Shown piece by piece: positions 1-64,000 of a DNA stretch of 64,000 nucleotides. The notes below the pieces were generated by a model. The model was not told where the DNA came from. It did no database searches and saw nothing but the letters and a program-made list of their open reading frames with translations. A program made the translations under genes and the position numbers. How positions within the stretch are numbered: the stretch's first letter is position 1; each line of letters opens with the position of its first letter. This DNA is from Paenarthrobacter ureafaciens (GTDB taxonomy: Bacteria > Actinomycetota > Actinomycetes > Actinomycetales > Micrococcaceae). The stretch lies in assembly GCF_004028095.1 (NCBI RefSeq), contig NZ_SBHM01000007.1:62001-126000 (forward strand), in the 5' to 3' direction.

Positions 1-45
1 CTCAGCCTCGACGGCTTCGGCGGTCAGTTCTTCGTTCTGAGCCAC
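1..45 (-). CDS. rpsI: 30S ribosomal protein S9, N-terminal fragment
   Basis: Only the first 15 codons lie in the window. The reading begins with GTG and gives VAQNEELTAEAVEAE, an acidic N-terminal extension of the kind seen on actinobacterial S9. A GGAGAACC ribosome site precedes it. It follows rplM after 37 bases, which is the conserved rplM-rpsI pair. The identification rests mainly on this position, because the conserved S9 core is outside the window. Confidence 0.8.
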   Translation of the reverse strand, partial: MAQNEELTAEAVEAE

Positions 46-82
46 GGTTCTCCTTGAATAAAAAGTTGTTTGGTGGCCAGGA

Positions 83-526
83 CTACTGGGCGACCTGGGT
101 GATTTCGAAAGTCTTCGGCTGCTGTGCAGCGTGCGGGTGCTCCGGGCCTGCGTAGACCTTGAGCTTGCCCAGCTGCTGGGCTGCAAGGGAGTTCTTGGGG
201 AGCATGCCCTTGATGGCCTTCTCAACAGCGCGAACCGGGTTCTTCTCCAGCAGTTCTGCGTAGTTGACGGAGGTCAGGCCGCCCGGGTAACCGGAGTGGC
301 GGTATGCGCGCTTCTGCTCCAGCTTGGCGCCGGTGAGGGCGACCTTTTCAGCGTTGATGATGATGACGAAGTCGCCCATGTCCATGTGGGACGCAAAGGT
401 CGGCTTGTGCTTTCCGCGCAGCAGTGTTGCGGTCTGGCTGGCAAGACGACCAAGGACAACATCGGTGGCGTCAATGACGTGCCACTGGCGGTTGATATCG
501 CCGGGCTTCGGGGTGTACGTACGCAC
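83..526 (-). CDS. rplM: 50S ribosomal protein L13
   Basis: This 147-residue protein matches L13 in length and in its conserved parts: [16 protein letters not shown] near the N-terminus, [16 protein letters not shown] in the middle, and [17 protein letters not shown] near the C-terminus. L13 is an early assembly protein of the large subunit. The GTG start is chosen because GAGG lies seven bases upstream and the product then begins [10 protein letters not shown], as in related species. It is first in an rplM-rpsI operon. The locus that would normally lie upstream of it (truA) is separated from it here by a Tad pilus island on the other strand. Confidence 0.97.
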
Positions 527-809
527 GGTTTTGCCTCGTTCTTGTTCTGGCGTTCATGTTTTGGGACACGCAATAAGACGTGCACCTACTCTGTATGCGT
601 TACCGGAGCAGAGGTGAGGGCTCTATAGACCAGTCATCCCAAAGTCTCGAAATGCCACCCGGGTTACTGACCCTGCAACTGGATCCCCAAGTGGGCATGT
701 GTCATCGAGATAGGACACGCACAACGACTATAAACAATACCTTCAACGGTATGTCCGGGTCAAAATGGGGTGACCGCGCCTTGGGGCCGGCTGCCTTTAA
801 GGAGGGCTC

Positions 810-1454
810 ATGACCGACGGACTTACCCTGCCGCTCCTGCTCGCCCTGGGCGGCCTGCTGTTGAGTCCCTTGAGTGAGCTGCTCATCGCCCGGTCGCTCC
901 CCCGGCTCGGCGGGCTTCCCTCTCTAAGGGTACGGATCACGACGGCGGCAGTCACCGCGCTGCTGTTCGGCTTGCTGGGGTGGCGTTTTGGTATTTCCCC
1001 GGAGCTGCCGGCCTTTCTTTTATTGGCCCTTCTTGGAGTGCAGCTTTCCCGAATTGATTTTGCCCTCCATTTACTGCCGAACGGCCTTGTTCTGAGTCTT
1101 CTGGGGGGCGGCTTGGTACTCCTGGGGGTCTCTTCCGCGCTCTCACCGGGGTGGCCGGAGCTGCTCAGAGCCCTCCTCGGAGGGCTGGTTTTGTTCGCCG
1201 GCTACCTGATTTTGGGAATTATTTCGCCGCGCAGCCTCGGAATGGGCGATGTGAAGCTCGCAGCTCCGCTTGGACTGTACTTGGGGTACTTGGGTTGGAA
1301 GCAAGTACTCTTCGGCGGACTACTGGGGTTCGTGGTGGGCGGGGTGCTCACGGTGCTGATGTTACGGCTGAGATCCGCGGAAAAACCGGCCGAAACGGCC
1401 CACGGCCCCGCTATGGTTGCAGCTGCCCTGGGCGTCGTGCTGGTGCTCCAGTAG
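810..1454 (+). CDS. Prepilin peptidase, A24 family (TadV/CpaA-like)
   Basis: A 214-residue, very hydrophobic protein with about six membrane segments. It has the two aspartates of the aspartic prepilin peptidases: D83 in the SRID segment and D147 in GMGDVKL (the family GxGD motif). It lacks the cysteine-rich N-methyltransferase domain of bifunctional PilD enzymes, which is usual for Tad systems. It should cleave the Flp pilin and TadE-like pseudopilins after the glycine before their hydrophobic segment. A strong ribosome site (AAGGAGGG) precedes the ATG. It is 332 bases upstream of the pilin gene, so it may have its own promoter. Confidence 0.9.
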   Translation: MTDGLTLPLLLALGGLLLSPLSELLIARSLPRLGGLPSLRVRITTAAVTALLFGLLGWRFGISPELPAFLLLALLGVQLSRIDFALHLLPNGLVLSLLGGGLVLLGVSSALSPGWPELLRALLGGLVLFAGYLILGIISPRSLGMGDVKLAAPLGLYLGYLGWKQVLFGGLLGFVVGGVLTVLMLRLRSAEKPAETAHGPAMVAAALGVVLVLQ

Positions 1455-1786
1455 TACGTCCTTAGCTCTTCTCTTCGGGGTCCGCAGCGGCCGGTTCCGC
1501 CCGGAAAAACCTAAGTCTCCTGAGCTTTCCAAGTAGTCCCATGGCTGTTTCCGTGCCAAAACTGAGTACTCCCCCGGGACCCTACGTGTGAGCGGATATT
1601 GGCGCGCCAATAAATCGAGTACGACTACGCATTGTTCCTTGCCATGCCCCTGGGGAATTCTTGAGACATCGAATTCCGGACCGCTAAAGGAAATACGGGG
1701 GTAGTTCGGAGGACGTAGCAAATTCACATAATTTGCGGACCTATAACCCATTATTTGACAAATCATTATCTGGGAAGGATTTTCCA
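1455..1786. other. Intergenic region before the pilin gene, with regulatory potential
   Basis: This 332-base gap has no credible gene. It becomes clearly more AT-rich toward the pilin gene than the surrounding DNA. It holds a perfect 16-bp palindrome (separate entry) and AT-rich tracts such as CTATAACCC that could carry the pilin promoter. I could not settle on one -35/-10 pair. The 65-residue pilin is probably made in large amounts, so a strong promoter is expected here. Confidence 0.5.
1597..1612. promoter_or_regulatory. 16-bp perfect palindrome upstream of the Flp pilin gene
   Basis: TATTGGCGCGCCAATA reads the same on both strands. It lies about 175 bases before the pilin start, in the gap between the prepilin peptidase and the pilin. 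Such symmetry is typical of a dimeric repressor or activator site, but no regulator gene is visible nearby and the function is inference. Confidence 0.4.
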
Positions 1787-1981
1787 ATGTCTTCACTTAT
1801 GCTTTCCGTCACCACGTTCATCGCCGGCATCAAGACCCGCCTCACCAAGGAAGAGAAGGGCGCCACGATGGTTGAGTACGGCATCATGATCGCGTTTATT
1901 GCCCTCTTGGTTTTGGGAGCTGTTTCCCTCCTCGGCCCGCAGATCGCCAACCTGTTCACACAGGTCGACAACGCCATCTAG
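1787..1981 (+). CDS. flp: Flp family type IVb pilin
   Basis: This is the 64-residue major pilin of the Tad system. After a short basic leader it carries the prepilin cleavage site EEKG|ATMVEYG, with the conserved glutamate at mature position 5 and the adjacent tyrosine (the Flp motif). A single hydrophobic helix of about 20 residues follows, then a short C-terminal tail. The ATG start is chosen because GGAAGG lies eight bases upstream. An upstream in-frame start would add 18 residues with no ribosome site. TadA, TadB and TadC encoded downstream should assemble it into an adhesive surface fibre. Confidence 0.93.
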   Translation: MSSLMLSVTTFIAGIKTRLTKEEKGATMVEYGIMIAFIALLVLGAVSLLGPQIANLFTQVDNAI

Positions 1982-2067
1982 CTGATCGCTTTACAGGCTG
2001 GCTCTGGTGGCGACCGTCACCGGAGCCAGCTTGCTTTCATCGTCCTATCTGGGAAGGCCATGGACTT

Positions 2068-2469
2068 ATGGAACGGAAGGAACGCGGTGCAGTAGCTATT
2101 GAGATGGCTATTCTGCTCCCGCTGCTGCTCCTGATTTTGATCGGCATTATCGAATTCGGACGCGTCCTGAATGTACAAGTGTCTCTGACGCAGGCGGCCC
2201 GTGAAGGCGCCCGGTACGCCGCTGTTCACTACCAGGATGGAGCTTTGGATGTCTCGGGGACGGCGTTGGCGGCGGCTCCATCCCTGAACGGGTTGGGTGT
2301 AACGGTCAGTGACAATGCTGCCAGCTGCTCTCCTGGATCGAATGTGACAGTCACCACCAGCGTTGCGTTACCCTCCATGTCCGGTTTTCTCGACGCCGGT
2401 TTCTTCGGCGCACCGGGCATCTTTCCCATGAACATGTCTGGGGTCGGGGTGATGAGATGCGGTGGTTAA
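2068..2469 (+). CDS. tadE: TadE family pilus assembly pseudopilin
   Basis: A 133-residue protein with the TadE N-terminus. The motif KERG|AVAIEMAILLP has a glycine cleavage site, glutamate at position 5 and a hydrophobic helix, followed by EFGRVLNVQVSLTQAAREGARYAAV. The C-terminal part is a small predicted extracellular domain with two cysteines. TadE proteins are minor pilins processed by the same prepilin peptidase as Flp. GGGAAGG precedes the start by about ten bases. The end overlaps the next gene by 13 bases, which implies translational coupling. Confidence 0.88.
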   Translation: MERKERGAVAIEMAILLPLLLLILIGIIEFGRVLNVQVSLTQAAREGARYAAVHYQDGALDVSGTALAAAPSLNGLGVTVSDNAASCSPGSNVTVTTSVALPSMSGFLDAGFFGAPGIFPMNMSGVGVMRCGG

Positions 2470-3503
2470 GCCGTCAGCAGAAGAAGGCGAATCGTCATCC
2501 AGGTTCGCGTCGAGATTCCACTGAACGCGGCGCAGCCACCATCGTGGTTGCCGGGATGATGGTTGTGTTGCTGGGCTTTGCAGCCTTGGCAGTAGACGTA
2601 GGAGCGCTGTACGCCGAAAAGGCCCAATTACAAAACGGAGCTGATGCGGCTGCCTTGGCGATCGCCACCGATTGCGCCGAAGGCAGTTGCGGAGACAGCA
2701 CCGCAACCGGTAACCAATTCGCCAACATCAACGCCAACGACAGTTCAAGCGGCGCGGCTGTCTCCTTTCCCGCTGCCACCACCGTTCGGGTGGAGACCAA
2801 TGCCAGGGACAGCGCTGGTCAGAACAGTTTCTCCCTGTATTTTGCACGCGTTCTTGGGTTTGAATCCGCAACCGTGACCGCATCCGCAGAAGCCTCCTGG
2901 GGGGCGCCGTCCGCTGCCACAACCCTCCCTTGGACGGTGAGTGAGTGCGTATTCAAGAAATACCTTTCGCCAACCCAGCTCGCGTCATTGAACTCGACAG
3001 GAACTTTTGCAGGCGATCCAGTCCCCACACACCTTCTTCTGCGCTATGACGAAAACACGCCGACAGTGCCCGGATGCGCAGCCCAGAACGGTTATCAGCC
3101 AGGAGGGTTCGGATGGCTGGTCACCGATGCAGGCTGCTCCACGGAAATCTCTCTCAACGCGACTGTCAACGGACAGCCAGGAAACCACTTTCCTAATGCA
3201 GCAGGTTGCAACGCAGCACTGGCAAACATCATGAATGAGCCTGCTCTGATACCCCTATTCAACTCAGCTACCGGAAACGGAAGCAATGCGAAATACACCC
3301 TTATCGGTTTCGCCGCGTTTCAAGTAACCGGCTATAAGTTCAGCGGCTCTGGGGCCGTCGTGGACCCTCTTGCTCCTAGTTGCAACGGAAATTGCCGCGG
3401 GCTTCAGGGGTACTTCACCCGATTCGTAAGTCTCGAGGAGGGCATGCAGCCGACAGGCGGTGGTCCGAATTACGGCGCCTCTGTCGTCTATCTCACCGAG
3501 TAG
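2457..3503 (+). CDS. TadG-like pilus assembly protein with a C-terminal extracellular domain
   Basis: A 348-residue protein. An N-terminal basic stretch ends in STERG|AATIVVAG and leads into a membrane helix and the VDVGALYAEKAQLQNGADAAALA segment that marks TadG-type (Flp pilus-assembly) N-termini. As usual for TadG there is no glutamate at position 5. Residues from about 160 onward form an extracellular domain with six cysteines, including a CNGNC motif, which could form disulfides. I do not recognise that domain; a tip or adhesin role is inference. It overlaps tadE and lies 41 bases before the CpaB-like gene. Confidence 0.8.
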   Translation: MRWLSRQQKKANRHPGSRRDSTERGAATIVVAGMMVVLLGFAALAVDVGALYAEKAQLQNGADAAALAIATDCAEGSCGDSTATGNQFANINANDSSSGAAVSFPAATTVRVETNARDSAGQNSFSLYFARVLGFESATVTASAEASWGAPSAATTLPWTVSECVFKKYLSPTQLASLNSTGTFAGDPVPTHLLLRYDENTPTVPGCAAQNGYQPGGFGWLVTDAGCSTEISLNATVNGQPGNHFPNAAGCNAALANIMNEPALIPLFNSATGNGSNAKYTLIGFAAFQVTGYKFSGSGAVVDPLAPSCNGNCRGLQGYFTRFVSLEEGMQPTGGGPNYGASVVYLTE

Positions 3504-3544
3504 CGCAGCTACTCAATCTCGCAGCACAATTCAAAGGAGTAGAA

Positions 3545-4312
3545 GTGAAAGCACGCCTACTGGGAGGCATTGCAGCACTGCTGTTAGCAGTCATCGGCAC
3601 CGTTTTGCTGGTCACCTACGTTCAGGGGGCAGACAAGCGGGCGCAGCAAGGGCTCGATCCCGTCAATGTACTTGTAGTCAAAGAAAAAATCCCGGCCGGC
3701 ACAAAGGCTGAGGAACTGGGAACCAAGGTCAAAACCGAAAGCCTGCCGCAATCCGCAGTTGCCCCGGGCACCATCAATGCCTTGGGCGACCAGAAAGGCA
3801 AAGTCACCAGCGTCGATCTGCAGCCGGGCGAACAGCTCCTTGGTGTGAAGCTGGTCAATCCGAACGAATTGGTTCCGGGAACAGTTCCTGTCCCTGAAGG
3901 CCTTCAGGAAACTACCTTCGTACTCGCCCCGGAACGTATTCTGGGCGGGCGTATCGAAGCCGGCGACACCGTTACGGTTTTCGCGTCGTTCAAGCTAGAT
4001 GACGCTGTCTCAGCTGGAGCCAACCTTCCAGCTTCCATGACCGGCTGGAAGAACTTCACGGAACTGCTTTACCACGACGTCTTGGTTACTGCTGTCCAGC
4101 AAGCCGCTCCCGATGCTGAAAAATCGGCAGGAAGTGACAAAGGCGTCGCCCTTCCAAATGGTTCGGCGTATGTAACTGTCGCCTTGAGTGATGCAAACGC
4201 CAGCAAGATGGTCTTCGGAGCCGAGTTCGGCACTCTCTGGCTTTCCAAGCAGACGGACAAGACGACGAAGAGCGAACCTCCTACAACGACTTTTGGAGGG
4301 CTGGTCCAATGA
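3545..4312 (+). CDS. cpaB: Flp pilus assembly protein CpaB/RcpC
   Basis: The GTG start gives a 255-residue protein and is preceded by AAAGGAG at six bases. An upstream in-frame extension would overlap tadG and lacks a ribosome site. The protein starts with one membrane helix, followed by a SAF-like domain (VNVLVVKEKIPAGTKAEELGTKV ... VDLQPGEQLLGVKLV) typical of CpaB/RcpC. In Gram-negatives CpaB works with the secretin. No secretin exists here, so it may instead act in the peptidoglycan-rich wall. The stop overlaps the tadZ start (ATGA). Confidence 0.87.
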   Translation: MKARLLGGIAALLLAVIGTVLLVTYVQGADKRAQQGLDPVNVLVVKEKIPAGTKAEELGTKVKTESLPQSAVAPGTINALGDQKGKVTSVDLQPGEQLLGVKLVNPNELVPGTVPVPEGLQETTFVLAPERILGGRIEAGDTVTVFASFKLDDAVSAGANLPASMTGWKNFTELLYHDVLVTAVQQAAPDAEKSAGSDKGVALPNGSAYVTVALSDANASKMVFGAEFGTLWLSKQTDKTTKSEPPTTTFGGLVQ

Positions 4313-5508
4313 CTCGCTTTGTAGCCATAACGGCAGTTCGCGATTTCGAGGCACGGGTGCGCCAGGCAATCTCCGGAGCTCTGCATGGTGACCTGCAGAC
4401 CCTGTCTCCTGATGTCCTGCAGGGTGGAACGGACGACGTCTTTAAGCAGTTGACCGGAGCGCCCCCGGAAGTCATGATCCTGGGACCAGGCGTAGCGTCG
4501 GACGACGCTCTGAAGCTGGCTACGGTCTTCGACCTGCAGTATCCGGAAATAAGCCTGCTACTGGTGTCGGCGCCTGAACCGGACCTCGTTTTGCGTGCAA
4601 TGCACGCCGGTGTCAGGGACGTTATCTCACCTGATATCGAGGTGAGCGAACTTCGCGTTCTATTGGAGCGCGCGTGCTTGGCATCGGCCAGCCGGCGGAG
4701 AGGAATGCAGCCGCCAGCCGAATCCGGACACGACCGCGGCCGCGTTATCGCAGTCATGTCGCCGAAGGGTGGTGTTGGCAAAACGACGGTTGCTACGAAT
4801 CTTGCAGTTGGCTTGGGTGCAGTGGCACCCATGAGTGTGGTGATCGTCGACCTGGATCTCCAATTCGGAGACGTGGCATCGGGCCTGCTGCTCGAACCCG
4901 AACACACCATCACGGATGCCGTTCACGGTCCGGCCGCCCAGGATTCGATGGTACTGAAAGCCTTTCTTTCCGTGCATCCTTCCGGGATCTACGCCCTCTG
5001 TGCTCCCAAGCATCCGTCCGAGTCCGACTACATCACCGCCGAGCATGTTTCCAAGCTGATAAATCAGCTTGCCACCGAATTCAAGTACGTCGTGGTCGAT
5101 ACGGCGCCCGGACTAGGCGAACACTGCCTGGCTACCTTGGAACTTGCCACGGACGGTGTGTGGGTATGCGGCATGGATGTACCCAGCGTCCGTGGTCTGA
5201 GGAAAAGCTTCAGCGTGTTGAAAGAGCTGCAACTTCTTCCACAAGGCAGGCACACCGTTCTCAATTTCGCCGACAGAAAGAGTGGCATCTCCGTTCAGGA
5301 CGTGGAAGCAACCATCGGTGTTCCAATTGACACGGTCATTCCCAGGTCCCGAAACCTGCCCTTTTCAACCAACAGAGGGGTGCCTGTACTCCAAGGCAGC
5401 TCCCGCGACTCAGCCGCCAAGGGCCTCAGGAAGTTGGTCGACCGATTCGACCCGCGGTTGGCAACCGTCCAGCCGACCAAAGTTCACAGAAGGGTAGTGG
5501 TGTCATGA
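4309..5508 (+). CDS. tadZ: TadZ/CpaE-like ATPase of the Tad pilus
   Basis: A 399-residue protein of the MinD/ParA superfamily. Residues 1-125 resemble a degenerate response-receiver domain. Residues about 145-380 form the ATPase, with a deviant Walker A motif SPKGGVGKTT at 151-160, DLDLQFGDVASGL after it, and VVVDTAPGLGE further on. TadZ proteins mark the cell site where the pilus machine is built. The gene is coupled by 4-base ATGA overlaps to cpaB before it and tadA after it. Confidence 0.9.
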   Translation: MTRFVAITAVRDFEARVRQAISGALHGDLQTLSPDVLQGGTDDVFKQLTGAPPEVMILGPGVASDDALKLATVFDLQYPEISLLLVSAPEPDLVLRAMHAGVRDVISPDIEVSELRVLLERACLASASRRRGMQPPAESGHDRGRVIAVMSPKGGVGKTTVATNLAVGLGAVAPMSVVIVDLDLQFGDVASGLLLEPEHTITDAVHGPAAQDSMVLKAFLSVHPSGIYALCAPKHPSESDYITAEHVSKLINQLATEFKYVVVDTAPGLGEHCLATLELATDGVWVCGMDVPSVRGLRKSFSVLKELQLLPQGRHTVLNFADRKSGISVQDVEATIGVPIDTVIPRSRNLPFSTNRGVPVLQGSSRDSAAKGLRKLVDRFDPRLATVQPTKVHRRVVVS

Positions 5509-6959
5509 AGCTGTCCGAACGACTTTCGAAGAACCACCCGTTCAGTGCTGCCGAAGATCCGGGCGACAGCAACGGTAAAGGCGCCACCTTTGAATCGGAC
5601 CTACCTTTAGTTTCCGACACAGCTTCTCACGCAAGTCCACTCTTGGGAGGAGCGCCGACTACTCCGGTGGTTGACGCGCTGGCCGGTCTCAAACAACGGG
5701 CGGCATCGGCACTCTTCGAGAAAATGGGAACGCGGAGCAGCGACACGTCTGCTTCGGAAGAGGACCTCCGAACCTTCGCCATCGACGAGCTCTCTACCTT
5801 CATCGATGACGAGCAAGTGCCGCTCTCCCCCGAAGAGCGCCGGCGGCTGATACGGGAAATTTCCGATGAAGTAATGGGCTTCGGCCCACTCCAACGTCTG
5901 CTGGAGGACCCCTCGGTAACTGAGGTAATGGTCAACAGGTTCGATCAAATCTACGTGGAACGCCACGGGCAACTCGCCCTGACTGACCTGCAATTCAGTT
6001 CCGACGCCCAGCTACGGAAAGTCATCGAAAGAATCGTCTCCAAGGTCGGGCGACGAATAGACGAATCATCGCCTTTGGTTGATGCCAGGTTGGAGGACGG
6101 CTCCCGCGTCAACGCCATCATTCCTCCGCTTGCGGTGAACGGTCCCTCGCTGACCATCCGGAAATTCAGCCACGTTCCGTTGACCGTTCGGAACCTCATC
6201 GACTGGGGCTCAATGAGCCACGAGATGGCCGAGTTGTTGAGCGCTTGTGTTCAAGCGCGGCTGAACATCATTGTTTCGGGTGGTACGGGCACAGGAAAGA
6301 CGACGCTTCTCAATGTCTTGTCGTCCTTTATCCCGGAGGCAGACCGGATCGTCACCATCGAGGATGCTGTGGAGCTCCAGTTGCAGCAGCGGCATGTTGT
6401 CAGGCTCGAGAGCCGGCCACCCAATATTGAGGGCAAGGGAGCTGTCACCATCAGGGACCTCGTGCGAAATTCGCTTCGAATGCGGCCCGACAGAATCATT
6501 GTTGGCGAGGTTCGAGGAGGCGAATCCCTCGACATGCTCCAAGCGATGAACACAGGTCACGACGGTTCCTTGTCCACCGTGCATGCCAATTCACCACGGG
6601 ACGCCATCTCGCGTTTGGAAACCCTGGTGCTGATGGCCGGCATGGACCTGCCACTCCGGGCGATTAGGGAACAGGTTTCCTCGGCCGTTGACGTCATCGT
6701 CCAGGTGACGCGTTTACGTGACGGTTCCCGCCGGGTAACCCACGTCACCGAAGTCCAAGGCATGGAAGGCGAAGTCGTGACACTCCAAGACGCATTCCTG
6801 TTCGATTATTCGGCCGGTGTCGATCAGCAGGGGCGTTTCCTTGGCAAGGCATTACCAACCGGTATCCGACCGCGCTTTCTCGACCGGTTCTCCGAGCTGG
6901 GCATCAACGTCTCCCCCAGCATTTTCGGAGTCACACCACTTCCGGCAGGCAGGCGATGA
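5505..6959 (+). CDS. tadA: Tad pilus assembly/retraction ATPase TadA (CpaF)
   Basis: A 484-residue secretion ATPase of the VirB11/CpaF type. It has the Walker A motif SGGTGTGKTT, the Walker B region DRIIVGEVRGGE, and the histidine box GHDGSLSTVHANSPRDAISRLE. The N-terminal 100 residues are less conserved and probably contact TadZ or the membrane platform. It powers pilin polymerisation, and in characterised Tad systems also retraction. It overlaps tadZ by four bases, and tadB begins one base after its stop, so the motor and its platform are co-translated. Confidence 0.95.
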   Translation: MKLSERLSKNHPFSAAEDPGDSNGKGATFESDLPLVSDTASHASPLLGGAPTTPVVDALAGLKQRAASALFEKMGTRSSDTSASEEDLRTFAIDELSTFIDDEQVPLSPEERRRLIREISDEVMGFGPLQRLLEDPSVTEVMVNRFDQIYVERHGQLALTDLQFSSDAQLRKVIERIVSKVGRRIDESSPLVDARLEDGSRVNAIIPPLAVNGPSLTIRKFSHVPLTVRNLIDWGSMSHEMAELLSACVQARLNIIVSGGTGTGKTTLLNVLSSFIPEADRIVTIEDAVELQLQQRHVVRLESRPPNIEGKGAVTIRDLVRNSLRMRPDRIIVGEVRGGESLDMLQAMNTGHDGSLSTVHANSPRDAISRLETLVLMAGMDLPLRAIREQVSSAVDVIVQVTRLRDGSRRVTHVTEVQGMEGEVVTLQDAFLFDYSAGVDQQGRFLGKALPTGIRPRFLDRFSELGINVSPSIFGVTPLPAGRR

Positions 6960-6960
6960 G

Positions 6961-7902
6961 ATGGACTCCACAGCTATCTTCATGATCGCCATCGCCTCCT
7001 GTGTCGGTGCTCTGGTCATCTTCATCTTCGTTGTCCTAAAGCCCCGCCAAAGCATGATCCCATTGGAGCGGCGTCGTATGGGAGCTTCCACGGAGGCTTC
7101 TGCTGTTGGAAGAGTCTCACAGACGGCTGTGCAGATCGTCGACTCGGCAATTGGCCGCTCGGGAGGGCCCTTTAATCGAGAGGTCCTGTATCGAGCCGGA
7201 GTACGCCAGTCGCCGGCCGACTTTACGGTCCTGGTGGTTTTTGGCTCTATCGTTGCTGGTGCTTTGGCCACATTCGTTGTGAACCTCTTCATAGGGATCC
7301 TTATTGCCGTCGCCATGCCCTTCGCGGCAAAAGTGGTACTCGTCTACCGGACCGAGAAGCGCTGCTCAAAGTTCGAATCGCAATTGACGGACACCATCCA
7401 GATGCTGATTGGTGGGCTCAAGGTAGGTCACAGCATCATGCGATCAATAGAGGCCGCTGCCCAAGAGTCTCAAGCGCCTACGTCGGAGGAACTCACCCGC
7501 ATTGTGAATGAAGTGCGCGTGGGCAAAGATCCACGCATTGCCATTGAGGACTGCGCGAACCGTATGGACAGCGACGACTTCCGGTGGATCGGGCAGGCGA
7601 TTCAGATCAACCGTGAAGTCGGTGGTGATTTGGCCGAGGTCCTGAATCAGGTCGCAGGAACGATCCGTGAGCGAAGCGAACTCAAAGGACACGTCAGGTC
7701 GCTGAGCGCAGAAGGCAGGATGTCTGCCGTCGTCCTCATGGCGCTACCGGTGGTGGTGGGCCTGGTGATGGGGCTGATGAATCCCCAATACATCAGGATG
7801 TTCTTCACCCATCCCTTAGGTATTGCAATGAGTGTTCTAAGTTGTGTCCTTTTCGTCATCGGCGGTTTCTGGATGAACCGCACGGTAAAAGTAAAGTTCT
7901 AG
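6961..7902 (+). CDS. tadB: Tad pilus inner-membrane platform protein TadB
   Basis: A 313-residue membrane protein with a type II secretion F domain. N-terminal helix, then a cytoplasmic part with DTIQMLIGGLKVGHSIMRSIEAAAQE and RIAIEDCANRMDSDDFRWIGQAI, then two C-terminal helices. The ATG one base after the tadA stop is chosen. Longer in-frame starts would lie inside tadA. TadB and TadC form the membrane platform that couples TadA to pilin assembly. Confidence 0.92.
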   Translation: MDSTAIFMIAIASCVGALVIFIFVVLKPRQSMIPLERRRMGASTEASAVGRVSQTAVQIVDSAIGRSGGPFNREVLYRAGVRQSPADFTVLVVFGSIVAGALATFVVNLFIGILIAVAMPFAAKVVLVYRTEKRCSKFESQLTDTIQMLIGGLKVGHSIMRSIEAAAQESQAPTSEELTRIVNEVRVGKDPRIAIEDCANRMDSDDFRWIGQAIQINREVGGDLAEVLNQVAGTIRERSELKGHVRSLSAEGRMSAVVLMALPVVVGLVMGLMNPQYIRMFFTHPLGIAMSVLSCVLFVIGGFWMNRTVKVKF

Positions 7903-7911
7903 AAGGTTCCC

Positions 7912-8790
7912 ATGACACCCATTGCTTGGCTCATCATTGCAGCCATCATCATTCCCGTTTCCTACTTTGCCTGGGCACTCATTACGGTCGATCGCAAGGC
8001 TGTTGCGGCCATCCAAACCAACTTGGGATCCGGCTACGCCCAAGGGACAGGGACACTGACCAATCGCCGTCCTCTATTTCTGGACGTAGCGAGAAAGCTG
8101 ACTCCCGGGAGCTATGAAGCAAAGCTTGATCACTGGCTTTCCCTGGCGGGCCGGCCGATGTCCATGCCGCTTCCGAAGCTGATTACGCTCAAACCGGTGT
8201 TGGCTGGCGTCGGCGTTGCATTCGCGGCCCTACTGATCACCGCCTCGCTCTCCCCTTTATCGGTGATATTGGGACTGTCCTTAACGGCCCTGTTGTATTT
8301 TCTTCCTGATCTACTCATCTACAACATGGGTGTCAAGCGCCAGGAAACCATCAAGCTGGAATTTCCAAACACGCTGGATCAAATGCTCATCTCCGTAGAG
8401 GCCGGATTAGGTTTCGAAGCTGCCGTCGAACGGGCATCGGCGCAGGCAACCGGGCCTTTGGCACTGGAACTGTTGCGTACGCTGCAGGACATCCAAGTTG
8501 GACGTCCCCGGCAGGAAGCCTATGAAGCTCTGGCAGCCCGATCTACTGTTCCGGAAGTTCGTAGTTTCGTCCTCGCCGTTGTTCAGGCCGACAAGTACGG
8601 CATAGGCATCGCGAACGTTCTGAGGGCCCAGGCCAAACAGGCAAGGGTCAGGCGACGTCAGTCCGCCGAAGAAAGAGCCATGAAGCTCCCGGTCAAGGTT
8701 CTTTTCCCGCTTCTTCTTTGCATATTCCCCGTGCTTTTCATAGTCCTTCTGGGTCCCGCCGCGATCAGGATCATCCAAGCATTCAGCTGA
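7912..8790 (+). CDS. tadC: Tad pilus inner-membrane platform protein TadC
   Basis: A 292-residue membrane protein, partner of TadB, with a type II secretion F domain. The conserved segment NTLDQMLISVEAGLGFEAAVERAS is followed by RSFVLAVVQADKYGIGIANVLRAQAKQARVRRRQSAEERAMKLPVKVLFPLLLCIFP, which is characteristic of TadC. It starts nine bases after tadB and is the last gene of the pilus locus. A 130-base gap separates it from the convergent truA. I saw no obvious terminator in that gap. Confidence 0.92.
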   Translation: MTPIAWLIIAAIIIPVSYFAWALITVDRKAVAAIQTNLGSGYAQGTGTLTNRRPLFLDVARKLTPGSYEAKLDHWLSLAGRPMSMPLPKLITLKPVLAGVGVAFAALLITASLSPLSVILGLSLTALLYFLPDLLIYNMGVKRQETIKLEFPNTLDQMLISVEAGLGFEAAVERASAQATGPLALELLRTLQDIQVGRPRQEAYEALAARSTVPEVRSFVLAVVQADKYGIGIANVLRAQAKQARVRRRQSAEERAMKLPVKVLFPLLLCIFPVLFIVLLGPAAIRIIQAFS

Positions 8791-8920
8791 TGCTCCAGCG
8801 GGAAATAGACCGGCCGTCCGCGGATCCCAGACCACGGGCGGTCACCATGGCCCCCTTCCGGTACCCAGAGCCGGGAGGGGGTCCTCCAACGCCCAGGCCC
8901 AGGAAACGGCAACGAAGGAA

Positions 8921-9811
8921 CTACTCCCGCCTGGCCCGTGTCAGCTCAGCCCGCGCAAGCAGCTCGTCATCCGAGGGGTAGGCGACTTCTTCGAGAACCA
9001 ACGGGTGCGGCGCAGCGAGCAAGGACTTCGGATCACGCGCCCGCTCCAAAAGGCGTTCGTGCAGCCATGCCGGAGGCTCAAGTCCCTCCCCCACGCGCAA
9101 CGTGGATCCCACAAGGGACCGCACCATGTTGTGGCAGAAAGCATCGGCCTGCACCGTGGCAACGATGACGCCGTCCGCACCCCGTGAGAAGGAGAACTGT
9201 TGCAGCTCGCGGATGGTAGTAGCTCCCTCGCGCGGCTTGCAGTAGGAGCGAAAGTCCTGCAACCCCAGCAACAGCGACGCACCGGAATTCATGAGGTCAA
9301 CATCCAGCGGAGCCTTGTGCCACAACGTGATCCCTCTCAGCACCGGATCCCAACGTTGGGTTCCGTCAGCAACCCGGTAACTATAACGGCGCCACAAGGC
9401 AGAAAAACGGGCATCGAAGCCGGAAGGCGCCAGACCGGCGTCGTGCACTTCAATCGCACCGGTCAGGTCCCCGAGGACGCGGCTCAATGCACCGCGAAGG
9501 CGGCGCCGCAGCGAAACCGCGGGATCGACGTCGTGACCGCGGGTCAAACCCAGCCATTCGGCGGATGTGAAGTCGATGTGAACTACTTGTCCGCGGGCGT
9601 GGACACCTGCGTCCGTGCGCCCGGCCACCGTGACCCGCACGGGCCTGCGCACCAGGAGGGCCAGTGCCTCCTCCAGCGCGCCCTGGACTGTCAGCAGCCC
9701 GGGCTGGACCGCCCATCCGCTAAACGGTCCACCGTCGTAAGAAAGATCCATCCGGATACGCAAAAACCCGCCGCCCTCCGAAACGGGGGCAGCGGGTTCT
9801 TGTTCGTTCAT
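8921..9811 (-). CDS. truA: tRNA pseudouridine(38-40) synthase TruA
   Basis: A 296-residue enzyme that isomerises uridine to pseudouridine at positions 38-40 of the tRNA anticodon arm. It shows DLSYDGGPFSGWAVQPGLLTVQGALEEAL at the start, the catalytic aspartate in AGRTDAGVHARGQVVH, and FRSYCKPREGATTIREL and FCHNMVRSLVGSTLRVG further on. It follows rplQ by 18 bases and is the last gene of the rpoA operon. Confidence 0.97.
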   Translation of the reverse strand: MNEQEPAAPVSEGGGFLRIRMDLSYDGGPFSGWAVQPGLLTVQGALEEALALLVRRPVRVTVAGRTDAGVHARGQVVHIDFTSAEWLGLTRGHDVDPAVSLRRRLRGALSRVLGDLTGAIEVHDAGLAPSGFDARFSALWRRYSYRVADGTQRWDPVLRGITLWHKAPLDVDLMNSGASLLLGLQDFRSYCKPREGATTIRELQQFSFSRGADGVIVATVQADAFCHNMVRSLVGSTLRVGEGLEPPAWLHERLLERARDPKSLLAAPHPLVLEEVAYPSDDELLARAELTRARRE

Positions 9812-9829
9812 AGACCCAAGTCTACTGAA

Positions 9830-10396
9830 TTACTTCTTGTCCTCTTCGGCCGGAGCCTCTTCGGTCTGAGCTTCTTCAGTCTCGGCAGCTTCGGCTTCGG
9901 CAGCCGGAGCCTCTTCAGCCTCGGGGGCCTCAGCAGCTTCGGTCTCAACAACCTCTTCCTCAGCAGGAGCTTCGGCAGCCGGAGCGGCCTTGGCAGCGGC
10001 AGCGGTTGCTTCAGCAACTACAGCCTGCTTGGGGGAAACGGGCTCGAGAACCAGTTCGATGACAGCCATGGGAGCGTTGTCGCCCTTGCGGTTGCCGATC
10101 TTGGTGATACGGGTGTAGCCACCGTCACGGTTGGCAACAGCGCCGGCGATGTCGGTGAACAGCTCGTGGACGATGCCCTTGTCGCTGATCAGGCCGAGGA
10201 CACGGCGGCGGGAAGCGAGGTCGCCACGCTTGGCGAAGGTGACCAGACGCTCTGCGTACGGCTTGAGGCGCTTGGCCTTGGTAACCGTGGTGGTGATGCG
10301 CTTGTGCTCGAAGAGCGCTGCTGCCAGGTTCGCGAGCATCAGGCGCTCGTGAGCCGGGCCGCCTCCGAGGCGCGGACCCTTAGTGGGGGTAGGCAT
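9830..10396 (-). CDS. rplQ: 50S ribosomal protein L17 with long acidic tail
   Basis: The first 120 residues are a normal L17 ([65 protein letters not shown]). The remaining roughly 65 residues are almost only alanine, glutamate and proline, which makes the protein 188 residues instead of about 120. Similar tails are known in actinobacterial L17; here the tail resembles those on L10 and S3 in this window. It lies 66 bases after rpoA. Confidence 0.96.
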
Positions 10397-10462
10397 AGTT
10401 ATTTCTCCTGTTGTGTAAGCCGGCCGGGTCCATCACTGGACCCGTCGACCAAGATCTGCTTT

Positions 10463-11473
10463 TTAGAGCTCGTCGTCGCTGAACGCGGCGTCGTCCTCTT
10501 CGATGGCTGCGGCGCGGGCTGCGAGATCGAAACCGGGAGGGGAATCCTTGAGGGACAGACCCAGTTCGACGAGCTTTGCCTTGACCTCGTCAATGGACTT
10601 CGCACCGAAGTTACGGATGTCCATCAGGTCAGCCTCGGAGCGGGCAACGAGTTCACCCACGGTGTGGATGCCCTCACGCTTGAGGCAGTTGTAGGAACGG
10701 ACCGTGAGGTCCAGATCCTCGATCGGCAGAGCCATGTCAGCTGCCAGGGCAGCGTCAGTCGGCGACGGGCCAATCTCGATACCTTCAGCTGCGGTGTTCA
10801 GCTCACGGGCCAGACCGAACAGTTCCACCAGGGTGGTGCCTGCAGAAGCAACAGCGTCACGCGGAGCGATAGCCTGCTTGGTCTCGACGTCGACAATGAG
10901 CTTGTCGAAGTCGGTGCGCTGCTCAACACGGGTAGCTTCCACGCGGAAAGTTACCTTCAAGACAGGCGAGTAGATCGAATCGACCGGGATACGGCCGATC
11001 TCGGAATCGCCGGACTTGTTCTGAGCTGCCGAAACGTAGCCACGGCCGCGCTCGATGGTCAGTTCGAGTTCGAACTTGCCCTTCGAGTTCAGAGTGGCAA
11101 TGTGCAGATCCGGGTTGTGGAATTCGACGCCGGCCGGCGGAGCGATGTCCGCGGCGGTGACGACTCCGGGGCCCTGCTTGCGCAGGTACGCAACAACCGG
11201 CTCATCGTGCTCGGAGGAAACCGAAAGGTTCTTGATGTTCAGGATGATCTCGGTGACATCTTCCTTGACACCCGGAACCGTGGTGAACTCGTGCAGCACG
11301 CCATCGATCCGGATGCTGGTTACAGCAGCACCGGGGATGGAGGAGAGCAGGGTACGGCGGAGGGAGTTTCCGAGGGTGTAACCGAAGCCCGGCTCCAGCG
11401 GTTCAATAATGAAACGGGAGCGGTTCTCGGCTACAACTTCTTCGGACAGGGTGGGGCGCTGTGCAATGAGCAC
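10463..11473 (-). CDS. rpoA: DNA-directed RNA polymerase alpha subunit
   Basis: A 336-residue alpha subunit. The N-terminal assembly domain includes [32 protein letters not shown]. The C-terminal domain ([38 protein letters not shown]) binds UP elements and activators. The GTG start is preceded by AAAGGAA. A 137-base gap separates it from rpsK and carries an 11-bp motif shared with the rpoBC leader, so transcription may start again here. Confidence 0.98.
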
Positions 11474-11497
11474 TTAGGTTTCCTTTCGGCGAGCATC

Positions 11498-11508
11498 CGC
11501 TATATGAC
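11498..11508 (-). promoter_or_regulatory. TCATATAGCGG motif upstream of rpoA
   Basis: On the coding strand this reads TCATATAGCGG, 24 bases before the rpoA GTG. The same 11 bases occur twice upstream of rpoB. TATAGC inside it could serve as a -10 box, with TTTCCA 17 bases upstream as a weak -35. That would give a short leader carrying the AAAGGAA ribosome site. It may instead be a protein-binding site that coordinates RNA polymerase subunit genes. Confidence 0.45.
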
Positions 11509-11610
11509 GCAACACAGGTGGTGGAAATCGGCTTCGGTTTCCAGCCTGACCAGCCGGACCATGCTTGTGGATTCACAAGCAGGCCCGGCCGTCAGGCAGG
11601 TGCAACCTAA

Positions 11611-12012
11611 TTAGACGCGGCGGCGCTTCGGCGGGCGGCAACCGTTGTGGGCGCTGGGGGTGACGTCCTGGATGGAGCCAACCTCGAGGCCAGCAGCCTG
11701 AAGCGAACGGATTGCGGTTTCGCGTCCCGAACCCGGGCCCTTGACGAAAACGTCAACCTTGCGCAGACCGTGCTCCTGAGCGCGCTTTGCAGCAGCTTCA
11801 GCAGCCATCTGGGCGGCGAACGGGGTGGACTTACGGGAGCCCTTGAATCCAACCTCACCGGCGGAAGCCCAGGAGATCACAGCACCGGTCGGGTCCGTGA
11901 TGGACACGATGGTGTTGTTGAAGGTGCTCTTGATGTGCGCCTGTCCAAGCGCAATATTCTTCTTATCCTTGCGACGCGGCTTACGAACCGCTCCACGAGT
12001 CTTCGGGGGCAT
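11611..12012 (-). CDS. rpsK: 30S ribosomal protein S11
   Basis: A 133-residue S11 with the conserved [52 protein letters not shown] and the C-terminal [11 protein letters not shown]11 lines the mRNA exit platform of the small subunit. It lies 51 bases after rpsM. The 137-base gap to rpoA is longer than is usual within an operon. Confidence 0.98.
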
Positions 12013-12063
12013 TATTTCTCCTACAGAAAGTTATCGGGGGAAAACCAGGTCAATCCCGAGGGA

Positions 12064-12441
12064 TTAACGTCCGGCCTTCTTCTTGCCGGCGACGGTGCGC
12101 TTCGGTCCCTTGCGGGTACGAGCGTTGGTCTTCGTACGCTGACCGCGTACGGGCAGGCCCTTGCGGTGGCGCAGGCCTTCGTAGCTGCCGATCTCAACCT
12201 TGCGGCGGATGTCAGCGGCTACCTCGCGGCGAAGGTCACCCTCAACCTTGTAGTTGCCTTCAATGTAGTCACGCAGCTGGACCAGCTCGGCGTCGGTCAG
12301 GTCCTTGACGCGGACGTCAGGGCTGATGCCGGTGGCAGCCAGGGTTTCGTGTGCACGGGTCTTGCCCACGCCGTAGATGTAAGTAAGCGCAATTTCCAAC
12401 CGCTTTTCGCGGGGAATGTCTACGCCAGCGAGACGAGCCAT
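12064..12441 (-). CDS. rpsM: 30S ribosomal protein S13
   Basis: A 125-residue S13 starting [26 protein letters not shown] and ending in the basic [12 protein letters not shown] tail; [17 protein letters not shown] is conserved. S13 contacts the P-site tRNA and the 50S head bridge. The ATG is chosen from homology; an in-frame upstream extension of 17 residues has no S13 character. It follows rpmJ after a 193-base gap that holds a short inverted repeat (CCGCACT-GTC-AGTGCGG). Confidence 0.97.
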
Positions 12442-12634
12442 AGTGGCGGTACTCCTTGAATAAACCGGAGGTCGTAGGCAGTACACCCGCACTGTCAGTG
12501 CGGCCCCAGCCTCCGACCGGGGGTACGCTGTCCGGGCTCTGTAAAGCGTCCCGGCTCAGCTTGTGCTGCCTTTATTTACTTGCGTGGGTAGCAACCCAGG
12601 TTTGCCCTCGCGGGCGCTGATTCCCTTGGGGGAA

Positions 12635-12748
12635 TTAGCCCTGGCGCTGCTTGTGGCGCGGGTTCTCGCAGATCACCATGACCCGGCCGTTACGGCGGAT
12701 CACTTTGCACTTGTCGCAGATCTGCTTGACGCTCGGCTTGACCTTCAT
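12635..12748 (-). CDS. rpmJ: 50S ribosomal protein L36
   Basis: A 37-residue protein, [17 protein letters not shown] followed by [20 protein letters not shown]. It has the zinc-binding CxxC ... C ... H ligands (C11, C14, C27, H32) of the zinc-containing L36 form. It lies between infA and rpsM, as in most actinobacteria. It is a real short gene. Confidence 0.97.
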
Positions 12749-12818
12749 GGCGTTCCTTTGCGTGTTTTGCAGTTGATCTGCTGGAGCGGCCCAGGCATAG
12801 CCTCAGTCGCCCAGCAAT

Positions 12819-13040
12819 TTACTTGTAGCGGTAGACGATACGACCACGTGTGAGGTCGTATGGGCTCAGCTCCACCACTACGCGGTCCTCGGGGAGGATT
12901 CGAATGTAGTGCTGACGCATCTTCCCAGAGATGTGTGCGAGAACGACGTGCTTGTTGGTGAGCTCAACACGAAACATCGCGTTGGGCAGCGCCTCAGTCA
13001 CAACGCCCTCGATCTCAATGACCCCGTCCTTCTTGGCCAT
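12819..13040 (-). CDS. infA: Translation initiation factor IF-1
   Basis: A 73-residue single OB-fold protein, [20 protein letters not shown] at the start and [13 protein letters not shown] at the end, essentially identical to IF-1 of other actinobacteria. It binds the ribosomal A site during initiation. It is separated from map, its usual upstream neighbour, by a transporter operon and a peptidase gene. A promoter candidate lies about 135 bases upstream. Confidence 0.98.
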
Positions 13041-13174
13041 ATCCTCCGCTAACTGTTGTTTGCCGCAGTCCTCCGGTTAGGCACCGGCGATCCAGCGGAC
13101 GTTTTTTGTTTGCTTTGGTCTTCTTCGAACCACCACACCAAAAAGGGCGTGGCTGTACAGACAACCAACAGACA

Positions 13175-13203
13175 ACTTTACGCCACAAAGGCGGGAAAGT
13201 TAA
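13175..13203 (-). promoter_or_regulatory. Candidate infA promoter
   Basis: On the minus strand TTAACT (-35, at 13198-13203) and TAAAGT (-10, at 13175-13180) are separated by 17 bases, in the gap between the peptidase gene and infA. The form matches the other ribosomal-operon promoter candidates in this window (TTANNN-17/18-TANNNT). It would give a leader of about 130 bases. Confidence 0.45.
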
Positions 13204-13235
13204 ATCCGCCATGGTAGCGCAACAACTCCGGCGCG

Positions 13236-14168
13236 TCACTCCCCGGCGGCGCGGTACGCGGGGAAGGTGCCGGCCGCCGTCGTGATGCCTTCGGCCGCAA
13301 GGATGCCATCAAGGACTGCCAGCCGGACAGCTTCCGCCGCTGCGCTTTGCAGCGTGATCAGCGAAACCTGCCGCGCCTGTTCGGTACTGCGGTCAAGCCC
13401 GACGGCGCCGGTCGCCAGCGCGAACACAGTGTCGCCGTCGGCGAGGGTGTGGGAGGGGTCCACGGCGCGCGCGAGCCCGGCATGTCCGCTGTTGGCTGTC
13501 CGCTTGCACTCGGCGACGTCCAGGACCGCATTCGTCGCAATGACGACGAGCGTGGTGTTCAGCCCGCCCTGGTGGCCCTGCACAACCGGGCCTGCCCCCA
13601 CCGGCGCGCCCAAAGCATTGACCACCGCCAAGGCACCAACCACGACTCCCCCATCCAGCGTGATCGACGCCGTCCCCACGCCGCCTTTGTACTGTCCGCG
13701 GGCAACTACGGCTCCGGTGCCGGCGCCAACATTTCCACGCCCGACGCCGGCATGGTCGCCCGAGGCGAAAGCTGCGGCAGCTGCCTGGTAGCCCATGTCC
13801 GCGTCGGGCCGGGCATGGACGTCACCGCCGCGCCCGAGGTCGAAGATCGCCGCGGCGGGAACGATTGGCACCACGGTGCCCGGGACGGAGAATCCCCTCC
13901 CTTGTTCCTCGCACCAACGCTGCGCCCCATGCGCCGACACCAGCCCGAACGCGCTCCCACCGGTGAGGACTACGGCATCCACTGTGGGCACGAGTGTGGT
14001 GGGATCCAAGGCGTCAGTCTCGTGCGTGCCGGGTCCACCACCACGCACGTCCACCGAACCCACGGTTCCCGGAGGCGGAAGAACCACAGTCACGCCGGTC
14101 AGCCACCCGTCGGCGATCTTTTGTACCTGCCCTACGCGGATGCCGGGAACGTCGGTTATCTGACCCAT
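13236..14168 (-). CDS. P1/S58 family self-processing peptidase (DmpA-like)
   Basis: A 310-residue protein of the DmpA/ornithine acetyltransferase fold. It begins MGQITDVPGIRVGQVQ, has VRGGGPGTHETDAL, LTGGSAFGL and GAGTGAVV, and carries the likely autocleavage site in GGLNTTLVVIATNA, where the threonine after the asparagine would become the N-terminal nucleophile. Family members are aminopeptidases or beta-peptidyl hydrolases; the substrate here cannot be told. The ATG has GGAG nine bases upstream; a GTG seven codons earlier is also possible. It reads toward infA. Confidence 0.85.
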   Translation of the reverse strand: MGQITDVPGIRVGQVQKIADGWLTGVTVVLPPPGTVGSVDVRGGGPGTHETDALDPTTLVPTVDAVVLTGGSAFGLVSAHGAQRWCEEQGRGFSVPGTVVPIVPAAAIFDLGRGGDVHARPDADMGYQAAAAAFASGDHAGVGRGNVGAGTGAVVARGQYKGGVGTASITLDGGVVVGALAVVNALGAPVGAGPVVQGHQGGLNTTLVVIATNAVLDVAECKRTANSGHAGLARAVDPSHTLADGDTVFALATGAVGLDRSTEQARQVSLITLQSAAAEAVRLAVLDGILAAEGITTAAGTFPAYRAAGE

Positions 14169-14392
14169 GGCTCCATTCTCCACCCGCACCGCCGCGCTCC
14201 AACTGGTAGCCCGACCTCACGTAAGAACACTGAGGGAACTATCCGTAAACAGGCCCGTAAAAGTTAGCCAACTATCGCTTGAATGTCCCCGTTTGGCTCA
14301 CTGCGGGCTATTCGCTGTGGTGAGCTAGGGCTGTCTCCGCCGCCCCGGTCCGGGCCCGGCACTAAAAATTCGCCTCACAACGTAAGTGATCC

Positions 14393-15295
14393 ATGACTAC
14401 CCGACTCGTAACCAACTGGTCCGGCCGCAGCCGCAAGGATTTCGTCGTATTCCTTGCCATGGCATTGCCGAACCTGGCCCTGATCGCCACCTTCACCTAC
14501 TGGCCGCTCATCAACAACATCTACTACTCCACGCTGGACTGGACGCTCGGTTCGGCCTCGGCCACAGTGGTGGGCCTGCAGAACTACGTCACGTTTTTCA
14601 CCGGCGAGGACGCGCCGAAGGTCCTGGGCACCACGGCGGTCTTCACGGTCGTCACAGTGGGTGGCTCCATGGTCCTGGGGCTGCTTGTCGCTCTGGCGCT
14701 GAATTCCAAAGTCAGGGGCACCACGTTTGCCCGGTCGGTGGTCTTCGCACCGTACGTGCTCTCCGGCGTCGGCGTCGGATTGGTATGGCTTTTCATCTTC
14801 GACCCCGGCTATGGCGTCCTGGCGTGGATCCTCCGCGGCCTGGGGCAACAGAGCCCGCAGTGGATGAACGATCCGCAGTTGTCATTGGTGATGGTCATGA
14901 TCGTCTACGTGTGGAAGAACCTGGGCTACTGCGCCGTGGTCTACCTCGCCGGGCTGCAGTCCCTGCCACGGGACGTCATGGAAGCCGCTGCACTGGACGG
15001 CGCCAACAACGTGCGCCGGTTCTTCAACATCTCAGTTCCCCTGCTGTCCCCCACCACGTTCTTCCTGCTGATCACCACCGTGCTCAGTTCCCTGCAGGCC
15101 TTCGACCTGATCCGCATCATGACGCCACTCGGAAACGGGACCAGCACTTTGATTTACGAGGCCTACCTCCAGGCGTTCGCTGCCTACAACCGGGCCGGCT
15201 ACTCGGCAGCAATCTCCGTGGTGCTCTTCGCCGTCCTCCTGGTCATTACGGTCCTCCAACTGCGCTTCGTTGAGCGAAAGGTCCACTACTCATGA
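14393..15295 (+). CDS. Carbohydrate ABC transporter permease, MalF type (CUT1)
   Basis: A 300-residue permease with about six membrane helices. The cytoplasmic EAA loop, EAAALDGANNVRRFFNISVPLLSP, contacts the ATPase. It forms the channel for a sugar, together with the permease encoded next, and overlaps it by four bases (ATGA). No regulator or ATPase gene is adjacent, so a shared MsiK-like ATPase elsewhere is inferred. The substrate is unknown. Confidence 0.92.
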   Translation: MTTRLVTNWSGRSRKDFVVFLAMALPNLALIATFTYWPLINNIYYSTLDWTLGSASATVVGLQNYVTFFTGEDAPKVLGTTAVFTVVTVGGSMVLGLLVALALNSKVRGTTFARSVVFAPYVLSGVGVGLVWLFIFDPGYGVLAWILRGLGQQSPQWMNDPQLSLVMVMIVYVWKNLGYCAVVYLAGLQSLPRDVMEAAALDGANNVRRFFNISVPLLSPTTFFLLITTVLSSLQAFDLIRIMTPLGNGTSTLIYEAYLQAFAAYNRAGYSAAISVVLFAVLLVITVLQLRFVERKVHYS

Positions 15296-16236
15296 GCGCC
15301 CAGTCTCCCGCCGTCGTCGTGCCTTCCAACGAACCGCAGTGCCACGATCCGCAGCCCGACCAGCCGCGACCCCACGAGCCGCAGCCCGTGCCCCGGCCGT
15401 TGTCCAGGACGAACCTAATCCAAACGCTCGCCGCCGGCTACGTCCCGCTGGTCCTCACCACGTTGGTGGTGTTCCTGCCCCTGTTGTGGATGGTGCTCAG
15501 CTCCTTCAAGCAACCCGGCGAGATCGTCACAACCGACCTGAAGATCCTTCCGGACTCCTTGAATCTGGAGAACTACGCCACGGCAATAACCACGGTCCCG
15601 TTCGCGCAGTTCTTCGCCAACAGCCTGGTCGTTACCACCGTTGGCTCCACCATCAAGGTGGTCCTTGCCATCCTGACTGCCTACGCCCTGGTGTTCGTCC
15701 GGTTTCCGTTCAAGAACGTGATCTTCGTGCTGATCCTGGTGGCCCTCATGGTGCCGGCCCAAGTGTCCATCCTGCCCAACTACATCCTGGTCGCAGGCAT
15801 GGGCGGGAAGAACACCCTGTGGGGCATCATCCTTCCGGGCCTGGGAACAGCGTTCGGCACGTTCCTTCTCCGCCAGCACTTCCTGACCCTTCCGCCTTCC
15901 ATCCTTGAAGCCGCAGAAATCGACGGCGCCGGGCATTGGCGGCGGTTGTGGCAAATCATCGTTCCGGTTTCCCTGCCCTCTGTGGCCACCGTTGCCCTGG
16001 TGACCGTGGTCAGTGAATGGAATGACTACATCTGGCCACTCATCATCACCGATCGACCGGAAACCATGACGCTGCCGGTAGGCCTCACCCTGCTCCAAAA
16101 CTCCGAAGGAAACGGCGCCGGCTGGGGAATCCTCATGGCGGGCGCCGTTCTGGTGATCGTCCCCATCCTGCTGGTTTTCGCCGCACTGCAGCGCTACATC
16201 GTCGCTGGCCTCACCCAAGGCAGCGTCACAGGCTGA
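15292..16236 (+). CDS. Carbohydrate ABC transporter permease, MalG type (CUT1)
   Basis: A 314-residue permease. A proline-rich cytoplasmic N-terminus of about 40 residues precedes six helices. The EAA loop reads EAAEIDGAGHWRRLWQIIVPVSLP, and the conserved SEWNDYIWPL of MalG-type permeases follows. It is translationally coupled to the MalF-type partner and lies 53 bases before the binding protein gene. Confidence 0.93.
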   Translation: MSAQSPAVVVPSNEPQCHDPQPDQPRPHEPQPVPRPLSRTNLIQTLAAGYVPLVLTTLVVFLPLLWMVLSSFKQPGEIVTTDLKILPDSLNLENYATAITTVPFAQFFANSLVVTTVGSTIKVVLAILTAYALVFVRFPFKNVIFVLILVALMVPAQVSILPNYILVAGMGGKNTLWGIILPGLGTAFGTFLLRQHFLTLPPSILEAAEIDGAGHWRRLWQIIVPVSLPSVATVALVTVVSEWNDYIWPLIITDRPETMTLPVGLTLLQNSEGNGAGWGILMAGAVLVIVPILLVFAALQRYIVAGLTQGSVTG

Positions 16237-16289
16237 CATTCTCCAGCCACACCAATTCGCATCGTAGGAAGTAAGTGAGAGGAAGCACC

Positions 16290-17636
16290 ATGCGCACCAA
16301 CCTTGACCGTCGGCATTTCCTTGGCCTCGCAGGCCTGGGTGCCGGGGCCGCGGCATTAACTGCCTGCGGCGGGCCATCCACCGCGGGTCCGGGGACCGCC
16401 GTCGAATCTGCTGCCGTCGACTTCACCAACGTCAAGCCGGCCGCCTCGTTCGATTTCTGGACCAACCACCCGGGCAAGTCCCAGGACGTAGAAAAGGCCA
16501 TCATCAGCAAGTTCCAGGCAAAGTTCCCCGACATCAAGGTGAACCTGGTGACCGCAGGCGCCAACTATGAGGAAATTGCGCAGAAGTTCCAGACTTCCCA
16601 AGCCGCCAAGACCGGACTTCCCGGCTTGGTTGTCCTCTCCGATGTGTGGTGGTTCCGCTACTTCTCCAACGGCAGCATCATCCCGATCGACAATCTGGTG
16701 AAGCACCTGGACATCCAGCTCGACGACTTCCAGAAGTCCCTGGTTGACGACTACAAGTACGACAACCAGCAGTGGGCCCTGCCATACGGCCGCTCCACCC
16801 CGCTTTTCTACTACAACAAAGACCACTTCAAGGCCGCAGGCCTTCCCGACCGGGCTCCGGCGACGTGGCAGGAATTCGCCGAGTGGGCTCCCAAACTGAA
16901 AGCCTCCTCCGGCGCGCAGTACGCCTACATTTATCCCGCGCTGGCCGGCTACGCGGGCTGGACCTTGCAGAACAACCTCTGGGGCTGGGGCGGCAACTGG
17001 TCCAAGGACTGGGAGATCACGTGCGATTCAGACAAGTCGGTTGCCGCTCTGCAGTGGGCCCAGGACTCGATCTACAAGGACGGTTGGGCAGGCGTTTCCT
17101 CCAAGGAGGCCGCGGACGACTTCGCCGCCGGCATCACCTCGGCAACCATTTCCTCCACGGGCTCCCTGCTGGGCGTCCTGAAAGCAGCCAAGTTCAACGT
17201 GGGAGTCGGCTTCCTGCCGGGCGGTCCCGAGGCAACCACCGGAGTCTGCCCTACCGGTGGCGCCGGGCTGGGCATCCCGAACGGTATCAGCAAAGAGGAG
17301 CAGCTCGCCGCCGCGACGTTCCTCAAGTTCATGACGGAGCCGGAAAACACGGCCGCCTTCTCGGCCGCAACGGGTTACATGCCCACGCGCCTGTCCGCCG
17401 ACATGTCAGCTGTACTGGCCGCCACGCCCCAGATCAAGACGGCCATGGACCAGCTCGCTGTCACCCGTGTCCAGGACAACGCCCGGGTGTTCCTTCCCGG
17501 CGCCGACCAGGAAATGGCCAAGGCGGCAGCCAAGATCCTCACCCAGCAGGGTGACGTCAAAGCAACGATGACCGAGTTGAAGAAGACGCTCGAGGGCATC
17601 TACACAAAGGACGTCAAGCCCAAGTTGAAGGGCTGA
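16290..17636 (+). CDS. Sugar ABC transporter substrate-binding lipoprotein
   Basis: A 448-residue family 1 extracellular binding protein. The N-terminus has a twin-arginine motif (DRRHFLG) and, after a hydrophobic stretch, a lipobox LTAC|GG, so it is probably exported folded by Tat and then lipid-anchored. The body has FDFWTNHPGKSQDVEKAIISKFQAKFPDIKVNLV and LPYGRSTPLFYYNKDHFKAAGLP, typical of disaccharide and oligosaccharide binders. The ATG preceded by AGAGGAAG is preferred to a GTG five codons earlier. A strong terminator follows. Confidence 0.93.
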   Translation: MRTNLDRRHFLGLAGLGAGAAALTACGGPSTAGPGTAVESAAVDFTNVKPAASFDFWTNHPGKSQDVEKAIISKFQAKFPDIKVNLVTAGANYEEIAQKFQTSQAAKTGLPGLVVLSDVWWFRYFSNGSIIPIDNLVKHLDIQLDDFQKSLVDDYKYDNQQWALPYGRSTPLFYYNKDHFKAAGLPDRAPATWQEFAEWAPKLKASSGAQYAYIYPALAGYAGWTLQNNLWGWGGNWSKDWEITCDSDKSVAALQWAQDSIYKDGWAGVSSKEAADDFAAGITSATISSTGSLLGVLKAAKFNVGVGFLPGGPEATTGVCPTGGAGLGIPNGISKEEQLAAATFLKFMTEPENTAAFSAATGYMPTRLSADMSAVLAATPQIKTAMDQLAVTRVQDNARVFLPGADQEMAKAAAKILTQQGDVKATMTELKKTLEGIYTKDVKPKLKG

Positions 17637-17650
17637 AACCCTTGGGATAA

Positions 17651-17690
17651 GGAAGTGCGGGGCTGCATGGTCAGCCCCGCACTTCCTTTT
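17651..17690 (+). terminator. Intrinsic terminator after the sugar transporter operon
   Basis: A perfect 15-bp inverted repeat, GGAAGTGCGGGGCTG and its complement, with a six-base loop, followed by TTTT. It separates the plus-strand transporter operon from the convergent map gene and may act in both directions. Confidence 0.85.
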
Positions 17691-17738
17691 GACTCTTTGT
17701 TATGGCAACGCCAGGCCGGTTGACACCGGCAGGGAAGG

Positions 17739-18566
17739 TCAGGGGATGGGTACCGGCACGACGCCGAGCGGCGCAAGGTTGGCTGCCCCGCCGTCCGGCG
17801 AGGACAGGACCCAAATGCCCTCTTCATGGACGGCAACGGAGTGCTCCCACTGGCACGAGCGCTTGCCGTCGGTGGTGACCACGGTCCAGTCGTCATCCAG
17901 GGTCGCCGTTTCGATGCCTCCGCGCACCAGCATCGGTTCGATGGCCAGGCACAGACCGGGCCGGATCTTAGGGCCACGGTGGCTGGTGCGGTAGTTCAGG
18001 ACATCCGGGGCCATGTGCATCTCGGAACCAATCCCGTGGCCGACGTAATCCTCAAGGATTCCGAGGGGCTTGCCCGGCACTGAGGACACGTAGTCATCGA
18101 TCGCATTGCCGATGTCTCCCACGAACTTGCCCTTGGCCAGACCGGCGATGCCGTGCCACATGGCGGCCTCGGTGACATCGGAAAGCCGCTGGTCCTCGGG
18201 GTCAGCGGTTCCAACGATCACGGTGCGGGCCGAGTCCGAGTGCCATCCGTCCACGATGCAGCCGCCGTCGATCGAGATGATGTCCCCGTCTTCCAGGACC
18301 CTGTTGCCGGGGATTCCGTGGACGACTTCCTCGTTGACCGAGGTGCAGATGGTTGCCGGGAAGCCGTGGTATCCGACGAAGTTGGACTTGGCGCCGGCAT
18401 CGTTGAGGACGGCAGCAAAGACGTCATCGAGGTCCTTGGTGGTGACACCTGCCTTGGCTGCTGCAACCGCTGCGTCAAGGGCACGGCTAAGGACCAGTCC
18501 TGCCTCGTGCATCTTGCGCATCTGCTGGTTGGACTTGTATTCAATGCGGGGCTGACCGAACGCCAT
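17739..18566 (-). CDS. map: Methionine aminopeptidase, type I
   Basis: A 275-residue enzyme that removes the initiator methionine. It has the metal ligands of the family: SIDGGCIVDGWHSDSARTV carries the two aspartates, GHGIGSEMHMAPDV the histidine, and CLAIEPML and WEHSVAVHEEG the glutamates. The ATG (MAFGQPRIEYKS) has GAGGAG six bases upstream; a longer frame upstream has no homology. It is 31 bases after the OleD-like gene on the same strand, so the ole-type operon probably reads into map. No terminator was seen between them. Confidence 0.96.
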   Translation of the reverse strand: MAFGQPRIEYKSNQQMRKMHEAGLVLSRALDAAVAAAKAGVTTKDLDDVFAAVLNDAGAKSNFVGYHGFPATICTSVNEEVVHGIPGNRVLEDGDIISIDGGCIVDGWHSDSARTVIVGTADPEDQRLSDVTEAAMWHGIAGLAKGKFVGDIGNAIDDYVSSVPGKPLGILEDYVGHGIGSEMHMAPDVLNYRTSHRGPKIRPGLCLAIEPMLVRGGIETATLDDDWTVVTTDGKRSCQWEHSVAVHEEGIWVLSSPDGGAANLAPLGVVPVPIP

Positions 18567-18597
18567 GTTCTCCTCTGGATGTTCCCACGAGCGCCGA

Positions 18598-19509
18598 TCA
18601 GGCCCCGTGCTCCAACCATTTTCGCGCATCCGAGAGCGTGGTCGAAATTGGTTCGACCCCGAGCCCCTCGCGAAGCCTGTCCAAGCAATAGGTCCGCTCC
18701 CGCCCGAGTTGGCTCACGGCATAGCGGGTCAGCCGCGGCGGAGTCCCCGTTGCCATGGCAGCAGCTTCGGAAAAGCCGGCCACGGCCATCGCCACGGCCT
18801 CCGGAATATACCGAATGCCCGTGTGCGGGTGGCCCGTCACGTCAAGGACCTCACGCAGTACTGAACCGAGCTCCACAGGCTCCGCATCGGCCACATTTAC
18901 GGCACCACGGAGTTCGGACCCGCAGGCTGCGAGCGCGGCAGTGGTCAAATTGTCGATATGCGTCAGCTGATGCCTCACGGTGGGACGCCCGACGCTGAGG
19001 AGCCGTCCGCGCCGGATGTTGCCGATGAGCCGTGGCAACAGCGTCCGGTCGCCTTGGCCATAGACTCCGTGTGGCCGGAGCGACAAGGCGTTGCCGTGCT
19101 TGCGTGCTTCGATGTCGGCCAGCGCCTTGCTGCGCCCATAGGCGTTCAGGTGCTTGGACGCGACTTCTTCCTCAACGCGGTTCACGCAGGACTCCCACCA
19201 GGGGTAGACGCTGGAACTTGAGATATGGACCAGGCGCGTCCGCGCATAGACCTCGCTGAGGGCCCGCGTCCCTAGGACATTGACCCGGTGAAAGATCCGG
19301 GGGTCGCCCCAGTCCGCGACGTGGGCACCGGCATGCACGACGGCGTCAACCTCCGGCAGGCGCGCTGGCGGACGGTCCGCGAGGTCCCAGTATGCGTAGC
19401 CCGGGTCCCGGCGACGCGCGAACCTTACAACGTCCCATCCCTTGTCTTCAGCGGCCCGGGCGATCGCTCTTCCGACGAAACCCGTGGCACCCGTGACGGC
19501 GATCTTCAT
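18598..19509 (-). CDS. NAD(P)-dependent 3-beta-HSD/epimerase family reductase, OleD-like
   Basis: A 303-residue extended short-chain dehydrogenase. It begins with the nucleotide motif TGATGFVGRAIA and has VVHAGAHVADWGDPRIFHRVNVLGT, HISSSSVYPWW and the catalytic YGRSK (YxxxK). In olefin and beta-lactone pathways OleD reduces the 2-alkyl-3-ketoacid from OleA to the 2-alkyl-3-hydroxyacid used by OleC. Assignment rests on family features plus the neighbouring OleC- and OleA-like genes. It overlaps the ligase gene by four bases (ATGA) and is last in the five-gene operon. Confidence 0.8.
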   Translation of the reverse strand: MKIAVTGATGFVGRAIARAAEDKGWDVVRFARRRDPGYAYWDLADRPPARLPEVDAVVHAGAHVADWGDPRIFHRVNVLGTRALSEVYARTRLVHISSSSVYPWWESCVNRVEEEVASKHLNAYGRSKALADIEARKHGNALSLRPHGVYGQGDRTLLPRLIGNIRRGRLLSVGRPTVRHQLTHIDNLTTAALAACGSELRGAVNVADAEPVELGSVLREVLDVTGHPHTGIRYIPEAVAMAVAGFSEAAAMATGTPPRLTRYAVSQLGRERTYCLDRLREGLGVEPISTTLSDARKWLEHGA

Positions 19510-21293
19510 GCCGGGCCCACCAGGGCCGCTGCGTCTGTAACCGCTCCGAACTGCTGCCTGAGCGCTTCACGATCCGGCTTCCGGTGCCGCCCGCTGACCG
19601 GCATATTGTCCAGGACTTCGATGCGGTCCGGGAGTGCCGATTCGTCGATGAGTCGCGGTAGCTCCTGCCCGAGCCGGGCCTTCAGGGCCGCGGCCGACTG
19701 ACCGGCCCGGGGCACAACCGCCAGCCACACCGACTCGTCACCGATGCCGTCCGGAACTCCTACCATCGCCGCTTCAGCGACACCCGCCACGCCGGCGATG
19801 ACGGGTTCATACAGAGCGGGGTAGATGTTGGCCTTGCCCCGGATAATCATGTCCTTCTTGCGTCCGATCATCACCAGCCGTGGCCGCGCGCCGGAGCTGG
19901 TGGCCGCGCCCCGTGCCCCCGAGCTGATGGGCGCGCCCCGTGCCCCCGCCCCGTAGTCGAGCCTCACCAAGTCTCCCGTCGCGTGTTCGATCATTGGGTC
20001 CTGGCCCAAATAGCCGTGGCACATGTTGGGCCCGCGGGCGAACAGTTCGTGGTCCTCACCGAGGCGGATTTCGACGGCGGGCAGCGGTTCCCCGAGGAAG
20101 TCGCCCTCACCACGGCCATCCTGGGTGAGGTGCCCGGCGTCAGCTCCCGAGGCGAAGGCAAGCTTCTCCCTGCCGTCCGCTATTGCTATGGGCAGAAGCT
20201 CAGTCATTCCGTAAATGAGCTTGAAGTCCACATCGGGCAAGACCCGCATGGCCCGCTCCAGGAAAGGTGCCAGAACGGGGGCCGCTCCCAACATCACAGT
20301 TCCCAAGGTCTTCGGAAGCGTGACCTCCCCACGCTCAATCCCGTCGAGGATGGGCGCCAGCTGCGACGGCACCAGGAAAAGGTGAGTGGCGCCGTCGTAC
20401 GTTGACCTTTTCCCGGCGACCGGCCCAAGTTCGCCGGCCAAGCGAAGGGGGTCGATGTGCGCCGAAAAGCCGTACGAGGGCATGGTCCAGTGCGCCCCGG
20501 CGATCAGGGCCGGCAGGCCCATCATGAGCTGCTCCGAATGGATACGGTCCCCGTCGCTGAAGGTGCACTTGGTGCTCAACTGCTGAAAACCGGCAGCCAA
20601 GGAACCGCGCGTATGGACAACACCCTTCGGTGCTCCCGTGGTTCCGGAGGTGAAGATGATCACCGCTTCCTGGGCGGGATGGTGCCCGGGCTGTCCCTTG
20701 GTGGTGCCAGTAGTGGTGGTGCCGGTAGTCAGGGGTCGTCTCAGCGTCTTCACCGGGGTAGCTCCCCGGGGCACCCCCGGCATCCAAGGTCCCGAATAGT
20801 AGTGGCGGACGTCCATCGCGCCGTAATCGGGCAGGAGCAGGCCACGCCGACGCGCCAGGGGGCGGACGGGGCTCCTGGTACTCACTGCGTAGAGAAGCGA
20901 TTCGGCAGCCGCCCAACCCGGCGCGGCCAGCTCCGCCCTGTCCCGGAACAACGAAGGACCGATGCCGGGGTCAATGAACACCACCGACCCACCGGCCCGG
21001 ACGGCACCCAACGCGAGGATGAACGCGGCCGGACTCGGCCTGACCGAGAAGAGCATCCTTTCACCCTTGCCAAAGCCGTCGGCCTGCAGGCGCACCGACG
21101 TTGCTTCGATGCCTTCCATCAGCTGCCTGTAGGTGATGGTTGGACCGGGCCTCACTGACACCTTGCCGCCGGGCCGACGCCTGGTCCTGCCCGGAGCTGT
21201 GATGGCGGGATTGTCCGGGACACGTTCAGCCGCCGCGTAGACGGCGGCAATGAGGTCAGGGCTGTCCTGCCCGCCGGTGATTTCAGAGGGCAT
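19506..21293 (-). CDS. AMP-binding ligase, OleC-like (beta-lactone synthetase)
   Basis: A 595-residue ANL-superfamily enzyme. The phosphate loop FTSGTTGAPKG is at residues 214-224, then YGMTELLPIA, GDLVRLDYG and GRKKDMIIRGKANIYP. Its end, MPVSGRHRKPDREAL, resembles OleC, which closes a beta-hydroxyacid to a beta-lactone with ATP. No alpha/beta-hydrolase domain is fused at the N-terminus, unlike the OleBC fusion known from Micrococcus. Two oddities are a Thr/Gly-rich stretch at about 188-199 and a tandem 9-residue repeat (GARGAPISS, GARGAATSS) just before the hinge motif. It overlaps the P450 gene by 11 bases. A plain acyl-CoA ligase is the alternative. Confidence 0.8.
   Translation of the reverse strand: MPSEITGGQDSPDLIAAVYAAAERVPDNPAITAPGRTRRRPGGKVSVRPGPTITYRQLMEGIEATSVRLQADGFGKGERMLFSVRPSPAAFILALGAVRAGGSVVFIDPGIGPSLFRDRAELAAPGWAAAESLLYAVSTRSPVRPLARRRGLLLPDYGAMDVRHYYSGPWMPGVPRGATPVKTLRRPLTTGTTTTGTTKGQPGHHPAQEAVIIFTSGTTGAPKGVVHTRGSLAAGFQQLSTKCTFSDGDRIHSEQLMMGLPALIAGAHWTMPSYGFSAHIDPLRLAGELGPVAGKRSTYDGATHLFLVPSQLAPILDGIERGEVTLPKTLGTVMLGAAPVLAPFLERAMRVLPDVDFKLIYGMTELLPIAIADGREKLAFASGADAGHLTQDGRGEGDFLGEPLPAVEIRLGEDHELFARGPNMCHGYLGQDPMIEHATGDLVRLDYGAGARGAPISSGARGAATSSGARPRLVMIGRKKDMIIRGKANIYPALYEPVIAGVAGVAEAAMVGVPDGIGDESVWLAVVPRAGQSAAALKARLGQELPRLIDESALPDRIEVLDNMPVSGRHRKPDREALRQQFGAVTDAAALVGPA
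19894..19947. repeat. Tandem 27-bp repeat inside the OleC-like gene
   Basis: Two adjacent 27-base units (19894-19920 and 19921-19947) match at 25 positions. They encode the repeated peptide GARGAPISS / GARGAATSS in frame. The preceding bases look like a decayed third copy. The repeat lies in the linker before the C-terminal lid domain. Confidence 0.8.
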
Positions 21294-22464
21294 TGGCGAG
21301 CTCCAGCTTCCGGTAGCCCGGAATCAGCACACGCGTGCTGACGGCCCGGGAAGCGATGACCCACGGCCTCTGCGCAAATCTGTCCAGGAGAACCTCCAAG
21401 GTTGCAGTGATCTCCGCCATGGCCAGCGGCATGCCGATGCAGAAATGTGGTCCTGCCCCGAACCACAACTGGCGCGCTTGCGCCGGGATGGGTTCCCCCG
21501 GGTTGAAACCACCCAGGCTCTTGGCAGCATGGATGGTGGACAACAGGATCCGGTCCCCGGTGCGCACAACCGTTCCTCCGATGTTCCCGGGGGCAACGGC
21601 GTTTCGCAGCATCATGGGCGACGGCACCGTGAACCTCAACGACTCGTTCACTGCTGCCCCCATCCCCGACCTGTCCGCAACCAGTTCCTCAATGCGTCCG
21701 GTATCGGCAAGCAACGCCACCAGCCGGGGCACGAATGACACGAGCGTTTCCGTTCCCACCATCACGAAGGCACTGATGATGCCCATCGCTTCGTCTTCGC
21801 TCATGCCCAGCCCGCGGAGCCGGCCCGGGAAGGTTGCAGGGTCTCCGTCGCGGTAGGCGCTTCGGGCGGGTCCTGCGAGAACCTCGACGGCGGCCCTTCC
21901 CTTGGCAGCCTGCTCCGGCGTCAAGGTTGGGCGACCTAAACGAACCAAGGATGAGATGGATGACCCTAAATCGAAGAGGTCCTTGTTCGGCAGTCTGCCC
22001 GGGGCATGTTCCGGAACGCCCAGCAACCGTGAGATGACGCCGCCCGCAAGTTCCTTGACGCAGTCCACCAGGTCCACCCGTCCCGGCCCGTCCAGGTCAT
22101 GCTCAACGCGGGCCTTCAACGCAACGGATGCCGGTTGGACGATTTCCGCCACCGAGGCCGGAGTGAACAAGTCAGCGAGCTTCCGCCTTAGCTCGCGATG
22201 CTCTGCACCGTCCATGTTGACCAGTGCCTTCGGGCCGACGACCGGTGTCCAAAGCCCTCCGGAGGCAGAGGGCCCGTTCTTTACGAAGCGTTCACCGTCC
22301 AACAGCACATCACGCACCAACCGTGCTTCGCTGACCAGGACACCCAGCCCCGGGATCCTCATCACCGGTTTCACGGCGCCCAGCGATCGGATGGTCGGGT
22401 ACAGCAAGGGATGCGCTCCGAGGTGGACGCGCCGTTCCCAGCGTTCAGCGGTTGCAACTGACAT
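21283..22464 (-). CDS. Cytochrome P450
   Basis: A 393-residue soluble P450. The heme loop FGAGPHFCIGMPLA places the thiolate ligand at C342, the ExxR motif is ESLRF, and the I-helix segment is AFVMVGTETLVSF. The ATG (MSVATAERWERR) is two bases after the glycosyltransferase stop; a longer frame runs back through that gene and is rejected. No ferredoxin or reductase gene is adjacent, so redox partners must come from elsewhere. Its place between OleA- and OleC-type genes suggests that it oxidises the lipid substrate or product (inference). Confidence 0.93.
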   Translation of the reverse strand: MSVATAERWERRVHLGAHPLLYPTIRSLGAVKPVMRIPGLGVLVSEARLVRDVLLDGERFVKNGPSASGGLWTPVVGPKALVNMDGAEHRELRRKLADLFTPASVAEIVQPASVALKARVEHDLDGPGRVDLVDCVKELAGGVISRLLGVPEHAPGRLPNKDLFDLGSSISSLVRLGRPTLTPEQAAKGRAAVEVLAGPARSAYRDGDPATFPGRLRGLGMSEDEAMGIISAFVMVGTETLVSFVPRLVALLADTGRIEELVADRSGMGAAVNESLRFTVPSPMMLRNAVAPGNIGGTVVRTGDRILLSTIHAAKSLGGFNPGEPIPAQARQLWFGAGPHFCIGMPLAMAEITATLEVLLDRFAQRPWVIASRAVSTRVLIPGYRKLELANAL

Positions 22465-22466
22465 GG

Positions 22467-23270
22467 CTACCGAATGTCCACGTGCTCGGGACGGTAACGG
22501 TGGTCCGCGTACCAAGCCAGCGTGTTCTTCAAGCCCCACGCTTTGACCCGCCGGGAGGACCCGTAGACCACGACGTCCCTCCGCAGCCCGTAATTGCGTG
22601 TCAACTTCCGGACGCGGTTGGACAGTGCCCTGTCCTCGTGGAGGTCCTCGATCCTGGTCCGCGGGAATCCCCCGGAGCGGTGATACATATCCGCGGTGAT
22701 CGCCATGTTGCAGCCCGGAAGCATTTGGTAGGGGCCCAAATAGCCCTCTCCCTTGTTGCCGGGCCTGATCTTTCCGAAGAACGAGGCCACCTCCACGGCC
22801 ACCAGCATCAAACGACGATCCCGCGCAGTGATGCCTTCGTCCTGCCGGGGAATCAGCTGCCCGGCAATCAGTTCCAAGCCATCGTGGAAGGCCGCCATGA
22901 TCCGGGCCGTCCAATCCTTGGCAGCAAGGCAATCCGCGTCCGTGCGGGCCAACCATGTGGCACCGTGTTCGACTCCGAACCGCATACCCGTATCGGCAGC
23001 TGCGCCTGTGCCCTTCTCCGTTTCATGGATCAGCCTGATGTCCATGACACGGTGCTCACCGGCGAAGGCTTCCACGATGGCGCAGCTGGCGTCGGTGGAT
23101 CCGTTATCAACCACAACCACCGTGAAGTCCTGATAGTCCTGCGCAGCGAGCGAATCCAAGGACTGGCGGACAAGCTTCTCTTCGTTGAGCATCGGCACTG
23201 CGATGCACAGCGGCCTGGTAGCGGAATCGCTGTGCAACCCTGTTCCGGCTCCTGCTGACGAGCGGTTCAT
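22467..23270 (-). CDS. Family 2 glycosyltransferase
   Basis: A 267-residue GT2 enzyme with no clear membrane segment. CIAVPMLNEEKLVRQSLDSL opens the nucleotide-binding fold. VVVDNGSTDAS, the metal-binding ARTDADC (DxD-like) and the later GFPRTRIEDLHEDRALSNRVRK (acceptor/ED region) follow. The ATG overlaps the stop of the OleA-like gene (ATGA), which rules out longer starts. In this operon it could glycosylate a hydroxyl on the long-chain product, but donor and acceptor are unknown. Confidence 0.88.
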   Translation of the reverse strand: MNRSSAGAGTGLHSDSATRPLCIAVPMLNEEKLVRQSLDSLAAQDYQDFTVVVVDNGSTDASCAIVEAFAGEHRVMDIRLIHETEKGTGAAADTGMRFGVEHGATWLARTDADCLAAKDWTARIMAAFHDGLELIAGQLIPRQDEGITARDRRLMLVAVEVASFFGKIRPGNKGEGYLGPYQMLPGCNMAITADMYHRSGGFPRTRIEDLHEDRALSNRVRKLTRNYGLRRDVVVYGSSRRVKAWGLKNTLAWYADHRYRPEHVDIR

Positions 23271-24322
23271 AGCCGCACCACCGCGATGCCCAGGCTGACG
23301 CCGCCGGCCAGGCCTACCAGGGCAACCAGGTCTCCCGGACCACATCGTCCACCATCCAGGGCGAGCTTCAACTGCAACGGAAGACTAACGGAGGCCAAGT
23401 TGCCGAACTCTTCCACTGCCGGGACCAACAGGTCGCGCGGCACTCCCGCACGCTCTGCAAAGATCTCCCGGTAGGGCGCGCTGACTTGGTGGACACAGAC
23501 CACCGCGAAGTCTTGCCAGTTCAGCTTGAGGGCCTCCAAGGTCTCTCCCAGGACATCGGAGCCCAAGTCCAGGAAGGCGTCCTTCAGCTTCTCCCCGTCC
23601 ATGGTGAAATAGCTGGCTTCGGGGTCCCGGGGAAACGCAGATCCACCGGCGGCCAAGGTCCCTACCGGCCAGTGGATGCTCTTTGCAATGAATGCCATGC
23701 CAAGAATGCCCTCGGCCGCCGGGCTTGAAGGCTCACTGTCAGCAGTAGCGCCTTCGGAAGCTTCGAGCAGGACGGCCGCGCCGCCGTCGCTCATGGTGTA
23801 ACCGGGGAAGCTGGACGCGAAAGTCGCGAAATCAGGAACAGACCACCGGACCGCCCGCGAGGGCGACTCCCCCGTCACCACCAGAACCCGACCGTAACGG
23901 CGGGAGGCAATCAGGGAATCGGCCACTTCCAGTCCGTTCAGGAAACTGTTGCAGGCGTTCTTGACGTCCATCACCGGGCAACTGAGTCCCAGCTTTGCGG
24001 CGGCAATATGGGCTGTTGCGGGCTCCACCATGTCCTGGCTCGCGGAGGCAAAAACCAGAAGGTCGACATCCGGGGCCTGGAGCCCGCAACTGGCCAGGAC
24101 CTTGGCTGCTGCGTTGACGGCAAGATCTGACGCCTGCTCCGACTCGGCCATCACGCTACGGGACCGGATGCCTGTGACGCGGGAAATCAAACCCTTGGGA
24201 ATCCGGAAGCCCGGGCTCGATTCGACGATGCGCTGCTCGACGGCATCCGTGTCCAGACGTGCAGGAGGCACATAGACTTCCAGACCTGCAATCCGGCTCC
24301 TGCCGGACATGACTGTGTGCAT
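23267..24322 (-). CDS. OleA-like thiolase (head-to-head acyl-CoA condensing enzyme)
   Basis: A 351-residue thiolase-superfamily enzyme of the FabH/OleA branch. The catalytic triad is visible: C124 in KNACNSFLNG, H278 in VHQVSAPY and N308 in EFGNLASVSLP. E100, in VEPATAHIAAAKLG, fits the glutamate (Glu117 in Xanthomonas OleA, from memory) that marks OleA and not FabH. OleA condenses two acyl-CoAs to a 2-alkyl-3-ketoacid. The ATG with GGGGGAAG upstream is chosen; an in-frame extension upstream runs through the adk terminator. It is first in the five-gene operon. Confidence 0.85.
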   Translation of the reverse strand: MHTVMSGRSRIAGLEVYVPPARLDTDAVEQRIVESSPGFRIPKGLISRVTGIRSRSVMAESEQASDLAVNAAAKVLASCGLQAPDVDLLVFASASQDMVEPATAHIAAAKLGLSCPVMDVKNACNSFLNGLEVADSLIASRRYGRVLVVTGESPSRAVRWSVPDFATFASSFPGYTMSDGGAAVLLEASEGATADSEPSSPAAEGILGMAFIAKSIHWPVGTLAAGGSAFPRDPEASYFTMDGEKLKDAFLDLGSDVLGETLEALKLNWQDFAVVCVHQVSAPYREIFAERAGVPRDLLVPAVEEFGNLASVSLPLQLKLALDGGRCGPGDLVALVGLAGGVSLGIAVVRL

Positions 24323-24354
24323 GCGCTTCCCCCAAAGACGGCCATGAAAAGGAA

Positions 24355-24395
24355 AAAGGGTGTGTCCCGCACTCATCGTACGGGACACACCCTTT
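24355..24395 (-). terminator. Intrinsic terminator between adk and the oleA-like gene
   Basis: A perfect 15-bp inverted repeat (AAAGGGTGTGTCCCG and complement) with an 11-base loop. On the minus strand it is followed by TTTTTCCTTTT. It ends the secY-adk transcript 39 bases past adk and only about 32 bases before the oleA-like start, leaving almost no room for a promoter in between. Confidence 0.85.
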
Positions 24396-24433
24396 GGCAC
24401 ATGAGCCGGAACACCGGCTATGTGGAGAAAGTG

Positions 24434-25012
24434 CTAGACAGCCTTGGCAGCTTCAATGGCGGTCAGGACGCGGTCAGTGACCTCGTCGATTCCACCAATG
24501 CCGTCAACCTGGGTCAGGATGCCGCGCTCGGCGTACTTGGCCACGACGGCCTCAGTCTGCTCGTGGTAGAGGTCGAGGCGGTGGCGGATGACGGCTTCAT
24601 TGTCGTCAGACCGGCCGGTCTCCTTGGCACGGCCGAGGAGGCGGCTGACCAGTTCCTCGTCGTCGGCAGTCAGCTGGAGCACGACGTCGAGCTCCTGCTG
24701 GGTCTCGGCGAGGATGTTGTCCAGGTAGTCCACCTGTGCCGTGGTGCGGGGGTAGCCGTCCAGGAGGAAGCCGTTCTCGACGTCGCTCTCGCTCAGACGG
24801 TCCCGAACCATCTTGTTGGTGACGCTGTCCGGTACGAAGTCACCGGCGTCCATGTACTTCTTGGCCTCCAGGCCAAGGGGGGTCTCGCCCTTGACGTTGG
24901 CACGGAAAATGTCGCCAGTGGAGATGGCGACTACGCCCAGCCGCGCGGAAATCCGTTCAGCCTGCGTACCCTTGCCCGAACCCGGAGGTCCAATGATCAG
25001 CATTCTCGTCAT
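24434..25012 (-). CDS. adk: Adenylate kinase
   Basis: A 192-residue enzyme that interconverts ATP+AMP and 2 ADP. The P-loop is GPPGSGKGTQAERI; DGYPRTTAQVDYLD and GRAKETGRSDDNEAVIRHRL (LID arginines) are conserved. It has the short LID without the zinc-binding insert, as in other actinobacteria. The start overlaps the secY stop by four bases (ATGA). Confidence 0.98.
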   Translation of the reverse strand: MTRMLIIGPPGSGKGTQAERISARLGVVAISTGDIFRANVKGETPLGLEAKKYMDAGDFVPDSVTNKMVRDRLSESDVENGFLLDGYPRTTAQVDYLDNILAETQQELDVVLQLTADDEELVSRLLGRAKETGRSDDNEAVIRHRLDLYHEQTEAVVAKYAERGILTQVDGIGGIDEVTDRVLTAIEAAKAV

Positions 25013-26319
25013 CGCAAAAGCCCTTCATAGTGACGTTGTTGTAGCTGCGCATCAATCTGCTTCACGGTTTCCAAGCCCACACCCACCATGATCAGGATTG
25101 AGGTGCCACCGAACGGGAAGTTCTGGTTGGCGTTGATCAGGACGAGTGCAACCAGCGGAATGAGTGCCACGAAGCCCAGGTAAAGAGCTCCCGGCAAAGT
25201 AATCCTGGAAAGCACGTACTGCAGGTAATCCGCGGTCGGTTTACCCGCCCGGATGCCCGGAATGAATCCCCCGTACTTCTTCATGTTGTCCGACACTTCT
25301 TCAGGGTTGAAGGTGATGGCCACGTAGAAGTAGGTGAAAAACACGATCATGGCGAAGTAGAGAGCCATGTAGATGGGGTGGTCGCCCTTGGTGAGGTTGT
25401 TGTTGATCCACTCAACCCAGGGGGCCATCTGCTCTCCCGCCTGCGGCTGGTTGAACTGTGCAATCAGGCCAGGCAGGTACAGCATGGAGGACGCGAAGAT
25501 GACGGGCACGACGCCGGCCATGTTCACCTTGATGGGAATGTAGGTGCTGGTTCCGCCAACAGTGCGGCGGCCAATCATGCGCTTGGCGTATTGCACCGGG
25601 ACGCGCCTCTGGGACTGTTCGACGAACACCACCAGCGCCACCGTGACCAGGCCGATGGCAAGGACGATGAAGAAGGTTCCCGGGCCCTGTGCGGTCCAGA
25701 TGGCACCCAGCGACTGCGGGAAGCCTGCAGCGATCGACGTGAAGATGAGCAGCGACATGCCGTTGCCCACGCCCTTCTCGGTCACGAGCTCGCCCATCCA
25801 CATGATGAGTCCGGTCCCTGCGGTCAACGTGATGATGATGAGGATCGTGGTGATGATGCTCTCATCAGGAATGATCGGCAGGTTGCAGCCGGGCAGCAAC
25901 TGGCCGGAACGGGCCAGGGATACCAGGGTGGTGGCATTGAGCAAACCCAGCGCGATGGTGAGGTACCGGGTGTACTGCGTCAGTTTCGATTGGCCGGAGG
26001 AACCTTCCTCGTACAACTGTTGGAACCGGGGAATGACCACCCGAAGCAGCTGAACGATGATGCTCGCCGTAATGTACGGCATGATACCGAGCGCAAAGAT
26101 GGAAACCTGCAGCAAGGCACCGCCGCTGAACAGATTCACCAGCTGGTAGATGCCCTGCGAGGTGTCACCGGTGTCTAAGCATTGCTGGACATTCTGGTAG
26201 TTCACACCAGGCGAGGGGATGAAAGCTCCCAAGCGGAAGATTGTGATGATTCCCAGCGTGAACAACAACTTGCGTCGCAAATCGGGCGTCCGAAACGCCC
26301 GGCCGAATGCGCTTAGCAA
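25009..26319 (-). CDS. secY: Protein translocase subunit SecY
   Basis: A 436-residue channel protein with ten membrane helices. It opens MLSAFGRAFRTPDLRRKLLFTLGIITIFRLGAFIPSPGV and has the plug and TM2 region (GGALLQVSIFALGIMPYITASIIVQLL) and the loop EVSDNMKKYGGFIPGIRAGKPT. It pairs with SecE, encoded at the right end of the window. A strong terminator separates it from rplO, so it should have its own promoter in the 188-base gap. Confidence 0.98.
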   Translation of the reverse strand: MLSAFGRAFRTPDLRRKLLFTLGIITIFRLGAFIPSPGVNYQNVQQCLDTGDTSQGIYQLVNLFSGGALLQVSIFALGIMPYITASIIVQLLRVVIPRFQQLYEEGSSGQSKLTQYTRYLTIALGLLNATTLVSLARSGQLLPGCNLPIIPDESIITTILIIITLTAGTGLIMWMGELVTEKGVGNGMSLLIFTSIAAGFPQSLGAIWTAQGPGTFFIVLAIGLVTVALVVFVEQSQRRVPVQYAKRMIGRRTVGGTSTYIPIKVNMAGVVPVIFASSMLYLPGLIAQFNQPQAGEQMAPWVEWINNNLTKGDHPIYMALYFAMIVFFTYFYVAITFNPEEVSDNMKKYGGFIPGIRAGKPTADYLQYVLSRITLPGALYLGFVALIPLVALVLINANQNFPFGGTSILIMVGVGLETVKQIDAQLQQRHYEGLLR

Positions 26320-26378
26320 GCGTCCTCCTGAGGTAAAGGTACAAGGATGTAGATGGGGTTAAGGAAACCCAACAATCG

Positions 26379-26384
26379 AGTCTA
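26379..26384 (-). promoter_or_regulatory. Candidate -10 box for secY-adk
   Basis: TAGACT on the minus strand, the same hexamer as in the rpsL candidate promoter, 60 bases before secY and just after the rplO terminator. No good -35 was found at 17-18 bases, so support is weak. Confidence 0.25.
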
Positions 26385-26429
26385 GCTGCTACGGACGCCG
26401 TCAGAATAATCGAGAGTCCACAACCAACA

Positions 26430-26478
26430 AAAAAATCCCGGTACACAGGGCCTCAGGCCCCGCGTACCGGGATTTTTT
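26430..26478. terminator. Intrinsic terminator after rplO (end of the spc operon)
   Basis: A perfect 15-bp inverted repeat, AAAAAATCCCGGTAC and complement, whose A/T ends supply the U-run on either strand. It lies 29 bases after rplO and 111 bases before secY, so it isolates secY-adk from the ribosomal genes. Confidence 0.88.
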
Positions 26479-26507
26479 CTTACTGCGGGCAAGAGCCCCA
26501 CGGGGTC

Positions 26508-26978
26508 TTAGAGAACCGTGGTGCTTCCGCCTGCTGCAGCGATCTTGTCAGCAGCGCTGGAAGAGAAAGCGTGGGCGGTGACGTCAACCTTGACGGTGAT
26601 GTCGCCGGTGCCCAGCACCTTCACGGGCTGGTTCTTACGAACGGCACCCTTCTCAACCAGGGACTCAACGGTGACAGCGCCACCTTCCGGGAACAGCTCG
26701 TTGAGCTTCTCCAGGTTGACAACCTGGAACTCAACCCGGAACGGGTTCTTGAAGCCGCGCAGCTTCGGCAGGCGCATGTGCAGCGGCAACTGGCCGCCGG
26801 CAAAGCCAGCCTTGACCTGGTAGCGGGCCTTCGTACCCTTGGTACCGCGACCGGCAGTCTTACCCTTGGAGCCTTCACCACGACCAACACGGGTCTTGGA
26901 AGTCTTGGCGCCGGGGGCAGGACGCAGGTGGTGGACCTTCAGAGCGTTCTGCTTTTCAGCGGTCTCGTTCTCGGCCAT
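26508..26978 (-). CDS. rplO: 50S ribosomal protein L15
   Basis: A 156-residue L15. [35 protein letters not shown] is the conserved glycine- and arginine-rich N-terminal extension that runs into 23S r[23 protein letters not shown] and [19 protein letters not shown] follow. It overlaps the rpmD stop by one base (TAATG) and is the last ribosomal gene of the spc operon. Confidence 0.98.
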
Positions 26979-27184
26979 TACTTCGCCTCCTCTACATTCA
27001 CGAGGTGCGGAACCGTGTTGAGCATGCCAACGGTCACGGCGTCAGCGGTACGGACAACGGTGTGTCCGATGCGCTTGAGGCCGAGGGACCGAAGGGTGTC
27101 GCGCTGGTTCTGCTTGGCGCCAATGACGCCCTTGATCTGGGTTATTTCCAACTTGGCGTCGGAAGGAGTCAGGTTCTTAGCCAT
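26978..27184 (-). CDS. rpmD: 50S ribosomal protein L30
   Basis: A 68-residue L30 ([33 protein letters not shown]). It is coupled to rpsE by a two-base gap and to rplO by a one-base overlap. Confidence 0.97.
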
Positions 27185-27186
27185 GA

Positions 27187-27891
27187 CTAGACACCTGCCT
27201 TCTGGTTCTGGAGCGCACGCACCAGGGCAACCGGAGCAACCTCGTCCAGCGGCAGGCCACGGCGGGCAGCCACGGAAGCGGGCTCTTCGAGCTGCTTCAG
27301 GGCGTCAACGGTCGCGTGAACGATGTTGATCGCGTTGGAGGAACCGAGCGACTTGGAGAGGATGTCGTGGATACCCACGCACTCCAGTACCGCACGGACC
27401 GGACCACCGGCGATAACACCGGTACCGGCGGAAGCCGGACGCAGCAGGACAACGCCTGCAGCAGCCTCACCCTGCACGCGGTGCGGGATGGTGTTGCCAA
27501 CGCGGGGAACGCGGAAGAAGGACTTCTTGGCCTCTTCAACGCCCTTGGCGATAGCAGCGGGAACTTCCTTGGCCTTGCCGTAGCCGACGCCAACCATGCC
27601 GTTACCGTCACCGACGACGACGAGAGCGGTGAAGCTGAAGCGACGACCACCCTTGACGACCTTGGCAACGCGGTTGATGGTTACAACACGCTCTACGAAC
27701 TGGCTCTTCTCAGCGTCGCGACCGCCGTCGCGGCCACCACGGCCACCACGGTCGCCGCGGCCCTGGCCACGCTCGCCGCGCTCACCACGACGTCCGCCGC
27801 GGCGGTCGTCGGTAGCGGGTGCGGTCTCAGTTGCTTCAGCAGCTACAGCTTCAGTCACCTGAATGTCCTTTTCGTTGTTTTCAGCGGTCAC
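27187..27891 (-). CDS. rpsE: 30S ribosomal protein S5
   Basis: A 234-residue S5. The first roughly 65 residues are a low-complexity extension rich in Glu, Arg and Gly ([24 protein letters not shown]). The S5 core begins at [35 protein letters not shown]. The extension makes it longer than the roughly 166 residues of E. coli S5 and is common in actinobacteria. The GTG start overlaps the rplR stop (GTGA). Confidence 0.97.
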
Positions 27892-28271
27892 AGTGCCAGC
27901 CCACCTTCGCGAGCACCGTCAGCGACGGCGGCGATGCGGCCGTGGTACTTGTTACCGCCACGGTCGAAGACAACAGCTTCGATGCCTGCAGCCTTTGCGC
28001 GCTCTGCAACGAGCTCGCCAACGCGCTTGGCCTTGGCAGTCTTGTCGCCTTCGAGTGCACGCAGGTCAGCTTCCAGGGTGGAAGCCGAAGCCACGGTTAC
28101 GCCCTTGCTGTCATCGACAACCTGAACGAATACGTGACGTGCCGAACGGTTGACGACCAGACGCGGACGTACGGCCGTACCGGCGATGCGCTTGCGGATA
28201 CGAAGCTGGCGACGGCTGCGTGCAGCAGACTTGCTCTTGTTCGAACGCTTCTTGTTAATTGCGATGGCCAT
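27888..28271 (-). CDS. rplR: 50S ribosomal protein L18
   Basis: A 127-residue L18 that binds 5S r[38 protein letters not shown] and [24 protein letters not shown] are conserved. It lies three bases after rplF and overlaps rpsE by four. Confidence 0.97.
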
Positions 28272-28274
28272 GGT

Positions 28275-28811
28275 TTACTTACCAGCCTTTCCGACCTTGC
28301 GGCGGATGACTTCGCCGGCGTAACGGACACCCTTGCCCTTGTAGGGGTCAGGCTTGCGCAGCTTGCGAATGTTGGCAGCAACCTCGCCCACCTGCTGCTT
28401 GTTGATACCCGAAACAGAGAGCTTGGTGGGGCCCTCCACAGCGAAGGTGATGCCCTCAGGTGCCGAGACGTTTACAGGGTGGCTGTAGCCGAGAGCGAAC
28501 TCCAGGTCAGAACCCTTGGCCTGAACGCGGTAACCGGTACCAACGATTTCAAGCTTCTTCTCGTAGCCCTCGGTAACGCCCTGGATCATGTTGGCGATCA
28601 GGGTGCGGGTCAGGCCGTGCAGCGAACGCGAGTTGCGCTCGTCGTTCGGGCGGGTGACCGTGAGAGTGTTCTCTTCGAGGGAAACCTCGATCGGGCTGGC
28701 AACAGTGTGGCTCAGCTCGCCCTTGGCACCCTTGACGCTGATGACGGAGCCATCGAGCTTGACCTCAACGCCGGCAGGAACGGTGATGGGGAGACGTCCA
28801 ATACGTGACAT
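28275..28811 (-). CDS. rplF: 50S ribosomal protein L6
   Basis: A 178-residue L6 near the GTPase centre. [17 protein letters not shown] opens it, and [27 protein letters not shown] is the conserved C-terminal rRNA-binding segment. It follows rpsH by 18 bases. Confidence 0.98.
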
Positions 28812-28829
28812 TATTCTCTTCCTTTCCCG

Positions 28830-29228
28830 TTACCAGACGTACGCGAGGACTTCGCCGCCCACGCCCTTCTTGCCGGCCTGCTTGTCAGTCAGGAGGCCGG
28901 AAGAGGTGGACAGGATTGCGATACCCAGGCCACCCAGCACGTGAGGCAGGTTGGTGGACTTCGCGTAAACGCGGAGACCCGGCTTGGAGATGCGGCGGAC
29001 ACCGGCGATCGAACGCTCGCGGTTCGGTCCGAACTTCAGGCTGATGGTCAGCTTCTTGCCAACCTCTGCGTCCTCTTCCTTCCAGTCAGCGATGAAGCCT
29101 TCTGCCTTCAGGATGTCGGCAACGCGTGCCTTCAGCTTGCTGTACGGCATGGACACGGTGTCGTGGTATGCCGAGTTTGCATTGCGCAGACGCGTAAGCA
29201 TGTCTGCGACAGGATCTGTCATAGTCAT
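28830..29228 (-). CDS. rpsH: 30S ribosomal protein S8
   Basis: A 132-residue S8. [33 protein letters not shown] and the C-terminal [22 protein letters not shown] are conserved. S8 binds helix 21 of 16S rRNA and in E. coli also represses the spc operon. The 78-base gap before it is too short to hold rpsN, which is usual at this place. Confidence 0.98.
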
Positions 29229-29306
29229 TGTGGGCTATAGCCCTTCCTCGTAACGGTTTCCGCTGCGCTGCCCTTGCGGGTCGGCGCGGCCGGACCTGAT
29301 ACGTAG

Positions 29307-29882
29307 TTAGTTTTCAGTCTTGAACGGGAAACCAAGCGCCTTGAGCAGCGCGCGGCCTTCGTCGTCGGTCTTGGCGGTGGTGACGACCGTGATGTCCATA
29401 CCGCGAACGCGGTCAATGGAGTCCTGGTCGATTTCGTGGAACATAACCTGCTCGGTCAGACCGAAGGTGTAGTTGCCGTTGCCATCGAACTGCTTGCCGT
29501 TGAGGCCGCGGAAGTCACGGATACGCGGCAGGGCCAGCGATACCAGACGGTCCACGAATTCCCACATGCGGTCGCCACGCAGGGTTGCGTGTGCACCGAT
29601 CGGCATGCCTTCGCGCAGCTTGAACTGTGCGATCGACTTGCGGGCCTTGGTTACCTGCGGCTTCTGGCCGGTGATGAGGGTGAGGTCGCGGACAGCGCCG
29701 TCGATCAGCTTGGAGTCCTTGGCGGCATCTCCAACACCCATGTTCACAACGACCTTCACCAGACGGGGAACCTGGTTGACGTTCGCGTAGTTGAACTCGT
29801 CCTGCAGGGACTTCTTGATGGTCTCTGCGTACTTCGTCTTCAGACGAGGAACGATCTTGGTTGCGACAGTGGTCTCGCTCAT
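29307..29882 (-). CDS. rplE: 50S ribosomal protein L5
   Basis: A 191-residue L5 that binds 5S rRNA and contacts P-site t[33 protein letters not shown] and [28 protein letters not shown] are conserved. The start overlaps the rplX stop by one base (TAATG). Confidence 0.98.
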
Positions 29883-30241
29883 TAGATGTCCTTCCCGGTG
29901 GCCTTGGACACGCGGATACGAACGGTCTTGGTACGGCCGTCCTTCTCAACGGTGTCGAGACGGAAACCAACGCGGGTCGGCTTCTTGGTGGTCGGGTCTA
30001 CCAGAGCGACGTTTGAAATGTGGATCGGGGCTTCAACAACCTCGATGCCACCGGTCTTGGTGCCGCGCTGCGACTGTCCGACCTTGGTGTGCTTGGTGAC
30101 GCGGTTGATTCCTTCTACCAGCACGCGGTTGGTGTCAGGGAATACGCGCAGGACCTTGCCCTGCTTGCCGCGGTCGCCGCCGCGTTCCTGCTTGGCGCCG
30201 GTGATGACCTGAACGAGGTCACCCTTCTTGATCTTAGCCAT
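29882..30241 (-). CDS. rplX: 50S ribosomal protein L24
   Basis: A 119-residue L24 with a KOW motif in [33 protein letters not shown]24 initiates 50S assembly. It lies three bases after rplN. Confidence 0.97.
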
Positions 30242-30244
30242 GGA

Positions 30245-30613
30245 CTAGAGCACCTCCGGGGCCAGCGAAACGATCTTCATGAACTTCTTGTCGCGAAGTT
30301 CACGACCAACCGGGCCGAAGATACGGGTGCCGCGGGGGTCACCGTCGTTCTTCAGGATCACAGCTGCGTTCTCATCAAACTTGATGTAGGAACCATCCGC
30401 ACGGCGGCGTTCCTTCTTGGTACGAACGATGACAGCCTTGACGACGTCACCCTTCTTTACGTTGCCGCCAGGGATAGCGTCCTTGACGGTTGCGACGATG
30501 ACGTCGCCGATGCCTGCGTAGCGACGGCCGGATCCACCGAGAACGCGAATGGTAAGGATTTCCTTAGCACCCGTGTTGTCGGCGACCTTCAGTCGCGACT
30601 CCTGCTGAATCAA
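30245..30613 (-). CDS. rplN: 50S ribosomal protein L14
   Basis: A 122-residue L14, [33 protein letters not shown], one of the most conserved ribosomal proteins. It heads the spc operon here, after a 353-base gap that carries a hairpin and a promoter candidate. Confidence 0.98.
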
Positions 30614-30850
30614 TTTTTACTCCTTGCGTCGCGCCGGTTCTCAGACCGAAAACATGCATACGGAATGAGCCTTGCGGAACGGTTGATCGGGGTGTCTCTG
30701 GACCTGCCTGGATTTTGCCAGAACAGGCCTAAACGCCCGTGCCACGAGCATCAGCTTCCCTTGCAGAAAACTCTGCGCGGGGCAGTATGCAGCGGCACGA
30801 TTGTTTACGAGGTGGTTGATGACGCGCAAATGGCGCCATACAAACTCAAT

Positions 30851-30880
30851 ATCTTAGCACGTTCAGCGGCCATACCATAA
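30851..30880 (-). promoter_or_regulatory. Candidate spc operon promoter
   Basis: On the minus strand, TTATGG (30875-30880) and TAAGAT (30851-30856) are 18 bases apart. The -10 box is preceded by GTGC, as in the rpsL candidate. It lies just past the rpsQ hairpin and would give a leader of about 230 bases before rplN. Confidence 0.4.
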
Positions 30881-30894
30881 CTGGCCGGAACAGC

Positions 30895-30932
30895 GGAAGG
30901 GCCCGCGCTCCAAACGGAACGCGGGCCCTTCC
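30895..30932 (-). terminator. Hairpin after rpsQ, probable end of the S10 operon
   Basis: A perfect 13-bp GC-rich inverted repeat (GGAAGGGCCCGCG and complement) with a 12-base loop, 34 bases past rpsQ. It lacks a clear U-run, so termination efficiency is uncertain, but its position fits a terminator. Confidence 0.65.
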
Positions 30933-30966
30933 AGTAAGCCCAACCGGACGTCGTCCGGCGTCGGAT

Positions 30967-31266
30967 TTACTTGGCCTTCTCGAGGATCTCCACCAGGCGG
31001 AACCGCTTGGTAGCGGACAGCGGGCGGGTCTCGGCGATCAGAACGAGGTCGCCGATGCCGGCGGTGTTCTGCTCGTCGTGAGCCTTGATCTTCGAGGTGC
31101 GGCGAATAACCTTGCCGTAAAGAGCGTGCTTCACGCGGTCTTCAACCTCAACAACGATGGTCTTTTCCATCTTGTCGGAGACTACGTAGCCGCGACGCGT
31201 CTTACGGTAACCGCGCTGCTGCTCAGCGCTGGCTGCTGCTTCCGTCACGTTTTCCTTCTCGCTCAC
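30967..31266 (-). CDS. rpsQ: 30S ribosomal protein S17
   Basis: A 99-residue S17. [46 protein letters not shown] is conserved and is preceded by a 17-residue polar extension. It overlaps rpmC by four bases and ends the S10 operon. Confidence 0.97.
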
Positions 31267-31583
31267 TTGGCATCCTCTCCAGCTTCAACCTCGGCCGTTT
31301 CAGCCTTGGCAGCCTTCTTGGACTTCTTTTCTTCCTTGGCTTCCACAACCGGTGCGGCAACCTCGGCACGAATGCCCAGCTCGCGCTCACGAAGAACGGT
31401 GTAGATGCGTGCGATGTCCTTCTTTACCGCGCGCAGACGACCGTGGTTCTCCAGCTGGCCGGTGGCGGACTGGAAACGCAGGTTGAACAGCTCTTCCTTG
31501 GACTTGCGGAGTTCTTCAACGAGACGCTCGTTGTCGAAACCGTCCAGCTGTGCGGGTGCGAGATCCTTCGACCCTACTGCCAT
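31263..31583 (-). CDS. rpmC: 50S ribosomal protein L29 with C-terminal extension
   Basis: The L29 helical hairpin ([50 protein letters not shown]) is followed by about 35 residues rich in Lys, Ala and Glu, which makes 106 residues against about 63 in E. coli. L29 sits at the polypeptide exit, near the docking site of SRP and trigger factor, so the tail would project there. It lies two bases after rplP. Confidence 0.96.
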
Positions 31584-31585
31584 TT

Positions 31586-32002
31586 CTATTCACCACCTTC
31601 GCGACGCACAATGCGTGCCTTCAACGGCAGCTTGTGGATTGCCAGGCGCAGGGCCTCGCGAGCTACCTCTTCATTGACACCGGAGAGTTCGAACAGAACC
31701 CGGCCCGGCTTGACGTTTGCGACCCACCATTCCGGAGAACCCTTACCGGAACCCATACGGGTTTCAGCAGGCTTCTTCGTCAGCGGACGGTCCGGGTAGA
31801 TGTTGATCCAGACCTTGCCGCCACGCTTGATGTGGCGGGTCATCGCGATACGAGCGGACTCGATCTGACGGTTGGTGACGTATGCCGGGCTCAGGGCCTG
31901 GATGCCGTACTCACCGAAAGTGACCTTGGTGCCGCCCGTAGCAGCGCCGGAACGACCCGGGTGGTGCTGCTTACGGTGCTTGACTCGACGTGGGATAAGC
32001 AT
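31586..32002 (-). CDS. rplP: 50S ribosomal protein L16
   Basis: A 138-residue L16. [37 protein letters not shown] and [29 protein letters not shown] are conserved. It borders the A site. Its ATG directly follows the rpsC stop. Confidence 0.98.
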
Positions 32003-32824
32003 TTAAGCCTGTCCTCCTTCTGCTGCAGGAGCAGCAGCTTCAGCGGCCGGTGCTTCAACGGCAGCAGGTGCTGCCTCGGCTGCCGGACGGTCGTTACGAC
32101 GACGGCGGTCGCCACCCGGGCGGCCCGGACGGTCTCCTCCACGGCCGCGGGACGGAGCAGCAGCTGCCTGCTGAGCCAGTTCCTTGGCGGTGACGTCACC
32201 CTTGTAGATCCAAACCTTCACGCCAATGCGGCCGAAGGTGGTCTTGGCTTCGTAGAAGCCGTAGTCGATGTTCGCGCGGAGGGTGTGCAGGGGCACACGG
32301 CCTTCGCGGTAGAACTCCGAGCGGGACATTTCTGCGCCGCCCAGACGGCCCGAGCAAGCAACACGGATGCCCTTGGCACCTGCGCGCTGTGCGGACTGCA
32401 TGGCCTTCTTCATTGCACGGCGGAATGCCACGCGGGAAGTCAGCTGCTCAGCGATGCCCTGGGCAACAAGCTGTGCTTCGATCTCGGGGTTCTTGACCTC
32501 GAGGATGTTCAGCTGGACCTGCTTGCCGGTGAGCTTCTCGAGCTCGCCGCGGATGCGGTCTGCTTCAGCGCCGCGGCGGCCGATGACGATGCCCGGACGT
32601 GCCGTGTGGATGTCCACGCGGACGCGGTCACGAGTGCGCTCGATCTCGACCTTGGCGATGCCGGCGCGCTCCATGCCGGTGGACATGAGCTGACGGATCT
32701 TGATGTCCTCGCGGACGAAGTCCTTGTAGCGCTGTCCCGGCTTGTTGCTGTCAGCAAACCAGTGCGAAACGTGGTCGGTGGTGATGCCGAGTCGGAACCC
32801 GTGCGGGTTTACTTTCTGTCCCAC
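32003..32824 (-). CDS. rpsC: 30S ribosomal protein S3
   Basis: A 273-residue S3 with the KH domain [37 protein letters not shown] and the C-terminal domain [34 protein letters not shown]. The last roughly 55 residues are an Arg/Gly then Ala/Pro/Glu tail absent from E. coli S3. S3 forms part of the mRNA entry channel and helicase. It directly abuts rplV and rplP. Confidence 0.97.
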
Positions 32825-33190
32825 TTAGCGAGCCTCCTCTTTCTCCGGGGTTGCGACGACCACGGTGATGTGGCTGGTCCGCTTCTTGATGCGGTAGGCG
32901 CGGCCCTGGGCACGCGGCTGGAACCGCTTCATGGTCGGGCCCTCATCAACGAATGCTTCGATGATGAAGAGGTCGCTGTCGTCGAATGCAACGCCATCGC
33001 GGTCCGCGAGAACGCGGGCGTTGGCCATTGCCGACTGAAGTACCTTGAATACCGGCTCCGAAGCTGCCTGGGGGGCAAACTTCAGAATTGCCAGAGCCTC
33101 ATTCGCTTGCTTGCCACGAACAAGGTTGACGACGCGCCGGGCCTTCATAGGCGTTACGCGGATGTGACGCGCAATTGCCTTGGCTTCCAT
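32825..33190 (-). CDS. rplV: 50S ribosomal protein L22
   Basis: A 121-residue L22. [36 protein letters not shown] and the exit-tunnel loop [24 protein letters not shown] are present and show no duplication or deletion of the kind that gives macrolide resistance. It lies 38 bases after rpsS. Confidence 0.98.
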
Positions 33191-33228
33191 TGCTTTCCTT
33201 CTCTCGTCTAAGACGTAAGGTCAGGCGC

Positions 33229-33510
33229 CTAGCGGCGCTTGCCCTTACGGTCGTCCTTAACATGGCCGCGGAAAGTCCGCGTAGGAGCGAATTCGCCGAG
33301 CTTGTGCCCGACCATCGACTCAGTGACAAACACCGGGATGTGCTTGCGGCCGTCGTGTACGGCGATCGTGTGCCCGAGCATGTCGGGGATGATCATCGAA
33401 CGACGGGACCAGGTCTTGATGACGTTCTTGGTGCCCTTTTCGTTTTCCCGTGCGACCTTCACAAAGAGGTGCTGGTCAACGAAAGGACCTTTTTTCAGGC
33501 TGCGTGGCAT
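33229..33510 (-). CDS. rpsS: 30S ribosomal protein S19
   Basis: A 93-residue S19. [19 protein letters not shown] and [51 protein letters not shown] are conserved. It lies in the 30S head with S13, and 12 bases after rplB. Confidence 0.98.
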
Positions 33511-33522
33511 GTGTCCAGGCTC

Positions 33523-34362
33523 CTATCGCTTGTTCTTGCCAGTACGGCGGCGACGAACAATAAGCTTGTCGCTCTCTTTGTTCGGGCGGCGGGTACGGCC
33601 CTCGGGCTTGCCGTTCGGGTTGACCGGGTGGCGACCACCGGAAGTCTTACCTTCACCACCACCGTGCGGGTGGTCAACCGGGTTCATGGCTACACCACGG
33701 ACGGTCGGGCGAACGCCCTTCCAGCGCATACGACCGGCCTTGCCCCAGTTGATGTTCGACTGCTCGGCGTTGCCGACCTCGCCGACGGTTGCGCGGCAGC
33801 GCACGTCAACGTTGCGGATTTCACCGGAGGGCAGACGCAGCTGGGCGAAACGGCCTTCCTTGGCGACGAGCTGGACCGAAGCACCTGCGGAGCGGGCCAT
33901 CTTGGCGCCGCCACCCGGACGCAGTTCAACTGCGTGGATCACGGTACCGACGGGGATGTTGCGCAGCGGCAGGTTGTTGCCCGGCTTGATGTCAGCGTCG
34001 GGGCCAGCCTCGACGAAGTCACCCTGGGACAGCTTGTTCGGAGCGATGATGTAACGCTTGGTGCCATCAACATAGTGCAGGAGGGCGATGCGAGCCGTGC
34101 GGTTCGGATCGTACTCGATTTCGGCAACGCGGGCGTTGATGCCGTCCTTGTCGTGACGACGGAAGTCGATCAGACGGTACTGGCGCTTGTGTCCGCCACC
34201 CTTGTGACGGGTGGTGATCTTACCGGTGTTGTTACGGCCGCCGGTCTTGTGCAGCGGACGCAGCAACGACTTTTCCGGAGTCGACCGCGTGATTTCAGCA
34301 AAGTCGGCTACGCTCGAGCCACGACGGCCCGGGGTAGTCGGCTTGTATTTACGGATTCCCAT
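33523..34362 (-). CDS. rplB: 50S ribosomal protein L2
   Basis: A 279-residue L2. [57 protein letters not shown] and the peptidyl-transferase-proximal [22 protein letters not shown] (with the functionally important histidine) are all present. It lies 29 bases after rplW. Confidence 0.99.
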
Positions 34363-34391
34363 AATTTAATTCCTCGTTAAAGTGGTCTCCG

Positions 34392-34697
34392 CTACGCGAG
34401 CGGACCGCCGAAGATGTCGATTGTGCCTTCTTTGAGGGTGACAATGGCACGCTTGGTGCTCTTGCGCTGTCCCCAGCCGAATTTGGTGCGCTTGCGCTTA
34501 CCGGCACGGTTGATGGTGTTGATCGATTCGACCTTGACGGAGAAGATCTTCTCCACGGCCAGCTTGATCTCGGTCTTGTTCGAGCGGGGGTCCACCAGGA
34601 AGGTGTACTTGCCTTCGTCGATCAGACCGTAGCTCTTTTCCGAAACGACGGGTGCAAGCACGACGTCGCGCGGGTCCTTGATGGTGGTTACGCTCAC
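34392..34697 (-). CDS. rplW: 50S ribosomal protein L23
   Basis: A 101-residue L23 ([55 protein letters not shown]), docking site for trigger factor and SRP at the exit tunnel. It overlaps the rplD stop by four bases. Confidence 0.97.
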
Positions 34698-35311
34698 TTG
34701 GAGGCCTCCTCGTTCTTTGCCTTGTCAGCGACGAACGCGTCGAAAGCAGCCTTGGTGAAGACCACGTCGTCGGAGATGAGCACGTCGTAGGTGTTCAGCT
34801 GGTCTGCGTACAGAACGTGAACATCTGCGAGGTTGCGCACGGACAGTGCAGCAACGTCTTCGGCGCGCTCGATTACGACGAGCAGGTTCTTGCGCTCGGA
34901 GACTGCACGCAGCGACGCCAGTGCTTCCTTGGCGGACGGCTTGGTGCCGGCAACCAGGGCTTCAATAACGTGGATGCGGCCGTTGCGGGCGCGGTCAGAG
35001 AGGGCGCCACGGAGAGCAGCAGCCTTCATCTTCTTGGGGGTGCGCTGGCTGTAGTCGCGCGGGGTCGGACCGTGGACGATGCCACCGCCGGTCATGTGGG
35101 GAGCACGGATGGAACCCTGACGGGCGCGACCGGTGCCCTTCTGCTTGAACGGCTTGCGACCTGCACCGGAAACCTCGGCGCGGGTCTTGGTCTTGTGGGT
35201 ACCCTGGCGCGCAGCAGCGAGCTGTGCGACGACGACCTGGTGCAGCAGGGGCACGTTGGTCTGGACGTCGAAGATCTCTGCAGGCAGGTCTACCTTGACA
35301 GTGCTAGTCAT
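34694..35311 (-). CDS. rplD: 50S ribosomal protein L4
   Basis: A 205-residue L4. The tunnel-lining loop [48 protein letters not shown] is intact, with the Lys and Gly positions where macrolide resistance changes occur unaltered. In E. coli L4 also represses the S10 operon by binding its leader; whether it does so here is unknown. It lies four bases after rplC. Confidence 0.98.
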
Positions 35312-35315
35312 TTAA

Positions 35316-35966
35316 CTAGGCTCCCTTCACGGCGGAACGTACGAGTACGACCTGGCCGCGGGCACCGGGGACGGCACCCTTGATAAGGAGCAGCGACTTC
35401 TCGACGTCAACAGCGTGAACGGTGAGGTTCAGGGTGGTGTGACGTACGGCGCCCATGCGGCCGGCCATTTTCAGACCCTTGAAGACGCGGCTCGGGGTGG
35501 ATGCGCCACCGATGGAGCCAGGCTTACGGTGGTTCTTGTGGGCACCGTGGGAAGCGCCGACACCGGAGAAGCCGTGACGCTTCATAACACCGGCAAAGCC
35601 CTTACCCTTGGAGGTGCCGACGACGTCGATCTTCTGGCCGGCTTCGAAGATCTCAACAGAGAGCTCCTGGCCCAGCTCGTAGGATGCGGCGTCTGCGGTA
35701 CGCAGTTCGACGACGTGGCGGCGAGGAGTTACGCCGGCCTTCTCAAAGTGACCAGCCAGCGGCTTGGTGACCTTGCGGGGGTCGATCTGGCCGTAGCCGA
35801 TCTGTACGGCGACGTAGCCATCGGCCTCTGCGTTGCGCAGCTGGGTGATGACGTTGGAGTCAGCCTGGACAACAGTTACCGGGATGAGCTTGTTGTTCTC
35901 GTCCCAGACCTGGGTCATGCCGAGCTTCGTGCCCAGCAGGCCCTTCACGTTACGGGTTGCGGTCAT
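35316..35966 (-). CDS. rplC: 50S ribosomal protein L3
   Basis: A 216-residue L3 ([82 protein letters not shown]). It reaches the peptidyl transferase centre and helps start 50S assembly. It lies 17 bases after rpsJ. Confidence 0.98.
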
Positions 35967-35983
35967 AGTCTCTCAGCACCTCC

Positions 35984-36292
35984 CTAGAGCTTGATTTCGA
36001 TGTTCACGTCTGCAGGCAGGTCGAGACGCATAAGCGAGTCAACGGCCTTCGGCGTGGGGTCGATGATGTCGATCAGACGCTTGTGAGTACGCATTTCGAA
36101 GTGCTCACGGCTGTCCTTGTACTTGTGCGGAGAGCGAATAACGCAGTAAACGTTCTTCTCCGTCGGCAGCGGCACCGGGCCGACTACCGTTGCGCCTGCG
36201 CGCGTGACCGTCTCAACGATCTTCCGCGCTGAAACATCAATGACCTCGTGGTCATATGACTTCAGCCGGATGCGGATTTTTTGTCCCGCCAT
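35984..36292 (-). CDS. rpsJ: 30S ribosomal protein S10
   Basis: A 102-residue S10 ([46 protein letters not shown]). It also serves as NusE in transcription antitermination. First gene of the S10 operon. Its leader is divergent from the beta-glucosidase gene. Confidence 0.98.
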
Positions 36293-36661
36293 GTCGCCTG
36301 ACTCTCTTTCAGCTAGTGCTGCTCTAGTTAGGGCTGCTCTGTTTACTTACCTGTTGATGTGGCCGCCGAAGCGTTTGAGGTTGTACCACCACACGCCGCA
36401 CAAGCTGAATCCGGAAACTCCGGGTTCCTCAACCTGCCGGCGCACCGACCCCCGCGGTCGGGCGTGTCGCGATTTTCACGCAAACTCGACCGCATTCCAT
36501 GGGGTTCAGGGTTATGTTTGGGCTTCAGCTTGGACCCTGACATCCGGCATTATCCGAATCGGGACACGAAGAAGCGCTTGAACAACTCATCCAGTATGCC
36601 GGAAATATGGACCAAAGGCTAATCGAGGGCTCGCGGCCCATTGCCAGTGGCGGCAGCAGCT
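36293..36661. other. Divergent intergenic region rpsJ / beta-glucosidase
   Basis: This 369-base gap has no credible gene. It must carry the S10 operon promoter and leader on the minus strand and the beta-glucosidase promoter on the plus strand. Near rpsJ there is an imperfect direct repeat, CTAGTGCTGCTCT at 36313-36325 and TTAGGGCTGCTCT at 36328-36340, lying in the S10 leader. A weak minus-strand promoter candidate is TTCAGC-18-TACAAC. I could not find a convincing operator for the glucosidase. Confidence 0.45.
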
Positions 36662-38116
36662 ATGGATGATAAATGCATGACTGTCCAGGATACGGGTTCC
36701 GTAGAGGATTTGGCGGCACGCCTCCGTCCCGGTTTCACCTTGGGCGTCGCGACCGCAGCCTTCCAGATCGAAGGCAGCTTGACTGCGGATGGCCGGGGCC
36801 CAGCAGGATGGGACGCCTTCGCAGAGAAGCCGGGAACAATCGTCGACGGCGGCTCTCCCGCGATCGCCTGCGACCATTACAACCGTGCGGACGAAGACAT
36901 CGCCCTGATGCAGGAGCTCGGCGTCGATTCCTACCGGTTCTCCTTGTCGTGGCCGCGGATCCAGCCGGAGGGGAAGGGCGCCGTCAATCCCCGTGGCCTT
37001 GAGTTCTACGACCGGCTGATCGACAAGCTGCTGGCCGCCGGGATCTCTCCCATGGTGACCGTCTACCACTGGGACACGCCGCTTCCCTTGGAACATGCCG
37101 GCGGCTGGCTGAACCGTGAGACCGCCCATCGTTTTGCCGAGTACAGCGCGATCGTTGCCGAGCGGTACGGCGATCGGGTGGATTCTTGGGTAACCGTGAA
37201 TGAGCCTGTCTCGGTGACCTTGCAGGGCTACGCTCTGGGCGCCCACTCCCCCGGCAACCAGCTTCTGTTTGATTGCCTCCCGGCAGCCCATCACCAGTTG
37301 CTTGGCCACGGGCTGGCGGTCCAGGCACTGCGGGCTGCTGGCGTTTCCGGCCAGATCGGCATTTCCAACATGCATTCGCCCGTTCGGCCGGCCAGCAACA
37401 AGCTTTCCGACCGACTCATGTCCGATGCCCTCGACATGATCCTCAACCGCATCTATGCCGACGCCATCCTCCTGGGCGAATACCCGAAGCCGCCGCTGGC
37501 CCTTTCGCCACTGTTCCGTTCCTTGGGCCCGGTGCAGGATGACGACTTGAAGACCATTAGCCAGCCGTTGGACTTCTACGGCCTCAACTACTACTACCCG
37601 CTCAAGGTTGCGTCCGGCTCCGGTCCTGCTGAAATCCCGACTGGTGCAGCACAAGAGATGGTGAACGTGCCGTTCCATCTTGCGGTATACGACGAATATG
37701 AGACCACCGGATTTGGATGGCCCGAGGCGCCGGATCAGTTGACCACCCTTCTGCAGGAAATGCAGCAAAGGTACGGGGAGGCACTTCCACCCGTTTACAT
37801 CACGGAAGGCGGTGCAAGCTTCCCCGAGCCCGACCACGTGACCAGCCCGCTCCAGGACACCAACAGGATTACGTACCTGGCAGAGCATCTGGGCCACGCG
37901 CTAACGGCAACCGGCCCGGGCGGGGACGCGGAGGGAATCGACCTCCGCGGCTACTACGTGTGGACGTTGATGGACAACTTTGAGTGGGCCGCGGGTTATT
38001 CGCAGCGTTTCGGCTTGGTTCACGTGGACTTCGACACCTTGGAACGAACGCCCAAAGAGTCGTTCTACTGGCTGCGGTCCTTGGAACGGGCGCGCCGCCG
38101 CGAACAACAGCTGTAG
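36662..38116 (+). CDS. Glycoside hydrolase family 1 beta-glucosidase
   Basis: A GH1 enzyme of about 484 residues. The fold begins LRPGFTLGVATAAFQIEGS. The acid/base glutamate is in TVNEPVSV and the nucleophile glutamate in YITEGGASF (the usual TENG appears as TEGG). YYVWTLMDNFEWAAGYSQRFGLVHVDF closes the active site. No signal peptide, so it should hydrolyse imported beta-glucosides in the cytoplasm. The start is uncertain: in-frame TTG at 36641, ATG at 36662 and ATG at 36677 all lack a good ribosome site. Confidence 0.92.
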   Translation: MDDKCMTVQDTGSVEDLAARLRPGFTLGVATAAFQIEGSLTADGRGPAGWDAFAEKPGTIVDGGSPAIACDHYNRADEDIALMQELGVDSYRFSLSWPRIQPEGKGAVNPRGLEFYDRLIDKLLAAGISPMVTVYHWDTPLPLEHAGGWLNRETAHRFAEYSAIVAERYGDRVDSWVTVNEPVSVTLQGYALGAHSPGNQLLFDCLPAAHHQLLGHGLAVQALRAAGVSGQIGISNMHSPVRPASNKLSDRLMSDALDMILNRIYADAILLGEYPKPPLALSPLFRSLGPVQDDDLKTISQPLDFYGLNYYYPLKVASGSGPAEIPTGAAQEMVNVPFHLAVYDEYETTGFGWPEAPDQLTTLLQEMQQRYGEALPPVYITEGGASFPEPDHVTSPLQDTNRITYLAEHLGHALTATGPGGDAEGIDLRGYYVWTLMDNFEWAAGYSQRFGLVHVDFDTLERTPKESFYWLRSLERARRREQQL

Positions 38117-38171
38117 TCCAAGCGGGTTAAAACATGTGCCCGGGAGCGTAAAACGCTTGCCCCTCGGAGTG

Positions 38172-38297
38172 CTATTTGTTCTTGTTGGCCCGGTTGATCC
38201 GCTTCGCCCGGTCGATTTCGTGCCGGAAGTACTTCCGGCCCCACACAACAGAGCCGGCGATGGCTGCGATAACGACCAGAAAAATCAGGAATTCCAT
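38172..38297 (-). CDS. Small single-helix membrane protein, unknown function
   Basis: A 41-residue protein: a hydrophobic helix (MEFLIFLVVIAAIAGSVVWG) followed by a strongly basic tail (RKYFRHEIDRAKRINRANKNK). GAGAGG lies six bases before the ATG. It starts 25 bases after the end of the giant membrane protein gene on the same strand, so they may be co-transcribed. I do not recognise the family. Confidence 0.6.
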   Translation of the reverse strand: MEFLIFLVVIAAIAGSVVWGRKYFRHEIDRAKRINRANKNK

Positions 38298-38322
38298 GGT
38301 GATCCTCTCTTTGGGAGCAACA

Positions 38323-41300
38323 CTATCCGACTCGGTCGTGCGTGTGCTCCCCGCCCTTCGGGCCAACCACGCCCGGCTCTTGGGGCCGACGGTTCAGACG
38401 CCAGACAGCCAGGACGATCAGCACTATGGCAACAAGTGCCAGCATCGCAAAAGCATACGAACGCAGGGCCCACATCACGCTCGCTGCCACGCCCACGGCA
38501 CCCCAGCCGACGAATAGCCGCTCGGACAGCAACAGCCCGGCCCCGAGGAGGACCGCGTGCGCCGCCAGAACGTAGATCTGTTGCGACGGTGTCCCAGCGA
38601 AGATGGTTGCGAAAGAACTGAGGGACAGGACACCGGAAGCCATCCCCAACCTCGACCGCCCGGCCGCGCGCTGCTTCTGGTTGTAGCGCAGGCCTGCTAA
38701 AACTGCGCCGGCCACAACGAACCACTGGGCAGCCCAGAACCAATCCGGCCTGGTGCTGTCCACAAAGATCACCGCCCGCTGGAAGGCCACAACAACCACC
38801 ACGGTTCCCACCTCGGCGGCCAGGTGCTTCCCAACGGGAATTTCCACCACCAGGAGGACAGCGGCCGCCGCCGTCAGGAATGCACCGGTGAAGGCGGTTT
38901 CGTCATGCACCAGCCCAAGGATGGCCGTGGCCAGAAGCCCGGCCCCGGTTGTCGCTGAGAGCGAGTAGCGCCTCCACGGCTCGGCCGTGATGGCCGGCCC
39001 TCCCAGCAGCCGCCATACGTAGAGGATCAAGCCCGTCCCAACTCCTCCGACGAGCCAAGGCAAGAGGTCAGGCCACGCGCCGGTAAATGCCGTAGTAGCT
39101 CCGGATTCGTTCAGCCAACCCTCGACGCCCGTTACCGCCCCCACCAGTGTTGTGGACGCGGCCGCGGCGTAGAAACGGGGACGGTCCTCCAGATGCGAAC
39201 CTGCATAGAAGACGAGGGCCCCGGTCAGGACGGCCAGACCCGTAAGGATGCGGCTGGCATCGACCGAGAAGATGCCGGCCACCGATGCGAAGAACAACGC
39301 GCTGGCGAACCAGGACCACTTCAGCTGCGGGCGGGCGGGGCATGTACTCAAGCGGCCGAGGAAGACCCTTAGCGCAGTGAGGCCAGCAGCCAGGCCCAAG
39401 AGTACGGCCGGCACGTGGAGTTCACTGAGGACGGCCTGGTGCAGCCAAGTACCCGAGGGAAAGGTCAACGCGGGACCGGCGCCTACAACCACCCCGGCCA
39501 CGGCAACCACTCCGGCATACAACGCCGCTGCATGGCGCTGGTCCCGCCACACGAGTGCTGCTGCAACGATGGCCAGGGTCAGTTCGCACAGAACCACCCA
39601 GCGTCCACCGCCGTCGAAATCCCGGGCCCAAAGGTACCAGCACGGAAGCAGCAGCTGGACAACGAGCCCCGCCCACAAGGCTTCCTTCAGCAGCGGCGAG
39701 CCGTCGAAACGCCGCCGGACGATGGGATGCAGTGCGATCTGGATGAAGACGAGACCGGCCAGTGCCAATGAAGCAGCTGCTGCGGATTCGGCGGCGTCAG
39801 CGACCACAATCGTCGCAAAGGCCGTGAAAAGCACCCGGCCTGCCAGGAGATAGGCTCCGCGCAATCGTGCTTCGCGCGTCAGCCCAACCATGAAGCCTGC
39901 GTAGGCGGTAAAGAGCCCCAGCAGGATTTCAACATCGCGGACATTGTGCCCGCGAACAACCAAAAGGTGCATGGCGGCAGGAGCCAATAGCCATGCCACA
40001 CGGTGCTTGCGCAGCATGACGGCGGCGACGAGAGCCCCCGCTGCGGTGATGATGGCTGCGGCTCCGGGCTGCCACCCGTCGTGCGGTGAAGAATGCAGCA
40101 CCACGGGGAAACTCAGGGCGGCGGTGGCGATCGACATCAAGGCCAACAACACGCCAGCATCAACCATCAGCAGGCTCAAGGACATCGCCTTGCGGCCTAC
40201 CGCCAATACCGCCACCAATTGCGCGCCGAGCACCCAGACGATGACCGTTGCGGGCGTTGCCTCCTCGCCGCCCACGGAAAGTGCGTAGCCCGCACTGGAG
40301 AGATCCACGTAGGCCGAAGCAGCCAGCACTGTGGCGGTAGCCCGCGCGAGCCACCAGTAGCACTGGCGATGCATGGATCCGGGAAGGCGCAAGGCAGTGA
40401 CAACGAAGTACATAGCAAGGGCCAGCAGCGCAAAGTTCCCGATCCCCCGGGAAACCACCGCAGCACCGACTACCGCGGAGACCATGCCAGCGGCAGGTGC
40501 CAGGAACTCCATCCCGTTCGGGCGCCATGACTCCGGCGCCCCGCTGCACGCCCGGCTCGCCCTGCCCGCCGGAGATACAGGGGGAAACGCGAGCATGCCG
40601 GCCACAAGACCGCCCGCCAGGACCGCGAACACTCCTGCCGCCACGACCGGATGACCGGGCGCTTTGTCCAGGACGGTAAGGACCGCCAGAGCGGTGATGC
40701 CCACACCGCCAAACGCCAAGGCGCTGATTTGCGGGGCCAGTAGACCAACCCCCCAGCGCTCGAACGCAGCGCCAAGTACTTGCTGGGCCGCGCACACTAC
40801 AACCAATGCAAGAGCTGTTAGGGCGGCAGCGTCCGGACGTTCCGGGTAAAGCGCGGTGATGAGGAAGGGAACTGCGAGGCTAAGGGCAATCCGCCCGGAA
40901 AGCACAAGCGTCTTGCGGTACACACCCTGGGCTCGCAGCGCCAGGCCGAACCAAAACAGGCCCGAGGAAGCGAACATCGCGAAGAGTGGCCACGCGCCCA
41001 GCATGGGGGCCAGGGCCGAGGCGGCGGCAACGACGGCTGCCGGGGCAAAAGCCACTCCCCCGCGTAGCTTCCACCCCAGGGGCATTGAGGTTGCCAAGAC
41101 GACGTAGAAGGCCGTGTACGCGGGTAGTTCCGAGGTACTGAATGCGAGCACGATCGCGAGGACAAGGGCCACCACGAGCTGCAGGCCCAGGCATGAGACA
41201 GCGTCCGTCCACCACGTCTTTGGAGATATCCGCTGCCCGGCGAAAGCCAGAATAAGAGCCTGAATCCCGAGGCATAGGACCGCTGCCAGCAAAGCCTGGC

Positions 41301-42645
41301 TGACCTCTCCCGTGACATCCCACACCACGGCGATGATGGCGAGGGAGAACGCTGCCCTGGCGGCGTAGAAGTACAACGTTCGGAACTTCAGGTCAGGAAC
41401 CCACAGCATGACAGCGAAATAGGCGCCGCACATCGCCATCACAAGGGAGTACTCCCCCTTGGCCATGAGGTTGGGAGTCAACGTGGCGGCTACACCCACC
41501 GCAGGAACCACAAACGGATGCAGCGCCATCAGTGGACGTATGTAGAGCGGCGGAATCCACCGCGGGCGCAAGATGGCTGCCAGGGTCAACAAAACGGCGA
41601 CGCCAATCAGGGCCGTGAAGTACCACACGAGGGCCCCACCCAGCACCGAAACACCTGACCACGCCGTGGAAACCACAAAGCTGAGCGAGAGGGCTGCCAG
41701 GACCTTGTTATCCAAGCGGATCGCCGCATAGACGTAGGCAATCGTACCGAGGACAGACGTCACCAGCCACGCGAGGGGCCCGTTGTGCAAAGCGAAGCTG
41801 TACATGGCCAGGCCGGTAACAGGGACCAGTGCCAAGCCTGTTCCGGTGAAGGCCATTGCCGCGGGGCGGAGACGCGGAACGCGTGGGTGAAGCACGAGTC
41901 CTGCGGCATAGAAGAGCACCGTGATAAGCCAAATGGCAACAAAACGAAGGGACTCAGGCAGGCTCGTACCCACAAAAAGTGCCCCGGCCGCCACCAAGAG
42001 GAGGCTCGCCACATAGAGGGTGATGTTGATGTTTTGCCGGTCGCGCTTCTCTTTGCGCTGAGCAGCCTCTTGGGGAGTCTCACCCTGCCAGGGCGGCGCA
42101 GCTTGCGGTGGCGGCTGCATCTGCCCGGGACCTCCGGGAGCTTTGGGTATGGGGGCTGGAAGAACTACGCGTTGCGGCGCGGCACCCTGGGGCGGAGCGA
42201 ACCCTGCAGCCGGACGCAGCGGCTCGTAGACCGAGTAGCCCTGCACCGGGGATCCGTGAACCGGGCGCGGTGCCGCAGGACGCTCAGGGGCAGGACGCTC
42301 GGGGGCCGGACGCACAGGGGCAGCTTGCGTCACGACCGATGGCGCAGCAGCCGTTGTCTGCTGGACAGTCTGCGGAAGGGCTGCCTCGCCCTGCTTCGCT
42401 TGCGCCGTCTTGGCTACGGCGTCTTGCCAGCCAGCCAGATGCCCCGCGAGGTATGCCGCACGGTAAGCATCATCGTCGTCCCTCGCCGCACCGCTCCGTG
42501 AGCCTGCAACACGGCGGCCCCGGGCCACACCGAGGGCGTAGGCCCCGGCGCTAAGGCCGGCAAGGAACAGCAAGACGACGACGGTCAGGAACCCCAGCAC
42601 GGCAACTCCACAGGTGAGTCCGGGCAGACCGCCCGGTTTATCCAT
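38323..42645 (-). CDS. Giant polytopic membrane protein, unknown function
   Basis: A 1440-residue protein. It has one N-terminal helix, then a region of about 150 residues rich in Pro, Ala and Gln (repeats such as RPAPERPAPERPAAPRP), then from about residue 195 to the end a nearly unbroken series of hydrophobic helices, probably more than 30. The first part of the helical region (NINITLYVASLLLVAAGALFVGTSLPESLRFVAIW) recalls large actinobacterial membrane proteins of the DUF2339/DUF2157 type, but I cannot assign it. No enzymatic motif was seen. The ATG has no strong ribosome site. A cell-envelope role is only a guess. Confidence 0.75.
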   Translation of the reverse strand: MDKPGGLPGLTCGVAVLGFLTVVVLLFLAGLSAGAYALGVARGRRVAGSRSGAARDDDDAYRAAYLAGHLAGWQDAVAKTAQAKQGEAALPQTVQQTTAAAPSVVTQAAPVRPAPERPAPERPAAPRPVHGSPVQGYSVYEPLRPAAGFAPPQGAAPQRVVLPAPIPKAPGGPGQMQPPPQAAPPWQGETPQEAAQRKEKRDRQNINITLYVASLLLVAAGALFVGTSLPESLRFVAIWLITVLFYAAGLVLHPRVPRLRPAAMAFTGTGLALVPVTGLAMYSFALHNGPLAWLVTSVLGTIAYVYAAIRLDNKVLAALSLSFVVSTAWSGVSVLGGALVWYFTALIGVAVLLTLAAILRPRWIPPLYIRPLMALHPFVVPAVGVAATLTPNLMAKGEYSLVMAMCGAYFAVMLWVPDLKFRTLYFYAARAAFSLAIIAVVWDVTGEVSQALLAAVLCLGIQALILAFAGQRISPKTWWTDAVSCLGLQLVVALVLAIVLAFSTSELPAYTAFYVVLATSMPLGWKLRGGVAFAPAAVVAAASALAPMLGAWPLFAMFASSGLFWFGLALRAQGVYRKTLVLSGRIALSLAVPFLITALYPERPDAAALTALALVVVCAAQQVLGAAFERWGVGLLAPQISALAFGGVGITALAVLTVLDKAPGHPVVAAGVFAVLAGGLVAGMLAFPPVSPAGRASRACSGAPESWRPNGMEFLAPAAGMVSAVVGAAVVSRGIGNFALLALAMYFVVTALRLPGSMHRQCYWWLARATATVLAASAYVDLSSAGYALSVGGEEATPATVIVWVLGAQLVAVLAVGRKAMSLSLLMVDAGVLLALMSIATAALSFPVVLHSSPHDGWQPGAAAIITAAGALVAAVMLRKHRVAWLLAPAAMHLLVVRGHNVRDVEILLGLFTAYAGFMVGLTREARLRGAYLLAGRVLFTAFATIVVADAAESAAAASLALAGLVFIQIALHPIVRRRFDGSPLLKEALWAGLVVQLLLPCWYLWARDFDGGGRWVVLCELTLAIVAAALVWRDQRHAAALYAGVVAVAGVVVGAGPALTFPSGTWLHQAVLSELHVPAVLLGLAAGLTALRVFLGRLSTCPARPQLKWSWFASALFFASVAGIFSVDASRILTGLAVLTGALVFYAGSHLEDRPRFYAAAASTTLVGAVTGVEGWLNESGATTAFTGAWPDLLPWLVGGVGTGLILYVWRLLGGPAITAEPWRRYSLSATTGAGLLATAILGLVHDETAFTGAFLTAAAAVLLVVEIPVGKHLAAEVGTVVVVVAFQRAVIFVDSTRPDWFWAAQWFVVAGAVLAGLRYNQKQRAAGRSRLGMASGVLSLSSFATIFAGTPSQQIYVLAAHAVLLGAGLLLSERLFVGWGAVGVAASVMWALRSYAFAMLALVAIVLIVLAVWRLNRRPQEPGVVGPKGGEHTHDRVG

Positions 42646-42666
42646 TCGATAGAGAAATCATAACAA

Positions 42667-42702
42667 AGAAGAACCCCACCGCCGAAGCGATGGGGTTCTT
42701 CT
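42667..42702 (-). terminator. Intrinsic terminator after tuf
   Basis: A perfect 12-bp inverted repeat, AGAAGAACCCCA and complement, with a 12-base loop, followed on the minus strand by TTGTTATGATTT. It lies 48 bases past tuf and just before the giant membrane protein gene, closing the str operon. Confidence 0.85.
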
Positions 42703-42750
42703 GTGGGTAACCTCCGTCAGCCGGAGACTCGCCCGATCGACAAGCAGAAA

Positions 42751-43941
42751 CTACTTGATGATCTTGGTAACACGTCCCGAACCAACGGTGCGGCCGCCTT
42801 CACGGATAGCGAAGCCGAGGCCCTCTTCCATAGCGATCGGCTGGATGAGCTCAACGGTCATCTCAGTGTTGTCGCCGGGCATAACCATTTCCGTGCCCTC
42901 AGGCAGGGTGATAACGCCGGTAACGTCCGTCGTACGGAAGTAGAACTGCGGGCGGTAGTTCGAGTAGAACGGGTTGTGACGTCCGCCTTCGTCCTTGGAA
43001 AGGATGTAGACGTTTGCCTCGAAGTCGGTGTGCGGGGTGATGGAACCCGGCTTGACGACAACCTGGCCACGCTCGACATCGTCGCGCTTGAGGCCACGGA
43101 GCAGCAGGCCACAGTTCTCGCCGGCCCATGCTTCGTCGAGCTGCTTGTGGAACATCTCGATACCGGTAACCGTGGTCTTCTGGATCGGGCGGATGCCAAC
43201 GATCTCGACCTCGGAGTTGATGGCGAGGGTGCCACGCTCGGCGCGGCCCGTAACAACGGTGCCACGGCCGGTGATGGTGAAGACGTCCTCAATCGGCATC
43301 AGGAACGGCTTGTCGCGGTCACGTACGGGGTCCGGAACGGACTCGTCGACAGCTGCCATCAGGTCCTGGACGGACTTGACCCAAACCGGGTCGCCTTCCA
43401 GAGCCTTCAGACCGGAAACGCGAACGACAGGAGCGTCGTCACCGTCGAAGCCCTGCGAGCTCAGGAGCTCACGAACTTCCATTTCAACGAGGTCGAGGAG
43501 TTCCTCGTCCTCGACCATGTCGGACTTGTTCAGTGCGACCAGCAGGTAGGGAACACCAACCTGGCGGGCGAGCAGAACGTGCTCACGGGTCTGAGCCATC
43601 GGACCATCGGTTGCAGCAACCACGAGGATTGCGCCGTCCATCTGGGCAGCACCGGTGATCATGTTCTTGATGTAGTCAGCGTGACCCGGGGCGTCAACGT
43701 GTGCGTAGTGACGCTTCTCGGTCTGGTACTCCACGTGGGAGATGTTGATGGTAATACCGCGCTGGCGCTCTTCCGGAGCAGAGTCGATGGACGCGAAGTC
43801 GCGCTGCTCGTTGAGATCCGGGTACTGGTCGTACAGCACCTTGGAAATGGCGGCAGTCAGCGTCGTCTTACCGTGGTCAACGTGACCAATGGTGCCGATG
43901 TTGACGTGCGGCTTAGTCCGCTCGAACTTTGCCTTTGCCAC
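42751..43941 (-). CDS. tuf: Elongation factor Tu
   Basis: A 396-residue GTPase that delivers aminoacyl-tRNA. The G motifs are [22 protein letters not shown] and NKSDMV. The C-terminal domain has [32 protein letters not shown] single copy lies in the window. The 233-base gap after fusA carries a -10-like TAGAGT, so tuf may have an additional promoter. Confidence 0.99.
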
Positions 43942-44001
43942 AGGTTCCTCCTAGAACGATTTCAAGTGACGTGCTCCTCGGCCGCGCTTTTCGCGGCAGA
44001 A

Positions 44002-44007
44002 ACTCTA
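44002..44007 (-). promoter_or_regulatory. Candidate internal -10 box for tuf
   Basis: TAGAGT preceded by TTGC on the minus strand, 60 bases before tuf, resembling the TGC-TAGACT pattern at rpsL. No clear -35 is present, so support is weak. Extra tuf promoters are common in str operons. Confidence 0.25.
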
Positions 44008-44174
44008 GCAAGTCTACTTGGGGGCTTGGTTTTGGTGAAATTTCAGATTCAGGAACCAATACTAGTTCCTGGAGTCTGTTCGCGCAGGGGGCCGGGCCAC
44101 GACCTTCGCCGTGGCCCCGCCACTCGCGCTGAGATGCCTTCCCGGTTACCGGAATTGCATCCGCTACCGGGTGA

Positions 44175-46289
44175 TTACTCGCCGCGGGTCTTCTGGATGA
44201 TCTCGTCGGCTACTGCCTTCGGGACCTCCGCGTAGCTGTCGAACGTCATCGAGTACACAGCACGGCCCTGGGTCTTGGACCGCAGGTCGCCGATGTAGCC
44301 GAACATTTCGGACAGCGGAACGTTCGCACGAACAACCTTCACGCCTGCAGCATCTTCCATGGACTGGATCATGCCACGGCGGGAGTTGAGGTCGCCGATC
44401 ACGTCACCCATGTATTCCTCAGGGGTACGGACCTCGACGGCCATCAGGGGTTCGAGCAAGACAGGGTTGGCCTTGCGGGCACCCTCCTTGAACACCTGGG
44501 AGCCGGCGATCTTGAACGCCATTTCAGAGGAGTCGACATCGTGGTAAGCACCGTCGAGCAGGATCGCCTTGACGCCCACCATCGGGTAGCCGGCCAGGAT
44601 ACCGAACTGCATGGCGTCCTGGATACCAGCGTCAACGGAGGGGATGTATTCACGCGGAATACGGCCACCGGTGACCTTGTTTTCGAACTCGTAGAAGGTA
44701 CCGTCCGTGGTTTCCAGGGGCTCGAAGGAGACCTGGACCTTTGCGAACTGACCCGAACCACCAGTCTGCTTCTTGTGGGTGAAGTCAACCTTCTCCACAG
44801 CGCGCTTGATGGTTTCGCGGTAAGCAACCTGCGGCTTGCCGACGTTGGCCTCAACCTTAAATTCGCGGCGCATACGGTCAACGAGGATGTCGAGGTGGAG
44901 TTCACCCATACCCGCGATAACAGTCTGGCCGGTTTCTTCGTTGAGGGAGACCTGGAAGGTCGGGTCCTCAGCGGAGAGCTTCTGGATAGCCGTGGAGAGC
45001 TTCTCCTGGTCACCCTTGGTGTTCGGCTCGATCGCAACAGAGATCACGGGCTCCGGGAAGCTCATGGACTCGAGGACGATCTGGTTTGCGGGATCGCAGA
45101 GGGTGTCACCGGTGGTGGTGTCCTTCAGGCCGATCGCAGCGTAGATGTGGCCGGCGGTAGCGCCCTCAACAGGCATTTCCTTGTTGGCGTGCATCTGGAA
45201 GAGCTTGCCGATACGTTCCTTCTTGCCCTTGGTGGAGTTGACCACCTGCGCACCGGAATCAACGTGACCGGAGTACACGCGGATGAAGGTGAGCTGACCG
45301 AAGAACGGGTGGGCAGCAATCTTGAACGCAAGAGCGGAGAACGGCTCGTCAGCGGAAGGCTTACGGGTCAGTTCCTTCTCTTCGTCGCGGGGATCGTGAC
45401 CGATCATCGCCGGAACGTCGAGCGGGTTCGGCAGGAAGTCCACGACGGCGTCGAGCATCGGCTGGACACCGCGGTTCTTGAAGGCAGAACCACAGAAGAC
45501 CGGGTAGAGCTCGGAGTTGATGGTCATCTTGCGGATGCCGGCCTTGAGCTCTTCGAGGGTGAGTTCTTCGCCTTCGAGGTACTTCTCCATGAGTTCCTCG
45601 GAAGCCTCGGCAACAGTCTCAACGAGCTGTGCGCGGTATTCCTCGGCCTTTTCCTTGAGGTCGGCAGGAATTTCCTGAACCTCGTAGGAAGCACCCATGG
45701 TCACGTCGCCCTTGGCGTCGCCCGGCCAAACCAGTGCGCGCATTTCAAGGAGGTCGACGACGCCAACGAAGTCGTTCTCGGAGCCGATCGGCAGCTGCAT
45801 GACCAGCGGCTTGGCACCGAGGCGGGAGATGATGGTGTCTACGGTGAAGTAGAAGTCAGCGCCCAGCTTGTCCATCTTGTTGACGAAGCAGATACGCGGA
45901 ACGTTGTACTTGTCAGCCTGGCGCCAAACAGTCTCGGACTGCGGCTCCACGCCTTCCTTGCCGTCGAACACTGCAACTGCACCGTCGAGGACGCGCAGGG
46001 AGCGCTCAACCTCAACCGTGAAGTCCACGTGGCCCGGGGTGTCGATGATGTTGATCTGGTTCTTGTTCCAGAAACAGGTCACGGCCGCGGACGTGATGGT
46101 GATGCCGCGTTCCTTTTCCTGTTCCATCCAGTCGGTCGTCGAAGCGCCGTCGTGCGTTTCGCCGATCTTGTGGTTCACACCCGTGTAGAACAGGATGCGC
46201 TCGGTAGTGGTGGTCTTGCCGGCATCGATGTGGGCCATGATGCCGATATTGCGGACCTTGTTAAGGTCGGTAAGCACGTCCTGTGCCAC
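44175..46289 (-). CDS. fusA: Elongation factor G
   Basis: A 704-residue translocase GTPase. [49 protein letters not shown] and [12 protein letters not shown] are the G motifs. [33 protein letters not shown] is in domains III-IV. The GTG start ([12 protein letters not shown]) is preferred because AGGGAG lies six bases upstream; a start nine codons earlier lacks one. It lies 69 bases after rpsG. Confidence 0.98.
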
Positions 46290-46358
46290 GGGGTCTCCCT
46301 TTCGGATGGACTGCACGTCCGCCGCCGGCTCGGTGGAGCCGGCGGCGTCCGGGAAGTT

Positions 46359-46829
46359 TTACCAGCGGTAGTGTGCGAAGGCCTTGTTGGACTCGGCCAT
46401 CTTGTGGGTGTCTTCGCGACGCTTGACAGCGGCACCGAGACCGTTCGAGGCATCCAGGATTTCGTTCTGGAGGCGCTCGGTCATCGTCTTTTCGCGGCGG
46501 GCCTTGGAGTAGCCCACGAGCCAACGCAGTGCGAGGGCGGTGGAGCGACCCGGCTTGACCTCAACCGGAACCTGGTAGGTGGCGCCACCAACACGGCGGG
46601 AACGCACTTCCAGGGAAGGCTTGACGTTGTCCATGGCCTTCTTCAGGGCTGCGACGGGGTCGCCGCCCGTCTTGGCGCGGGCACCTTCGAGTGCACCGTA
46701 AACGATGCGCTCGGCGGTGGACTTCTTGCCGTCAATCAGGACCTTGTTGATCAGCTGGGTGACCAACGGGGAGCCGTAGACGGGATCTGAAACGAGCGGC
46801 CGCTTCGGGGCCGGACCCTTGCGAGGCAT
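46359..46829 (-). CDS. rpsG: 30S ribosomal protein S7
   Basis: A 156-residue S7 ([83 protein letters not shown]). The ATG is set by homology and lies one base after the rpsL stop. A longer open frame upstream is antisense noise within rpsL. Confidence 0.98.
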
Positions 46830-46830
46830 A

Positions 46831-47205
46831 TTACTTCTTCTCCATCTTTGCGCCGTAGCGGCTGCGGGCCTGCTTGCGGTTCTTGACACCCTGGGTGTCG
46901 AGGGCGCCGCGGACGATCTTGTAGCGGACACCCGGGAGGTCCTTCACACGACCACCACGGACGAGCACGATGGAGTGCTCCTGCAGGTTGTGGCCAACAC
47001 CGGGGATGTAGGCGGTAACTTCCACGCCACCGTTGAGGCGCACACGTGCGACCTTACGAAGGGCCGAGTTCGGCTTCTTCGGAGTGGTGGTGTAGACGCG
47101 GGTGCAAACGCCGCGGCGCATCGGGCTGCCCTTCAGCGCGGGAGCCTTGGTCTTGGAGACCTTCGGCGTGCGGCCCTTGCGGACCAGCTGGTTAATCGTA
47201 GGCAC
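46831..47205 (-). CDS. rpsL: 30S ribosomal protein S12
   Basis: A 124-residue S12 ([19 protein letters not shown] start with GGAG nine bases upstream). The streptomycin-site residues are wild type: the lysines in [13 protein letters not shown] and in [12 protein letters not shown]. First gene of the str operon. Confidence 0.98.
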
Positions 47206-47446
47206 TTTCGTGTTCTCCGTTGTTTGATCTCTGCCCCCACGCACAGGCGCCAGCCGGTGCACATGTGGGAACTTTGGCGTTGCTCATGCGGCCGGCCGGA
47301 ACTTCCGGTAGGCGTGCAAAAGTGCGGCATTCGTTGCGCAAGTTGCCCGCAACCCGGAAACAGACTCCACACCCAACACCATGAGAACAAAACCAAAATG
47401 ATGCTGCGGCGGCCTTCATCCACTGCCACACAGAACAATTACATAA

Positions 47447-47476
47447 AGTCTAGCACGGCTTGATCTCCCGCCTTAA
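47447..47476 (-). promoter_or_regulatory. Candidate str operon promoter
   Basis: On the minus strand TTAAGG (47471-47476) and TAGACT (47447-47452) are 18 bases apart, with CGTGC directly before the -10 box, as in the spc candidate (CGTGC-TAAGAT). It would give a leader of about 235 bases before rpsL. Confidence 0.45.
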
Positions 47477-47486
47477 TCGGGTGTAT

Positions 47487-47526
47487 GGAGGACGACGGCG
47501 GCAGCCGGGTGCCGCCGTCGTCCTCC
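47487..47526. terminator. GC-rich hairpin between rpoC and rpsL
   Basis: A perfect 17-bp inverted repeat (GGAGGACGACGGCGGCA and complement) with the loop GCCGGG. It has no U-run on either side. It may back up the nearby rpoC terminator or lie just upstream of the rpsL promoter as a barrier. Confidence 0.55.
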
Positions 47527-47560
47527 GCTCCCCCGGGCTGCGGCGGAGTGGCCGTTAACG

Positions 47561-47598
47561 CGCCGGGCCCCGCACTCCGAAGAATGCGGGGCCCGGCG
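47561..47598 (-). terminator. Probable rpoC terminator
   Basis: A perfect 14-bp inverted repeat (CGCCGGGCCCCGCA and complement) with a 10-base loop, 24 bases past rpoC. It is very stable but has no clear U-run, as is frequent in high-GC actinobacteria. Confidence 0.65.
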
Positions 47599-47622
47599 TT
47601 CAGTCAATGACTAACGCTGCAA

Positions 47623-51522
<3,900 letters not shown>

Positions 51523-51623
51523 ATGGTCCCTGTTCTCTCTTGTTCTCTAAATTCTGAAGTCTTGGTTACGGAAAGAGGGAGCTGCCCGGCGGGCGGTGCT
51601 GGCACCACCCGCCGGAGCGGCTG

Positions 51624-55130
<3,507 letters not shown>

Positions 55131-55217
55131 GAGGGATCCTTCCACAGACCTTCAGGCGTTTTCAGATCTCCCCCGTTTGCATCCCGCGGAGTTCTCCGCG
55201 GCATACTTAATCCGGTT

Positions 55218-55228
55218 CCGCTATATGA
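55218..55228 (-). promoter_or_regulatory. TCATATAGCGG motif, rpoB-proximal copy
   Basis: Same 11 bases as upstream of rpoA, 87 bases before the rpoB start. If TATAGC is a -10 box, TTGCGG 16 bases upstream is a possible -35. Confidence 0.45.
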
Positions 55229-55305
55229 CCCGGACCCAGCCCCGCAAAAGGTAAATGCACGCCTTGGACGGCATGCCGATTGACGCAGCTGAGATGTAAA
55301 GCCCA

Positions 55306-55316
55306 CCGCTATATGA
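55306..55316 (-). promoter_or_regulatory. TCATATAGCGG motif, rpoB-distal copy
   Basis: Third copy of the 11-base motif, 175 bases before rpoB and about 60 bases downstream of the TTGCAA/TAGACA promoter candidate. Confidence 0.45.
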
Positions 55317-55373
55317 AGGCTGAAGGTTAACAGGGAAGACGCAAATATCTACGATACGGCAAAGTAGCCTTTC

Positions 55374-55402
55374 TGTCTACCCCAGATCGTCCGGGATTGC
55401 AA
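55374..55402 (-). promoter_or_regulatory. Candidate rpoBC promoter
   Basis: On the minus strand TTGCAA (55397-55402) and TAGACA (55374-55379) are separated by 17 bases, about 245 bases before rpoB. The transcript would carry both TCATATAGCGG copies in its leader. Confidence 0.35.
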
Positions 55403-55544
55403 GCACCGTTGCTGCAGGCACCAAAGCGAAGGCGCTCCACGGCCCCGGGCAGGTCTTCCGGAAGAGTGCCTTTCCAAGCCGGGTACCGGAGAGCCCGCCG
55501 CGCGATAGCCTAGGACGTAATACAACCGGACCGGAAGAGAGACC

Positions 55545-56741
55545 ATGACGAACTCCGACGACAATGACGTTGTCATCCTTGCAGGTTCCCGGACCCCGCA
55601 GGGCCGCCTCAACGGGCAGCTGGCGGGCTTCACCGCCGTCGAACTTGGTGCCCACGCGATCACGGGCGCCCTGGCGGCGAGCGGTGTCAAGGCCGAGCAG
55701 GTGGACACCGTCATCATGGGACAGGTATTGCAGGCAGGCGCCGGCCAGAACCCCGCCAGGCAGAGCGCCATAGCCGCAGGCGTTGGCTGGAATATCCCGG
55801 CCGTAACCATCAACAAGGTCTGCCTGTCCGGGCTCACGGCGGTCATCGACGCTGCCCGGATGATCCGCGCCGGAGATGCCACGGTAGTTGTGGCCGGCGG
55901 ACAGGAGTCCATGACGCGTGCCCCGCACCTCCTCCCCGGTTCACGCCAGGGCTGGACCTACGGAGCCGTCCAGGCCTTGGACGTCGCCGCGCACGACGGC
56001 CTGACGGATGCTTTTGACGGGCAGTCGATGGGACTCTCCACGGAATCCAAGAACGTAACGCTCGGCATTGACCGGCGTGCCCAGGACGAGGTGGCCGCGG
56101 CTTCCCACCAACGCGCCGCCGCCGCAGCGGAGGCAGGAATCTTCGACGTCGAAATTGCGCCCCTCAGCGTCAAGCAGCGCAAGGGAGATCCCGTGGTGCT
56201 GACCTCGGATGAGGGGATCCGGCCCAACACCACGCTGGAAACGCTCGCCCCGCTCAAGGCAGCCTTCGCCACGGACGGAACCATTACTGCCGGCAACTCC
56301 TCTCCCCTGTCCGACGGCGCCTCCGCGCTGGTGTTGACCAGTCGCCGCTTCGCCAAGGACAACGGCCTCGAATACCTTGCCGTCGTGGGCAAGCCGGGGC
56401 AGGTGGCCGGACCGGACAATTCCCTGCACTCGCAGCCTTCCAACGCCATTGCACAGGCTCTGAAGAAGGCCGGCTGGGCTGCCGAAGACCTGGATTTCAT
56501 AGAGATCAATGAGGCCTTCGGGTCCGTTGCCGTCCAGTCCCTCAAGGACCTCCAATACCCCTTGGAAAAGTGCAACATCCACGGTGGAGCGATTGCCTTG
56601 GGCCACCCCATCGGCGCCTCCGGAGCCCGCCTGGCCCTGCACGCGGCGCATGAGCTCCGACGGAGGGGAACCGGCAAGGCCGCCGTATCCTTGTGCGGCG
56701 GCGGAGGCCAAGGCGAAGCCCTCCTCCTGTACCGCGACTAA
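55545..56741 (+). CDS. Acetyl-CoA C-acetyltransferase (thiolase)
   Basis: A 398-residue thiolase. The acyl-carrying cysteine is in NKVCLSGLTAVIDAARM, the histidine in GGAIALGHPIGASGAR and the second cysteine in SLCGGGGQGEALLL. NEAFGSVAV is also conserved. It interconverts two acetyl-CoA with acetoacetyl-CoA, or cleaves 3-ketoacyl-CoA; chain-length preference cannot be told. The ATG follows GAAGAGAG. It is the first of two plus-strand genes inserted between rpoB and rplL. Confidence 0.93.
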   Translation: MTNSDDNDVVILAGSRTPQGRLNGQLAGFTAVELGAHAITGALAASGVKAEQVDTVIMGQVLQAGAGQNPARQSAIAAGVGWNIPAVTINKVCLSGLTAVIDAARMIRAGDATVVVAGGQESMTRAPHLLPGSRQGWTYGAVQALDVAAHDGLTDAFDGQSMGLSTESKNVTLGIDRRAQDEVAAASHQRAAAAAEAGIFDVEIAPLSVKQRKGDPVVLTSDEGIRPNTTLETLAPLKAAFATDGTITAGNSSPLSDGASALVLTSRRFAKDNGLEYLAVVGKPGQVAGPDNSLHSQPSNAIAQALKKAGWAAEDLDFIEINEAFGSVAVQSLKDLQYPLEKCNIHGGAIALGHPIGASGARLALHAAHELRRRGTGKAAVSLCGGGGQGEALLLYRD

Positions 56742-56755
56742 GGGAGGTCCGGACC

Positions 56756-57232
56756 ATGGCCCACGCCAACGGCGCCCAACGGTTCCTGGATGATGCCGCC
56801 GCCCGCGGACTGGACGTGGACGTCGTCGAACGTCCGGCAGCCCGCAGCCTGGAAGAAGCGGCGAGCATCCTCGGAATCACTCCCGCTGACATCGTGAAGT
56901 CCCTCGTGGTCAAACACAGGGACGGCACGTTCCTTTTCGCGCTCATTCCCGGAGACCGGCAGATCTCCTGGCCGAAGCTGCGTGCCTTGGTGGGGGTCAA
57001 CAAACTCTCGCTGCCGGCTGCGGACGTAGCGCTGGAAGCCACCGGCTACGAACGCGGGACCATCACTCCGCTGGGCAGCACGAACGCCTGGCCCGTCTAT
57101 GCTGACGCCTCGATCGCGGGCCGCCGGATCTCGATGGGGGCCGGTGCGCACGGGCGCAGCGCCTTCGTGGATGCCGACGCGCTGACGGCGGCGCTGAACG
57201 CAATCGTGGCAGACATCAGCGAACCCAACTAG
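56756..57232 (+). CDS. YbaK/EbsC family aminoacyl-tRNA deacylase
   Basis: A 158-residue editing protein. RSLEEAASILGITPADIVKSLVVKHRDGTFLFALIPGDRQISWPKLRAL and the C-terminal GRRISMGAGAHGRSAFVDADAL match the YbaK/ProX fold, which hydrolyses mischarged tRNA (such as Cys-tRNA-Pro). The ATG with GGGAGGT upstream lies 14 bases after the thiolase stop; a longer frame overlapping the thiolase is rejected. Confidence 0.87.
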   Translation: MAHANGAQRFLDDAAARGLDVDVVERPAARSLEEAASILGITPADIVKSLVVKHRDGTFLFALIPGDRQISWPKLRALVGVNKLSLPAADVALEATGYERGTITPLGSTNAWPVYADASIAGRRISMGAGAHGRSAFVDADALTAALNAIVADISEPN

Positions 57233-57283
57233 GTCGCATCTGTGCGCGTTCTGAGCCCTCAAAACGCGCACTAATGCGACCTG
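57231..57283. repeat. Imperfect intergenic palindrome after the YbaK gene
   Basis: AGGTCGCATCTGTGCGCGTT is followed after about 12 bases by AACGCGCACTAATGCGACCT; the 20-base arms match at 18 positions. The first arm includes the stop codon of the YbaK gene. It could be a terminator-like structure or a dispersed repeat element. Confidence 0.6.
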
Positions 57284-57303
57284 GTTGGGTGCTTTAACAG
57301 CAG

Positions 57304-57334
57304 AAAGCCCCGCCCGGCGAACCGGACGGGGCTT
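57304..57334 (-). terminator. Intrinsic terminator after rplL
   Basis: On the minus strand AAGCCCCGTCCGG-TTCG-CCGGGCGGGGCTTTCTG, a 13-bp stem (one G-T pair) with a stable TTCG tetraloop, starting 16 bases past rplL. Confidence 0.85.
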
Positions 57335-57350
57335 CCCAAAGCAGAACGAG

Positions 57351-57731
57351 TTACTTGAGGGTAACCGTTGCGCCAGCTTCTTCGAGCTGAGCCTTTGCCT
57401 TCTCTGCGGCTTCCTTGGTGGCGCCTTCGAGAACAGCCTTCGGTGCACCGTCAACCAGGTCCTTGGCTTCCTTGAGGCCGAGGGAGGTGATGGCGCGAAC
57501 TTCCTTGATCACTGCGATCTTCTTGTCGCCGGCTGCTTCGAGGATGACGTCGAATTCGGTCTTCTCTTCAGCAGCTTCAGCACCGGCGCCGCCGCCGGCG
57601 GGGCCTGCAACTGCAACAGCAGCAGCAGTAACTTCGAAGGTCTCTTCGAAGAGCTTGACGAACTCGGAGAGCTCGATGATGGTCAGTTCCTTGAAAGCTT
57701 CAATGAGCTCTTCGTTGCTGAGCTTCGCCAT
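57351..57731 (-). CDS. rplL: 50S ribosomal protein L7/L12
   Basis: A 126-residue stalk protein. The N-terminal dimer domain is [30 protein letters not shown], then an Ala/Gly hinge, and the factor-binding domain [43 protein letters not shown]. It lies 76 bases after rplJ. Confidence 0.98.
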
Positions 57732-57807
57732 GGTGGCGTCCTTCCATTAGGTGGTGCTGGTCCGGACCTTGCCGTTCCGTGCACCGGAGTTTGATTGGGG
57801 GGAGAAC

Positions 57808-58407
57808 TTAGTTCTCTTCGGTTGCAGCTTCGGCAGCAGCCGGTGCTTCTTCAGCAGCCGGAGCTTCCTCGGTTGCAGCCTCTTCAGCCGGTGCTTCTTC
57901 AGCGGCCGGTGCAGGAGCGCCGCCCTCTTCTTCAAGCTTGAGGCGCAGGGCATCGATGATGCGTGCAGCAGCGGATGCAGGAGCCTTGAGGACACCGGCA
58001 ACACGTGCAAGCTGGAACTCGCGGGACTCGAGGGCAGCCAGTGCGGCGACACCCTCAGCGTCCAGTGCCTTGCCTTCGAACAGGCCGGTCTTGATGACCA
58101 GCTGCTTGTTGGCCTTGGCAAAGTCCGTCAGGCTCTTTGCAGCAGCAACGGCGTCGCCCTTGATGAAGGCGATCGCAGTGGGGCCGGCGAGCTGGCCGTC
58201 GAATGCATCGACACCAGCTTCCTTGGCTGCAATGGCGCTCAGGGTGTTCTTGACGACCGAGAACTTGGTGTCCTGGCCGAGAGCAACACGGAGTTCCTTG
58301 AGCTGCGCAACAGAGAGCCCACGGTATTCGGTCAGGACAGCCGCAGTCGATTCCTTGAAATCGTTGGTGATCTCTGCAACTGCGGAGACCTTGCTAGGCG
58401 TTGTCAT
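57808..58407 (-). CDS. rplJ: 50S ribosomal protein L10 with acidic tail
   Basis: A 199-residue L10, base of the L7/L12 stalk. VSAVAEITNDFKESTAAVLTEYRGLSVAQLKELR and ISAIAAK-type segments are normal. The last roughly 40 residues are Ala/Glu/Pro-rich and absent from E. coli L10. L10 complexes repress their own mRNA leader in E. coli; the leader here has a terminator-like hairpin. Confidence 0.97.
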   Translation of the reverse strand: MTTPSKVSAVAEITNDFKESTAAVLTEYRGLSVAQLKELRVALGQDTKFSVVKNTLSAIAAKEAGVDAFDGQLAGPTAIAFIKGDAVAAAKSLTDFAKANKQLVIKTGLFEGKALDAEGVAALAALESREFQLARVAGVLKAPASAAARIIDALRLKLEEEGGAPAPAAEEAPAEEAATEEAPAAEEAPAAAEAATEEN

Positions 58408-58473
58408 AACCCTCCTTCCGGGGAATAAAGCCGGTCTTCCGGGTCCCCGCTCACGAGAGCTAAAACTAAAAAC

Positions 58474-58495
58474 GCCCCGCGCAGATGCACGGGGC
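58474..58495 (-). promoter_or_regulatory. Terminator-like hairpin in the rplJ leader (possible L10 attenuator)
   Basis: On the minus strand GCCCCGTGC-ATCT-GCGCGGGGC forms a 9-bp stem with one G-T pair, followed directly by GTTTTTAGTTTTAG. It ends about 65 bases before the rplJ start and has no gene directly upstream to terminate (the gene on the far side, at 58704, is transcribed away from it and ends there). It fits an attenuator in an L10 leader. Confidence 0.5.
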
Positions 58496-58703
58496 TTGGC
58501 TCAACACAGCTTTACTGTGGAGACTCAACTCGTTCACCTGCGTTGGCCGCCCTATGTCAGGGTCCTTCGTCAAGAAATTCACCTTGTTCTCACGGGCGTA
58601 GCTACAGAGCTGAGCTTTGCTCGAAAGGGTGGATTCCCATCAACCGACGGTCTTTGGTAATTCAAGGTTACGGGAGACGGCATGCGAACTCCAAATCGGC
58701 CCC

Positions 58704-59855
58704 CTAGTCCGATGTGGTCGCCCCGGCCGAGCGGCGCGGCAGTTCCTTTTGCCACAGTCCGGTGACTCCCGCCGTCGTGAATCCCAACTGCTTGTTGACC
58801 GTCAGGAGGTAGCGGTTCTCCGGCGCGTTCCACGTGTAGATCACCCTGGCGTCCGGGAACTGCTCACTCAGGCGTTCCATGTTGGCCACCTTGATCAGGA
58901 GCCCCAGCTTGTTCCCCCGGTGCTCCTGCAGGACCAAGGTGTCATCCTGGAAGACGACGTCCTGGCGGTGGGCCAGAACGCTGATGGTGGTCAGGCCTAC
59001 CAGCTTCCCGGTGGCAACATGCTCGACGGCGGTAACAACCGTCCGCCTTCCCTGCGCCATGGCTGCGTCTTCCGTTTCCCGCAATACCGCAGCGTCGAAG
59101 ACCATGCCGGTGTCCGCCCCGGCCGGCTCGTCGGCCTCGTCCTCGCCGTGGACCACTTCGCCGGCAGCGTTCTCCAGCTCCGCCACGCCCTCGAGCAACC
59201 GCTCAGGGCAGCGGTCAGTCCAGTGGTGCAACGCGTAGCGGCCGGCGTTGGCTTCCTCGGCTTCGGCCTGGAGATCCGCCACCAGCTTGGAATCCAGCGG
59301 AAGGACACATGAGCTGAACTGCTCGATGTGCTGCAGCGTATAGCCCGCCCGCTGTGCGAAGTCCACCTCACGGCTGCTGACAGGAACGAAGCCAGGCCCG
59401 GTACCGGGAATGAGCTGGTCTTCCGGAATCTCGGTCAGGGACGTTGCCGGGTGGTTGGTGTCCACCAGGACCATGGTGCGGCCCTCTGCCCGGGCCAGCT
59501 GTTCCGCGGCTTCGAGGAGGTGGCGGCCCACGCCCCTGCGCTGGTATTCGGGCAGGACATCCAAGGTGAATTCGGCCAGGTCGATGTTGTCAGCCAACGG
59601 CAAGGCGATGTCTATGGTTCCTACAATTTTGCCATCCACTTTGGCGACCAGGATGATCTGGCGTTCGTAGGGATCGGAGAACTCCAGCATTTTCTCCAGC
59701 GGCGTGTAGGCGAGGTCGTCACTCCCCCAGGTCTGCATCCGCACCCGCCGGGCAACCTCGACCGCGTCGAGGAAGTCCTTGGCGTCCGGGCTGTCCAGGT
59801 TGTCGGGAACCCATGCCTGCTCAACCTCGACGGTCTTCGCCTCTTCTAAAGTCAT
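58704..59855 (-). CDS. Double-domain GNAT family N-acetyltransferase
   Basis: A 383-residue protein with two GNAT-like domains. The N-terminal domain has the acetyl-CoA loop YQRRGVGRHLLEAAEQLA. The C-terminal domain has HRGNKLGLLIKVANMERLSEQFPDARVIYTWNAPENRYLLTVNKQLGF. Substrate unknown. The ATG overlapping the upstream paralogue's stop (ATGA) is preferred; an ATG six codons earlier with GAAGG just before it is also possible. It ends 209 bases before the rplJ hairpin. Confidence 0.85.
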   Translation of the reverse strand: MTLEEAKTVEVEQAWVPDNLDSPDAKDFLDAVEVARRVRMQTWGSDDLAYTPLEKMLEFSDPYERQIILVAKVDGKIVGTIDIALPLADNIDLAEFTLDVLPEYQRRGVGRHLLEAAEQLARAEGRTMVLVDTNHPATSLTEIPEDQLIPGTGPGFVPVSSREVDFAQRAGYTLQHIEQFSSCVLPLDSKLVADLQAEAEEANAGRYALHHWTDRCPERLLEGVAELENAAGEVVHGEDEADEPAGADTGMVFDAAVLRETEDAAMAQGRRTVVTAVEHVATGKLVGLTTISVLAHRQDVVFQDDTLVLQEHRGNKLGLLIKVANMERLSEQFPDARVIYTWNAPENRYLLTVNKQLGFTTAGVTGLWQKELPRRSAGATTSD

Positions 59856-60976
59856 ACCAACCGTTTCTGCCATTCGCCTTCAAAGCCGGAAGGTTTGAAT
59901 CCCAAGGCGATATTAATGGCCAGCATATGCTGGTTTTCACTGGCATTCCATGTCATGACGGACGTACCTGCAGGCCAGGCCAGCACTGCTTTGCGCAGGT
60001 TGGCAATTTTCACCAGCATTCCCAAACGGTGTCCCCGATGGGCCGGGTCCACGAGGGTGTCCTCCTGGAAAATCACCGCCGGCATGGCCTCCCGATGAAC
60101 CAGCGCGGTATAGGCAGCCAGTTCCCCTGAGTCGTTGTGCCGGGCGACGGAAACCACTGCGTCCAAACCGCCCGCACGCCAGGTGGCTTCTTCCTGCCGC
60201 ACCCTTGCCGCATCCCATGCTTCGCCTTCCCACCCGAGTCCGGCGATGGGAACTTCCGTGCTCATAAGGCTCTTGAGCCGCGCATAGGCTTCAACAAACT
60301 CATCCGGGCAACGATCCGACCACGTGATGACACTGTAAGCCGTGGAACGGGACCGGGCGTCCGCCTCCAGGGCGTCGATGTGCGTCGCGTCAAAGGGCAG
60401 CGCCAGGCTGCTGTTGGTCTCCACCTGTTCCAGCGAGTAGCCGCAGTGAACGGCGAAGCGGGTTGAGGCGCTGTCCCGGGGCACACCGCCGCTGCCCGAT
60501 GCGGCTTCCAACAGAGGCACGCCCGCCAGCACGGGCGCGATTGGCTCACCGCAGTAACCGTCGAAGGAGCTCCGGCCACGGTCTTGGGCCACGCCCTCCA
60601 ATACCCCCAGGATCACCGACCCGAAACCGCGGCGACGAAAAGGTGCGTCCACCAGGACGTGTACGCCCGCCGTCGTCGTATTTTCGCTCAAGGGAAGCGT
60701 CAACGTGCCGCAGCCGACAATCCGCCCCTCGAGACGTGCCACGTAGACGTGACGTTCTTCGTATTCGTTTCCCCGCCAGAAGGCTATGTCCTCCTCAAGG
60801 GTGGCGGCCCGGTCCGCAGTGCCCCACAGGGCCAGTTCGTGGCGTACGCCAAGTTCATGGAAGGCCCTGAAGTCCGGAGTGATGCGCGCCCCGGGACCGT
60901 CCGGGGCGTTGATCCGCTCCACGGTTGGTCCCGCGTTGCTTAATTCGCCGCTGTTCATAAGGTTCGACGACGTCAC
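59852..60976 (-). CDS. Double-domain GNAT family N-acetyltransferase, paralogue
   Basis: A protein of about 374 residues with the same layout as its neighbour. The first domain has FRRRGFGSVILGVLEGVAQDRG; the second has HRGHRLGMLVKIANLRKAVLAWPAGTSVMTWNASENQHMLAINIALGFKPSG. The shared C-terminal NA(S/P)EN ... LGF block shows that the two arose by duplication. The start is uncertain: GTG here, ATG at 60958, or longer. Substrate unknown. Confidence 0.82.
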   Translation of the reverse strand: MTSSNLMNSGELSNAGPTVERINAPDGPGARITPDFRAFHELGVRHELALWGTADRAATLEEDIAFWRGNEYEERHVYVARLEGRIVGCGTLTLPLSENTTTAGVHVLVDAPFRRRGFGSVILGVLEGVAQDRGRSSFDGYCGEPIAPVLAGVPLLEAASGSGGVPRDSASTRFAVHCGYSLEQVETNSSLALPFDATHIDALEADARSRSTAYSVITWSDRCPDEFVEAYARLKSLMSTEVPIAGLGWEGEAWDAARVRQEEATWRAGGLDAVVSVARHNDSGELAAYTALVHREAMPAVIFQEDTLVDPAHRGHRLGMLVKIANLRKAVLAWPAGTSVMTWNASENQHMLAINIALGFKPSGFEGEWQKRLV

Positions 60977-61066
60977 GCCCCACAGCCTAGGGCCCGCGGT
61001 CAGGCGGTACAAGACCCCGCCCGGGACACCGAAGTCGGGCCCTCCGTCGCACCGGGCAGGAATGCG

Positions 61067-61101
61067 GAAAGGACCGCCCGGCAATGCCGGACGGTCCTTT
61101 C
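61067..61101 (-). terminator. Intrinsic terminator after rplA
   Basis: On the minus strand GAAAGGACCGTCCGGC-ATT-GCCGGGCGGTCCTTTC, a 16-bp stem with one G-T pair and a three-base loop. It lies 23 bases past rplA and isolates the rplK-rplA transcript from the acetyltransferase genes. Confidence 0.82.
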
Positions 61102-61123
61102 AGAGCCGATGCTCGTCGAATGC

Positions 61124-61831
61124 TTACGCCTCGATGAGAACCTTGGTGACGTTCGGGTCAACGGAGATACCCGGGCCGAACGTGGTGGCAACGGTGGCCT
61201 TCTGGATGTAGCGGCCCTTGGAAGCGGACGGCTTCAGGCGAAGAACCTCTTCCAGTGCGGCGGCGTAGTTCTCGGCCAGCTTGGTGGCGTCGAAGGAAAC
61301 CTTGCCGATGATGAAGTGCAGGTTCGAGTGCTTGTCGACGCGGAAGTCGATCTTGCCACCCTTGATGTCGTTGACAGCCTTGGTGACATCCGGGGTAACC
61401 GTGCCGGTCTTCGGGTTCGGCATGAGGTTACGCGGGCCGAGGACCTTACCGAGGCGGCCAACCTTGCCCATGAGGTCAGGGGTGGCAACGGCTGCGTCGA
61501 AGTCGGTCCAGCCGCCGGCGATCTTTTCGATCAGGTCATCGGAGCCAACGAAGTCGGCGCCGGCTGCGATTGCTGCCTCAGCCTTGTCACCGGTTGCGAA
61601 AACCAGGACACGGGCGGTCTTGCCGGTGCCGTGGGGGAGGTTGACCGTGCCGCGGACCATCTGGTCTGCCTTGCGGGGGTCAACGCCGAGGCGGAAAGCA
61701 ACCTCAACCGTTGCGTCGAACTTCGACGGGTTGGTTTCCTTTGCCAGGGTGATTGCCTCGAACGGGGCGTAGGCCTTGCCTGCCTCGATCTTGGCTACGG
61801 CTGCCTCATATGCTTTGCTGCGCTTTGCCAT
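61124..61831 (-). CDS. rplA: 50S ribosomal protein L1
   Basis: A 235-residue L1 of the mobile stalk. [60 protein letters not shown] and [22 protein letters not shown] are conserved. L1 represses its own operon in many bacteria. The 226-base gap after rplK is unusually long for this pair; I saw no gene or clear terminator in it. Confidence 0.98.
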
Positions 61832-62057
61832 GCTGCTTGTTTCTCCTTGTGCAGTTGTGGTCTTCGGACCGCGCTGGGCCCTGCCACAGTCGTGGATCCG
61901 GCAAAGGATCCTGCGACATTTCTATGTTCGGTTGCCGGTTTCCCGGCGGGTGAAGGCTGTAATTAGCCCTCGACGGTACCTAATGGTCGAAAGTCTCCGG
62001 GACTCACTTCCGGCGAGTGCCTCGTTCCTCAGCCCTCACCGTACGTTCATTCCTCGA

Positions 62058-62486
62058 CTATTCGACGGTGATGCCCATGGAGCGGGCAGTGCCGGCGATG
62101 ATCTTGGCAGCAGCCGCGATGTCGTTGGCGTTGAGGTCTTCCATCTTGGTGGAAGCAATTTCCTCGACCTGTGCCTGGGTCAGCTTGGCAACCTTGACGG
62201 TGTGCGGGGTAGCCGAACCCTTGGCGACGCCTGCAGCCTTCTTGATGAGCTCTGCAGCCGGCGGGGTCTTGGTGATGAAGGTGAAGGAGCGGTCTTCGTA
62301 GACCGTGATTTCCACCGGAATGACGTTTCCGCGCTGGGATTCCGTAGCAGCGTTGTACGCCTTGCAGAATTCCATGATGTTGACACCGTGCTGGCCAAGC
62401 GCAGGACCGATCGGCGGAGCCGGGTTAGCGGCACCTGCCTGGATCTGCAACTTGATGAGGCCGGTGACCTTCTTCTTGGGAGCCAA
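62058..62486 (-). CDS. rplK: 50S ribosomal protein L11
   Basis: A 142-residue L11 of the GTPase centre. [45 protein letters not shown] has the proline pair of the thiostrepton site. The start codon is TTG, with AGAAGG upstream. It lies 129 bases after nusG. Confidence 0.98.
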
Positions 62487-62615
62487 TGTAGGGTCCTTCT
62501 CTCAATAGCTTCCTGGGGCACAGGAGCGCGTCCCAGGTTGGTGGCCGCCATGGCAAGGCGACCGGCCGCTACCAAGCCGCTAAGCAGGCGGCCGGGAGCG
62601 AAATCTGTGTATCAG

Positions 62616-63443
62616 CTAGATCTTGGTGACCTGGTTGAATGCAAGCGTAACCGGGGTTTCGCGCTCGAAGATGGAGACCAGCACCACGAGGGTCTGGGAC
62701 TCGGGCTTGATCTCGGAGATCGTTGCCGGAAGGGTTTCGAACGGGCCCTCCTTGACGATGACGGACTCGCCGACTTCGAAGTCCACGGCCACCGGAGCCT
62801 GCTGCTGCTTGTTGACCGGCTTGCCCTTCTCAGCCTGTTCTTCTTCGAAGACCGGGGCAAGCATGGAGAAGACCTCGTCAAGGCGGAGCGGAACCGGGTT
62901 GTGGGCGTTACCCACAAAGCCCGTGACACCGGGGGTGTGGCGGACGGCGCCCCAGGAAGCGTCGGTCAGGTCCATGCGGACCAGCACGTATCCGGGAATG
63001 CGTACGCGGTTGATGACCTTGCGCTGCGCGTTCTTGATCTCGACGACTTCTTCCATCGGAACCTGGATCTCGAAGATGTAATCTTCCATGTCCAGGGTCT
63101 GGATGCGGGTCTCGAGGTTGGCCTTCACGCGGTTCTCGTAGCCTGCGTAGGAGTGGATGACGTACCAGTCACCTTCCTGGCGGCGCAGCTTGGCCTTGAA
63201 TTCCTCGGCCGGATCAGCCGGGGCGGCGGCAGCGGCAGATTCCAAGGAGACGCCCTCTTCCGAATCGTCTTCTTCGTCTACCTCGGAAGTGGACTCGTCG
63301 TCCACGTCAGCGTCTTCGGATTCGTCGACGTCGGCAGTTTCGGGCGCAGCGGAATCAACCTCGGACTCGTCTGCGGTTACGGCCGCATTCTCTGCGGTCC
63401 CGTCCAGCTCAGTCTCGTTTACCTCGAGCTCCTGCTCAGACAC
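62616..63443 (-). CDS. nusG: Transcription antitermination factor NusG with acidic N-terminal extension
   Basis: A 275-residue protein. About 85 residues rich in Asp, Glu, Ser and Ala come first. The NGN domain ([47 protein letters not shown]) and a C-terminal KOW domain ([24 protein letters not shown]) follow. NusG couples RNA polymerase to S10 and Rho. The GTG start with AGGAG five bases upstream is preferred over an ATG ten codons earlier. It lies 109 bases after secE. Confidence 0.97.
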
Positions 63444-63552
63444 TTGGTCTCCTGCTTCCTCATTGCCTAACATGCCTATTTAAATGGCTCAATTCCGCAA
63501 ACCCCGCAAAATCCCTGAAACCAGGGTTTACGCAGTTTGCGGACAGATCCGC

Positions 63553-63834
63553 TTAGCGGTCCGTGGCGCCTGATCCTCCGAAGACCCAGCTGACTCCGGT
63601 ACCAAAAGCAAGGTCCAGGAGGGTCACGATGAGCATCATGATGGCGACGAACACCAGCACCACGAGCGTGTAGTTGATCAGTTCTTTGCGGGTTGGAGCA
63701 ACGACCTTCTTCAGTTCGCCGATAACCTGGCGGACGAAGAGTGCAATTCGGGCAAAAAAGCCGGAATCGGCTTTCTTGGCGGGGCGGCCCTTTGAGCTGC
63801 TTGCAGCTGTTTCGGTCACCTGATCCTCACTCAC
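63553..63834 (-). CDS. secE: Protein translocase subunit SecE
   Basis: A 93-residue single-helix SecE. A polar N-terminus of about 25 residues, the amphipathic segment FVRQVIGELKKVVAPTRKELINYTLVVLVFV and one membrane helix are followed by a short tail. GTG start. It is 82 bases after tRNA-Trp and partners SecY, encoded elsewhere in the window. Confidence 0.96.
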   Translation of the reverse strand: MSEDQVTETAASSSKGRPAKKADSGFFARIALFVRQVIGELKKVVAPTRKELINYTLVVLVFVAIMMLIVTLLDLAFGTGVSWVFGGSGATDR

Positions 63835-63916
63835 CTTGCAAAGTCGTTAGACCCGGCCCTGATCAGAGCCATGGTTGCTGCGCGTGCTCCGGCGTTTCCG
63901 CCGGAACAGCCTGCGC

Positions 63917-63988
63917 AGGGCAGACAGGACTCGAACCTGCAACCTGCGGTTTTGGAGACCGCTGCGCTACCAATTGCGCCACTACCCT
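63917..63988 (-). tRNA. tRNA-Trp (CCA anticodon)
   Basis: A 72-base cloverleaf. The acceptor stem AGGGTAG pairs with CTGCCCT, with one G-T pair. The D arm is GCGCAATTGGTAGCGC and the anticodon arm GCGGT-CTCCAAA-ACCGC with anticodon CCA. The T arm is GCAGG-TTCGAGT-CCTGT. No CCA end is encoded. The position directly before secE is conserved in bacteria. Confidence 0.96.
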
Positions 63989-64000
63989 ATGGATTGAATC

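Follow-up and report, generated by a model that had tools for sequence, protein, structure and literature searches.

The gap between adk and map in Paenarthrobacter ureafaciens raises the question of what an OleA-type thiolase produces when its gene is accompanied by those of a glycosyltransferase, a cytochrome P450, a ligase and a reductase. The window analyzed here comprises 64,000 nt of the forward strand (assembly GCF_004028095.1, contig NZ_SBHM01000007.1, positions 62,001-126,000). The adk-map gap is occupied by five co-directional minus-strand genes encoding a KSIII, a GT2, a P450, an ANL ligase and an SDR (Table 1). Their coordinates agree with the first-pass annotation, which described genes overlapping or two bases apart: KSIII and GT2 overlap by 4 bases, GT2 and P450 are separated by 2 bases, and overlaps of 11 and 4 bases follow at the P450/ANL and ANL/SDR junctions. 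For each of the five proteins the top Pfam match exceeds the gathering score. A 99-nt stretch around the hairpin upstream of the set folds with a z of -7.4; the whole scan returned 6 terminator-like sites against 5.6 in shuffles, which is no excess, and no sigma-70-type promoter was found in the same scan.

Table 1. The five-gene set and its borders, in window coordinates
Feature	Position	Strand	Supporting signature
adk, upstream border; adjoins map where the five-gene set is absent	24434..25012	-	
Terminator-like hairpin following adk, separating secY-adk from the five-gene set	24355..24395	-	18-pair stem
OleA-type KSIII (thiolase superfamily)	23267..24322	-	Pfam ACP_syn_III + ACP_syn_III_C
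GT2 glycosyltransferase	22467..23270	-	Pfam Glycos_transf_2; TDADC + HEDR motifs
Cytochrome P450	21283..22464	-	Pfam p450; heme Cys342, I-helix GTET
ANL (adenylate-forming) ligase	19506..21293	-	Pfam AMP-binding + AMP-binding_C; CoA-ligase-type A8 motif
OleD-like NAD(P)-dependent SDR	18598..19509	-	YxxxK; best NCBIfam match OleD NF042422
map (methionine aminopeptidase), downstream border	17739..18566	-	

A survey of relatives found the five genes in this order at 76 of the 80 named loci. The dN/dS ratio lies between 0.05 and 0.20 across 20 gene-by-relative comparisons, in all of which dS exceeds 1 and is near saturation. Because of these ratios and of the conserved order, the arrangement is more than chance. 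An empty site, with the set absent, was encountered in 24 of the 30 map loci read in the genus, where 25 of 150 genomes encode a close KSIII; GT2-type sets occur in 22 of 394 genomes of the class. The five-gene set is widespread in actinobacteria.

The KSIII is OleA-type, and would have a non-decarboxylative Claisen activity. Its residues C124, H278, N308 and E100 had been correctly numbered from the start at 24322; counted from an alternative ATG at 24310, they become C120, H274, N304 and E96. The Cys-His-Asn triad is present in all 117 OleA-type rows, including that of the window, its Cys being part of one search pattern that recruited the named loci. At the position of OleA E117, a Glu followed by Pro is found in 117/117 OleA-type rows and in 0/3 FabH; this Glu is described as essential in the Xanthomonas campestris enzyme (PMC7064751). 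A solved OleA is the closest solved structure to the predicted fold, and Glu and fold together uphold the earlier reading of an OleA-type thiolase. Against PRK09258 (NF006720), a model that bears the name 3-oxoacyl-ACP synthase III and not OleA, the protein scores 158 bits for a cut-off of 285, which canonical OleA passes with 437-467. That it is instead a FabH-like decarboxylative ketosynthase belonging to an unrelated pathway is very improbable: FabH does beat OleA in profile score, but it carries Phe or Thr where the window protein has the Glu of OleA, and the structural ranking, the OleD-like partner SDR, the sister OleAs that accompany OleB and the separate FabH carried by the genome all argue against this assignment.

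The GT2 and P450 assignments are likewise sustained by characteristic motifs. The GT2 of the window scores above the Pfam gathering threshold and possesses DxD and ED motifs, HEDR being found in 80/80 relatives and TDADC in 75/80. The P450 displays the heme Cys, ExxR and the I-helix acid-alcohol pair, and its relatives share the heme motif (85/85), GTET (85/85) and the ExxR pattern (82/85). The description of the reductase as OleD-like also holds, since YxxxK is present in 43/43 SDR rows and, of the OleD models NF042422 and NF042423, the former is the best NCBIfam match, at 107 bits for a cut-off of 580 that canonical Micrococcaceae OleD, at 271-275 bits, does not reach either.

In line with the operon without OleB of the first-pass annotation, the genome search found no oleBC, there was no OleB match at E 1e-40, and none of the 80 named loci contains an OleB-like match above 80 bits. 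In the genus, oleBC occurs in 83 of 150 genomes. The ligase, previously called OleC-like, looks like another kind. The CoA-ligase A8 motif (GRxxDM..R) is found in 114/114 full-length family ligases versus 0/115 of the OleC type; conversely, the C-terminal RHNxKI motif, replaced by SGRHRKPDR in the window, occurs in 0/114 versus 95/115, and the P-loop TSGST, which reads TSGTT in the window, in 1/114 versus 107/115. The comparison left out LstC and NltC, the known ligases of OleB-less sets. GT2-type ligases (42 rows, 99/96) and OleB-accompanying OleCs (9 rows, 100/100) form separate clades in a tree whose outgroup of five distant ligases does not settle which clade is nearer to general CoA ligases. 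By signature, the window ligase is not OleC. Loci combining OleB with a KSIII of the same clade use a true OleC. For these reasons the beta-lactone, one of the end points deduced from the lack of OleB, does not follow from that lack and is weakened as a predicted product.

This kind of cluster has already been described, contrary to the earlier statement that no such set was known. Smith et al. (mBio 2020, PMC7064751) list OleA, GT, OleC, P450 and OleD for Actinoplanes atraurantiacus, whose genome has no oleB, report activity of this OleA on p-nitrophenyl hexanoate and propose the product that the first-pass annotation proposed here. The two regions share five activities, the absence of OleB and the inferred pathway; they differ in that the ligase, there called OleC and compared with ours by description only, is listed before the P450, whereas the P450 comes first in the window. 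The nine type II loci that we found also have the ligase before the P450 (OleD was not matched in L194), and the type II KSIIIs compared (3 rows) are 45-48% identical to that of the window. Some of the type II proteins come from Actinoplanes. The oleA-oleBC-oleD loci of Micrococcaceae likewise combine an OleA-type Claisen enzyme (26% identity to the window KSIII), an ANL enzyme and an SDR, but their OleB is fused to a true OleC and no GT2 or P450 was matched. In other actinobacteria, OleA-OleC-OleD-OleB loci (L195, L198, L199, L203, L206, L225 and L226, the first five placed by the KSIII tree) encode a KSIII of the window's clade, 40-42% identical in two of them, with canonical-type OleC and OleD plus OleB; these loci gave no GT2 or P450 match. 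Lipstatin and nocardiolactone clusters, which PMC7064751 mentions, contain OleA, OleC and OleD homologs without OleB. Their products are beta-lactones, and their likeness to the present set is one of description only. These clusters are not known to contain a GT2.

The set probably joins two fatty acids, the product then being reduced, oxidized and glycosylated. The gene set, its conservation, the active-site residues, the negative OleB searches and the ligase signatures are observed; the chemical steps, their order, the chain lengths, the sugar and the end product are inferred. The KSIII would condense two acyl-CoAs without decarboxylation into a 2-alkyl-3-oxo acid, which the SDR would reduce to the 2-alkyl-3-hydroxy acid; a possible hydroxylation would fall to the P450, and the GT2 would attach a sugar to a hydroxyl. 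The ligase would activate a carboxylate, most likely through an adenylate to a thioester rather than by beta-lactone closure, or might transfer it to a sugar hydroxyl, giving an ester or macrolactone. Our best reading of the product is a hydroxylated, glycosylated 2-alkyl-3-hydroxy acid with its carboxyl activated for thioester or ester formation, and we give an even chance to a mobile five-gene operon directing synthesis of such a glycosylated, alpha-branched beta-hydroxy fatty acid.

Were the ligase to close a beta-lactone, OleA, OleD, P450 and GT2 would yield a glycosylated, hydroxylated long-chain beta-lactone, as in the earlier proposal and that of Smith et al. The parallel inference for the Actinoplanes set, the negative OleB searches and PRK09274, the best NCBIfam model for both the window ligase and canonical OleC, speak for this outcome; the ligase motifs, the separate clade and a Lentzea ligase best scored by a general CoA-ligase model speak against it, and we consider it unlikely. 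Still less likely is a pathway in which the ligase acts first, converting a free, P450-hydroxylated and GT2-glycosylated fatty acid to its CoA thioester for KSIII condensation and SDR reduction, with export of the free acid or spontaneous products. The CoA-ligase-type motifs would fit, as would the profile scores against FadD5 and against malonyl-CoA and feruloyl-CoA synthetases, although the highest score is that of an NRPS adenylation domain; however, acyl-CoAs are already supplied by the cell, and the close linkage of GT2 and ligase suggests a late step on a glycosylated product.

The activated glycosylated hydroxy acid that we favor recalls glucolypsin-type macrocyclic dilactones, in which glucose-bearing 2-methyl-3-hydroxy acids have their carboxyl joined to the sugar C6 (PMC4365757). 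KSIII, SDR, GT2 and ligase could make such a structure; the likeness is one of chemistry only, and these dilactones, to which the literature searched ties no gene cluster, need no P450 step. It is a doubtful extension that the widespread actinobacterial pathway makes a new glycolipid class, with a mycolate-like 2-alkyl-3-hydroxy acid formed by an OleA-type instead of a PKS13-type Claisen enzyme, glycosylated by the GT2, activated at its carboxyl by a non-OleC ligase and joined through it to a sugar as a glucolypsin-type macrolactone or dilactone.

No product has been linked to GT2-type sets in the literature searched, and these sets are common and compact enough for a single plasmid. The short A8 and RHNxKI motifs tell the two kinds of ligase apart and could mend automatic annotation. 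Should the ligase be no beta-lactone synthetase, inferring products from an ole set that lacks oleB gives wrong predictions for the GT2-type group, in which the OleA-type enzyme would supply a glycolipid and not an olefin or a beta-lactone.

The five minus-strand genes sit between map (methionine aminopeptidase) and adk; neighbouring genes overlap by 4, 11 and 4 bases or, in one case, are 2 bases apart. Their positions and catalytic residues agree with those reported in the first-pass annotation. Pfam matches back all five proteins, and the gene set is real and conserved. Since a long terminator-like hairpin separates adk from the first gene, the set is probably a separate transcription unit; terminator-like sites showed no excess in the scan (6 in total, 5.6 in shuffles) and a simple scan found no sigma-70-type promoter. 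Past map, the opposite strand carries ABC transport genes.

Coordinates of the gene set, of fused open reading frames and of neighbouring or variant features (L-numbers designate loci of relatives)
Feature	Location	Length	Remark
Five-gene set	window 18598..24322		minus strand
Two permeases and a solute-binding protein	window 14393-17636		opposite strand
GT2-P450 ORF	L026:2159-4144	661 aa	Pfam shown
GT2-P450 ORF	L027:10165-12150	661 aa	Pfam shown for L026 only
GT2-ligase ORF	L208:10788-13142	784 aa	
Second GT2 gene in type II cluster	L202:5390-6184		ligase on one side, P450 on the other
KSIII-P450-OleD variant	L023:5976-12783		also in L024, L025

A scan of named genomes gave 355 relatives, and the best 80 of these span Paenarthrobacter/Arthrobacter, Lentzea, Saccharopolyspora, Pseudonocardia, Actinomadura, Catellatospora, Streptomyces, Cellulosimicrobium and others. 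The order OleA-GT2-P450-ligase-OleD is kept on one strand in 76 of the 80 loci; L054 and L085 reach contig ends, L076 has its ligase gene on the opposite strand, and in L062 neither GT2 nor OleD was found. An additional P450 lies within 7.5 kb in 47/80 loci and in 0/16 Arthrobacter-group loci. At E < 1e-90, a close KSIII is present in 7/149 Micrococcaceae genomes; within the genus the count is 25/150. Sixty genus genomes gave a map match; among their best 30 loci, adk adjoins map in 24 and OleD and the ligase are found there in 6, a split that points to a single insertion site. The KSIII tree pairs the Arthrobacter set with Pseudonocardiaceae as its sister group (94/89, short of the starred level) and puts the remaining Micrococcaceae carriers with Microbacteriaceae, Cellulomonadaceae and Promicromonosporaceae, which suggests separate acquisitions.

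The class-wide survey (394 genomes, KSIII clade cut-off E < 1e-70) placed 34 loci from 33 genomes in the clade of the window's KSIII, and their neighbours were typed by tblastn with few queries. Thirteen show all or part of the window-type gene order, always with GT2 and ligase (by tblastn, OleD unmatched in L209 and L217, P450 and OleD in L208 and L223). Nine follow the type II order OleA-GT2-ligase-P450-OleD (OleD unmatched in L194), seven carry OleC, OleD and OleB beside the KSIII, one is OleA-P450 alone (L216) and four show a KSIII without matched partners. In the Micrococcaceae variant of L023, L024 and L025, GT2 and ligase are unmatched within the locus; upstream in L023 and L024 are encoded a protein of ~440 aa (without Pfam match in L023) and one of ~760-790 aa (ATP-grasp and GNAT domains in L023), possibly an amide-forming stand-in for the ligase.

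The window's GT2 and P450 both carry sequence motifs of active enzymes. Mean column identity, over row sets that differ, is highest for GT2 (68%), followed by KSIII (61%), P450 (52%) and ligase (45%). Fusions of GT2 with P450 and of GT2 with the ligase support a single pathway. The type II P450s of L190, L194 and L202 (3/3 rows aligned) lack the I-helix acid, with NTT/TTT against TET in the window type, and retain the heme Cys; they may not be ordinary monooxygenases. In type II GT2s (L190-L194, L196, L197, L200, L202) the [EDQ]D[RW] pattern, HEDR in the window type, is absent in 7/9 rows and DAD is kept in 9/9, the L202 row being its second GT2.

Sequence profiles place the KSIII between FabH and OleA. 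Glu occupies the OleA base position in 117/117 OleA-type rows, some near-identical, and in 0/3 FabH rows; OleA structures are nearest to the predicted model (mean pLDDT 89.8), six other OleA entries ranking among FabHs; and the tree clade of 57 rows (98/91) takes in OleAs from OleB loci. Together, the Glu, the structural ranking and the shared clade point to a KSIII of OleA type, as first proposed. The nesting of OleB-associated within GT2-associated KSIIIs is not secure because holding the latter together gave an AU p of 0.065.

The ligase is the crux. It had been taken as OleC-like, leaving a beta-lactone or hydroxy acid, hydroxylated and glycosylated, as end point for want of OleB. No oleBC was found in the genome: the best matches to OleBC are weak and cover only part of it, with 33% identity across 112 residues of the OleB part (E 1.3e-9) and 27% over the window's own ligase (E 4.9e-9). 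Within the genus, oleBC occurs in 83/150 genomes (E < 1e-60) and together with a close KSIII in only 3/25 (G155, G186, G241), being rarer with it (Fisher p 1.4e-6, relatedness ignored). With one query at E 1e-40, OleB was found in 44/394 class genomes, in 0/22 with GT2 sets and in 8/33 with a window-clade KSIII, namely the seven OleC-OleD-OleB carriers and G422, whose KSIII stands alone. In those seven loci (L195, L198, L199, L203, L206, L225, L226) the Claisen enzyme was possibly swapped between pathways; in the first five, OleC joins canonical OleC (100/100) and OleD joins canonical OleD (SH-aLRT 100). GT2-associated ligases form a clade of their own (99/96), as do GT2-associated reductases (100).

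Motifs split the family ligases cleanly from the OleC type. Among the best 120 hits of each search, the OleC-type list being mostly Streptomyces, 114 and 115 proteins remained once 6 and 5 shorter than 480 aa were dropped. TSGTT occurs in 112/114 family ligases and 0/115 OleC-type proteins, TSGST in 1/114 and 107/115, the A8 motif GRxxDM..R in 114/114 and 0/115, and RHNxKIx[RC] in 0/114 and 95/115. Canonical OleC rows likewise carry the OleC motifs, and so does P0226, an OleC-type protein named olefin beta-lactone synthetase by a source. The A8 loop of ANL enzymes lies along the route of the pantetheine arm, and the motif in the window ligase would therefore be consistent with thioester formation; in PDB profile matches, though, an NRPS adenylation domain scores best for this ligase, above CoA ligases. 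The OleC-like assignment thus does not hold, and the beta-lactone end point is weakened, even though the absence of oleBC favours it. The best reading, at about an even chance, is a branched hydroxy acid that is glycosylated and whose carboxyl has another fate than the beta-lactone.

The first-pass annotation knew of no described cluster with this set. Passages in Smith et al. (PMC7064751) describe an Actinoplanes atraurantiacus region of this kind, without oleB, propose the same product as that annotation and report its OleA to be active on p-nitrophenyl hexanoate; according to another source, nearly every Micrococcaceae species with a complete genome has an ole cluster (PMC7158056). On the strength of that A. 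atraurantiacus description, the kind was already known, as a prediction. What the window adds is the variant gene order, the wide distribution, the insertion site and a ligase that is not OleC-like.
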